Assembly (NCBI GenBank): GCA_018303505.1
Contig: JAGVYA010000016.1
Span: 1 to 46,803 of the forward strand
Origin: Candidatus Woesearchaeota archaeon
GTDB lineage: Archaea; Nanobdellota; Nanobdellia; Woesearchaeales; GW2011-AR4
Length of the DNA: 46,803 bases
Reading direction: 5' to 3'
Part shown: positions 1-46,803 of the stretch, piece after piece
Numbering within the stretch: position 1 is the first letter of the stretch
Layout: every line of letters starts with the position of its first letter
Made by a program: the position numbers and the translations under genes
Notes under the pieces: generated by a model
Databases searched by the model: none
What the model was told of the DNA's origin: nothing
The model's input: only the letters and a program-made list of their open reading frames with translations

Positions 1-38
1 ACTAAAATTCTCAATAATTTTTTACTTTTCATTCTCTC

Positions 39-413
39 TCAATATGGCACATGTAGCTTTAATGAAGGCACTTTCCTAAAATCTTTTGTGTTTTTTGTAA
101 CAAGCTCTGTATTATTTAGCAGCGCTGTTGCAGCTATGATTGCATCTGGAATAGCAAGCCCATGCCTTCTGCTTATATCGCCTGCAAGTACTGAAACTTG
201 GTTGTCAATGATTTTTTTGCTCCATTGATGTAAAAAATGGAGTAATTTTTCCCTTTTGTGATTATCTTCGTTTGCTTTTCCTGCAAGCAGTTCTGCTTCG
301 GTTATAGCGGAAAAAATCACATTTTCGCTGCCAGCAATTGACTCTATAAAGCGGACAGCAGAAGCATAATTCCTAAGATGATCAACAAAAATGTTGGTGT
401 CTATAAGCATCAT
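39..413 (-). CDS. vapC: VapC-like PIN-domain ribonuclease toxin
   Basis: MLIDTNIFVDHLRN start, AxxAELLAG, and LAIPDAIIAATALLNNTELVTKNTKDF: canonical PIN acidic residues. Confidence 0.9.
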   Translation of the reverse strand: MMLIDTNIFVDHLRNYASAVRFIESIAGSENVIFSAITEAELLAGKANEDNHKREKLLHFLHQWSKKIIDNQVSVLAGDISRRHGLAIPDAIIAATALLNNTELVTKNTKDFRKVPSLKLHVPY

Positions 414-652
414 TTTAACTGCCTTTTAGTCCATTCCTTCCTTAGTCTTGTCTCGTATTCAACGCCAGTCTCTTTCATCCCTGCCCACAAGCCTGCAGCC
501 TCTTTTACAATATTTTTGTCTATCTTAACAATGTCTACCCTGTCTCCTTCAACAACAAACAGCACTTTTTCCCCTACGCGAAAATCCTTGAGTTCCCTAA
601 CATCCTTTGGGAGTGTTATTTGAAAATTTCTTGTTATTTTGGAGATTCCCAT
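410..652 (-). CDS. vapB: AbrB/MazE-like antitoxin, partner of the VapC
   Basis: ISKITRNFQITLPKDVRELKDFRVGEKVLFVVEGDRVDIVK SpoVT-AbrB fold; overlaps vapC by 4 nt. Confidence 0.85.
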   Translation of the reverse strand: MGISKITRNFQITLPKDVRELKDFRVGEKVLFVVEGDRVDIVKIDKNIVKEAAGLWAGMKETGVEYETRLRKEWTKRQLK

Positions 653-991
653 AGTAATTTTTAGTAAAACTCTTTACTATTTAAGATTTTCGGTTTTTAT
701 GTCAAATTAAGTGATTAGAAGTCAAAGACTAAACTCTGAAAGAATTAATTTTGGTTGGTAGGGTTTAGAAGCCTTTTTTTCATTCGCATGAATATTATTC
801 CATTTTTTGTTTCAATTTGTTTGTGGGTGTAGATATTGCCCTCTACAGTAATGTAATCTAACTTCCCATTATCAGAAAAGAGTTGCAATATATCCACCCC
901 CACGTATGAATTTTATGGTTAATTCAATATAAAAAGTTTTTGCTTTATCGTATAGAAATTAGTATACTGGGGTATTAATTTCATTAATATT

Positions 992-1780
992 TTATACTCT
1001 TTTAACAAAATTATAAATCTCTTCATACATATTTTTTTTATAATCCCCATCAAATAAACCATGTCCTGTTGCATTGATTATAACAATCTTTTTATCTTTT
1101 GATTTGATATTTTTGTAGATATAATTTGCACTGTTGGAATCAATTTTTGTGTCATTGCTTAGCTGTATTATTAAAATCGGCTCTGTTATTTTTGATAAAT
1201 TTTGTTTGTATATTTCAATAAATTTGACAAGCTGCTCAACTCCTGCTGCAGAATATTTATCGTAATGATATTTCTTTTCTTCTTCTGTGGTGTTTCTTGC
1301 TTCATATTTTTTGAAGTATTTGATGAGCCATGCATGTCCTGCTCTCTTATCTTGTAAGCCAACTGGTGAAGCAAGCGAAATAACTCCTGCAGTGTCTTTC
1401 TGCTCTGCAAGGTACAAGGCAAGGGCTCCTCCCAAAGAATGGCCTGCAACAAAAATCTTTTTTGCTTTCTTTGACAATTCATTGTATCCATATTCATAAT
1501 CCTTATACCAGTCTTGCCATTTGGCATTATCAAGTTCTTTTATATCAGTTCCGTGCCCTTTTAGCCTGACAACATAAACTGTAATGTTCCTGTCTGCCAA
1601 ATATTGCGCAAGCTCTTTTACTTCATTAGGAGAAGCCTCAAAACCATGAGTAAGCAAAACCCCAATTTCTGAATTATTGCCAACAATGAAAGCTTCATTT
1701 CCAGCTCTGACGCTGTAGGGATGATTTGCAGAACATGAAGTGAGCAGAAGCAGCAGAATTGGAAGGGTAATTTTTCCCAT
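992..1780 (-). CDS. Alpha/beta hydrolase (carboxylesterase/monoacylglycerol-lipase-like), predicted lipoprotein
   Basis: GVLLTHGFEASPNEV oxyanion region, GHSLGG nucleophile elbow, C-terminal GHGLFDGD; lipobox-like LLTSC at the N-terminus. Confidence 0.8.
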   Translation of the reverse strand: MGKITLPILLLLLTSCSANHPYSVRAGNEAFIVGNNSEIGVLLTHGFEASPNEVKELAQYLADRNITVYVVRLKGHGTDIKELDNAKWQDWYKDYEYGYNELSKKAKKIFVAGHSLGGALALYLAEQKDTAGVISLASPVGLQDKRAGHAWLIKYFKKYEARNTTEEEKKYHYDKYSAAGVEQLVKFIEIYKQNLSKITEPILIIQLSNDTKIDSNSANYIYKNIKSKDKKIVIINATGHGLFDGDYKKNMYEEIYNFVKRV

Positions 1781-1782
1781 TG

Positions 1783-2052
1783 CTATCTTTTGCTTTTTGC
1801 TTTTCTTTCACTGATAAATCTTTGAGGAGGTCTTCTGTAATGGCGCCAGAAATTGTCTATTCCCTGCTGGTCCGTCCTTCTCTGCTGCACTTGTTCTTCT
1901 GTTAAATCAGGCATAGCTAGAGTCATTGAAGAAGGCTTTTCCCTCCTGAATTTTGCGTAGCGCTCTTTCTTTGCGCTTATTTTTTTTGGTTTGTCTTTTT
2001 TTCCCATAGAAAAGAGTATGCCTAACTTATATTTAAATAATGCGGAGGACAT
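1783..2052 (-). CDS. Small basic hypothetical protein (true start probably MGKKDKPKK, about 2007)
   Basis: Open frame adjacent to the hydrolase; the N-terminal 15 aa probably belong to the upstream region. Confidence 0.45.
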   Translation of the reverse strand: MSSALFKYKLGILFSMGKKDKPKKISAKKERYAKFRREKPSSMTLAMPDLTEEQVQQRRTDQQGIDNFWRHYRRPPQRFISERKAKSKR

Positions 2053-2089
2053 GCTTATAGGATAGTAGTTGAATGTAGAGATTTTTAAT

Positions 2090-2317
2090 TTATTTCAGTA
2101 AATCCATAAATTCGTCTCTAGTCAAACCACTTTGTTTGATTATTGCTAGAAGTGTGCCTTTAGCAATTTCATCATGATTGGGTACTGTAAGTCTTCTATG
2201 CGGCTCTTCTTTATGTCGTAAAATCATATGGCTTCCAGTTTGATGATCAATTTCATAACCAATTTTGGATAAAGCTTTGACAACTTTAATACCAGAAATT
2301 ACTGGCAATTTTGGCAT
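2090..2317 (-). CDS. hicA: HicA toxin (mRNA interferase)
   Basis: PVISGIKVVKALSKIGYEIDHQTGSHMILRHKE..RRLTVPNHDEIAKGTLLAIIKQSGLTRDEF. Confidence 0.93.
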   Translation of the reverse strand: MPKLPVISGIKVVKALSKIGYEIDHQTGSHMILRHKEEPHRRLTVPNHDEIAKGTLLAIIKQSGLTRDEFMDLLK

Positions 2318-2524
2318 TTATATTTCCACCATTTCCTCGTACACAGAAGGAGGTATAGGCTCATTATGTTTTTTAAGACTTTCTAAATAACCTTTAATTG
2401 CATCTTTAACATTATTTAAAGCTTCTTTTCTGGATTTTCCCTGAGAAATGCATCCTGGCAAGGAAGGGCATTCTGCCACAAATATTCCATCCTCATCTTC
2501 CTCAACAACTACCCTGTATTTCAT
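2318..2524 (-). CDS. hicB: HicB antitoxin
   Basis: MKYRVVVEEDEDGIFVAECPSLPGCISQGKSRKEALNNVKDAIKGYLESL. Confidence 0.93.
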   Translation of the reverse strand: MKYRVVVEEDEDGIFVAECPSLPGCISQGKSRKEALNNVKDAIKGYLESLKKHNEPIPPSVYEEMVEI

Positions 2525-2595
2525 TTTGATTATTCAAAGACAAGCCTATATTTAAAGCTTGCTCTTGTAAAAGTATATATGATTAGAAAAACAAA

Positions 2596-2807
2596 TGCGG
2601 AGGACAGGATTTTCGGTTTGCGAGTCTCGTAAACTCGACATTTCGAACCTGCGTAGGCACTAAGCCAATAGGTGTCTTCAAGTCATAGCGTTGAGCTGCA
2701 TGCGGCAAGCATGCTCGCTTGCAACTGCTCGTAACACCACTGCAATGCCTCGCCTAAGCTTGGACAGCAAACGCTTCTATCCCGTTTGGCCGCTCCGGCA
2801 CCTCCGC
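2596..2807 (-). tRNA. tRNA-Leu (anticodon UAG) with three predicted BHB introns: 2760-2776 (17 nt, 30/31), 2674-2752 (79 nt, 37/38), 2610-2641 (32 nt, 59/60)
   Basis: Hand-folded mature 84-nt tRNA: GCGGAGG TG CCGGAGCGGCCAAACGG G ATAGG CTTAGGA CCTAT T GGCTTAGTGCCTAC GCAGG TTCGAAT CCTGT CCTCCGC A. Acceptor 7/7, anticodon stem 5/5, T-stem 5/5 (one G-U), long variable arm, A73 discriminator. Each intron has 3-nt bulges flanking a central helix. Confidence 0.85.
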
Positions 2808-2808
2808 G

Positions 2809-2863
2809 AACTTTGTGAGCGGAGGTCACGAACAAAGTGAGTATACCTCCGCATAACAAAGTT
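2809..2863. repeat. Two-part hairpin upstream of the tRNA 5' end, duplicating the tRNA acceptor strand
   Basis: aactttgt..acaaagtt (8 bp) enclosing gcggaggt..acctccgc (8 bp). Confidence 0.75.
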
Positions 2864-2919
2864 AAAAAAGAGCCTAATTTAAAAATATTCCTAAAAGTTT
2901 GAGATAATTTAAATTATTT

Positions 2920-3157
2920 CAATCCGCTTCGGCAAATCTAGTGCTCAGCCTCGCTGTCTTGCCACACAGTTGAATGCGAGCGTGCTCGCATCCCCCACGC
3001 ATCTCTCGGCTTCGCCTAGTTATTCACTATAAAAATCAACAACGGTTCACTTTCTTCACTATCGAAAATGCAAAGCATTTTCGGGAGTCCAAAAAACCTT
3101 TGGTTTTTGATACCTTTGCTGCCAAAAGTCGTTGTTGGTTTTTGAATTTTTTAAAAG
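2920..3157. repeat. Family-2 intergenic repeat, copy 1 ('cttcggcaaa...cgcctagttattcac...aacaacggttcactttcttcac...gtcgttgttggttttt')
   Basis: Shares ordered blocks with 31495-31640, 33236-33430 and partially with 14221-14315. Confidence 0.75.
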
Positions 3158-3218
3158 TGTTTTTTATTGATTTTATTTTTCCGTTAATGCTTTATTTGAA
3201 CTAATTAAGAACTCAAAT

Positions 3219-3386
3219 TTATTTTATCTTTTTCTGCCATTTATACTTTCTCATTCTTTTGCTTTTGCCAAAGCCACAAGAACTACATTTGCTTTTGCCA
3301 AAATTAAATGTCCGTTTGCCGCAGCGCCGGCAATGTATCATATTCTTCTTGCCGGACTTCCTGCCCATTGAAGGTGTGCCTTTCAT
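3219..3386 (-). CDS. rpl37e: 50S ribosomal protein eL37 (55 aa; below the ORF-track cutoff)
   Basis: Translation MKGTPSMGRKSGKKNMIHCRRCGKRTFNFGKSKCSSCGFGKSKRMRKYKWQKKIK; CxxC..CxxC zinc finger; directly downstream of LSm as is common in archaea. Confidence 0.93.
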   Translation of the reverse strand: MKGTPSMGRKSGKKNMIHCRRCGKRTFNFGKSKCSSCGFGKSKRMRKYKWQKKIK

Positions 3387-3404
3387 TTAAACCACTTTAG
3401 AAAT

Positions 3405-3629
3405 CTAATCTGTGGATATAACTGTTATTGTGTCGCCTCTGATAAAAATAGTTCCAAGCTTCCTTGTAACTTCTCCATTTGCTCTTTCCTCAACATCCTC
3501 AAGAACAATATTGATGTGTATGTCAAATGACTTGAGCTTGCCAATGTACTGCTTGTTATTCTTCAATTCGACAAGTATTCTTTTGTCTCTTGCCTTGTTT
3601 AAGGCATCCAATGGTCTTGCTTGCTCCAT
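3405..3629 (-). CDS. lsm: Sm-like archaeal protein (LSm)
   Basis: RPLDALNKARDKRILVELKNNKQYIGKLKSFDIHINIVLEDVEE..GTIFIRGDTITVIS Sm1/Sm2 motifs. Confidence 0.93.
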   Translation of the reverse strand: MEQARPLDALNKARDKRILVELKNNKQYIGKLKSFDIHINIVLEDVEERANGEVTRKLGTIFIRGDTITVISTD

Positions 3630-3692
3630 AAAATAAAAACACCCTTAAATTTGATGCTTCCAAGAATAAGAGAGTTGTTTATAAATGTTTTC

Positions 3693-4379
3693 CTATTGAT
3701 TTTTTCTAAAGTGCTTTATGCTATCAGTAATGACATCATATGTTTTAATTAAATCAGTTTCTTTTATAACAAAAGTTATTTGGCTTTTAGTGGAAACTAC
3801 ATCTAATATATTGATGCCATTTTTTGAAATCTGATTAATGAAATAAGCATATAAGCCAGGAACTTCAATACTAGGGGCTTGTCCTTTTATTTTGGCTTCC
3901 CTTATGCTCAGTATTGCAGAGTCTCCTCTTACTTCAACAGAATGGGGTAAAATTTTCCTGAACAAAGCCTTGTTCTTTTTATCAAAAACTACAGTGATTT
4001 CGCCGCTTCCCTGATTGATAAACAATATCTCGTCCAAATCCCATCTTATTTTTTTGGAAATTTCGTTTATTTCACTGACTATTACGTTGTTTCTGTGGAA
4101 TGTTACATGTATTATGTCATTCTTCATTGAAATTTGTGAATGTGCAATTTGATTTACTAAATCTTTCTCAAGCTTAATTTGACTTAGAGTACTGCCATAT
4201 CTCGAGATACTAACCATTACAGATTCAAGCGTTGCCTGTGGGTTTTTTATTTTTATCATGGGCAATAATAATCTAGCTAATGCTGAATTATTGATTAAGC
4301 CCTTAACTAAAGAATTTTGTAGAAAAATATCTTTGTCTAGTTCTTCTCTCACTATTTGTGCTGTATTAGTCTCTTCCAT
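3693..4379 (-). CDS. ACT-domain-like regulatory protein
   Basis: C-terminal APSIEVPGLYAYFINQISKNGINILDVVSTKSQITFVIKE resembles tandem ACT domains. Confidence 0.55.
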   Translation of the reverse strand: MEETNTAQIVREELDKDIFLQNSLVKGLINNSALARLLLPMIKIKNPQATLESVMVSISRYGSTLSQIKLEKDLVNQIAHSQISMKNDIIHVTFHRNNVIVSEINEISKKIRWDLDEILFINQGSGEITVVFDKKNKALFRKILPHSVEVRGDSAILSIREAKIKGQAPSIEVPGLYAYFINQISKNGINILDVVSTKSQITFVIKETDLIKTYDVITDSIKHFRKNQ

Positions 4380-4454
4380 TTTTAAACAATTTTAACAAAA
4401 AATGTTGATTTTTAAACAATATGTTTAAATATTTATAAATATTTCCATTTGAAA

Positions 4455-4826
4455 ATGGCGAATATAATTACATTAAAGGAATTAAGTAAAATACCTGTAA
4501 AAGTAGTACCATATGGGCCTTTAACAATAGAGGGTAAGAGGTGTATCGAAGAATATGGGGACGAATTAGAAATATTATTTGGGCAACATGAATCATTACA
4601 AGTGCTAACAGATGCAAATAATCCTAATCCACTACTTAAACCATTAATAGATAGATTAGAAAGAGAAAATGAGAGCAGTGGAGGGTATGCATTTAAAGAA
4701 TTAATAATAATTCCTGAAGGTATATTTTATTTGCCTATGGGAACATACAGACTTGGCGGATACTTTAGAATGGGAGACCCTGTTAAGTTAGCTGATTTGG
4801 AATTTCTTCTAAATCAAGAAGCATGA
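4455..4826 (+). CDS. Hypothetical protein
   Basis: Open frame preceded by AT-rich promoter-like sequence. Confidence 0.55.
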   Translation: MANIITLKELSKIPVKVVPYGPLTIEGKRCIEEYGDELEILFGQHESLQVLTDANNPNPLLKPLIDRLERENESSGGYAFKELIIIPEGIFYLPMGTYRLGGYFRMGDPVKLADLEFLLNQEA

Positions 4827-4855
4827 TAAAAGATCTATTCCCAATATTTACACAT

Positions 4856-5275
4856 TCATTTTGTCTTAGTCATTTCATCAGGCACTTTGTATTCATGCCA
4901 AGAAACATTTTTATTTTCTACTGCTGATTTTAGTGATTTTTCAATTTTTGACAATTGGCTTTGTCCGCTTTTCACTTCAACGAACACGATTTCCTCAATC
5001 TTCTTTTCATCCATGCCCTTGAATACAACAAAGTCTATTGGTTTGCCCATAAACCTTGCTTCTGTCGGATTAAATGGAAAATCTGGAAGATAAGGCGCAA
5101 TTTGCTCACTAAATTGCCCGCTTAAGACTGCTCTTGATTGCTTTATTGCATCTTCCCTTTCTTTTGGTATTTTATCATCAAAATGTTTTAGGGTAATGTA
5201 TTTGCCAATTAAATATCCAATAAAAAGTATTACAATCAGTGATGCAATTACTACAATTATTTCAAAAAATTCCAT
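4856..5275 (-). CDS. Membrane-anchored Holliday-junction-resolvase-like endonuclease
   Basis: N-terminal TM helix, then FMGKPIDFVVFKGMDE..EIVFVEVKSGQSQLSKIEKSL (PD-(D/E)XK-like core). Confidence 0.7.
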   Translation of the reverse strand: MEFFEIIVVIASLIVILFIGYLIGKYITLKHFDDKIPKEREDAIKQSRAVLSGQFSEQIAPYLPDFPFNPTEARFMGKPIDFVVFKGMDEKKIEEIVFVEVKSGQSQLSKIEKSLKSAVENKNVSWHEYKVPDEMTKTK

Positions 5276-5317
5276 AAAAACAATTTATTTTACTTCAATA
5301 AATAATTATCGGAAGAG

Positions 5318-6210
5318 GGAACCGTTACCTTAATATTCTTGTTCTTGTAAAGTTATCCACAAAATAACAATCTCACAAATAAGACAGGCGCATGGGGTGG
5401 TCACCTAAAAAAGGAGCTTTTCGACAAACCCTATAGGCATAGATTTATGTGGATAATTATAAAGTTAGCGGTTGTTCTTTATTGTTTTGTCTCATCAAGA
5501 GACGCAAGAGCAATACTCTACCATGTATTTCGAATGAAGGCTTCTCACAAATCTATTTGTGAGTGGAGCAAAAAATTCCCTGAAAAATTGCCAAAAAAGA
5601 AAGTAAAGTACAAGAAGAAAGAAACAGTCATATTGTTTACTGATGAAAAATATATCTGGATAAAAGATGTGCAAGCTTACTGGTGGAGTGTAAAAGACCA
5701 TTTGGGAGATGTTCTTGCGAGCATCATAACTATGGAACGTGATTCTGCCTCTGCAAAGGAACTTTTTAGACGAGCAAAGGAAAGGATAATAGGGCAGAGT
5801 TCATGCAGTTGTGCATGACGGCTTAAAGTCTTATAACAAACCAATCAAAAATATTTTTGGGAGGAAGTGCGTGAGTATAGTTGCGGGAATTAAAGGCAGG
5901 TTTGTAATGATAAACAAAGAGCTTTATTGGATAACAAATAATTCAGCTGAAAGTCTTAATGCTCAAATTGATAGCTACTATGCAAGGCATCATTACAATT
6001 TTAACAATTTGCAAAGTGCAAATTATTTTGTTGAGATGTTTTTGTACCGCAAGAATCTAAGAGAAGCTTGTTGCTAAGGCAGAAACCTTGTGAGCATAGT
6101 AAGTTGCTATTGGCAAAGTTTGTCTGATGAGGATTGCAAAATTGACATTTTTGAAGAATGTCCCATCTATTCTGGAGATTTTTTTATTATGGGGTTAAGG
6201 TAACAGTCTC
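5318..6210 (+). mobile_element. Insertion sequence (IS6/IS240-like DDE), 893 bp, with TIRs and 9-bp TSD
   Basis: Left ggaaccgttaccttaa / right ttaaggtaacagtctc imperfect 16-bp TIRs; flanking TSD tcggaagag at 5309-5317 and 6211-6219. Confidence 0.85.
5447..6077 (+). pseudogene. DDE transposase split by a frameshift into 5447-5818 and 5811-6077
   Basis: VILFTDEKYIWIKDVQAYWWSVKD.. continues in another frame as VHDGLKSYNKPIKNIFG..WITNNSAESLNAQIDSYY; junction around 5805-5815. Confidence 0.8.
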
Positions 6211-6254
6211 TCGGAAGAGAAACCTATATAAATCGTTAAAAATTCCCTTTTCTC

Positions 6255-6635
6255 ATGGCATTATCACAGGCAAGGCCAAAAAGAAAGGAGACAGGAGGAA
6301 GGTATATAGCCTATAGGAAGAAAAGACAATATGAGCTTGGCAGAGAGCCTTCTTTCACAAAGCTTGGCAAGAAAAGAAAGCAAGTCATAAGAACAATGGG
6401 CGCTAACAGAAAGTTAAGATTGCTAAGCGCCGATACTGCGAATTTGTTTGACCCAAAATCAAAGTCATTCAAGCAGGTCAAAATCAAAACAATAACAGAC
6501 AATCCTGCCAACAGGCACTTCATAAGAAGAAACATAATGACAAAGGGCTCTGTAATTGACACAGAGCTTGGCAAAGCAAAAATAACCTCAAGGCCGGGAC
6601 AAAATGGTGTTGTTAATGCTGTGCTGATTTCTTGA
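6255..6635 (+). CDS. rps8e: 30S ribosomal protein eS8
   Basis: SQARPKRKETGGRYIAYRKKRQYELGREPSFTKLG..NPANRHFIRRNIMTKGSVIDTELGKAKITSRPGQNGVVNAVLI. Confidence 0.95.
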   Translation: MALSQARPKRKETGGRYIAYRKKRQYELGREPSFTKLGKKRKQVIRTMGANRKLRLLSADTANLFDPKSKSFKQVKIKTITDNPANRHFIRRNIMTKGSVIDTELGKAKITSRPGQNGVVNAVLIS

Positions 6636-6648
6636 ATAAAGCTTATAC

Positions 6649-7293
6649 TTATTCCGACCTTCTTATTATTGCACGTTTTTGAGGCGAGGTTCCAAGTATT
6701 AAATGCGCTGGTTCTATTGTAATCATCTGCCTTTCTTCAGGCAACTTATAATCTTTTGAGACTGTGTCTTGGGCAAAACCATATCCATGATCTCCTCGCC
6801 TTATATGTGAATAATCCAAAGTTACATTCGTCATTAAGTAGATTCTCAATGACTCTGGGAGTCTTTCGGTTTCCGGTTGGTAATAAATTAGCTCCGGGTA
6901 TCCCAGTTCTAATACTGCCTTCTCAATCCCTCTCAAGTGAACCATAGCATTTTTTTGTTCTTGTGGGTACTGCTTAAGGCTTCTGTTATTTCCCTTGATG
7001 TGACTTCTTCTGCCAAGCCTAACCATAGAGATTTTGCCGTCTTTATAGAATATATGAGCAGTGTAAATATCCTTAGAAGCATTCTCATTTTGTTTGCTGA
7101 CAAGATCATCAATAGTTTCCCTGCAATCATTATGAGCGGCAATATAGACGGTATTAGGATGTTCAACAATGTCAGGCTTTTGACATAAAAGAACATGAGA
7201 GCCGTTTCTCTCTAATAGATTGTATAAGCGTGAATCTTCTAGTCTTTCTGCTACAAACCCAGTCATTCTGTCTTTTTCCTCTGCAGATACCAT
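6649..7293 (-). CDS. Hypothetical protein, no recognised family
   Basis: Long ORF, convergent to eS8. Confidence 0.6.
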   Translation of the reverse strand: MVSAEEKDRMTGFVAERLEDSRLYNLLERNGSHVLLCQKPDIVEHPNTVYIAAHNDCRETIDDLVSKQNENASKDIYTAHIFYKDGKISMVRLGRRSHIKGNNRSLKQYPQEQKNAMVHLRGIEKAVLELGYPELIYYQPETERLPESLRIYLMTNVTLDYSHIRRGDHGYGFAQDTVSKDYKLPEERQMITIEPAHLILGTSPQKRAIIRRSE

Positions 7294-7408
7294 ACAAGAT
7301 AAGCTTTTTTTATACTTTTTAAATGTTTCGTTTTATGCTACTTAACAGAAGTGACAAATATTCAAATGAAACAATAGCTTTAAAATAAGAGAACAATTAC
7401 AAGAGGTT

Positions 7409-8425
7409 ATGGCAAAAAAAGATTACTTTGCAGAACCGTCTGCAGCCTACATCGTAAGACACAAAGAACCAACCTATGCTGCAAAGAAAGACGAGTTAGC
7501 TAATAGGATCTTGAGCCTCCAAGATAATCAATATTTGGTTATACCAATCCATTCTGTACCATTAATACCTAGGCAGTACCCTAACCCTAAAAAATTTCTG
7601 AAGCATGGTTCTTTTGTGCAAGTAAAAACTCCAAGATCTATTGACGAGGCTGTAGAAAGCCATATACTCCCATGGATATTAAGAAGAGAGGCATTTGATG
7701 CAGTTGCCTCAATGTACCATTCTGGCTACAGTTTCAGACCAATTCAAGGTTATAGAAAGGACCAAAGAGAGAGGAGGGTAAGATTGGTAGAGCTTTGTGA
7801 GGCTTTGCGCATCTTGTCTTACGGAACCCAGACCAGTAATGATATTATAATTGAAAAGGTATACCTTGATTCGAAACGTGCTTCGAAAGATGGTGCAACA
7901 GTATCTGTTAGTGTTCCTTCAAGAAGTTATAAACAACCCAGGTATAGGTTCAGAATGAACTCTGTGGTTATTGATTCCAATGATCCGCATAGTTATGTAG
8001 TTGCGAATGGATTTCTGACCGATATACATTTTCTTGCAAAAAGTTTGGCATTTAGGTTTAATTACTATGATGATAAAGAAGATTCATATGTAGTGAATAT
8101 TTTTGCTCCAGAAATAGCTGCTTATTATAGGCTTATGATGGATGAGCTTCACCGGCAACACAAGCCAAACAAATCAGTTGCTGAAATGAGTCCATTCGGC
8201 ATACCAACTAACCTCACAGTAGATTATTATAAGCGTATCTTATCTAGAGTTTTAGTTGTGGATCCTAAATTAAAGGGTAAGTCAGGGCTGAGAAAACCCA
8301 ATAAGGCAGAGCAAGAGGTGCTTCTGTGGGCATTAATAAAGGAAAAGAAATACGAGCAAACATTTTTCAGAAAGATTAGCAGGGATGGATCAATAAAAGA
8401 TTTGGATTGGAAACTTTCAGCCTGA
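7409..8425 (+). CDS. Hypothetical protein, no recognised family
   Basis: 338-aa ORF, divergent from 6649-7293. Confidence 0.65.
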   Translation: MAKKDYFAEPSAAYIVRHKEPTYAAKKDELANRILSLQDNQYLVIPIHSVPLIPRQYPNPKKFLKHGSFVQVKTPRSIDEAVESHILPWILRREAFDAVASMYHSGYSFRPIQGYRKDQRERRVRLVELCEALRILSYGTQTSNDIIIEKVYLDSKRASKDGATVSVSVPSRSYKQPRYRFRMNSVVIDSNDPHSYVVANGFLTDIHFLAKSLAFRFNYYDDKEDSYVVNIFAPEIAAYYRLMMDELHRQHKPNKSVAEMSPFGIPTNLTVDYYKRILSRVLVVDPKLKGKSGLRKPNKAEQEVLLWALIKEKKYEQTFFRKISRDGSIKDLDWKLSA

Positions 8426-8490
8426 GGCAAAAAGTTTATTATTTATTAAGAATAGGATTTATATATGATATCTTCTTAAACTTTATACTT

Positions 8491-8712
8491 ATGAACAAAA
8501 TATTAGATGTGTACCACGGATTATACGCTAAATTCGGCCCGCAAAACTGGTGGCCTGTAACCAAAGAAGGAGAGATAGCACCAAAATACCATAAAAACAT
8601 TAATCTGACTGAAAAACAGCAATTGGAAGTATGCTTTGGAGCTATTCTGACACAAAATACAAACTGGAAGAATGTGGAAAAGGCAATTTTTGAGTTAAAC
8701 AAAATAAGTTTT
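8491..8712 (+). pseudogene. Truncated 5' duplicate of the endonuclease III-like gene at 9837
   Basis: VYHGLYAKFGPQNWWPVTKEGE..LEVCFGAILTQNTNWKNVEKAIFELNK vs the intact copy; about 67-bp tract identical at DNA level. Confidence 0.85.
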
Positions 8713-8726
8713 ATAAAAAACTATCC

Positions 8727-9776
8727 TCAGTATCTTGTTGGTCTTAAAATAATATTTTGTTCAACAGTCGGAGTTATGGAATCTGCTCTATAACGTTTTA
8801 ATCTTTCTAAGACACCTTTAAGTCGAACATAAACATTTTCTTCTCTCCTTACTGGTTTGTAAGATGCCACAAATTCTTCATTAACTAATCCTTTATTTCG
8901 TAGTGTTTCTGCAAGTCCATCATCACTCATCATCATAACTACTTTAATGAAGTCTCCTATTTTAGAATTTATTGCTATTCTCTCTGGAGCTGGATGTATA
9001 AAAGCATCCAATATACCTCCATAGCTGGGAACAGTTCTAGGTTCTAATTGATGTATAAAATCTGCACTTTCAAATGGATACGAAAGCGTAACTACTTCTT
9101 TTAAGTCTTTTTTGCTTTGAACACCAATAGTTTTTAAAGAGTCTTCTAATAAGGACGCTTTAAATAATTTTGCCCTTTTATCACCTTCTCCTGAAAGATT
9201 CACTGCTTCAACATATATTCTTCCATTGTAATCTGTAAGCGCTGAATAATCCCTATCAAAAACTATCGAAACAGTTTGCGGAATTTTTGCTAATAGTTCA
9301 GCAGGCTTAACAATCTTTAAACTTTGGCTAACTCCTTCACGGCCTTCAAGTAAAGTTTTTAAATCTGATTTTAGTTTACCTAAAAGATCGCTAATTGACA
9401 CATAAGGTTCGCCATCAATTGTTATAACATCTCTTCTTAAAATTCTTTTTTCGCGTTGTTCTAAAAGAAAACTAAGATAATTACCAAATTCATCATTAAC
9501 TTGACTATACGCTGGTCTCTTTGTTGTTAGCTCTGTTTGAATGGCAAATTCTAACTCTTGTTCAATTGGTAATGGAGTTGTAACCTCTCCTTTTGGTCTA
9601 TGGTCATCATCGTAACCACTAAAAGCAAAAGCACCTTCCTCAAATCTAGTTTTAATTCTTTTGGTCAACTCCTTTCTATCCACTTGCCAAAGTAAGTACC
9701 TCCAGAAATTATTTTCTGTAATCCCTACAAACTCTTTTGGTAGATGAATATTCAGTTCAGTGATTATTTTTACCAT
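8727..9776 (-). CDS. Hypothetical protein lying between the truncated and intact nth copies
   Basis: 349-aa ORF, no recognised motif. Confidence 0.6.
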   Translation of the reverse strand: MVKIITELNIHLPKEFVGITENNFWRYLLWQVDRKELTKRIKTRFEEGAFAFSGYDDDHRPKGEVTTPLPIEQELEFAIQTELTTKRPAYSQVNDEFGNYLSFLLEQREKRILRRDVITIDGEPYVSISDLLGKLKSDLKTLLEGREGVSQSLKIVKPAELLAKIPQTVSIVFDRDYSALTDYNGRIYVEAVNLSGEGDKRAKLFKASLLEDSLKTIGVQSKKDLKEVVTLSYPFESADFIHQLEPRTVPSYGGILDAFIHPAPERIAINSKIGDFIKVVMMMSDDGLAETLRNKGLVNEEFVASYKPVRREENVYVRLKGVLERLKRYRADSITPTVEQNIILRPTRY

Positions 9777-9836
9777 TTTTGATTATACCTTGGTAATACA
9801 GTCAAGTTTAAATAACTTTTCGATAAACCAGACATT

Positions 9837-10559
9837 ATGAAAGATTTAATGGGTATCTACAATTCACTTTTTTCCAAATTCGGCCCTCAACTTTGGTGGC
9901 CTGTTACAGAATCAGGAAAATTTCATCCAGAATACACTGGCGGACCAAAGAATGAAGAGCAAAAATTGGAAGTATGCTTTGGAGCTATTCTGACACAAAA
10001 TACAAACTGGAAGAATGTGGAAAAGGCAATTATTGAATTGAACAAAAACAATTTGATTGATGTTAAAAAAATATTAAGAATTGAAAATAAAAAATTAGCC
10101 AAAATAATAAAATCATCCGGCTACCACAACCAGAAAGCAAAAAAATTAAAGAATTTCTGTAATTTTTTATTGAATAATTATAATGGAAAGTTAAATTTAT
10201 TGTTCAATAACAATATTAATGAGTTAAGGAAACAACTATTATCCATTAATGGTATAGGCCCTGAAACAGCCGATTCAATAATCTTGTATGCTGCAAAAAA
10301 ACCGATATTTGTCATTGACGCGTACACAAAAAGAATTTTAAACAGAATTGGTTATAAAGAGAAAAGCTATGATGAGCTGCAAAAATTATTTATGCAAAAT
10401 CTTCCAAATAACGAAAGGTTATTTAATGAGTGCCATGCATTGCTCGTAGAGCTGGGCAAGAGCATATGCAAAAAAGAGCCATTGTGCAAAAAATGCCCTG
10501 TAAAGAATAATTGCGATTATGTCAAAAACCACCAGTCAAAGACTGATGGCATGCTGTAA
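9837..10559 (+). CDS. nth: Endonuclease III-family DNA glycosylase (HhH-GPD, FeS)
   Basis: GAILTQNTNWKNVEKAI, LLSINGIGPETADSIILYAAKKPIFVIDAYTKRI, Cx6Cx2Cx5C cluster. Confidence 0.92.
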   Translation: MKDLMGIYNSLFSKFGPQLWWPVTESGKFHPEYTGGPKNEEQKLEVCFGAILTQNTNWKNVEKAIIELNKNNLIDVKKILRIENKKLAKIIKSSGYHNQKAKKLKNFCNFLLNNYNGKLNLLFNNNINELRKQLLSINGIGPETADSIILYAAKKPIFVIDAYTKRILNRIGYKEKSYDELQKLFMQNLPNNERLFNECHALLVELGKSICKKEPLCKKCPVKNNCDYVKNHQSKTDGML

Positions 10560-10735
10560 GCATGATGCATTTTTGCATAACGTGGTTTTTGAGCAGTGAG
10601 TTGCACGCGAGAATGCGTGCTCGCATTCATCTACATGCGAAAGCTCGCTTTCGCTCGCTCATCTCACGGAATTCCACGATAATATTGGTGGTTTGCAAAA
10701 CCACCTATCATAGATAAGGTTGAATTCCGATGTTT
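10526..10735. repeat. Modular hairpin element copy A (GC-rich core 10582-10666)
   Basis: tcaaaaaccac..gtggtttttga stem; 85-bp unit 83/85 identical to 12756-12840; then cggaattcca..ttgaattccg with nested ggtggttt-gcaaaaccacc. Confidence 0.9.
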
Positions 10736-10756
10736 AAAAAATATCGCTAATTGAAG

Positions 10757-10924
10757 ATGGCATTATCAATATCCTCGATAATAATTGGAGCAGTAATAAT
10801 TTATCTTGTTTCAATGATAATTATCCATAAATTTTTTGAGAAAATTTTTAAGATGCTGTTTTTCATAATATCTGCTCTGCTTGTGCTGGCAGCAATTTAT
10901 TTTATTTTTTTAAAGGGCGCTTAA
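10757..10924 (+). CDS. Small membrane protein (55 aa)
   Basis: MALSISSIIIGAVIIYLVSMIIIHKFFEKIFKMLFFIISALLVLAAIYFIFLKGA. Confidence 0.6.
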   Translation: MALSISSIIIGAVIIYLVSMIIIHKFFEKIFKMLFFIISALLVLAAIYFIFLKGA

Positions 10925-10975
10925 TCCAAAAATTTATATATTAATTCAAATAAGTTTTATTAAAGAGGTGTATAG

Positions 10976-11374
10976 ATGGGTTTCTTCAGCAAGCTGGCAT
11001 TCTGGAAGAAAAAGGACGATTTAGACAACCTAGGAAAAGACTTAGGACTTGATAAGGAATTAGGGCTGGATTTAGGTGCTGGACCTTCTCCAGACTTGGG
11101 CATGGGCATTGAGCCAGCTCAACAGCAGCCATATCAAAAATATCCTTCATTTCAGCAATCTGGCTTTCAGCCACAGCCTTCTTTCCAGTCTCAAGCTTTT
11201 CAGCAACCTTCTTATCAAAGCGACAGCTATATCGCTTCAAAAAATCTTGAGGTTATATCAAGCAAGCTTGATGCTTTAAGAGCTTCCCTGGAAAGCATCA
11301 ACCAAAGGCTTGCAAATATAGAGGCTATTGCAAGAGGCGAGCAGGAAGACACAAGAAGAAAGCGCTATTATTGA
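10976..11374 (+). CDS. Hypothetical protein with N-terminal amphipathic segment, Q/P/S-rich linker and C-terminal coiled coil
   Basis: MGFFSKLAFWKKKDDLDNLGKDLGL..SKLDALRASLESINQRLANIEAIARG. Confidence 0.75.
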   Translation: MGFFSKLAFWKKKDDLDNLGKDLGLDKELGLDLGAGPSPDLGMGIEPAQQQPYQKYPSFQQSGFQPQPSFQSQAFQQPSYQSDSYIASKNLEVISSKLDALRASLESINQRLANIEAIARGEQEDTRRKRYY

Positions 11375-11377
11375 AAA

Positions 11378-11492
11378 TGTCAGAAATTTTTATTAACATT
11401 TTTAATTGTAAAAATTTCTGAACACTCTCAAAAATCTGACAGTTGTGAGCGAGTTCGCAACGAGCTCACTCGCATTTCACCGATTTTTGCAA
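11378..11492. repeat. Modular hairpin element copy C
   Basis: cagaaattttta..taaaaatttctg hairpin, gaacactctc linker, caaaaatctgac..cgatttttg stem around gtgagcgagttcgcaacgagctcactcgc. Confidence 0.8.
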
Positions 11493-11526
11493 AGATTTTT
11501 ATATGATGATTTCTAATTTATTTTAA

Positions 11527-11970
11527 ATGAACAAAAAAAATATTTTTATTTTTTCCATTGCATTATTTATTATATCAGTAGACCAATTAACAAAATTCTT
11601 CATTAAAATCAATTTTCAGTTAAACCAGCCAGTCCCAATAATAAGCAATATTTTGCATTTAACATACATAACCAACACAGGCTCTGCTTTTGGATTGTTT
11701 AAAGGGCTCAGTATTTTTTTTATTTTATTTTCAATTGTTGTAATTATAATAGTTTTTTATTATCTAAAAAGGATTAAAAATAATGAAAAAACACTGCAGT
11801 TTTCTGTTGGCTTGCTATTAGGAGGCACAGTTGGAAACCTGATTGACAGGCTATTTTATGGCGCTGTTGTTGACTTCATTGACTTCAGAATATGGCCTGT
11901 GTTTAACATAGCAGACAGCGCAGTTACAATAAGCGTTGTATTTCTGATAATTTTGCTTTGGAAGAAATAA
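11527..11970 (+). CDS. lspA: Lipoprotein signal peptidase (signal peptidase II)
   Basis: SVDQLTKFFI, TNTGSAFGLF, GGTVGNLIDRLFYGAVVDFIDFRIWPVFNIADSAVTIS. Confidence 0.95.
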   Translation: MNKKNIFIFSIALFIISVDQLTKFFIKINFQLNQPVPIISNILHLTYITNTGSAFGLFKGLSIFFILFSIVVIIIVFYYLKRIKNNEKTLQFSVGLLLGGTVGNLIDRLFYGAVVDFIDFRIWPVFNIADSAVTISVVFLIILLWKK

Positions 11971-12675
11971 TTAATTTATGCATTCATGGGCTTTGAAGCC
12001 TGCTGCCTGTGCCCTTCTTATGGAGTTGAAGAATACTTTGTTTTTTCTCTTCATTAAGCGAGCCCAGCCGCATTTAACAGTGTGGAATTTTTTTGTTTCC
12101 GCGCTGGCAACAAATTTTGGCATGCTTGTTTTTTTAGATTTAATTTTTATTTCAGCTTTTTTTATTTCAGTTTTCTCAGAAGCTTTTTCATCTTCCGATT
12201 CTTTCTTGATTTCTTCCTTGATTTCCTGATTCAGCTCCTGCTTTGGCTCTTCAGGCTCCATCTTGTCAATATAAGGATAATAGTTTTTTGCTTTTTTGTG
12301 CTCATCTTCTGTCTCGCTTTCATAGGATTTAGCAGTTCTAAGGTTTAGCAAAATAACCAATAACCCAATAACAGAAAAAAATATTGTTGTGATGTGGGCA
12401 GTTTCAAATGCTCCTGCAAGAAGGATTATAAAAAACGTATCCAAAAGCAATAGAATCAATGCTGCCCCAAGTATTGTCCATCCCAATTTTTCATTGTGGT
12501 AAATAACAAACATGGCAAAAGCAAGAAGAAAAATAAAAACAAGCAGAATCATCAGCTCAAATACAAACGCAAACCTGTACAGATCAAAAACAATAAGAAT
12601 AAAGCCTATTATTACAAAAAGCAGTATAAAGTTCATTGCAAAAAAGCTTATGCCTAGTTTTTCCATAGTGGACAA
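11971..12675 (-). CDS. Multi-TM protein with C-terminal Ada-type Zn-binding-like domain
   Basis: KKFHTVKCGWARLMKRKNKVFFNSIRRAQAAGFKAHECIN. Confidence 0.7.
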   Translation of the reverse strand: MSTMEKLGISFFAMNFILLFVIIGFILIVFDLYRFAFVFELMILLVFIFLLAFAMFVIYHNEKLGWTILGAALILLLLDTFFIILLAGAFETAHITTIFFSVIGLLVILLNLRTAKSYESETEDEHKKAKNYYPYIDKMEPEEPKQELNQEIKEEIKKESEDEKASEKTEIKKAEIKIKSKKTSMPKFVASAETKKFHTVKCGWARLMKRKNKVFFNSIRRAQAAGFKAHECIN

Positions 12676-12714
12676 AGTTTTTACTTAAATATTTAAAGAT
12701 TTCTGTCAAAAACC

Positions 12715-13147
12715 ACTAAAGAGGGGTATCATTAACTTAAAACAAAAATTATTAAGTGGTTTTTGAGCAGTGAGTTGCACGCGAGAATGCGTGCTCGCAT
12801 TCATCTACATGCGAGAGTTCGCTTTCGCTCGCTCATCTCAACGAAAATCGCAACTATTGTTAATGTATTTTTGCAATTTTCGACACAAAGAAAACCTTAT
12901 GGTTTTCGAGTGTTAGAAAATTTTATAAATTTTCGACATATTAGGTAGTGGTGATATTGTCACCCACAAAAATAAATAGGTTTAGTTGTGGGTGACATGT
13001 CGGAAATCGCAAATATTAATTTAATTTGTTGCGATTTCCGAACACGCTCAAAAATCAACACAATTTATGATTAATATTGTTGATTTTTGACGAGATAGCC
13101 GCCAACAAACAATCTATGATGCCTAATTACTTTGTTGGTCGGCTATA
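12715..13147. repeat. Cluster of about 9 consecutive hairpins (modular hairpin element copy B and attached modules)
   Basis: tcaaaaaccact/aagtggtttttga; GC core 12756-12840; cgaaaatcgcaa/ttgcaattttcg; aaaacc-ttat-ggtttt; gaaaattt/aaattttc; gtcacccacaa/ttgtgggtgac; ggaaatcgcaa/ttgcgatttcc; tcaaaaatcaaca/tgttgatttttga; tagccgccaacaaa/tttgttggtcggcta. Confidence 0.88.
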
Positions 13148-13150
13148 AAA

Positions 13151-13495
13151 TTAGAACTCCTCAAAATCTGCAAGTTGCTTCAGCTGTCCTTTTTTCTTAA
13201 GAAAAAATATTTGAGTTGGGGTGTATTTGTATATAACGTCCCCTTTTTCATCGCCGCCGTACTCCCAGGGCTCAACAATTACAATGTCGCCTTCCCTAAC
13301 CCATAATTTTCTTGTCAATCTGCCTGGAATTCTGCAAACTCGTGTTTTGCTGTCCAAGCACCTTACTCTCATTCTTGAGCCCCCTAACCTTTGCTCGATA
13401 ATTCCAAAGGTTTCCTTGCCTCTTGGAAGATGAATCCTAGAAATCTCCTGCTGGATTTTGTCCTGCCTTTGCTGCTCTTCCTTCTTCTTGCTCAT
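13151..13495 (-). CDS. eif1a: Translation initiation factor aIF1A
   Basis: [57 protein letters not shown]. Confidence 0.95.
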
Positions 13496-13578
13496 TGATA
13501 AAACTGAACGATGTTTTGTTTATATATCTTTCTGTCAAAACCCAAATTTATATAAACATCACTAATTTTCCAAAACCA

Positions 13579-14121
13579 ATGAGACATCTTAACTTGCCAA
13601 AAGAAAGAACATTCATAGGCCCTGCTTTGCTGTGGAAAAGGATTGCTGCTTTCTTTATAGACATGATTATAATAAACTTAGTTGTTTTATTTCCATTCAG
13701 AAGCCTGTTCCAAAACATCATTCCAAAAGATTATTCTTTTTCAGAAGCATACAAGCTTTTAAGCAGCAGCACGGATTACACAGGATTCATAACATCAGTC
13801 TCCTTTGTAATATCTGTTTTGATAGTTTTGTATTTTTTAATGCTGGAAATAAAAATGAGCCAGACAATAGGAAAAATGCTTATGAAGGTTTATGTTGTAG
13901 ATGCTCGCGTTCATCTCGCGAGCTCGCGTTCAACTAGCTACAATAATACTTTGAAGGCATGGCAGCTGCTTGCAAGAAATCTTGTGTTTATTCCCATATT
14001 CCCGTTTGTTTTATTGTGGATTTTAGACCCATTGTTCATGTTTTTCACAAAGACAAATCAAAGATTAACTGAGATATTGAGCAAAACAAAAGTTGTTGAA
14101 AAGTATAGTTTAGAGCAATAA
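13579..14121 (+). CDS. RDD family membrane protein
   Basis: LWKRIAAFFIDMIIINLVV..SQTIGKMLMKVYVVD..RNLVFIPIFPFVLLWILDP. Confidence 0.8.
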   Translation: MRHLNLPKERTFIGPALLWKRIAAFFIDMIIINLVVLFPFRSLFQNIIPKDYSFSEAYKLLSSSTDYTGFITSVSFVISVLIVLYFLMLEIKMSQTIGKMLMKVYVVDARVHLASSRSTSYNNTLKAWQLLARNLVFIPIFPFVLLWILDPLFMFFTKTNQRLTEILSKTKVVEKYSLEQ

Positions 14122-14220
14122 GTAAAGTTAAAATACATACAATAACGTACTAAAATTATTCAATTGGTGGGGAATAACGGATTACTTTTAACAATAAATA
14201 CAAAAAATAACATCAAAAAA

Positions 14221-14315
14221 ACAGTTCAATAAAAACCAACAACGACCTCTTAATGTAAATGTTAAAAGAGGTAACCCGTTTGTAATGGTTTTTGTTTTTT
14301 AAAAAATTTTAATGG
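14221..14315. repeat. Family-2-like repeat, partial copy
   Basis: aaaaaccaacaacg..cgtttgtaatggttttt enclosing cctctt..aagagg. Confidence 0.55.
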
Positions 14316-14509
14316 CAGGAATTAATATTGCGTCATGTGGGAAAACAAAATTAGAACAAATTAAATTGATGTTTACATTAAATTAAAACAGCACATCAAA
14401 AAATGCAAAAGCATTTTTGGGAACTTAAAAATTAAAAATTTTTAAGTAAAACCAAATATTGAAAAAGATAATTAGAAGTTAAATAACAAACTTAATAAAC
14501 AATTTAATT

Positions 14510-14719
14510 TTGGTGATGCAAATGACAGAAGAGCAAAAGGTGTTTTTATTAAGGGTGGATGTGATGACAAATAATATACAGACATCGATGAAAACCCAGA
14601 ATGTAACGCCGCAAGAAGCAATTGGCTTTTTGGAGATGGCAAAAGACCAGATACTTGACAACTTAAAGCAGGGAAGAAAGGACATATTCCAGGCTTTTAA
14701 GAAAGAAGGTGAGCAGTAA
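14510..14719 (+). CDS. Small hypothetical protein
   Basis: MTEEQKVFLLRVDVMTNNIQTSMKTQNVTPQEAIGFLEMAKDQILDNLKQGRKDIFQAFKKE. Confidence 0.65.
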   Translation: MVMQMTEEQKVFLLRVDVMTNNIQTSMKTQNVTPQEAIGFLEMAKDQILDNLKQGRKDIFQAFKKEGEQ

Positions 14720-15689
14720 GATGCGAAATCAGAATTTCGCTCGCGTTCAAGAGAATAAGATTCCAGAATCAAGCTTCAGATGGGGCTATGCAATATTTGT
14801 TTTATTTTTGTTAAGCATACTTAGTTTCATAGCAATTGGAGTAATCTCATTGTTTGTTGGCATAGATGTTGAAAGTTTAAGCGGCAATGTTGCTTTGATA
14901 CCAATACAAGGTGTGATAGTAGGATCTGAAGATTCTGAATTTCTTTTTGAAAGTGTAACATCCTCTCAAGATGCAGTTGAGTTCATAGAAAAGGCTGATA
15001 AAAATCCAAGCATTAAGGCGATAATACTGGAGATAAACAGTCCGGGAGGCTCGGCAGTTGCTTCTGAGGAAATAGCAAATGCTGTCAGGAAAACAAACAA
15101 AACAACTGTTGCATGGATTCGTGAAGCAGGGGCATCCGGCGCTTATTGGGTTGCATCTGCTGCTGACTACATAGTTGCTAACAGGGTTTCAATAACAGGC
15201 TCAATTGGCGTCATTGCATCTTACCTTGAATTTCCAAGCTTATTGGAAAGATACAACGTAACTTACCAAAGACTAGTTTCTGGCAAATACAAGGACATAG
15301 GAAGCCCTTACAAAGAGATGACTCCTGAGGAAAAGGCAATATTCCAGGAAAATTTAGATTCCATAAGAGATTATTTTGTAAGCGAAGTTGCCAAAAACAG
15401 GAATTTGAATAAAAAGGATGTTGACAAAATAGCAAATGGCTTGTTTTACCTTGGAATACAAGCAAAAGAGCTTGGATTAGTTGATGAGCTTGGAAGCAAA
15501 GACGAGGTCATTGCCTATATTGAAGGAAAAGAAGGAATAAAGGCAGATGTTGTCAAGTACAAAAAAGAAGAGACTTTGCTTGATGTTTTGAGCAAGGTTT
15601 TAAGCAAGCAGTCATTTTTTGCTGGAAAAGGCATTGGAAGCGCTTTGCTTGATAAAAAAATTGCTTCAACTGTAAGCATATCAACATAA
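14709..15689 (+). CDS. sppA: Signal peptide peptidase SppA (S49 family)
   Basis: ILEINSPGGSAVASEEIANAVRK..GASGAYWVASAADYIVANRVSITGSIGVI. Confidence 0.93.
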   Translation: MSSKMRNQNFARVQENKIPESSFRWGYAIFVLFLLSILSFIAIGVISLFVGIDVESLSGNVALIPIQGVIVGSEDSEFLFESVTSSQDAVEFIEKADKNPSIKAIILEINSPGGSAVASEEIANAVRKTNKTTVAWIREAGASGAYWVASAADYIVANRVSITGSIGVIASYLEFPSLLERYNVTYQRLVSGKYKDIGSPYKEMTPEEKAIFQENLDSIRDYFVSEVAKNRNLNKKDVDKIANGLFYLGIQAKELGLVDELGSKDEVIAYIEGKEGIKADVVKYKKEETLLDVLSKVLSKQSFFAGKGIGSALLDKKIASTVSIST

Positions 15690-15692
15690 AAA

Positions 15693-15863
15693 ATGTATGT
15701 AAAAATACTAAAAAACATAGCTGGAGTAACTTTGATAGGCATTGGCGTAATCGGGATTTTTCTTCCAATAGTGCAGGGAGTGCTTTTGATAATTGCCGGA
15801 TTGTATTTAATGGGAGTAAAAATTGATGATGTAAAAAAATGGTTTAAGAGCTTGAAATTTTAA
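15693..15863 (+). CDS. Small two-TM protein (56 aa)
   Basis: MYVKILKNIAGVTLIGIGVIGIFLPIVQGVLLIIAGLYLMGVKIDDVKKWFKSLKF. Confidence 0.6.
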   Translation: MYVKILKNIAGVTLIGIGVIGIFLPIVQGVLLIIAGLYLMGVKIDDVKKWFKSLKF

Positions 15864-15933
15864 GAAAAACTTTAAAACAACAACAAAGTTTATATAATAG
15901 TATTTAGAGATTATTATAAAAGGAGGTTATTTA

Positions 15934-16200
15934 ATGCCAGACACAAAGATTAATGTTTTTGAGATTGTTCTTTTATCTGTTGGGGTAGGCGCTGCAATTC
16001 TTGGATTTCAGCTCATTAATCAGGCATACAAGGGCGAAGGGAGCCAATTAAGCTGGCTGATGGTTATTGCAATTTTCAGTTGGCTTACTTTGCTTATACT
16101 GTTCATTTTGCTTAGCTTAATGGTTGATGTATCAAAGAAAGAGCTAGCCGAGATTAAGACAATGATCTATTTGCTTTCTGAGAAAAAGAACAAAAAATAG
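15934..16200 (+). CDS. Small membrane protein
   Basis: Two hydrophobic segments; aaaggaggt ribosome binding site upstream. Confidence 0.7.
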   Translation: MPDTKINVFEIVLLSVGVGAAILGFQLINQAYKGEGSQLSWLMVIAIFSWLTLLILFILLSLMVDVSKKELAEIKTMIYLLSEKKNKK

Positions 16201-16226
16201 TTGAATGCTAACTCGCTCACAACCAA

Positions 16227-16928
16227 CTATTTAGCAGTTATAGCGAGCAATTCCATCTTTCCTATTTCACTTAAGTCTATTAATGGCTTCGGGAATTTTT
16301 CATAATCATCAAGAATGCGGTTGCATGCTGTGTTGACCCAGCACTGGATAAATGGAAAGTTTTCAACTTGATTGAAGTCAAGAGTGTCAAATGCAAAAAT
16401 ATAGCAGTTCTTGTCTTTCAATTGTTTTTTTAATTCAACTGCTTTCCTGAAATTATTCTGGCCTGGCTTTAAGGAAACTAATATGCCAATTTCTTTTGCC
16501 TCCATAAATTTAAGATATGCCCCTTTTCTTTTTTTGTTGTACCTCTCAATTTGTTCTTTGTCTATCTTTGAAAGCACAGCATTTACTGGGTCATAGCAGA
16601 AAACATCTTTGTCACTATTCAATGTAATGCCTAAAGGGTGAAAGATGCCTGTTCCTATGTAAAGGAAAGCATCGACCTTGTCTTTGACTTTTTCTGCTGC
16701 TCCAGTATCGCAGCCAAGCAACTGGCCCTCATATTTTTGCTTTATTTTGTCAACGAAAATAGTTTTTCCATTTTTTTCCAATAATTCTTTTATTTCATCA
16801 ACAAACTCAAGAAATTGCACAGTTGTCGCCAATCCAATATTTTTGGGAAGCGCGCTTGCATCTAAATTTGACAAATTAATTTTGCCCTTATATCTGCTTT
16901 CAACCATCATTATTTTCATATATGGCAA
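16227..16928 (-). CDS. dph2: Dph2-like diphthamide biosynthesis protein lacking the N-terminal domain
   Basis: GQLLGCDTGAAEKV, FLYIGTGIFHPLGI, CYDP, GILVSLKPGQ, CWVNTACNRI. Confidence 0.8.
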   Translation of the reverse strand: MPYMKIMMVESRYKGKINLSNLDASALPKNIGLATTVQFLEFVDEIKELLEKNGKTIFVDKIKQKYEGQLLGCDTGAAEKVKDKVDAFLYIGTGIFHPLGITLNSDKDVFCYDPVNAVLSKIDKEQIERYNKKRKGAYLKFMEAKEIGILVSLKPGQNNFRKAVELKKQLKDKNCYIFAFDTLDFNQVENFPFIQCWVNTACNRILDDYEKFPKPLIDLSEIGKMELLAITAK

Positions 16929-17013
16929 GATTGGCTAAAAGATATATAAAGGTTTGTGGTGTAAATTGAATATTTAGAAATGTTTTTATAGTTTATAAAA
17001 TAGGTAAATTTTA

Positions 17014-17826
17014 ATGAATAAAACAAGCAAAAATCAGACAGTTGTGAGCGAGTTCGGTGAGATAAGCGAGCGAAAGCGAGCTTTCGCATTCCACCGCTCA
17101 CTCGCATCTCACCGATTTTTGGTGTTCAGAAAATTTGTAAAATTTTCTCGGAAATCGCAAATTACTTTGATAATTGCAATAGCTATTTTTATTGTTATAA
17201 TTGCAGCGTTTATATTCTACGCAGCATATTACTTCAAAAATAAAAATCCAATAGAGCCATTGGCTTTTGAAAGGCTAAGCATTGAGAATTACATAAATGG
17301 GTGCGTCAAAAAAACAGCAGAGGAAGGCTTAAATTTATTTGGAAAGAAAGGGTTTGTTGTTGATAATGATTTTAAGATTCCTGACATAGAACAAATACGA
17401 AATGAATTATCGCTCTACATAAATAATAACTTAAACATATGCCTAAAAGACTTTAAAGATTTCAAAAAACAAGGCTGGGACGTTGAGAAAGGCAACATTA
17501 ATGCAAAAACTCAAATAAATCAGGAAGATGTTGCTTTTGATGTTGATTTTCCTCTCAAAATTACAGATAAAGGCAACACAATAAATTTTGAAAGGTTTGT
17601 TACAAAAATAAATGTAAGGTTGAAGTATATCTATGATTTAATTAATAAAATTGTTGAGTTTGACTCAAAATACAAAAGGCATGTTGATTTAAGCACTTTA
17701 AATGAGTATAATGTGAATATTAGCATTTCTGATTTTGGCGATTCGTTGGTTTATGTTATTGACGACCCAAAGTCATTGATAATGAACGAGCCGTATAGAT
17801 TTGTACTTGCTCTGAAATCTGAATAA
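17014..17826 (+). CDS. Secreted protein with prepilin-like N-terminus and a repeat-derived N-terminal extension
   Basis: RKSQITLIIAIAIFIVIIAAFIFYAAYYF motif preceded by about 46 aa encoded by palindromic repeat (17028-17150). Confidence 0.7.
   Translation: MNKTSKNQTVVSEFGEISERKRAFAFHRSLASHRFLVFRKFVKFSRKSQITLIIAIAIFIVIIAAFIFYAAYYFKNKNPIEPLAFERLSIENYINGCVKKTAEEGLNLFGKKGFVVDNDFKIPDIEQIRNELSLYINNNLNICLKDFKDFKKQGWDVEKGNINAKTQINQEDVAFDVDFPLKITDKGNTINFERFVTKINVRLKYIYDLINKIVEFDSKYKRHVDLSTLNEYNVNISISDFGDSLVYVIDDPKSLIMNEPYRFVLALKSE
17028..17160. repeat. Modular hairpin element copy D, inside the ORF at 17014-17826
   Basis: caaaaatcagacagttgtgagcgagttcg..ctcactcgcatctcaccgatttttgg matches copy C flanks; gtgttc linker; agaaaattt-gta-aaattttct hairpin. 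Confidence 0.85.
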
Positions 17827-17839
17827 ATTTAAAGGCTTA

Positions 17840-17961
17840 ATAGATTTTTTTGATAAAAGGATTGAATTGAATGGAATTGTTAATTATCTTAGACACCCAT
17901 TAAAGAATAATCAAATTGCATCTTTGCTTAGTGATTTTGTTTACAGAGGATTGAAAGATTA
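17840..17961 (+). pseudogene. Truncated duplicate of an internal segment of the ORF at 19240-21024
   Basis: attgaattgaatggaattgttaattatctt..cattaaagaataatcaaattgcatctttgcttagtgattttgtttacagaggatt matches about 20610-20702. Confidence 0.85.
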
Positions 17962-17966
17962 AAAAA

Positions 17967-18194
17967 TTAGTTACTAAAAACAGCTTTTATTGGGATTTCT
18001 TGCTCTTGACCAAGTTTCTTAAACCTTTTCTCAAAGTTAAGTATCATAAACCCGACTATCTCTTTTGTTTTTGGGTCTTTTCTTATGAAAACATCATCTT
18101 TAATTTCTTCTGAAATTGCTTTTCTTGGCTTACCTATTGAAATATCTAAAACATCCCCTTCCTTGTCAAATGAAAAAATCAGCTTCTTGTCCAT
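17967..18194 (-). CDS. DUF2283-like protein (putative antitoxin)
   Basis: LIFSFDKEGDVLDISIGKPRKAISEEIKDDVFIRKDPKTKEIVGFMILNFEKRF. Confidence 0.75.
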   Translation of the reverse strand: MDKKLIFSFDKEGDVLDISIGKPRKAISEEIKDDVFIRKDPKTKEIVGFMILNFEKRFKKLGQEQEIPIKAVFSN

Positions 18195-18463
18195 TCTAGT
18201 TCACCCTTCTTGATTTTATCTGAAGTGAAAGATGTAATTATGAGCTTCTTGCTTAAATTAATAACTGAAACAATATAATACTTTCCTTTTTTTCTGTGGT
18301 ATATTTTTATATCTTCATACAAACTGCTTTTTATAATAAAATCCGGCTTAGACAACACAGATTTAATGTCCTGTATGCCTATTTCTGGGTGTTTTTCTTT
18401 TATGTGCCTTAATCTTGCATCTGGAAGATGCAGTCTATTCCCAAACAAATCTTCAATCTGCAT
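18179..18463 (-). CDS. DUF4258/PBECR-like putative toxin
   Basis: DARLRHIKEKHPEI..SVLSKPDFIIKSSLYEDIKIYHRKKGKYYIVSVINLSKKLIITSFTSDKIKKG; overlaps DUF2283. Confidence 0.65.
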   Translation of the reverse strand: MQIEDLFGNRLHLPDARLRHIKEKHPEIGIQDIKSVLSKPDFIIKSSLYEDIKIYHRKKGKYYIVSVINLSKKLIITSFTSDKIKKGELEWTRS

Positions 18464-18620
18464 ATAAAACTAAAATATTAGATTCTTAAAAAAGTTTTGG
18501 TTTATTCCAATTAATATTTTCCATATAGAAAACAAACCTATATAAACTATATAAAAATCACTACTTCGGTATAGTGAAAAAACGAAAAGTTTATAAAGGG
18601 TGGAAACCATAAGATGAAGC

Positions 18621-19232
18621 ATGAAACACAAATATGCTGTACCATTGGCTTTTGGGCTCGTACTAGCCACACAACCAGCAAAAGATGCTGCTAAAGCAGC
18701 TTATGATGCCTTTATCAACAATCAGAAAGGGATAGAGAGGGTAGTGCATAATTCTAGCGGAAATAAGTTGGAGGAATTGCTTGGAGGGGTTGCTTATGGG
18801 CAGAGTGTTGACAGGATTTCTGTTGAGGAGTATTATCAGAGGGCTAAGCCTGCTGATGAGATTGCTCCTGGATTAAGAACTCAAGATTTTGGATACGCTA
18901 GCATTAGCACGCATGGATTTTCATTTTATGGAAATGAATGGGCGGATGCTTACAAAGATAAAACTGAGAAGGGTGAAAAACTAAGGAATATATTTAAAAA
19001 GGCAGATAAACAAATATTTACATTTGATGGTATAAATTACCAATTTAATTTTGATAAATTTAATTCGTACTGGACTAATTTGGAAAATGATATTAGATTT
19101 GTAAATTTTGCGGGTAATTTTATGATGTGGAATGTGCCAAAAGAGAGAAAGGTTTACATTTTAACTTTAGATAATGAAATTATAGAAAAAATCAAGAATT
19201 ATAGCAAATCTTTTAAATTCAAAATTTTATAG
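18621..19232 (+). CDS. Hypothetical protein
   Basis: Open frame; N-terminal hydrophobic stretch. Confidence 0.5.
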   Translation: MKHKYAVPLAFGLVLATQPAKDAAKAAYDAFINNQKGIERVVHNSSGNKLEELLGGVAYGQSVDRISVEEYYQRAKPADEIAPGLRTQDFGYASISTHGFSFYGNEWADAYKDKTEKGEKLRNIFKKADKQIFTFDGINYQFNFDKFNSYWTNLENDIRFVNFAGNFMMWNVPKERKVYILTLDNEIIEKIKNYSKSFKFKIL

Positions 19233-19239
19233 TTCAATT

Positions 19240-21024
19240 ATGCATATTAAAGAAGTAACGCTAAAAACATTTTTGATAATAGTAAGTTACTTTCTAATTT
19301 TTATTCTATTAAATACTAAATCCTTTGCAGCCTGTGGTTTTGATAGCGAAAATAATCCAATAACTTGCGATGCAAATAGTATCAATGACGCATTAAGCAG
19401 AGGAGAAAAAGGATTAGACTGGTCTCAAATAAATCAAGAGTTAGTAAAGCCTGAAAATATACCAAAAATCCCTCCAGACAAAGTTGATGTTACAAAAGTC
19501 CAGGACCAGTCAAAACTCACAAAAGACCAGCTTTATTTCAAAGACTCTTCTGGCAGCCCGAACATCAACAAGATAAGTGACTGGAACAATCTTGACAAAA
19601 ATGCAAAAGATGGGGCTTTAAGCGAAATAACAAAAAAATCCATTGTTACAGAGGGTGTTACTGGCGGAAAAGTTGTCGGAAACGGCCTTGAGTTTGAAGG
19701 AATAAAATTCTGGAAAATTGATAAGACATCCATAAACAATTGCATTAAGTGCTCTTATGACGGAAGCAAATTAAAATTCCAGCATGCAGATTCTGTTGTG
19801 GCAGATAAAAGCGCTTCCACAAACATAGATAATTTTGATGGTTATGAAGGTATTTTCTCCATCGAAAAAGCAGACTCTTTCCTAAGTGATTGCATAAGAG
19901 TAGATGACATTAAAGACAGTGAATTCAAAGTTACAGATAAGGTAGAGATAACTACAAAATCAAATGTAGATCTAAAAATAACCGATTGCTCTTATAATGA
20001 AGTTATTTTTAGCGGAAAAGGAAAATTAATTATCGACAAAAGTGAAAATCCAACTTATGTTATTGAAAATGGAAGTTTAAAAATGAAAGGCAAAGGCTAT
20101 ATTGGAAACCATATAGCCATAGATGGCGAGGCTGCAATATACATAGCAAGCTCTAGTGGTTATTATATTTATAAAGTTGGAAATAAATTTTTTGTTGTTT
20201 CTGTTGATAATCCAAGCATAGCTTTTGAAGTCAAGGAAAGAATATTGCCAGATAGCATAGCATATTACAGCAAAGAAGATGATAGCTTCCTGATAATTGT
20301 GCCTTCAGACACTATAGAAGTACTTAAAAAATCAAAGGTAAAAAGCATAGCTATATTGAAAATAGAAGAAGAATACAACGAAACTGTAGAAGCAAATAAT
20401 TCTATAATTATAGAAACTGACAAAGTATTTGGCTTTAAATGTTTAACAATAAATCCTGTAGGAAGTTATTTTTATAATGATAAAGACTTAAGGAAAGATT
20501 TTGTTATCAATGTCCCAAAAGAATCACCAACTTACAAATTATGTTTAAGAAAAAACATTGCACAACAATTTAAAGACTACAATGGATTAGTTGACTTTGT
20601 TAATGGAAAAATTGAGTTGAATGGAATTGTCAATTATCTAAGATATCCATTAAAGAATAATCAAATTGCATCTTTGCTTAGTGATTTTGTTTACAGAGGA
20701 TTAAAGAATGTAAGAACATTATTGGCTTATGACACTGATTTATTATTTTTAAATAATGCTGCAATAAAAAATATTTTGGAAAACAAAAATCAAATAACAT
20801 TTACAAAACCAAACAACCATATAACAATCAAGGAACTTGAACTGGAAGATGGAAAGATACATAGAATTGCTGAATTAAATAAGATAACAAAAAATCAATT
20901 AAATCAAGATGTTATATCAAACTATGAAAGTGATAGTTTATTGCCAAAAATTGCAATAACCAACGGCATTCTTGTCCAGGATAATGGAAAAAACAGAATA
21001 ACAATTTATCCGCCACAAAAATAA
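19240..21024 (+). CDS. Large secreted protein, possible surface beta-solenoid
   Basis: N-terminal signal sequence (TFLIIVSYFLIFILLNTKSFA), S/N-rich repeat-like body. Confidence 0.6.
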   Translation: MHIKEVTLKTFLIIVSYFLIFILLNTKSFAACGFDSENNPITCDANSINDALSRGEKGLDWSQINQELVKPENIPKIPPDKVDVTKVQDQSKLTKDQLYFKDSSGSPNINKISDWNNLDKNAKDGALSEITKKSIVTEGVTGGKVVGNGLEFEGIKFWKIDKTSINNCIKCSYDGSKLKFQHADSVVADKSASTNIDNFDGYEGIFSIEKADSFLSDCIRVDDIKDSEFKVTDKVEITTKSNVDLKITDCSYNEVIFSGKGKLIIDKSENPTYVIENGSLKMKGKGYIGNHIAIDGEAAIYIASSSGYYIYKVGNKFFVVSVDNPSIAFEVKERILPDSIAYYSKEDDSFLIIVPSDTIEVLKKSKVKSIAILKIEEEYNETVEANNSIIIETDKVFGFKCLTINPVGSYFYNDKDLRKDFVINVPKESPTYKLCLRKNIAQQFKDYNGLVDFVNGKIELNGIVNYLRYPLKNNQIASLLSDFVYRGLKNVRTLLAYDTDLLFLNNAAIKNILENKNQITFTKPNNHITIKELELEDGKIHRIAELNKITKNQLNQDVISNYESDSLLPKIAITNGILVQDNGKNRITIYPPQK

Positions 21025-21026
21025 TT

Positions 21027-22058
21027 TTATTTATTTTTATTTTTGACAAATATATAAAACAAAATCAAAACAATAATAGCAATCAAAAGAATCAATAAAT
21101 AATTTAACTTTATTTCCTCTTTTTTCTCAATTTTTTGCTCAAACTCCTTAAATCCTGTAGCGATTCCAAAAGTTACAAGCAGTTTTCTGCATTCTTCATC
21201 AATATTTTTAAAAACTTTATAGGACAACTCCTTATCCTTATCAAGCCTTGAGAACGTCCATAATATCAATGGGTCATTTTGCACGACTTCATAACCAGCT
21301 GTTTCTATCAAAAGCTGGTTAACATAGGTACTTACGCATTTTGGTATTTTTTCGTATATGCTAACATTTAACAGCATTTTTTTTGGCTTTAAATAAATGA
21401 TTATTACTGTACTTTTATCACTTTCGTTGTAGAATATTGTCTTTCTTATTTCCAGATTCTCCTGCGTGATATTGAAATATCTATTGAATAAAAAGTTTAC
21501 CTCGTTCAAAACTTCATCTTTTTCCAAAAATGGCTTTTTAATTTTGATTACTTCTTCCATTATTTTTTCTGGAGAGCTTGTTTCTTCCTTTGCTTCTGTT
21601 TTAATTGGTTTTTCCCGTATTATTGATATTGGAAGATAGTTTATTGCGTCATTGATATTTTCAAACAAAAAATTATCATTAACATCATTATTAAATGAAT
21701 TAAACAAAGCAATGCCGAACTTGTTTTTTGTCAAATAATTGCCTTTGATGATGCTGTTATTCGTATCTTCAAGGTAAATGCCAACTTCATAATTTGATAT
21801 GTTGCAATTTTGAACACTGACATTATTCCTATTATTAGATAAAATGCCATAGCTAACCCCATTTCCAAATAGAATGGAATTATTGCAATCAATAGCTATA
21901 TTATCGTCAATAACATCAATGCCATTCTCAATATTATATACTCCATAACAGAAAACTGTGTTTTCTTTTATTTCTAAATTTTCAGTTGGAACTATACAAA
22001 CAGCATTGACTATGGGTAATATAATAAAAGCAAAATATAAGACAATAAGCTTTCTCAT
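21027..22058 (-). CDS. Right-handed beta-helix (NosD/CASH-like) surface protein with C-terminal TM anchor
   Basis: NNRNNVSVQNCNISNYEVGIYLEDTNNSIIKGNYLTKNKFGIALFNSFNNDVNDNFL; C-terminal TM and KNKNK. Confidence 0.8.
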   Translation of the reverse strand: MRKLIVLYFAFIILPIVNAVCIVPTENLEIKENTVFCYGVYNIENGIDVIDDNIAIDCNNSILFGNGVSYGILSNNRNNVSVQNCNISNYEVGIYLEDTNNSIIKGNYLTKNKFGIALFNSFNNDVNDNFLFENINDAINYLPISIIREKPIKTEAKEETSSPEKIMEEVIKIKKPFLEKDEVLNEVNFLFNRYFNITQENLEIRKTIFYNESDKSTVIIIYLKPKKMLLNVSIYEKIPKCVSTYVNQLLIETAGYEVVQNDPLILWTFSRLDKDKELSYKVFKNIDEECRKLLVTFGIATGFKEFEQKIEKKEEIKLNYLLILLIAIIVLILFYIFVKNKNK

Positions 22059-22135
22059 ATTTATGTTGTTTTAAATCAATTTATTTATTTGTTTCTATAC
22101 TCACAGACAAAAATATTTATACAGTAGTTGTCTGT

Positions 22136-22260
22136 TCGTAATACAAAGAAAACCTTATGGTTTTCGAGTGTTCAAAAATCTTTGATTTTTGACAAGTAAA
22201 GGACATATTTATGTCTAAAAACTTGTGTCCTTTACTATATTATATTTAGTCACCACAGTA
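22136..22260. repeat. Modular hairpin string; shares a 30-bp module with 12889-12918
   Basis: acaaagaaaaccttatggttttcgagtgtt identical in both; then caaaaatctttgatttttg and agtaaaggacat..gtcctttact hairpins. Confidence 0.8.
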
Positions 22261-22305
22261 TAGTATAGACAATTCTTTTTAAATATCAAGGCGCAGCTAA
22301 AAATA

Positions 22306-24213
22306 ATGGCTGAGTTAAAGAGGGTTCTTGGGTTTTGGACAATATTATCCTTGTCTGTTGCTTCCATAATGGGCACTGGCTTGTTCTTTGGAGCTGCAAT
22401 AGTCTCAAGCTATTCTGGAAATGCGTCAATACTTGCGTGGATTATTTTGAGCATTATTGCCGTATACATCAGCGTGTATTTTGCTGAGCTAGTGTCAATG
22501 TATCCAAAAGCTGGCGGCATTTATGAGTTTAGCAAGCATGCCTACAACAGATTTTTCTCTTTCATGATGGGCTGGCTTGCATGGCTGGTAGGCAATTTGA
22601 CAACTGCACTGCTCGTTGTTGCTGCGATTGATTACTTAATTCCAGACCCTTCACAGTTTTGGCTGAAAATTGGCATAAGCATCTTGTTTATTCTAATATT
22701 AAATTTGGTTGCTTACATTGGAATTGAAGCAAGCGCCTTCTTGCTTGTTATTTTTGCAATTACTGCGATAAGCGTATTGCTATCAATTATATTTCCAGGC
22801 GTATTCCATATTAATGCATACAATTACTCGCCATTTTTTGCATTTGGAATTTCATCAATTTTGGTGGCAATGTTTTTCATTTCAGAAAGCTTTTTTGGCT
22901 GGGAAAGCGCTACATATCTTGCAGAGGAAACCCAAGAGCCGGAAAAGGTAACGCCAAAAGCAATCATAACAGGCACAATAATAATAGGAATTCTTGGCAT
23001 CTTAATTTCAGTTGTATCGCTTGGCGTGATTCCATGGAAAATATTAGCAACATCAAATGCGCCTCTTTCAATTGTATCGGAACGCATTCTTGGCGATATT
23101 GGGATGAAAGCAATTAACATCGGCATTTTTATTGCTCTTATAGGCTCTGCAGCAGGCGGCATTATAACTATGCCAAGGCTCATTCTCGCATTGGCAAGGG
23201 ACAAGCTGTTTATAACGCAATTGGGCAGCATACATGAAAAATTCAAAACACCTCATAAAGCAATAATATTCCAGACAATAGTGTCGCTTTTAGTGTTTGG
23301 GATGGCTTTTGGCAGATATAAAACATTACTAAGCCTGCTTCTGCCTCTTGGTCTTATAATGTATTTCTTTGTTATTTTGTCAGTGCCTGTGTTAAGGGCT
23401 AAAGAGCCGAATATAAAAAGGGAGTTTAAAGTGCCATTTGCAAGCCTAAGCTCTGTTATTTTGATGGCTTTTATACTTAGCATTGCAGTTGTATGGATTT
23501 TTTCAGATTCAAATGCAATAAATGTGATGAAACTGGGGATTTCGCTTATCTTGGTTGCTATACCAATATACCTCTTGCTTGAAATCTACCACAATCCTGA
23601 TGCAACAATAAAAATCAATGACGCTCTTGCATATGCCACATTGCTAACCGAGAAACTTATTCTTCCAAAAAACATAAGAAACGAGATACTTGCATTATTG
23701 GGCGATATAAAAGGCAAAAAGATTCTTGAATTTGGATGCTCTGTCGGAACATTGACCATGCATCTTGCAGAGGCTGTTAATCCAAATGGCAGAGTTTATG
23801 CAACTGACTTGTCAAGAAAGGATTTGCTAATAACAAAGAAAAGGCTGATGAAAAGGGGCCATTCTCATGTTATTGTTATCCATGACGAGCATCAAGTAAA
23901 CAGGGTGCATCCTTCAATACCGCATGTTGATGCTATTGTAAGCATCGGGATGATGGGCTATTTGCAAGATGTAAAAAAAGTGTTGAAGGAGATGCGCGAC
24001 TTACTGCCTTACGGCGGCAAGATTGTGTTTGTTGACTATGCTGATTTCTTTAAAATGATACCAAATGTTGCATGGCTTTCAAATGACGGAGTTATAGAAA
24101 AAATGTTTAGAGATGTAGGATTTTCTGTGTTTGTAACAAGAAAAAAAGGATTGTTTTGGAATTATGTTTATGTTTATGGGATTAAGTTTCATGAGAATAT
24201 TCCTTATGTTTAA
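22306..24213 (+). CDS. APC-family amino-acid permease fused to a C-terminal SAM-dependent methyltransferase domain
   Basis: N-term GFWTILSLSVASIMGTGLFFGAAIVSS..; C-term KKILEFGCSVGTLTMHLAEAVNPNGRVYATDLSRKDL..VLKEMRDLLPYGGKIVFVDYAD. Confidence 0.9.
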   Translation: MAELKRVLGFWTILSLSVASIMGTGLFFGAAIVSSYSGNASILAWIILSIIAVYISVYFAELVSMYPKAGGIYEFSKHAYNRFFSFMMGWLAWLVGNLTTALLVVAAIDYLIPDPSQFWLKIGISILFILILNLVAYIGIEASAFLLVIFAITAISVLLSIIFPGVFHINAYNYSPFFAFGISSILVAMFFISESFFGWESATYLAEETQEPEKVTPKAIITGTIIIGILGILISVVSLGVIPWKILATSNAPLSIVSERILGDIGMKAINIGIFIALIGSAAGGIITMPRLILALARDKLFITQLGSIHEKFKTPHKAIIFQTIVSLLVFGMAFGRYKTLLSLLLPLGLIMYFFVILSVPVLRAKEPNIKREFKVPFASLSSVILMAFILSIAVVWIFSDSNAINVMKLGISLILVAIPIYLLLEIYHNPDATIKINDALAYATLLTEKLILPKNIRNEILALLGDIKGKKILEFGCSVGTLTMHLAEAVNPNGRVYATDLSRKDLLITKKRLMKRGHSHVIVIHDEHQVNRVHPSIPHVDAIVSIGMMGYLQDVKKVLKEMRDLLPYGGKIVFVDYADFFKMIPNVAWLSNDGVIEKMFRDVGFSVFVTRKKGLFWNYVYVYGIKFHENIPYV

Positions 24214-24347
24214 TTCTAAGACATATGCTTCGCTAGTTGCACAACCTCAACACTTTTAGCCTATCTTTCTTAAATTATAAAGAATATTTATATTATTTTC
24301 TAAAAAAATAGAAAACTTTATAAAGCATGTATTCTTGATTAAGAAAT

Positions 24348-24938
24348 ATGAAAAGAACAGAAGAAGTGTACAGGGAAATATTGCATCAAGCGGAAGAAGG
24401 GAACAATATACTTACTCAGAAGGCTATTTCCGATAAATTGAGTTTATCCCTATCAAATGTAAGCAACGCCTTAAAACCCTTGAGAAGAATGAATGCAATC
24501 GCCGTTAAGAAGATGTGTTTTCATATTGTAAACCCCAGAAAAATACTTTATCATTGGGCATCAATTAGAAATTTGAAAAAAGATATAATTTACTCAACAA
24601 GAGCTGAAAGAAGCGTCATAGACATAGAAAAATCGCTGCCAGATTCGGTTGCATTTGCAGCTTATTCCGCCTTCAGGCTAAGATACAAAGAATATCCTGC
24701 AGATTACTCAGAGGTTTATGTTTACAGCAATGACATCGAGGAGATAAAAAAGAGATTTCAGGAATCAAAAAATATTCCGAACATAATAGTGCTTAAAAAG
24801 GACAAGAGTATGGACAAATATGGAAAGATAACCACAAATGCAAACATTTTTGTGGATTTGTGGAATTTAGCTGAATGGTATGCTCAAGATTTCCTGAAAG
24901 CGATGGAGCAAAAATGGAATATTGGAACACAGCAATAA
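24348..24938 (+). CDS. Winged-HTH protein, AbiEi-like putative antitoxin
   Basis: LTQKAISDKLSLSLSNVSNALKPLRRMNAI; overlaps a nucleotidyltransferase gene. Confidence 0.65.
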   Translation: MKRTEEVYREILHQAEEGNNILTQKAISDKLSLSLSNVSNALKPLRRMNAIAVKKMCFHIVNPRKILYHWASIRNLKKDIIYSTRAERSVIDIEKSLPDSVAFAAYSAFRLRYKEYPADYSEVYVYSNDIEEIKKRFQESKNIPNIIVLKKDKSMDKYGKITTNANIFVDLWNLAEWYAQDFLKAMEQKWNIGTQQ

Positions 24939-25528
24939 GTGAAAAAAGCTTTGAAGTGCTGCAGAAAATAAAAAAAGAAATAAATTTTATACTTATTGGA
25001 GGCTGGGCAGCTTACTTATGGGCAAAATCACATAAATCAAAGGACATTGATATTGTAGTGGATTACAAGGAATTAGATAAATTAAAACTAAATTACAATC
25101 TCAGAAAAAATGACAATCTCAGAAAATATGAGATTAAGATTGAAGAGATAGATATTGATATTTATGTTCCTTTTTATTCTGAACTTCCGTTACTGGAGAA
25201 TCTTAAAGATTACACTACAAAAATTGAAGGATTTAGGGTTATAAGACCAGAGTCCTTGATAGTTCTAAAGCAGGCTGCAGAATTGAGCAGAAGCGGCACA
25301 GAAAAAGGCTTGAAAGACAGAATAGACATCATCGATTTGCTTCTCAAGTGCCAAATAAACTTTGGTGAATACAGCAAGATTGTTGAAAAAGAGAGATTAA
25401 TCGGATTTAAGAAAAGGCTGCTTGATGTAATTAATAAATTTAATGAGGTAAAATACCTTGGTTTAAACCCGAGGCAATTTAAATTAAAAAAAGAAGAGCT
25501 TGTAACCAATATAAAGAAAACAAGTTGA
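24875..25528 (+). CDS. Nucleotidyltransferase (AbiEii-like putative toxin; start probably 24914)
   Basis: FILIGGWAAYLWAKSHKSKDIDIVVDYKEL (GG.. DxD). Confidence 0.75.
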   Translation: MVCSRFPESDGAKMEYWNTAISEKSFEVLQKIKKEINFILIGGWAAYLWAKSHKSKDIDIVVDYKELDKLKLNYNLRKNDNLRKYEIKIEEIDIDIYVPFYSELPLLENLKDYTTKIEGFRVIRPESLIVLKQAAELSRSGTEKGLKDRIDIIDLLLKCQINFGEYSKIVEKERLIGFKKRLLDVINKFNEVKYLGLNPRQFKLKKEELVTNIKKTS

Positions 25529-25713
25529 ATTATTTTTATAAGAATAGTAATTTTTTATTATGTTATTATTAAAATTTTCTAAAATGTCGGAAATTTTGTG
25601 AAAATTTCCGAGCATTCCCAAAAACCATTTAAGGTTTTTGATAACCGAAAAATATATAAATAAGTTCAAACTTACTATTCTTATTAAGAATATTTTAGAG
25701 GTAAATAGAAAAA

Positions 25714-26004
25714 ATGGAAGTAATCACAACATCTTCAAGAGGACAAATAGTAATTCCTGAAAGAGTTAGAAAAAAGCACAAGATAAAGGAAGGAACAAAG
25801 TTTATTTTATTAGAAGAAGGCGACAGGCTGATTCTTGAAAAGGAGAGCAAAGTAGAATCAATAATAAATGCGAAGACAAAAGAGATAAGCGAGGCTCTTA
25901 AAGGCAAAGACGCTGAAACTGTAAATCTGATGATGGCAAGCGAAAAATCATTAGCAAAAGAATGGGGAAGCAAGGAAGATGAAATATGGGACAAGTATTA
26001 TTAA
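25714..26004 (+). CDS. AbrB-family antitoxin (MazE-like)
   Basis: MEVITTSSRGQIVIPERVRKKHKIKEGTKFILLEEGDRLILEKE. Confidence 0.88.
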   Translation: MEVITTSSRGQIVIPERVRKKHKIKEGTKFILLEEGDRLILEKESKVESIINAKTKEISEALKGKDAETVNLMMASEKSLAKEWGSKEDEIWDKYY

Positions 26005-26338
26005 GCAGAGGGAGATTATTCTCATACCATTCCCTTTCACAGATTTATCTGCTACTAAGAAAAGGCCAGCTTTAGTGATTTCTTATACAGATTTTAACAA
26101 GGAAAATCAAGGCATTTTAGTGTGCCAGATTACTCATAACCTTAAACAAAGGCGCCATTCAATTTATATAAACAACAATAATTTAGAAAATGGAAGTTTA
26201 GCCGTAGAAAGCTTGATTAAAGCAAATAAAATTTTTACAATTGACAAATCCTTAATTATACAGAAAATATGCAAATTGGATTCTAAAACATATTTGATGG
26301 TTTATGATGAAATTTGTAAATTAACTAAGCCAATATAG
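25979..26338 (+). CDS. mazF: MazF/PemK-family endoribonuclease toxin
   Basis: IKQREIILIPFPFTDLSATKKRPALVISYTDFN..CQITHN. Confidence 0.92.
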   Translation: MKYGTSIIKQREIILIPFPFTDLSATKKRPALVISYTDFNKENQGILVCQITHNLKQRRHSIYINNNNLENGSLAVESLIKANKIFTIDKSLIIQKICKLDSKTYLMVYDEICKLTKPI

Positions 26339-26340
26339 TT

Positions 26341-26985
26341 TTATATTACTTCAATTTTGACAGAGTCCTTGCTTATCGCCTCTATTTTTACTTTTTTAAG
26401 TCCTGAACTTGCAAGCCCAGGAATATTGCATATATTTGCATTGCAGTTAGAGCTTGTTGTTGTCAAATTAACAGAAGAAAAAAAGACAATCTCTGAAATT
26501 CCAAAGTTGGTTGTTACGTTAAAGACAATCTCCCTTCCATCAACTATCTGGGCGCTGTCCACATTGTCTGGAATGTTCAGCTCAAGCACGGTTTTTGAGC
26601 CCTGGCCGGAATAAAAAATTGATTCTGCTGAATCAACTATTGTTCTGCCTATCTTTGTTATCTGCGCATCTGTTATTTCATAGCTTGATTCTTTGGAATA
26701 GCTGTAGAATAAGTATGTTGCAGGCAGGATTATAACAAAGGTTATAGCTACAACTAACAAGTATTCTAACGAAGATTGTGATGAACGCGAACTTGCAAAT
26801 TTTTGCAAGCATCTAGCTGAACGCGAGGTAGCTGAGCGAGAGAGAGAGTTGTTCGCGAGCACGACCTGCGTGCGAGAATGCGCACACTCGCATTCATCTC
26901 GAACTCGCGTGCATGTCGAGCTCTCGCATCTCACTGCTCGTCGTTCTCGCAAGCATTCACCTTTAACTTGATGTGACTCTGCCAT
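26341..26985 (-). CDS. Class III signal peptide (pilin-like) protein with repeat-derived N-terminal extension
   Basis: SQSSLEYLLVVAITFVIILPATYLFYSYS after about 70 R/S/C-rich residues encoded by GC-rich repeat. Confidence 0.75.
   Translation of the reverse strand: MAESHQVKGECLRERRAVRCESSTCTRVRDECECAHSRTQVVLANNSLSRSATSRSARCLQKFASSRSSQSSLEYLLVVAITFVIILPATYLFYSYSKESSYEITDAQITKIGRTIVDSAESIFYSGQGSKTVLELNIPDNVDSAQIVDGREIVFNVTTNFGISEIVFFSSVNLTTTSSNCNANICNIPGLASSGLKKVKIEAISKDSVKIEVI
26780..26962. repeat. GC-rich palindromic element inside the 26341-26985 ORF
   Basis: cttgcaaatttttgcaag hairpin; cgtgcgagaatgcgcacactcgcattcatct and gagctctcgcatctcactgctc resemble the copy A/B core. Confidence 0.8.
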
Positions 26986-27430
26986 TTATTTTGCCATTTA
27001 TCAAATGAGTTTGTCTGCTTGGCGTATTAATAGCATAATAGCTAATGATCATTTTAACATCAACTCTTTCCCCTAGAATATAAGCGCCGCCAGTGCATGA
27101 GCTGAATATTATGTCCTGGTCTGTTGAGCTTGCCCAGTCAAAAGATAGTGGAGCAGTGCATGAGATAGGGGGGTTTGCATCATTTGTTATTTGAAGTGAA
27201 GTGACTCTTATATCTTCGCCAAGATTATTAGCTAATTTTATCCTTACCTGGCCTGGGTTTAAGCTAAAATCAAGGCATTTAAACTGGGAAGGGAATATGC
27301 ATTTCTGGGGCAGATAATTGCTGAAATCAAAAATCCCAAAATAATATAGTGCCCCTATGGCTGTGGCAACAACAACAAAAGCCCATGCATAAGTAGCAAG
27401 ATATTCTAAAGCAATTTGTGACTTGGACAT
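26963..27430 (-). CDS. Pilin-like protein with class III signal peptide
   Basis: MSKSQIALEYLATYAWAFVVVATAIGALYYFGIF. Confidence 0.88.
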   Translation of the reverse strand: MSKSQIALEYLATYAWAFVVVATAIGALYYFGIFDFSNYLPQKCIFPSQFKCLDFSLNPGQVRIKLANNLGEDIRVTSLQITNDANPPISCTAPLSFDWASSTDQDIIFSSCTGGAYILGERVDVKMIISYYAINTPSRQTHLINGKINGRVTSS

Positions 27431-27453
27431 TTTAACCTCTTTTTTGTCTATAA

Positions 27454-27540
27454 AGAACGAACTAAATATCCATAAAAATTATTTAGTTCGTTCTAATATA
27501 TCAAACACATTTTCTATTAACGAAAATTTACTGTGTTTGT
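27454..27540. promoter_or_regulatory. Double hairpin between two pilin genes
   Basis: agaacgaactaaat..atttagttcgttct perfect 14-bp inverted repeat, then caaacaca..tgtgtttg. Confidence 0.6.
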
Positions 27541-27585
27541 TATAGAACTAAAGAAGATTGTATATAAAATTTATGTTTTCTATGC

Positions 27586-28071
27586 TTATATAACAGATGA
27601 GAATACTTCTCCTTTGACTTCTTTTGTATAGGCAGAGCCGCTAACTACTGTATTATATCTGATTGTTATCAAAACCTTTCCCTTTTCGCCAGCAGTTAAG
27701 CCGCCTCCTGTGCAGCTTGACCATGTGAAATCTGTAACATTGCCTGATTTCCACCCTAATGGCTTTGTAGGCTCGGTTGTGCATACGTATGCAGTCACGC
27801 TTTCAGTGCTCAATGTCATTGAAGTAACATCTATTGCCTCGCCTATACCATTTTTCAGCCTGATTTTGAACGTGCCTGCTGATGAAATTTGGTAGTCAAG
27901 GCACTGGAATTCAGCGCCAAAATTGCATCGATTAGGCAATATTTTGCTTGGATTTAATATTCCAAAATAAGCAAGAGCCCCTATCATAATCAATATAACC
28001 AAAAAAGCCCAGCCATATGTTGCAAGAAATTCCAATGCTGCTTGTGATTTTTTATATGATTTAAATTTCAT
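27586..28071 (-). CDS. Pilin-like protein with class III signal peptide
   Basis: KKSQAALEFLATYGWAFLVILIMIGALAYFGILNPSKILP. Confidence 0.9.
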   Translation of the reverse strand: MKFKSYKKSQAALEFLATYGWAFLVILIMIGALAYFGILNPSKILPNRCNFGAEFQCLDYQISSAGTFKIRLKNGIGEAIDVTSMTLSTESVTAYVCTTEPTKPLGWKSGNVTDFTWSSCTGGGLTAGEKGKVLITIRYNTVVSGSAYTKEVKGEVFSSVI

Positions 28072-28153
28072 ATCTTTTTTCCTCTCTTTTAATTTTTAAT
28101 TCTATTTGGTATATATAAACTTTTCTAATTTTTGCTTCGAGCCAAAATTTAAG

Positions 28154-29179
28154 CTATAATATTCCACCAAACAAGGTTCCAAGCACCTTCATAAAAAGGA
28201 AATAAAGCGCAACTGAACCAAAAACGTAGATTGGAATATATTTAACTCCTCCTTTAATGTCGCCTTTTTCAACAGTGGAAACTATTAATGAAGAAAAGAA
28301 GGATATCACAAAAATTGCCAACAAGGAGAATGTCTTAAAATCAGCTGGGTTTACGCCAGCTTGTGAAAATGCAAAAGGCAATGCAGGGGCTCTTTGGGCA
28401 ACAACAGAAATCTTGGCTATGAAATTGAGTATAAGAACAAGCAAGTGGAAAGAAAGCGCGAAAAGCAGCGGGCTTATAACAATGACTATTACTGATATAA
28501 ATATCACATAGGCTATTGCTGCTCCAGACAGCTCGTCTTTTAATGCCTTTGTCTCTTTTAAATTATCAACAAGCCTGTCTATCAGCTCAGCTATATTGCC
28601 GCCGCTTTCCACCTCGCTTATCATCAAGTCGACAGTGCGTCTAAGCATTAATGAATCATATTTGTCAGCAAGCTCTACCAGGGCTTTGCTGACTTCATAG
28701 CCAGTCATAACTTTTTTTGAGGCTTTTGCCATCTCGCTTCCCAAAACATTAAACCTTGGCTTTATAGCAGCCCATAAAGCCTTTTCAAAAGTCATCCCGC
28801 CCTTTAAATTTGCAGAAAGCACCTGCAAAAAATCAGGAAGCTGCTCTTCCATCTTTTTTGTCCTATAGTAAATTTTCAGGTCCAAGTAAAAATATACAAG
28901 CAGGATAAACAAAGATGCGAAAAATATCTGGACTATAAACCAGCTTAAAAAGGAATAAACATATATTTCAAAAAGCGAGAATTTTGTAAAGTATGGGTAG
29001 ACAAAAACGATGAATATTAAAGTTGTTATAAGCGCTGACATATAAAACAGCAATCCAAAGAACTTGTAAGGAACCTCATAAAATCCTGCTTTTAGCATGT
29101 ATTTTCTTAAATTAGGTATAAATTTTTTTGGCACAAAAGCCTTTCCAAACTCCTCCAAAAATATTATTTTAAGCGCCAT
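28154..29179 (-). CDS. Type II/IV secretion system F-like membrane protein (FlaJ/TadC-like)
   Basis: KMEEQLPDFLQVLSANLKGGMTFEKALWAA..ESGGNIAELIDRLVDNLKETKALKDE. Confidence 0.88.
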   Translation of the reverse strand: MALKIIFLEEFGKAFVPKKFIPNLRKYMLKAGFYEVPYKFFGLLFYMSALITTLIFIVFVYPYFTKFSLFEIYVYSFLSWFIVQIFFASLFILLVYFYLDLKIYYRTKKMEEQLPDFLQVLSANLKGGMTFEKALWAAIKPRFNVLGSEMAKASKKVMTGYEVSKALVELADKYDSLMLRRTVDLMISEVESGGNIAELIDRLVDNLKETKALKDELSGAAIAYVIFISVIVIVISPLLFALSFHLLVLILNFIAKISVVAQRAPALPFAFSQAGVNPADFKTFSLLAIFVISFFSSLIVSTVEKGDIKGGVKYIPIYVFGSVALYFLFMKVLGTLFGGIL

Positions 29180-29181
29180 TT

Positions 29182-29991
29182 TTACAGATTGACCATTGGC
29201 CTGATTGATTTAAAAAGTGTTATAAAAATAAATTGAAGCACTACCATAAAAAATACAAACACTGATAATCCCCATAAGCTAAGCGGGAAATTAATGAAGC
29301 TTGATATAACAATAAACATAGCCACCCCAAGCGAAGGCAGAATAACAGCTGCAAGCATATAAAAAATTATTAAAGTGTTGAGTTTTTTGCCGTATTTTTT
29401 AATCTCTAGCTCTTCTTCTCTTGTTATTTCCTCTAAAACTGATTCAAGAGGCTTTGTAACGTCTATGCCAAGCTGCAATGCGTTGTTTATGTGGAATAAT
29501 ATTCTCCTTAATTTATCTGATGGTGAGTATATCATAGCATTGCCCAATGCATCTTCTATAGTGTTTCCTGTGTCTATATCGTCAACAACTTCCTTAATAT
29601 ACTTTGACGCAATGCCCCTGCTGCTTGCAGTCTCTATAAGGGCATTTAGCAAAGGCCTTCCGGAATAAAGCTTTACAAGCAAGTACCTCCCGACAAAGGT
29701 CACTTCCTTATTGATTTCACGCTCTCTTTGCCTTATTTTTGCTTTAATTCTAAGCAGGGAATATTCAAAAATCAAGATGAATAAAATTATAAAAATTGGG
29801 GCAAGCAGCAAAAATGGAAGTTTTGCTTTTTGCAGCACGAAAAAAAAAAGAATAGTGGATATAAATGCGTACAGAGCGGTTTCCTTAAGGTTTTTATTTA
29901 CATACTGTATTGGAGTGTATGGCAAATGCGCTATTCTCAGCTCGCTTTTAAGTGCTGGAAAAAATGAGACTACCCTGTTTACAAAACCCAT
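29182..29991 (-). CDS. Type II/IV secretion system F-like membrane protein (second paralogue)
   Basis: EINKEVTFVGRYLLVKLYSGRPLLNALIETASSRG..LGIDVTKPLESVLEEITREEELEIKKYGKKLNTL. Confidence 0.85.
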   Translation of the reverse strand: MGFVNRVVSFFPALKSELRIAHLPYTPIQYVNKNLKETALYAFISTILFFFVLQKAKLPFLLLAPIFIILFILIFEYSLLRIKAKIRQREREINKEVTFVGRYLLVKLYSGRPLLNALIETASSRGIASKYIKEVVDDIDTGNTIEDALGNAMIYSPSDKLRRILFHINNALQLGIDVTKPLESVLEEITREEELEIKKYGKKLNTLIIFYMLAAVILPSLGVAMFIVISSFINFPLSLWGLSVFVFFMVVLQFIFITLFKSIRPMVNL

Positions 29992-29992
29992 T

Positions 29993-31450
29993 TTAAATAC
30001 TCTTTTGCCGCATAAATGGCTTATTGTGGTAATATTTTGACATTATCAGCCCTATTTTATTGACATCTGTTATATTTCTGCTGACCATCCAATTCAGTAT
30101 TGTAATCTTTGACTGCAGATCTGCATAAATATCTGACTTTGAAAGGCCTGTGTACAGATTCATGGTTTCTATAATAGCAAGCGGCTCGTTAACGATTTCC
30201 AATGTGTCTCGTATGGGATTAGACTGCATCAAAAGTCTTGCGTCTCCATTTGGAAGAACTTCAGCAATCTGCAATGTTCTTCTTCTTCCAGTTCTTCTGT
30301 TTATGTGCTGCACAACAATCAATGAAAGCGCTGATAAAATCTGCTTAGGCAAATCAATTGGGGGATTAGTGAGCCTGTTTATTGTTTCCCTTACATTATT
30401 TGCGTGCAATGTGCCGTAAACAGAATGCCCAGTGTGCATTGCCTCAAAAAGCACATCTGCTTCTCTTCTTCTTCTTATTTCTCCTACAATAATCCTGTCA
30501 GGCCTCATTCTTAAAGAATTTACTATCAAGTCCAGCATTTCTATGCCACCTTTGCCTTCAGGATTCGGCAGCCTTGTTTCCAATGGAACCCAATGCAATA
30601 ATTTTGGCAGCACCAATTCTCTTGTGTCTTCCATTGATATTATTCTTTGATTAGGGGGAAAAAAGTTAGCTATGGCATTAAGCATGCTTGTCTTGCCAGA
30701 AGCTGTTCCTCCTGTCACAATAACTGACAGTTCATTTTGCACAGCCATCCATAGCAATGCAGCGCCTTCATAAGAAATTGTTCTTTCTTTTATAAAGTCT
30801 ATTATAGTCCATGGCTTTACTGCAAATTTTCTTATAGTTATTGTATTTCCTTTTGTCGATATTGGGCTTAAGGTTGCATTTACCCTGTCTCCTGTCTTTA
30901 AATGGGCATCCATCAAAGGATTTAATAATGTGATTTCTTTGCCAACATCTCTTCCTATAACAGTTGAGTAGTGCCTTATCCTGGACTCTGTGGGAATTAA
31001 AACATTTGTCTTTAACCAGCCATATCTTCTGTGATAAACCCACACAGGCTCATTTGCATTATTTATGACAATTTCCTCAAGATTTGTGTCTTTAAGAAGT
31101 ATATCAAGATTTCCAAGCCCGATATTCTGCTGGAGAATGTAATTGATGAGCATGTCCATTGTCTTTTTGTCTGCATTTGGAAAATATTTTGCCAGCAGCT
31201 TGAGTATCTTTTCCTTGAACTGCTCCTGTATGTTGTAAGTGCTTGCCTCTTCGCTCAATGTTTTTGTTTCTTCCGCAACGAACTCGTCTCTTATCTTCTC
31301 AAGAATTATCTTTGTTGTGTCGCTTATGTTTGTTATGGATATTTGATATACCGGCACAGGCTCGTCTTCTTTTGCTGTTATGGAAACACCAACAACTATG
31401 TTGTTGACATTCAGCTCATACGTGTCAATTATCCTTTCCCCTTTTTCCAT
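29993..31450 (-). CDS. Type II/IV secretion system ATPase (FlaI/TadA/VirB11-like)
   Basis: Walker A VTGGTASGKTSMLNA; MEDTRELVLP; RMRPDRIIVGEIRRRREADVLFEAMHTGHSVYGTLHAN. Confidence 0.95.
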   Translation of the reverse strand: MEKGERIIDTYELNVNNIVVGVSITAKEDEPVPVYQISITNISDTTKIILEKIRDEFVAEETKTLSEEASTYNIQEQFKEKILKLLAKYFPNADKKTMDMLINYILQQNIGLGNLDILLKDTNLEEIVINNANEPVWVYHRRYGWLKTNVLIPTESRIRHYSTVIGRDVGKEITLLNPLMDAHLKTGDRVNATLSPISTKGNTITIRKFAVKPWTIIDFIKERTISYEGAALLWMAVQNELSVIVTGGTASGKTSMLNAIANFFPPNQRIISMEDTRELVLPKLLHWVPLETRLPNPEGKGGIEMLDLIVNSLRMRPDRIIVGEIRRRREADVLFEAMHTGHSVYGTLHANNVRETINRLTNPPIDLPKQILSALSLIVVQHINRRTGRRRTLQIAEVLPNGDARLLMQSNPIRDTLEIVNEPLAIIETMNLYTGLSKSDIYADLQSKITILNWMVSRNITDVNKIGLIMSKYYHNKPFMRQKSI

Positions 31451-31494
31451 TTTATTTGTTGTTTGAAATAAACTGTCTTTTTAATATTTTATAC

Positions 31495-31640
31495 GTGCCT
31501 TCGGCACATATTCTTGTGCTCGGCAAAAATTGTCTGCCACTAATTTTTGCCTCGCCTATTTACACAAATAAAACATCAAAAGCGGTTTACTTTCTTCACT
31601 TGTTAAATCTGAAAGTCGCTCTCGTGTTTTTTTAATTATT
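31495..31640. repeat. Family-2 intergenic repeat, copy 2
   Basis: ccttcggca..gtgctcggc..cgcctcgcctatttacac..aaaacatcaaaagcggtttactttcttcac..aaagtcgctct. Confidence 0.75.
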
Positions 31641-31687
31641 TATTATTTTATTGATTATATTTTTAAATTTTGATTTTTAAATATTGT

Positions 31688-32674
31688 TTATTGCAGTGTC
31701 TTGATTTTTGCATGCATTACTTTTGCTTCTGCGTCATTTGGCTCAAGCTGGAGGGCTTCCTGGATGTCCTTTGATGCCTCATTATAAAAACCTTTTTCTA
31801 TATTCCTTTTTGCGCGCTCTTTTTTTGCGCTTACCAGCATTGATTTTGAAGAAACATTACTTGTTTGTGCAAATGATGTTGATGGAGTACGCTGTTGAAA
31901 TTGCAATGGCTGGCTTGTCTGGTTTAATTGTTTTTGCAGATTTGACATTTCTGTGTAAATGCTAAGGCTTTTGTAAATGTCCAAAAGCTGCATTCCTATT
32001 GAATTTTTGCGCCTTAAAAATCCCTCTGGAATCTGGCTGTAGAGTTCAATGCACTTATTATAGTTTACAATTGCATTTATCATGTCATTTGACCTTATTG
32101 AAAGGGTTATCTTGCCTATTATCTGGTTTGTTTCCTGGACCAAGGCATAAATTCTTTTTACCAGCTCATTGTCTGTTATGTTTCTGAGCTCGTTATAGAA
32201 ATTCATTATTTGCTCCTGTATTATTTTTTTTTCCTCAAAAAACACATTTGGAATGGAATTGTTTATTTCCTCTATCTCAGAGTAAAGCTTGAAAGGCATT
32301 TCTTTCTTCCCTTCCCTGAGCGAAGCTCTTGCCCTGTTTATCAATTCGTATATATGATCCGCCTTTTTTTTTACTTCATTATAAGCATAGTTTAACGTGC
32401 TTGAAAACTGCCTGTTTAGAAAGGATAATTGCTCATAAAGCTCTTTGTTCCACCTTAGCTTTTGCTCCATTAGAACATGCCATAATTGAACATAAGATTG
32501 CTCTGCCTGCTCAAGATTGCCTTTGCTTAAATTTGTTTTTATGTTCTCAACCAATGGGCTTGGTTCAAACTCCTCTTTAATCCATGGCTCTGTTTCAAGT
32601 TTTTCAGTTTTATCTGTTTGTAAACCTAAGTCAGAAAGCTCTCTATCCAAAAACTCATCTATATCCATTTTCAA
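31688..32674 (-). CDS. Helical/TPR-like protein of the pilus-like cluster
   Basis: Long helical repeats, C-term NIEKGFYNEASKDIQEALQLEPNDAEAKVMHAKI. Confidence 0.7.
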   Translation of the reverse strand: MKMDIDEFLDRELSDLGLQTDKTEKLETEPWIKEEFEPSPLVENIKTNLSKGNLEQAEQSYVQLWHVLMEQKLRWNKELYEQLSFLNRQFSSTLNYAYNEVKKKADHIYELINRARASLREGKKEMPFKLYSEIEEINNSIPNVFFEEKKIIQEQIMNFYNELRNITDNELVKRIYALVQETNQIIGKITLSIRSNDMINAIVNYNKCIELYSQIPEGFLRRKNSIGMQLLDIYKSLSIYTEMSNLQKQLNQTSQPLQFQQRTPSTSFAQTSNVSSKSMLVSAKKERAKRNIEKGFYNEASKDIQEALQLEPNDAEAKVMHAKIKTLQ

Positions 32675-32687
32675 TTACAATTTTTAA

Positions 32688-33143
32688 TTACAAATATGCA
32701 AGGTATTTCTTCCAAAGCTCTTTTATTTTTCCCTCTGGGATTTTCTTTTCTCTTGACTTCCTCAAAAATTCTTCTCTTATATTGACAAGATTCTGCTGGA
32801 GATATTTTCTCCACATGCCTTCTATATGCTCGTAAGGCGCATTTTTTTCCTTTGCCTTTTCATAAAATTGCTCTTTGGTTATGAGCTCCTTTGCAAAACT
32901 CTTTTCTTTTATCTTATCTTGCTTAACTCCTTCTTTGTAAAGGTATACATAAGGGGTGGTGAATTTGTACTCGATGCCAAAAACCTTTTCCTCAACTAAA
33001 AAATCAACTAAGGCTTGCACGCTTGCAATTGGCATTTTAAGCTTTTTTGACGCTTCTTCAACTGAGATTTTCCTGCTTTTTTTTACTAGCTCCAGCAGCT
33101 CATCAGCAACTGTCCTCAGCACAATGTCATTAGGAGGTGGCAT
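32688..33143 (-). CDS. Winged-helix-like protein of the pilus-like cluster
   Basis: ISVEEASKKLKMPIASVQALVDFLVEEKVF. Confidence 0.65.
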   Translation of the reverse strand: MPPPNDIVLRTVADELLELVKKSRKISVEEASKKLKMPIASVQALVDFLVEEKVFGIEYKFTTPYVYLYKEGVKQDKIKEKSFAKELITKEQFYEKAKEKNAPYEHIEGMWRKYLQQNLVNIREEFLRKSREKKIPEGKIKELWKKYLAYL

Positions 33144-33235
33144 ATGATTAAATTTGGTTTATGGTATAAAAACTTTAGTTATTGTCTTTGAGTGGCAACT
33201 CAAATATTTGTTAAAGTATGCCAAACTAAAAATCC

Positions 33236-33430
33236 TCAATCCGCCTTCGGCAAAATTGTTATATTTGACTAATTTTTAATAATTCAATCTGCTTCGCAAT
33301 TTTAGTGCTCGGCTCGTGCTTTCTGCCATTGCACTTCGCCTCGCCTATTTATTCATTAAAACATTAAAAACGGTTTACTTTATTAACGACTACTTCAAAA
33401 AGTCGTTCTAGGTTTTTTGAAATTTTTTAA
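33236..33430. repeat. Family-2 intergenic repeat, copy 3
   Basis: caatccgccttcggcaaa..tagtgctcggctcg..cgcctcgcctatttattcattaaaacattaaaaacggtttactttattaac..aaagtcgttctaggttttttgaaatttttt. Confidence 0.8.
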
Positions 33431-33466
33431 TTGAAATTATGAATTGTTTTTTAGTTATTAAGTAAA

Positions 33467-34489
33467 TCAACAACTCCTTACAGCATCCTGCGCAGTAATG
33501 TTGTATCTTGTCACATGATCAAAATCAAGCTTGAAGTACCTGAATTCGTCCCACAATCCTGTGATATTGTAAAGCTGCGTGCAATTGTTTGCAAACTTAT
33601 GTTGCCAGAAAAAGTAATCGGCATAGCTTTCCCTTTGGTCGCTTGGTGTTATCTTGTTTGGATTAACCATGCTTTCAATGCCGCAGCAATTTGAACTAGA
33701 AATTGTATTTGTAAATCTCATTAAAAAGCTTGGCGCATCAGAATTTTCCCAATGCACATAAGTGCCGTTTCTCAAGTGCTCCCTTAATTTTGCGATGTTC
33801 CATTGGTTGAACTCAACAGTTGATTTTTTTATCTGGTTTGTGTATGCTTTGTTGGTATTTACAAGATAATATGGGTCGTGTAAACCCTCAATGCTTATAG
33901 TTGCGGTTATTACTGCGCTTTTTTTCCATTCTGCAACATTTGATTTAACTGTGAAGTTTACACTCATGCTTGAGTCGATATTCCATGGCTTTGTTTGAAA
34001 GACAGAAACACCGCTTACATTTATAGTAGTGTTAACATTTAAAGTATCTTCTGCTGCATCAATAATTCTCTTACTCCAGTCTGTTAAAGTGTTGTTATTC
34101 ATTATTTTTTTGCCTGTTATTGAATCAATAGGCACACCATTAATTTTGCCTGTCATCATTACTTCAGAAAAAGCAGAGTCCAAGGTTGCTATGTAAGAGC
34201 CTGTTGAATTCATATAGAAAATCAAGGATAATATTGTTTTGTAAGCAGTGGCTCTAAGAATTGTTTCAAAATAATTATTCTCTAAATCATCAACATAATT
34301 ATCTATAGAGCTTATTCTTGAAGCAACAGATTGCATATCTTTCTTCAAACTTATATCAGCCTGGGGTGTAAATACTAGAATGAATACAGTCATTATAGTT
34401 ATAGCGATGAATGTAAAAAATATGCCCCTCTTTTTTATGCTTATTTTTATCGTTCCCATACAAATACCTCTGCTTTGTAAGGCCCCCAT
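33467..34489 (-). CDS. Secreted/pilus-associated protein with N-terminal TM
   Basis: KKRGIFFTFIAITIMTVFILVF; extended extracellular domain, many N-x-S/T. Confidence 0.65.
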   Translation of the reverse strand: MGALQSRGICMGTIKISIKKRGIFFTFIAITIMTVFILVFTPQADISLKKDMQSVASRISSIDNYVDDLENNYFETILRATAYKTILSLIFYMNSTGSYIATLDSAFSEVMMTGKINGVPIDSITGKKIMNNNTLTDWSKRIIDAAEDTLNVNTTINVSGVSVFQTKPWNIDSSMSVNFTVKSNVAEWKKSAVITATISIEGLHDPYYLVNTNKAYTNQIKKSTVEFNQWNIAKLREHLRNGTYVHWENSDAPSFLMRFTNTISSSNCCGIESMVNPNKITPSDQRESYADYFFWQHKFANNCTQLYNITGLWDEFRYFKLDFDHVTRYNITAQDAVRSC

Positions 34490-34980
34490 AAATCGCTTGT
34501 TGTTTTATTGATAATTCCAAAAGTAAGTTTTTTTGAGGTTAGCAAAAGCTCTGTGCTGTTTCTTGATTTGATGTGCTCTGCAGAGGGTATTTGAGGATGC
34601 AAGATAGTGCCGTCAATCCAGACTTCGTACCTAAATTGTGAAGGCACAATGCCTTTTGAAACGTTTTGGATAAATTTTTCGGCAGTATCAAAATTATTTG
34701 CTGCATAAAACTCGCCTATCTGCTGCAGCAGGGAATTATCAGCATCTGTTATTATGCCTTGATTCCACAATTCACCGCCAATACCAGCATAAGGGTTGTT
34801 CAGGTCTTTTATCTTGTTGTTGGAAAGAAAATCCAGCAAATCGTCTGACAAAAGCCCAACCTGAGCAGGCTGAGGCACATTAACATAGGATGATGTTATA
34901 AGAAAAACCCCAATAACCAATACAGACAATCCTAGCACAGCATCTAATATAAAGAAATAACCTCTTTTTTTAATCAGCAT
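34447..34980 (-). CDS. Pilus-like cluster protein with prepilin-like N-terminus
   Basis: MLIKKRGYFFILDAVLGLSVLVIGVFLITSSYV. Confidence 0.7.
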   Translation of the reverse strand: MLIKKRGYFFILDAVLGLSVLVIGVFLITSSYVNVPQPAQVGLLSDDLLDFLSNNKIKDLNNPYAGIGGELWNQGIITDADNSLLQQIGEFYAANNFDTAEKFIQNVSKGIVPSQFRYEVWIDGTILHPQIPSAEHIKSRNSTELLLTSKKLTFGIINKTTSDLWGPYKAEVFVWER

Positions 34981-35044
34981 TTTAACTTAAATATCTTAAA
35001 GAATTATAGTGTATTTATAGTTTATTGTTTTTGAAGTTTATTTT

Positions 35045-35455
35045 TTATTTCTGGCTGCATGGCGCGCCGCTTAAATTTATGTTTGGCGCTCCTACGCCCC
35101 TGTAGCTATTGTTAATAATCATTATGTATCCTTTATCATCTTCAAAATATATGCAAAAATCGCTTTCTATTCTTAATCTTCTTTTTAACTCATCATAGCT
35201 GATGTTCTTCAATTCATTGACCTTGCTTGTATTTACCTCATTGTTGTCAATAATTCTTATTGACGCATCCCCAGAACCAAATTGCTTGATAATAATTGAT
35301 GCCTCTTCTTTTAAATTACTGGCTTTTGTATTTGGGTTTGTACTTAACAGGGAATAAAATATAAAAAAAGCCGCCATAAAAACAATAACGCCTAAAGCAA
35401 TGTCCACAGACCATGACTGCGATTTTTTGAGATTAATCACTTTCCCCTTGGTCAA
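35045..35455 (-). CDS. Pilin-like protein
   Basis: KKSQSWSVDIALGVIVFMAAFFIFYSLL. Confidence 0.75.
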   Translation of the reverse strand: MTKGKVINLKKSQSWSVDIALGVIVFMAAFFIFYSLLSTNPNTKASNLKEEASIIIKQFGSGDASIRIIDNNEVNTSKVNELKNISYDELKRRLRIESDFCIYFEDDKGYIMIINNSYRGVGAPNINLSGAPCSQK

Positions 35456-35579
35456 TCTCTTTCATTATTTGTTGTGTTGGCTTTTTAACGTCTTTAATCC
35501 TGCCCCAGAAAGCACTTAAGTCATCTGCTTTTTCCATTTTCTTGTTTATTTTACTATTTATTTATTTATTTAAACCTTT

Positions 35580-35755
35580 CTGTCTAATTCCTTGCAATTG
35601 AAGCCATCTTCATTTAATTTGCTAGAACCTTTAGCAAGAATTACATTTCCATTTTCGTCCTCAATATAAATGCAAAAATCATTTTTTGCTTTAAGGGATT
35701 TTTTGAAATCATCATAAGCCATATTTGCTTCCATGCCAACAGGTTCTTTAAGCTT
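35580..35755 (-). pseudogene. C-terminal fragment of a paralogue of the 35045-35455 pilin-like gene
   Basis: Minus-strand translation MAYDDFKKSLKAKNDFCIYIEDENGNVILAKGSSKL parallels ISYDELKRRLRIESDFCIYFEDDKGYIMI. Confidence 0.75.
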
Positions 35756-35870
35756 GTTATGTACTACTACAATTTATGGCTACAATTAGGACTAGCATTA
35801 TTTCGTCAATCTTGAATTTTTTCAGCATTTTTAACCATAGCTTGCTACTACAAGCTTGACATGCTTGCCG

Positions 35871-36191
35871 CTAACCGACTAATTCGACCTTGAATGACTT
35901 TTCGCTTAGAGCCTCGGTTTTAATCTTTTTTCCTATTTTGGCACCAAAATCTTGAAGTCTATCTGGCAGTATAAATCCCATAGAATTTCCTATTCTAATT
36001 ATTCTTCTCTCTGCATCTATAATCTGGTGTAGCTGCTTTAATTTTGCATATTTTTCTGCCTGCTCTTTTGTTAAAGTTATAAAATTACATTTAGGACAAA
36101 CCATCGCTTCTGTCTCAAAATCACCAAATTTAATGAGTTTATCTATCAAAAACTCTCCACAATCGCATTTTATCTTCCTTTCTTTGGCCAT
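35871..36191 (-). CDS. Zn-finger + AbrB-like antitoxin
   Basis: CDCGEFLIDKLIKFGDFETEAMVCPKC then RRIIRIGNSMGFILPDRLQDFGAKIGKKIKTEAL. Confidence 0.75.
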   Translation of the reverse strand: MAKERKIKCDCGEFLIDKLIKFGDFETEAMVCPKCNFITLTKEQAEKYAKLKQLHQIIDAERRIIRIGNSMGFILPDRLQDFGAKIGKKIKTEALSEKSFKVELVG

Positions 36192-36448
36192 GCTGTTTTC
36201 ACCTCAATAAAATTATTATGGTATATTGCAATTACCGTATAAGTAGTATTTTCTTTGCCAAAGTACCTTTTAAAGCAAATTTTGTTTGGTATTTCACATT
36301 TCTTTTCAAATATTTTACCTGTCCTGACTGTTTCTTCAATTTTTTCTATGTTAATGTTCCAATATTCTTGCCGATCAAACAGATGTGGACTGAATGTGAT
36401 TTTTGTCTTATTCCTGTTTAATTTTTTATTTAATTCACCAATCCACAT
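36170..36448 (-). CDS. DUF4258-like/RelE-like putative toxin
   Basis: TFSPHLFDRQEYWNINIEKIEETVRTGKIFEKK..YTVIAIYHNNFIEVKTAWPKK. Confidence 0.7.
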   Translation of the reverse strand: MWIGELNKKLNRNKTKITFSPHLFDRQEYWNINIEKIEETVRTGKIFEKKCEIPNKICFKRYFGKENTTYTVIAIYHNNFIEVKTAWPKKGR

Positions 36449-36498
36449 TATAGTCCTCTTTTGTTATAACTTATGTTATAACTTATATTTAAACTTTC

Positions 36499-37881
36499 CT
36501 ATCCGCAAACTGCAACAACTAGCTTTACTGGTTTTCCATTATAAACAACGATTCTTATTACCTTGATTAAGGTGCCGCTTTCACAGCTTACACTTGCTTC
36601 ATAAAAAGTACATCCATTCTTGCCGTCACATGAAGCATGAACTATGTTGTCAGCTGCAAATGTGCAGTCTGCTTCGCATGAAGTCCCCAATACTAACGAG
36701 CTTCCGCTTTCTCCACTTCCTCCAAAATTTTCTGTTGACTGTTGTTGTGGATTAACTACTACATTGCTTTTTGTTTGAGGCACATAATCAGGATGGGAGG
36801 CAACAAGGTTGTAAGTGCCGCAGTTGATTGGATTAATTGTGTAGTTGCCAAGCGAGTTTGTAATTGCTGATTTGATTGTTGTCAAGTCTTTTTTTGCGCT
36901 TACATCCGCTGATGAAACTGGCTGAGCATCCTGGTTTTTAACTGCGCCAGCAATTGAGCCATCACAGTCATTATCATTGCAGTCTGTTTTTACATCACAA
37001 TCATTGTCTAAGCTATCTGAGCATGCATTCTCAGTTGGTGTTTTTGTTGAGTCAAATACACCTGGGCTATTATCGCATAATGAATCGCCGCATTGAGAGT
37101 CAGTGCCATCATTATCAGCGTCTGTACCGCTATTCTGCCATTGACATCCACTATTACATGTTTGATATCTTGAGCCAGAGCATTGAGTTGAGCCTGGTGA
37201 GCAGGGGCCTTGGTTGATGCATTGGTATGAAGCTGTCCAGTCACATCCGTTACAATATCTTTGCTGTGTGCCGCAATTGACGCAGCTTGAGCCTGTATTA
37301 TACCAGCCAGCTGAACCGCAATTTGAGTAGTCTCCGATGCATTGTCCACCACAGTTTATACTTCCCCTGCCGCAAGTGCCGCATGCTTGGCCTTGATTAC
37401 CTACGCAACAATCTTGTGGGCAATTACCGCTATTTTCATCATCCCAACAAGCTTCGCCACTCTCACATTTTGTATTGCCGCAAGAAGGCTGAGTTTTGCA
37501 GCCTGCACAGTCTTGCACGCATTGTCCTGGGCAGCTACCGTCGTGGTTTCTCCAACCAGCAAATGTATGCCATCGATATCTGCTGTCTGCGCAGGAATCA
37601 GGACCACTACATGGACTCCAACTATCATCGCAAGATGCACAAGAGCACGACCAACTGCATGAAACGCCACAGGCATTTGGACCTCTTGTAATAACCTCAT
37701 CACAAGGAATTAATGTTACACCGCAGCAAGCACTAGGAGCCCAGCAATCATCAACACCATCACCATCAGTGTCCCAACCTACATCAGAGCAACTAGGATT
37801 TATCTCACATCCATGAGGAGAATATGCATTTGGAATTATTAAAATGAATACTAATAACAATAAAATAACTAAATACTTCAT
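36499..37881 (-). CDS. Cys-rich secreted protein with carboxypeptidase-regulatory-like domain
   Basis: Signal peptide; many C residues; AVKNQDAQPVSSADVSAKKDLTTIKSAITNSLGNYTI. Confidence 0.75.
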   Translation of the reverse strand: MKYLVILLLLVFILIIPNAYSPHGCEINPSCSDVGWDTDGDGVDDCWAPSACCGVTLIPCDEVITRGPNACGVSCSWSCSCASCDDSWSPCSGPDSCADSRYRWHTFAGWRNHDGSCPGQCVQDCAGCKTQPSCGNTKCESGEACWDDENSGNCPQDCCVGNQGQACGTCGRGSINCGGQCIGDYSNCGSAGWYNTGSSCVNCGTQQRYCNGCDWTASYQCINQGPCSPGSTQCSGSRYQTCNSGCQWQNSGTDADNDGTDSQCGDSLCDNSPGVFDSTKTPTENACSDSLDNDCDVKTDCNDNDCDGSIAGAVKNQDAQPVSSADVSAKKDLTTIKSAITNSLGNYTINPINCGTYNLVASHPDYVPQTKSNVVVNPQQQSTENFGGSGESGSSLVLGTSCEADCTFAADNIVHASCDGKNGCTFYEASVSCESGTLIKVIRIVVYNGKPVKLVVAVCG

Positions 37882-38104
37882 TTTTACCTCTTTTTGTATG
37901 ACTTAAGAATAAAAAGTATTTAAAACTTTTCAATTGCAAAAACAAAAAAATTTATAAACATTTATGCTTACAGTAAAAAGTAATGTTACTCAACATAAAA
38001 AAGAGGGAATGTTCTATTGGAGAAGCTAAACTATCGAAGTTGTCTATTCTGAAGATTAATTCATGTTTATCATCGATACTAGATGAAAATCTAAATATAA
38101 CAAA

Positions 38105-39241
38105 ATGAAAAAAATAATAGTTATTTCTGCAGCAGCTTTACTAATAATCTTTATTTTTTTGTTTGTTTTATATGGAATACTAAAAGAGACTAAGCCAATT
38201 AAGATAGGATTTTTGGGTGAAATTTCTGATGAGAAGCATGGCAAAGCTGCTTTGGAAGGCGCACAATCAGCCTTACAAAAAATAAATACAAAAGCAAATA
38301 ATAAATATGAATTGATTGTTTATGACACAAAAAATCAGAAAAGTTTGATTGAGGGCAATGCATTGAAATTAGCTAATGAAGATAAAGTAATCGCCATTAT
38401 CAGCACTTTTCCTGAGCATGCAGAAATCCTAGAGCAGTATCAAGTGCCAACGATTCTTATCGGCAAAGATAAATTAAAGGCTGAAAGCAGAAACAATTTC
38501 TATTGGAGTATAGAGCTTTCACACATAATGTATGATGGTGTACTTCCGGGTTTAAGGGCTGTGATAAAAAGCAACAAGATCAATAGTGCTGTTGTTCTTT
38601 CAGATGACTATCCCTACAAAAAGCAGTATGCCTCAACTGCAAAAGAGATTTTGCCCTTATTAAGCGTATCATTGCTTGGCTACTATAGCTTAAATGATAA
38701 CAATCTCTTTGTTGAAAATATAAAACAATCTAATCCAGATTTGATAGTGCTTTCAACAAACTCAATCAACGGTATAAACTTTCTGAAAGAAGCTAAGGGC
38801 AAAAACCTAAAGTCCAAGGCATATTTGGGAAATTTTGAACTCAGTGAGCCAACATTTTCTGCTGAATATGGCAACTTGCCAGAGTCTTTGTATCTTCAGC
38901 CTTTTGTGACATCAACATTTGAGTCTTCCCTCATTAGTGAAAGAAATTTTACACAAAAAGCACTAATGAACAGCAGCTTTGCAGGCTTGAACGCTTATGA
39001 CGCAATGAATTTTCTTGATGTAATTATTGCAAAAACTTATTCATTAGCCGCCTCAAAAAACTTGCAGAAAGACAGGGAGGAAGTAATAAAAGAGATGTGG
39101 ACTACAAGTTATAACACAGAACGAGGCTTATTATCGCCCAATAAAAAAACAGGCTTTTTGAGGAGGGAATTTTCCAGCATATCATTGGTTAGGGGAGCGA
39201 CAATTGTAACTACGAATGAATTCATAATCAAAAACAATTAA
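38105..39241 (+). CDS. Periplasmic-binding-protein-like (Peripla_BP_6/LivJ-type) receptor
   Basis: IKIGFLGEISDEKHGKAALEGAQSALQKIN..VIAIISTFPEHAEILEQYQVPTILIG. Confidence 0.85.
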   Translation: MKKIIVISAAALLIIFIFLFVLYGILKETKPIKIGFLGEISDEKHGKAALEGAQSALQKINTKANNKYELIVYDTKNQKSLIEGNALKLANEDKVIAIISTFPEHAEILEQYQVPTILIGKDKLKAESRNNFYWSIELSHIMYDGVLPGLRAVIKSNKINSAVVLSDDYPYKKQYASTAKEILPLLSVSLLGYYSLNDNNLFVENIKQSNPDLIVLSTNSINGINFLKEAKGKNLKSKAYLGNFELSEPTFSAEYGNLPESLYLQPFVTSTFESSLISERNFTQKALMNSSFAGLNAYDAMNFLDVIIAKTYSLAASKNLQKDREEVIKEMWTTSYNTERGLLSPNKKTGFLRREFSSISLVRGATIVTTNEFIIKNN

Positions 39242-40728
39242 AACCTTCCCATTAACCCAACCGAAAAATTGAAGCCCTCATTTTTTCCTTTTACCGTGTT
39301 TTCCATTATGTCATTTCTACTGTAATCAGCTTTTCCAGTTAGTTCAAATCTAGGCGAAATAGGCACATTAAATTCTGTCCCTGCTGAAATTCCACTGTAA
39401 CGCAATGGGTCATAGCGCATAGTCAAGTACATAAATGGGCTAATTCTAGGAGCATTTTCGCTTTTTCCTAATCTTATGTTGTGATATTCAGCCCCTATTC
39501 TTAAATGGTACTGAGGCTCATATTTTTCACTGACTTCTTCCACTCTAAAACCCTTGCCTTTATCACTAACTATTCTCAAAGTTTTTACTGGCTTGCTTTT
39601 AACAGGAACGCTCATTCCAAAATTTAACTCTACAGGGTTTTCTCCATTAGGATTCATAATTGATATGATGTCGTAAAAACTGCCGTTTGATGTTAGGTAA
39701 TGGCTGATTAGAGGCGGTGTCATTGCTATACCTTTTATTTCAAAAACTGTGGGCTTTATACTTCTTTGGCCAGTTCTGAGATATTCATAAACAGCTCTAA
39801 AGCTATCGTAAGTTTGAGCGGAAAGTAGATCCGCTAACAGAGCTTGAACTAAATGATCTTTTTTAGAGAAATCAATTCCTTTCATGTTCAATGAGCAAAT
39901 GTAGGCGCTTACATCCCCTATTCGATAAAATTGAGAAGGATTGCATTCGCTCCCGCTTATTTCTCTGCTCCTCAAATTATAAAGTACATCCCAAAATTTA
40001 CTTTGGAGGTGTGCTATTCCCTCATCAAAATTTAATTTATTCCCAAACAATGTAGAATATCTAAATAATGTGAAAGCATTAAGCTCGTCTTGGTTTAATC
40101 CTGCCACCACTTCTTCCAACCTCTGTTCTAAAGTTGGCACATATTTAAACTCCTTACTGAAGTTTCTTGGCCAATCAATACTTTTTAAACTGAATGACGA
40201 CTTATATGGTCCATATCCCTTACCAGTCCTTGTATGGGCAAGTTCATGGGAGCTCATGTTTAATGCTTCTGATAAGGAAGCCTGCAAGCCTAAAATTCCA
40301 ATTCTTCCTAATAAGTTGTTGTCTAATCCCCAATCTATTCCCGCATGGTCGCTCACTTTTCCGATTACCTGCTGTGCAGAATACCATGCATTCGTATTTG
40401 ATTCAGAATTAGTGACAGGATTATCAAAATTAATTACAAGCCTTCTTTCCGGCAATATTCTCACTTGAATTTCTTCTTTTTCTCTAGCAATCTCCTCCAA
40501 AGATGGAGTTTGTGCTCTTTCCAATGTTTGTACTATCTGTGGAGGATTTAAATTAAAGTTCTGAGTTTCCTGAGCATATGATTCTCTCGCCCCAACTGCT
40601 AAAGTTCCTAAACATAGCCCTCCAACTAAAGACTTTGTAAAAATGTTTCTAATTGTCCTAGAGCTTCCCATAGTGTTCTCGAAAATTTTAACTGGTATAT
40701 AAACTTTTCGTTTTTTACTACTTTCCAA
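39238..40728 (-). CDS. Secreted protein with HExxH motif and C-terminal beta-barrel-like region
   Basis: Signal sequence ending ..GARESYAQ; SSHELAHTRTGKGYG; C-term alternating strands ending GFNFSVGLMGRF. Confidence 0.6.
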   Translation of the reverse strand: MESSKKRKVYIPVKIFENTMGSSRTIRNIFTKSLVGGLCLGTLAVGARESYAQETQNFNLNPPQIVQTLERAQTPSLEEIAREKEEIQVRILPERRLVINFDNPVTNSESNTNAWYSAQQVIGKVSDHAGIDWGLDNNLLGRIGILGLQASLSEALNMSSHELAHTRTGKGYGPYKSSFSLKSIDWPRNFSKEFKYVPTLEQRLEEVVAGLNQDELNAFTLFRYSTLFGNKLNFDEGIAHLQSKFWDVLYNLRSREISGSECNPSQFYRIGDVSAYICSLNMKGIDFSKKDHLVQALLADLLSAQTYDSFRAVYEYLRTGQRSIKPTVFEIKGIAMTPPLISHYLTSNGSFYDIISIMNPNGENPVELNFGMSVPVKSKPVKTLRIVSDKGKGFRVEEVSEKYEPQYHLRIGAEYHNIRLGKSENAPRISPFMYLTMRYDPLRYSGISAGTEFNVPISPRFELTGKADYSRNDIMENTVKGKNEGFNFSVGLMGRF

Positions 40729-41081
40729 TAATTACAATTTTTAAAGATATTTCAAATAAAGCTAATATAACTTTTATCAGCCAATAAAAACTAAAATAAG
40801 GACAATTAAGTTAAAAATTTTTAAATAATCTAAACCATAATAATTCAAAGAAAAAAGAAAAATATTTGCGATGTACTATAAACTATTGCTAATAAAATCT
40901 ACTTATTCCTAATCTTCCCAAACTTAATGTCTTCATAAGAAGTTATAATACCTAAAAACAATATCATTGGAAGAAACCAGTAAATGAGCATGAAAGTTCA
41001 AATTTAAGAATATATAAAAAGATTTCGAATTCTATTTTATTGAAATCAAAACGAAAGTATTAAAAAGCCCCAATACTTTTA

Positions 41082-41366
41082 TTGATTAAAATGGCTAACC
41101 ATATTAAAGTAAACAAAGAAGCAAAATTGCTGATTAAATCCAGCTTGAATATAGAAGAAAATATATTGAGTTTGGGCTTGGATAAATGGAAAAATAAATT
41201 AAAAAAGTTTGAAAAAGAACATAAGATTTCTACTGAAAAATTTGTTAGTAAATTTAATAATGGCGAATTAGGGGACGACAAAAAGTGGTTTGAGTGGATG
41301 TTTGCATACAAAGCTTACAGCCATATTAAAGAGAAGCTTAACCTTGTTAAAGGTATAACTATATGA
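41082..41366 (+). CDS. TumA-like antitoxin (putative)
   Basis: Small helical protein overlapping the TumE-like gene. Confidence 0.6.
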   Translation: MIKMANHIKVNKEAKLLIKSSLNIEENILSLGLDKWKNKLKKFEKEHKISTEKFVSKFNNGELGDDKKWFEWMFAYKAYSHIKEKLNLVKGITI

Positions 41367-41737
41367 TTTATGATTACTTCTCAAGAATTCAGAGGAAATT
41401 AGAAGTAATTAAATGGATTATTATAGAGCAGTCTGTTAACTTTGACTTTGTTTCCGACGAGATGGGAATCATTGCTGGTAAGCTGGTATTTATAGACAAA
41501 TCAATTCTGGATTTTATGGAACTGGTTAGTGCAAGAGAAACAGAATATAGATTTCAGTATATGGATGGGAAGAAAAACTTAATATCCAGATGGGATTCCG
41601 CTCCCCACCACAAAGAAGTACGCACTTTTCCATACCATTTGCATACTAGGAAGGAAGTAAAGGAAAGCAATAAAGTGAATTTTATTTATATACTTGATAC
41701 TATAACCGATAAAGTAATTGAAAATTTGAAGTTGTAA
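41363..41737 (+). CDS. TumE/DUF6516-like putative toxin
   Basis: YRFQYMDGKKNLISRWDSAPHHKEVRTFPYHLHTRKEV. Confidence 0.75.
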   Translation: MIYDYFSRIQRKLEVIKWIIIEQSVNFDFVSDEMGIIAGKLVFIDKSILDFMELVSARETEYRFQYMDGKKNLISRWDSAPHHKEVRTFPYHLHTRKEVKESNKVNFIYILDTITDKVIENLKL

Positions 41738-41809
41738 ATAAGTGTACATACCATATTGCTTTCTTAAAAGCCGAAATATTTAAATATGATTACTACATAG
41801 TAACTAATT

Positions 41810-42580
41810 ATGGGAGAGCAAACACTTGAATCAGAACTAAGATTTACAGAAGGGCATACAACTCCAAGAAATGAAAGACTTTTAAGAGAACTTGCTAAGG
41901 CGATTGAAGAAAGCCCAATAGAGCCTAACAGATTTAATCTTTCACACATAATTGGTGCAGGTTTAACAGGTCTTGCTGCTATAGTTGAAAGCTCAAGTTT
42001 TGCAGTAGCTCAAGACTCTAAGATTGTTTACCCTCCCGGTGCTCCTAAGATTGCTTCTGATTATCTTGATACATGGGGTTTCTTAAGAGGTCGATATGGA
42101 TATGAAAGAACTCTTGGACCCCATACGGGGATAGATATTGATGTTTTAATAGGCCATCCTGTATTAGCAGCAGCAGACGGAGTAATTTTTAGATCCCACT
42201 GGAGTAACGATTCAGGTTGGAGAATTGTCATAGAGCATGGTAAGGATGTTGATGGTAGTTATTTAAGAACGATTTATTTACACAATGATAAAAATTTGGT
42301 TGCTCCTGGTGAAAATATAAAAAGAGGACAAATAATTGCACTATCGGGAGTATCTGGTCGTATGTCATATGACTACCCCCATCTACATTTTATGGTTTAT
42401 AAAGGTCCGACACAAAAATATAGCGAAGAATGGACTCATGTAAATCCACATGAATACTGGGTTGATGGTCCTTATCGTATCACGTGCTTCGACACATCGA
42501 AAGGTTACCAAAACTCTTCCATTAGATTTACTTATCCTGTTGAGTGCAAACTTCCAAACGATAAAAATTTAAATAAGTAA
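41810..42580 (+). CDS. M23 (LytM-like) metallopeptidase
   Basis: GPHTGIDIDVLIGHPVLAAADGVI (HxxxD) and HLHFMVYKG (HxH). Confidence 0.9.
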   Translation: MGEQTLESELRFTEGHTTPRNERLLRELAKAIEESPIEPNRFNLSHIIGAGLTGLAAIVESSSFAVAQDSKIVYPPGAPKIASDYLDTWGFLRGRYGYERTLGPHTGIDIDVLIGHPVLAAADGVIFRSHWSNDSGWRIVIEHGKDVDGSYLRTIYLHNDKNLVAPGENIKRGQIIALSGVSGRMSYDYPHLHFMVYKGPTQKYSEEWTHVNPHEYWVDGPYRITCFDTSKGYQNSSIRFTYPVECKLPNDKNLNK

Positions 42581-42597
42581 TCTATCTATACTAAAAT

Positions 42598-42726
42598 ATG
42601 CAAAAAAGAGGTAAATTTTTTGTTGTTATAGCTCTAATACTGTTGATAGTTGGATTTTCTTATTATTTTTACAATACCCAAAAACAGAATCATAGGAAGA
42701 AGCCAGTAAATGAGCATAAAAATTGA
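42598..42726 (+). CDS. Small single-TM protein
   Basis: MQKRGKFFVVIALILLIVGFSYYFYNTQKQNHRKKPVNEHKN. Confidence 0.45.
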   Translation: MQKRGKFFVVIALILLIVGFSYYFYNTQKQNHRKKPVNEHKN

Positions 42727-42756
42727 TTTTTTAGAAGATATAAAAATCTTTCTTAT

Positions 42757-42818
42757 TACCTAGAACAGTCAGCCTGCCTTTCTATCTCAAGCTTCTTGGC
42801 TATTGCACTTAACTTTTC
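42757..42818 (-). pseudogene. Fragment of ribosomal protein uS7 C-terminal tail, copy 1
   Basis: LSAIAKKLEIERQADCSR* on the minus strand. Confidence 0.6.
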
Positions 42819-42823
42819 TAATT

Positions 42824-42934
42824 GGAGACATTTACTTAAACAACAAAACCACTCTCTACACCAAATACGGAAATTTGATTTTATGCATTATTTTAGTTAT
42901 TTTTGGAGTTTTGTTTCTTAGGAAGTTGAGATAA
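42824..42934 (+). pseudogene. Possible C-terminal fragment of apolipoprotein N-acyltransferase-like protein
   Basis: LIGDIYLNNKTTLYTKYGNLILCIILVIFGVLFLRKLR*. Confidence 0.4.
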
Positions 42935-42984
42935 AAGGTAAAATCGAAAGTTTTAAATAGTATTACCATAGTAATACTTTTTAG

Positions 42985-43185
42985 GTGATTAGAATGGAAA
43001 CTGTAAATGCAAAATTAACAAAAAAATTGATATTTGAAGCAGATGAACTTATAAAAGAAGGATGGTATGCAAATAAGTCAGAGCTTATAAGAGATGCGGT
43101 AAGAGAATTGATTAAAAAATTAAAAGCTGAACGCTTGGAATCCGCCATAAAAGAAGACATTCTATGGGGATTGCATGGCAAGTAG
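42985..43185 (+). CDS. Ribbon-helix-helix antitoxin
   Basis: METVNAKLTKKLIFEADELIKEGWYANKSELIRDAVRELIKKLK. Confidence 0.85.
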   Translation: MIRMETVNAKLTKKLIFEADELIKEGWYANKSELIRDAVRELIKKLKAERLESAIKEDILWGLHGK

Positions 43186-43678
43186 GGTGGTTTCTAACAC
43201 AGGGCCTTTAATGCATCTTGTTGAGATAGATTTTGTTAAAGCCTTAGATGTTTTTCAAGAAGTTTATGTAGCGCAAGAAGTAATAAATGAGTTAAAGAGA
43301 AATAAAGTTAAAGAATATATTTTTAGAGAAATAATGCTAATTAACCTTAAACCAAAATTTAAGGATGTGGCCGAGATACTAGTCAATAAATTTTCTCTTG
43401 ATTTAGGAGAATCCCAGTCAATAGCCTTGGCATTGCAAAAAAGGGTTGACTATTTCTTGACTGACGATTTAGATGCAAGAACAGTTGCAAATGTGCATGG
43501 ATTGGAAGCGCATGGAACAGTAGGCATAATCTTAAGAGCTTTTAGGGAAAAAATTATTAATAAAGAAACAGCAATTAATAAAGTAAATGAATTGTATACA
43601 TCTTCATCTCTCTTTATAACTAAAGATTTAGTTGAGCAAATAATAAAAGCAATAAATGAGTTTAGAAAATATAGATAG
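43175..43678 (+). CDS. DUF3368/PIN-like toxin
   Basis: RVVSNTGPLMHLVEID..LDLGESQSIALALQKRVDYFLTDDLDAR. Confidence 0.88.
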   Translation: MASRVVSNTGPLMHLVEIDFVKALDVFQEVYVAQEVINELKRNKVKEYIFREIMLINLKPKFKDVAEILVNKFSLDLGESQSIALALQKRVDYFLTDDLDARTVANVHGLEAHGTVGIILRAFREKIINKETAINKVNELYTSSSLFITKDLVEQIIKAINEFRKYR

Positions 43679-43700
43679 CTTTCTGAAATTATTTTAAAAT

Positions 43701-43832
43701 TTACCTAGAACAGTCAGCCTGCCTCTTAATCTCAAGCTTCTTTGCTATTGCGTTTGATGCATTGCTTAATCTGTAGGCATTGATAATTTCTTCAGCAAGG
43801 CTGCTGATAATTGACTTCTTTGTGTTGAAAGT
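43701..43832 (-). pseudogene. Fragment of ribosomal protein uS7 C-terminal tail, copy 2
   Basis: TKKSIISSLAEEIINAYRLSNASNAIAKKLEIKRQADCSR* resembles archaeal uS7 C-terminus. Confidence 0.65.
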
Positions 43833-43848
43833 TTTTGTCTATTTTGAC

Positions 43849-44313
43849 TTATTTAAGCTTGAACATTAATGCAGCATACTCTTTTGTAGAAATATAGTAA
43901 CCAATCTCTATAAGCTGGTTTAAAATCTCAAGCGCCTCAGATTTAGTTATAATATTCTTTTTGAGAGCTGTAAAAATAACTGTGGTTGTCCTTATAACTT
44001 GTAAATTGAATGCTCTAGCAGCTTTTACAGCAAAGGCATCATCAAGTATAATGCTCTCTTTTCTTTCTATTGCAAGATTAATTGCTTGATTTTCTCCTGC
44101 TCCAAGCCCAAGCTTAGTTTTCTTTTTTGGACTAACTACTTTAATCCATCCGCTTTTAATAGCTCTATAAATGCTTAAATAACCATCTTTACCTTCTACG
44201 AGCACTTCTTCTTTTACGGCAGGTGGTGTGGTTATTATAGAATATAACTTTTTAAGCAAATCTAGCTTATTTATTTTGCTCAAGCAGATGAGCGCTGTTG
44301 CATCTGATATCAA
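43849..44313 (-). CDS. DUF3368/PIN-like toxin
   Basis: ISDATALICLSKINKLDLLKKLY..LGLGAGENQAINLAIERKESIILDDAFAVKAAR. Confidence 0.9.
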   Translation of the reverse strand: MISDATALICLSKINKLDLLKKLYSIITTPPAVKEEVLVEGKDGYLSIYRAIKSGWIKVVSPKKKTKLGLGAGENQAINLAIERKESIILDDAFAVKAARAFNLQVIRTTTVIFTALKKNIITKSEALEILNQLIEIGYYISTKEYAALMFKLK

Positions 44314-44621
44314 GATTTTCCCTCTAGAAAGCTTAGATCTCTTTCAAGATCCTCCTTGGAGTAGCCTGTCCAGTCAATGTTGTTTTCTCTTGCAATGTCG
44401 AGCATCTCCCATAGAGTAAGCCCGCATTCCTCAGCAGCTTTGCCAATTGAAATTTTATGCTGTCGAAGCCTTTCAAGCGCATTTTGTATTTTCCAAGAAT
44501 TTACAGCTTTAGCTAACAATCTTCTTATAGCTTCTGACCTATCAGCTTGCCAATTCTTCTCAATTTCTGATAAGTCCTTAATGAGTGCTGTGTCAAGCCT
44601 TACTGAAATAGTTGTTGCCAT
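44310..44621 (-). CDS. UPF0175/RHH antitoxin
   Basis: MATTISVRLDTALIKDLSEIEKNWQADRSEAIRRLL..ISIGKAAEECGLTLWEMLDIARENNIDW. Confidence 0.85.
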   Translation of the reverse strand: MATTISVRLDTALIKDLSEIEKNWQADRSEAIRRLLAKAVNSWKIQNALERLRQHKISIGKAAEECGLTLWEMLDIARENNIDWTGYSKEDLERDLSFLEGKS

Positions 44622-44692
44622 TGTATTCAATATAATAGAATGTATACACCAATATTTAAAGGTTTTGGAATTTTGGGCTGTGTGTAAGAACC

Positions 44693-44941
44693 TTACCAAA
44701 ATCGTTCAGGCTCGAGGCCCAACTCGTGATAAGCACGACTTAAAATTGTAAAATTATAGCAACACCAAGTCATGTGGCATTCATTCTCTTTTGCCATATC
44801 GTTCTTGCTCCTTACAAAATCATAAAACTTTTTCTTCTTTGCTGAGTTAGTGCATTCCACATTACTTCTTTGATGATACTTGTCTAAGTACCTCAGTGGG
44901 AAATCCACACTTTCATCTGCAATAAACTTTATTTTTGCCAT
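44693..44941 (-). pseudogene. Chimera: N-terminal DUF5615 (PIN-like) fragment joined to a transposase C-terminal fragment
   Basis: MAKIKFIADESVDFPLRYL + RSNVECTNSAKKKKFYDFVRSKNDMAKENECHMTWCCYNFTILSRAYHELGLEPERFW. Confidence 0.75.
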
Positions 44942-44955
44942 CCCTTTGAATTAAA

Positions 44956-45228
44956 CTATGATGGCGAGAGGGGAAATACTTCAGTATTTTCTACTAAAGA
45001 TTCTGCATACATTACTGCAGCTTTTATATCCTCTATTTTCAATCTTGGAAAATCTTCAAGGACTTCCTTAACGTCAATGTTTTGGCCTAATTTTTTTAGA
45101 ATAAGCTCTACAGGAATCCTTGTTCCTCTGATAACTGGCTTGCCCACCATTATTTTTGGATTAATAACAATCCTATTCAATAACGCTTGTTTCATCTTTA
45201 CACCACCGCAATCTATAAAATTTATCAA
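44956..45228 (-). CDS. DUF433 antitoxin
   Basis: LNRIVINPKIMVGKPVIRGTRIPVELILKKLGQNIDVKEVLEDFPRLKIEDIKAAVMYA. Confidence 0.92.
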   Translation of the reverse strand: MINFIDCGGVKMKQALLNRIVINPKIMVGKPVIRGTRIPVELILKKLGQNIDVKEVLEDFPRLKIEDIKAAVMYAESLVENTEVFPLSPS

Positions 45229-45515
45229 GTATTTAAATGTTTATTCTGAAATGGACCAAAAGAAAGAATTTGGGAATTCTTAATGACTTAAAATGTATTC
45301 CTATGAGTTAATTTATTTTATGATTTCAGAGGCATATTTATCGTGGAAGAAACTAATATTTGTTTTTAATTGTTTGTGTTTTAAAATAAGCTAAGATTAT
45401 TTTGATATATGGAAATTTAATTGCAGCAAAACAAAGTGCTTTGGAATTATTTTCCTGTTTATGAAATTAAGTTTCAGTAAAATGTATAATGTTAAGTGAT
45501 ATTGATACTAATTAA

Positions 45516-45920
45516 TTATACCTTTAATTCTAAAACCTCAACTCTCTGTTTTAGCTCCTCATTTTCTGCTTTTAACTCTTTTACAGCTTCAAGTAGCACT
45601 GCTGTTAACCTTCCATAATCAACTGCCCTGTAGCTTTCATTTCCCCATGTGCTTACAAGCTCTGGAAATTGCTGCTCTAATTCTTGAGCGATAACTCCAA
45701 TCTGCCTCTTGTTGGTAGCTCTTCCTAACTCAGCATATCTCTCATTCCAATCAAAGGACACGCCTCTTACATTCTGTATTTTGTCGAGGACATTTGACAG
45801 TTGCTGAACATCCTTCTTGAATCTCACATCAGAAGATGTTGGAAAGCCACTTGCGTGCGCCTCTCCAGCCACATCCAACTTGTACCCGGGATTCGTCGTC
45901 CCGATGCCGACGTTGCCTAA
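45516..45920 (-). pseudogene. Truncated peptidase S74 intramolecular chaperone domain of a tail-fibre/surface protein
   Basis: GNVGIGTTNPGYKLDVAGEAHASGFPTSSDVRFKKDVQQLSNVLDKIQNVRGVSFDWN..IGVIAQELEQQFPELV. Confidence 0.85.
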
Positions 45921-45921
45921 G

Positions 45922-46218
45922 CTATATTAATTCTTCAGCTAACTTCTTGCCTTCATTGTACTCTTTCAAACTTATTCCTAGTTCTATGCCTTTTTGTTTT
46001 GCAGATTCTTGCAGTTCATAAACACTTTTATGTAATATTTCTGCCGCTTTGCCTATTGATACCCTTCCTTGTGAACATAACTTTAGCAAATATTCTTCTG
46101 CACCGCTATACAAAAACTGCTTTATTGCTATTGTTCTATTTGTATGCTCGTCTTTGCTTCTAAGCTCTGCTATTTTCATTATTTCTTCTTCAATCCTCAA
46201 TGGCTGTACTTGTGTCAT
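45922..46218 (-). CDS. UPF0175-family antitoxin
   Basis: QPLRIEEEIMKIAELRSKDEHTNRTIAIKQFLYSGAEEYLLKLCSQGRVSIGKAAEILHKSVYELQESAKQKGIELG. Confidence 0.88.
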   Translation of the reverse strand: MTQVQPLRIEEEIMKIAELRSKDEHTNRTIAIKQFLYSGAEEYLLKLCSQGRVSIGKAAEILHKSVYELQESAKQKGIELGISLKEYNEGKKLAEELI

Positions 46219-46219
46219 T

Positions 46220-46711
46220 TTACTTACCTATATCAGTTTTAACTGATTCATATACGTCCTTTCTAATATAAGGCTTTAACTTTTCTAAGCAATAATGAGC
46301 ATCATCTTTGCTTAGCTTTTTCTTTTTTACTAAAGCATAAATTAAATGTGCAGACGATAAGCTTTTGATATTTTCTTTTTTTATATATGATGTAAAGCTT
46401 AAGTCGTCACTTACTATCAGACTACCTTTTTTATACGCTTGAAATGTTGATTCTTCTCCTTTGCCGAAACTCTTTTCTGGCTTTTTCTTTTTTTTGTAAA
46501 ATTTTTTATTTATTATCTTTATTTTACCATTGCTTACAAAGCTTTCTATTTTATCAGCATCTTGATAAAATCCCTTTTTGCCTTCTTTAACGGCTTCAGC
46601 ATAAACTTCTTCTGTAATTGAAGCGTTAAAATTTTCAGCTATTTTATCTAAAAACTCTGCTTTCGATGCTTTAATTAAGGCATCGCTGTCAAACAATAAT
46701 TTATACATATT
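46220..46711 (-). CDS. PIN-like toxin, partner of UPF0175
   Basis: YKLLFDSDALIKASKAEFLDKI..KGEESTFQAYKKGSLIVSDDLSFTSYIK. Confidence 0.82.
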   Translation of the reverse strand, partial: NMYKLLFDSDALIKASKAEFLDKIAENFNASITEEVYAEAVKEGKKGFYQDADKIESFVSNGKIKIINKKFYKKKKKPEKSFGKGEESTFQAYKKGSLIVSDDLSFTSYIKKENIKSLSSAHLIYALVKKKKLSKDDAHYCLEKLKPYIRKDVYESVKTDIGK

Positions 46712-46803
46712 TATACAAATGTATAACAACTTATATTTAAACTTTTTGTTTTTGATAAACCGCATGCAATGGGAAAAAACTCAAAGGGGAATTTCTTGTT
46801 TTC

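Follow-up and report, generated by a model that had tools for sequence, protein, structure and literature searches.

A tRNA-Leu(UAG) gene with three predicted BHB introns in a Woesearchaeota genome, and candidate BHB introns in rtcB

In Thermoproteales, a single tRNA can carry up to three BHB introns at canonical and noncanonical positions, and similar introns are shared among different tRNAs; multi-intron tRNAs are also known from the very small archaea Nanoarchaeum equitans and ARMAN-1/2 (PMC4033280). Order dependence between closely spaced introns has been described for archaeal tRNAs (PMC8450103). Broad specificity of the splicing endonuclease EndA has been described for the (alpha-beta)2 and epsilon2 enzymes (PMC6379350) and has been tied to special loops (PMC6379350, PMC12397907). 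Multi-intron tRNAs are therefore not new, and Woesearchaeota is a lineage for which none was described in the literature searched.

The stretch analyzed here, referred to as the window, comprises 46,803 nt of a Candidatus Woesearchaeota genome (GCA_018303505.1, contig JAGVYA010000016.1). It bears a tRNA-Leu(UAG) gene that resembles the Thermoproteales genes in having three BHB introns at canonical and noncanonical positions. Unlike the Thermoproteales systems, its host is a woesearchaeon in which one alpha-type EndA gene, rather than the genes of a heterotetramer, was found, and the presence of introns varies within one genus. Multi-intron tRNAs are shared with N. equitans, whose enzyme (3iey_A) is also the nearest PDB match of this EndA, whereas neither the second, structural EndA subunit of N. 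equitans nor the three-unit epsilon2 EndA of ARMAN was found here.

Anatomy of the tRNA-Leu(UAG) gene and its predicted product

A sequence-only reading of the window had proposed a tRNA-Leu(UAG) interrupted by BHB introns at tRNA positions 30/31, 37/38, and 59/60. All of the intron and exon strings that it quoted are present on the minus strand of positions 2596 to 2807, and the gene is organized as follows (G000 denotes the window's own genome and other G numbers its relatives; arrows mark the predicted cuts):

2878-2885, minus: putative promoter-like box TTTTTAAA, lying 25 nt ahead of the first GCGGAGGT copy
2808-2852, minus: leader, 45 nt, starting with a second GCGGAGGT copy (2852-2845), with the inverse ACCTCCGC at 2826-2819
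2596-2807, minus: unspliced tRNA-Leu(UAG) gene, 212 nt, from sequence and de novo intron search
2777-2807, minus: exon 1, tRNA positions 1-30, 31 nt, 100% match to query positions 1-31, continuous in G004
2760-2776, minus: intron 30/31, 17 nt, AAGCGTTTGCTGTCCAA, BHB GGAT-AG↓A..GTCC-AA↓G, inner helix AGC/GCT
2753-2759, minus: exon 2, positions 31-37, GCTTAGG, containing the anticodon UAG
2674-2752, minus: intron 37/38, 79 nt, CTTA-GG↓C..GAAG-AC↓A
2642-2673, minus: exon 3, positions 38-59 including the long variable arm, 32 nt
2610-2641, minus: intron 59/60, 32 nt, located in the T-loop, TTCG-AA↓A..CGAA-AA↓T
2596-2609, minus: exon 4, positions 60-73, 14 nt

All three introns have archaeal BHB geometry, that is, a central helix of 4 bp flanked by two bulges of 3 nt, with the predicted cut after the second bulge base. 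The central helix is complete at 30/31 and 59/60 (4/4 pairs each) and has one mismatch at 37/38 (3/4). The sites differ in their surroundings: at 30/31 the outer helix amounts to a single pair, and at 59/60 the 5-bp T-stem acts as the outer helix and an adjoining inner helix is absent. In view of the 37/38 mismatch and the missing inner helix at 59/60, the motifs are to be regarded as partly relaxed. Minimum-energy folding of the precursor without constraints did not reproduce the 30/31 BHB in the form listed above. With three introns and a conserved product the gene is a multi-intron tRNA gene (two or more introns), and it is contiguous at 2596-2807 and thus not a split tRNA.

The gene structure was recovered independently of relatives by a de novo beam search in which BHB-like introns were removed in any combination and the resulting cloverleaf was scored. 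The top solution was exactly the 30/31, 37/38, and 59/60 set, with a score of 48.5 versus 43.5 for the runner-up. Among 300 dinucleotide shuffles that kept the acceptor ends, the best scores had a mean of 30.6 (sd 3.2) and a maximum of 42.5. Shuffling of the intron letters, with the splice sites kept in place, matched the combined central and inner pairing of the real introns with P = 0.0008 (30/31), 0.008 (37/38), and 0.03 (59/60).

The claim that splicing would yield a canonical 84-nt class II tRNA-Leu is borne out by ARAGORN, which calls the spliced 84-mer tRNA-Leu(tag), and by a continuous, intronless gene in G004 (Woesearchaeota MAG RIFCSPHIGHO2_01_FULL_38_11) that is identical to it at 83/84 positions. 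The product has the long variable arm, the UAG anticodon, and A73 of a class II tRNA-Leu(UAG), and the covariance model RF00005, run on the G004 copy that differs by 1 base in 84, accepts this fold at 58 bits (gathering threshold, 29). The unspliced gene was reported neither by ARAGORN with default settings, nor by Rfam at the gathering threshold, nor by RF00005 at E ≤ 10 across the genome. With ARAGORN and Rfam, the expectation that default annotation misses the gene is thus borne out; the archaeal mode of tRNAscan-SE might find it.

The leader is able to fold into a hairpin mimicking the acceptor strand. Its arrangement of an GCGGAGGT copy and the inverse is repeated only in G016 (L136) among the congeners inspected, and it may be a leader hairpin or the remnant of an insertion. 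The congeners inspected carry a box similar to TTTTTAAA approximately 22 to 25 nt ahead of the tRNA. Beside the tRNA gene, at window positions 2090-2524 on the minus strand, lie two small adjoining genes that, read by eye, resemble a HicA-HicB toxin-antitoxin pair.

Intron sets in relatives and in other tRNA genes

We searched 40 genomes, comprising G000 and its relatives, for the spliced 84-mer. Over 15 congeners the mean exon identity in spliced alignment is 98.7%, and the introns vary in number (0 to 3), site, length, and sequence, occupying sites 15/16, 21/22, 30/31, 37/38, 54/55, and 59/60 (G008, in which the gene is broken by contig ends, was excluded from the counts). The sets are as follows:

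no intron: G004
30/31: G005, G010
37/38: G015
30/31, 37/38: G009, G012, G016, G019
37/38, 54/55: G002
21/22, 37/38: G017
15/16, 37/38, 59/60: G001
15/16, 37/38, 54/55: G006
21/22, 37/38, 54/55: G013
21/22, 37/38, 59/60: G011
30/31, 37/38, 59/60: G003, G000

The last combination also occurs in G035, from another family of the same order, with introns of just 13, 18, and 29 nt. Every genome that carries a 30/31 intron lacks an outer helix at that site, and the 37/38 site of G009 has only 2/4 central pairs. G000 and G003 share an identical 17-nt 30/31 intron, and most others at this site differ; the 59/60 intron of G000 is similar to one in G011 (L131). Exon and intron strands covary at 30/31, where GGAT is found with GTCC or ATCC, GGAC with GTCC (G030, G035), and GGCC with GGCC (G032), and at 21/22 (GGCC/GGCC, GGTC/GACT, GGCC/GGCT). 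The independent changes among these compensatory exon-intron pairs are few, and 37/38 and 59/60, whose exon bases are nearly invariant, show none.

Introns turn over rapidly within the genus. Parsimony on a tree of EndA DNA gives at least five changes at 30/31, at least four at 59/60, and at least four for the pooled D-loop introns at 15/16 and 21/22, numbers that are indicative only because the tree is weakly supported (1/13 inner branches starred). The well-supported pair on that tree, G003 and G011 (100/98), differ in having a 30/31 versus a 21/22 intron in this tRNA, as well as in their rtcB intron site. The near-fixed exons with zero to three introns among congeners constitute a natural series for the study of intron gain and loss.

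Several apparent matches were set aside. No credible gene was present at the G018 match. A fourth G035 intron at 5/6 was an alignment artifact, since the contiguous acceptor strand GCGGGCG pairs fully, leaving three introns; an apparent G032 intron at 62/63, read by eye, was likewise an artifact, and only 30/31 remains. In G014 (contig C43, minus strand, L134:140-560), only the 3′ half of tRNA-Leu(UAG) was found; it has a TTTTTAAA box of its own, a 59/60 intron of 109 nt, and a leader that contains the 3′ strand of the 37/38 BHB. This may represent a split tRNA. No 5′ half turned up in the G014 assembly, which is 77% complete; a match on contig C40 lies in an apparent protein gene, and GCGGAGGTGCCGGA is absent from G014.

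Other tRNA genes of G000 are similarly rich in introns. Among 19 tRNA genes resolved, three have three introns, three have two, ten have one, and three have none. The total of about 25 introns corresponds to 1.3 per gene, compared to 0.84 in Thermoproteales and 0.21 overall (tRNAscan-SE 2.0 paper, PMC8450103), with the qualification that our survey (the window gene and loci detected with RF00005) is partial and nonrandom and takes some solutions from our own scoring alone. An intron density like that of Thermoproteales thus appears to extend to Woesearchaeota. Besides Leu-UAG, the three-intron genes are tRNA-Leu(CAA) (15/16, 30/31, and 37/38; G000:C35 around 8964-9160, minus strand, L042/L188) and tRNA-Lys(CUU) (12, 16, and 34 nt; G000:C6 around 8449, minus strand, L020). 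The D-loop intron of tRNA-Leu(CAA) resembles the tRNA-Leu(UAG) D-loop intron of G001, which suggests that introns moved between tRNAs. A second tRNA-Leu(CAA), of bacterial appearance and with a 16-nt T-loop intron, is located at G000:C66:10980 (L016).

Taken together, these observations make it very probable that the window holds a functional tRNA-Leu(UAG) gene whose three BHB introns are spliced by EndA and RtcB. The gene could instead be a decayed or silent copy in which the insertions are damage and another gene serves the codon. Three interruptions in so short a gene might be taken that way, silence would be compatible with the sequence, and the assembly is incomplete. This explanation is extremely unlikely, given that across the 15 congeners the exons are nearly unchanged while the introns diverge, that all of the insertions conform to BHB geometry and covariation is seen at two sites, and that the 88%-complete assembly yielded no other tRNA-Leu(UAG) gene, intact or otherwise. 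Rejection by covariance models, an intact copy elsewhere, and decay in relatives had each been named as grounds for abandoning the gene call, and none of them was encountered. It is also very unlikely that the tRNA is real and the intron set different, for example, with two introns, as in the runner-up of the de novo search, or with a fourth in the acceptor arm delimited by the duplicated GCGGAGGT. The two-intron solution alters the anticodon arm and mismatches the intronless congener gene. The promoter spacing does fit the upstream GCGGAGGT, here and in G016, but no offset of the 45-nt unit yields a convincing BHB that has a genuine inner or outer helix, and an RNase P RNA gene is present for removal of the leader.

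Splicing machinery and predicted order of intron removal

As the earlier reading had advised, the EndA type was checked, and a single alpha-type gene of 201 aa with a conserved C-terminal catalytic region was found. Its relatives are mostly named Candidatus Woesearchaeota, many of them from groundwater, in agreement with the DPANN affiliation that had been suggested. Profile searches detected no second EndA subunit in G000, in the congeners, or in G032, a complete genome of the same order that also has a single alpha-type gene; the structural subunit gene of an (alpha-beta)2 enzyme was thus found in neither G000 nor G032. An NEQ261-like subunit should have been detectable because the EndA of G000 itself matches NEQ261 at 2e-13. 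Apart from noise, the extra profile matches consisted of a second EndA in G012, nearly identical to the first, and a partial copy in G002, located at the end of a contig. The EndA of G000 does not have the 10-residue insert of 2cv8_A, which probably corresponds to the crenarchaeal specificity loop (CSL), an inserted loop near the active site. This alpha-type enzyme would have to accept 30/31 without an outer helix and 59/60 without an adjoining inner helix, and so could serve to test the idea that broad specificity requires a second subunit or a special loop.

Genes for RtcB and RNase P RNA are also present in G000; the latter rules out life without RNase P, which the short promoter-tRNA spacing had suggested. 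We infer a pathway in which EndA would cut the transcript at the three sites, RtcB would join the exons into the 84-nt class II tRNA, and RNase P would remove the leader. The 59/60 intron most likely leaves independently because the T-stem is its outer helix. The 30/31 intron most likely leaves before the 37/38 intron, since it holds exon bases 25-28 (GGAT) and the anticodon stem, which is the outer helix for 37/38, forms only after its removal. The structural part of the earlier proposal of ordered splicing is confirmed: the outer helix of 37/38 grows from 1 to 5 pairs once 30/31 is out, and removal in the reverse order has no such effect. That 30/31 then 37/38 is the likelier order is plausible on these structural grounds.

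It is conceivable, and to us somewhat less probable, that an EndA that accepts sites lacking outer helices removes the three introns in no fixed order, with no ordered pathway. Relaxed recognition must exist because the 30/31 sites lack an outer helix in all carriers and the G009 37/38 site has so few central pairs. Against removal in any order, the 37/38 outer helix of the window gene appears only when the 30/31 intron is gone, and order dependence between close introns has precedent in archaeal tRNAs (PMC8450103).

BHB-like introns in rtcB

The rtcB gene of G000 (G000:C64:9916-11259) is interrupted by a 30-nt insert (L025:2742-2771, minus strand) that carries a TGA within the motif HWG-YGFPIGG. 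The insert has BHB geometry (GGGG-AT↓T..CCCT-TG↓A) and contains a long inner hairpin, its removal restores HWGYGFPIGG, and shuffling reaches the observed pairing with P = 0.0013. In rtcB, BHB-like introns occupy four sites, in G000, in seven of its congeners, and in four genomes that belong to other families (L025, L201, L203, L204, L253, L202, L205, L209, L247-L250):

site A, 30, 30, 33, 31, and 31 nt: G000, G003, G001, G012, and G010, respectively; outside the genus, G090, G060, G071
site B, 33 nt: G006, G011, G016; outside the genus, G069
site C, 12 nt: G001, G006
site D, 32 nt: G016, G010

The introns lie in the active-site region and carry stops or frameshifts, and their removal restores the conserved protein. 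At site A of G060, exon and intron differ together (AAGG/CCTT versus GGGG/CCCT). No rtcB intron is present in G002, G005, G007, G013, or G015, and the gene is uninterrupted in most of 119 order-level genomes. Reading the TGA as selenocysteine or as a read-through codon was ruled out, as the insert lengths (30 to 33 nt) include non-multiples of three and removal of the insert restores the conserved protein.

According to a 2020 paper, the cbf5 mRNA intron was the sole such intron reported (PMC7714728), and unconfirmed predictions in other genes are mentioned in a paper from 2009 (PMC2738675). No rtcB introns were found in the literature searched. In contrast to the crenarchaeal cbf5 pre-mRNA intron, those described here are in another gene, at four or more sites, and affect the ligase needed for joining. 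It is reasonably probable that BHB splicing is expanded in these genomes, such that production of RtcB would need EndA and RtcB itself, in a self-dependent and possibly autoregulatory loop, and a single alpha-type EndA would handle relaxed tRNA and mRNA sites. If spliced, the rtcB introns would extend archaeal pre-mRNA splicing to another gene and link synthesis of the ligase to its own activity, and we regard them as a larger surprise than the three-intron tRNA gene itself. Default annotation would overlook such tRNAs and read rtcB as broken.

A different interruption is found in G019:C18:40122-42944 (L207/L210), where a long in-frame insert directly follows the DINC motif of rtcB and 992 codons are open; this insert is probably an intein. 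Similar long rtcB frames are present in G049, G099, G100, G107, G132, and G136.
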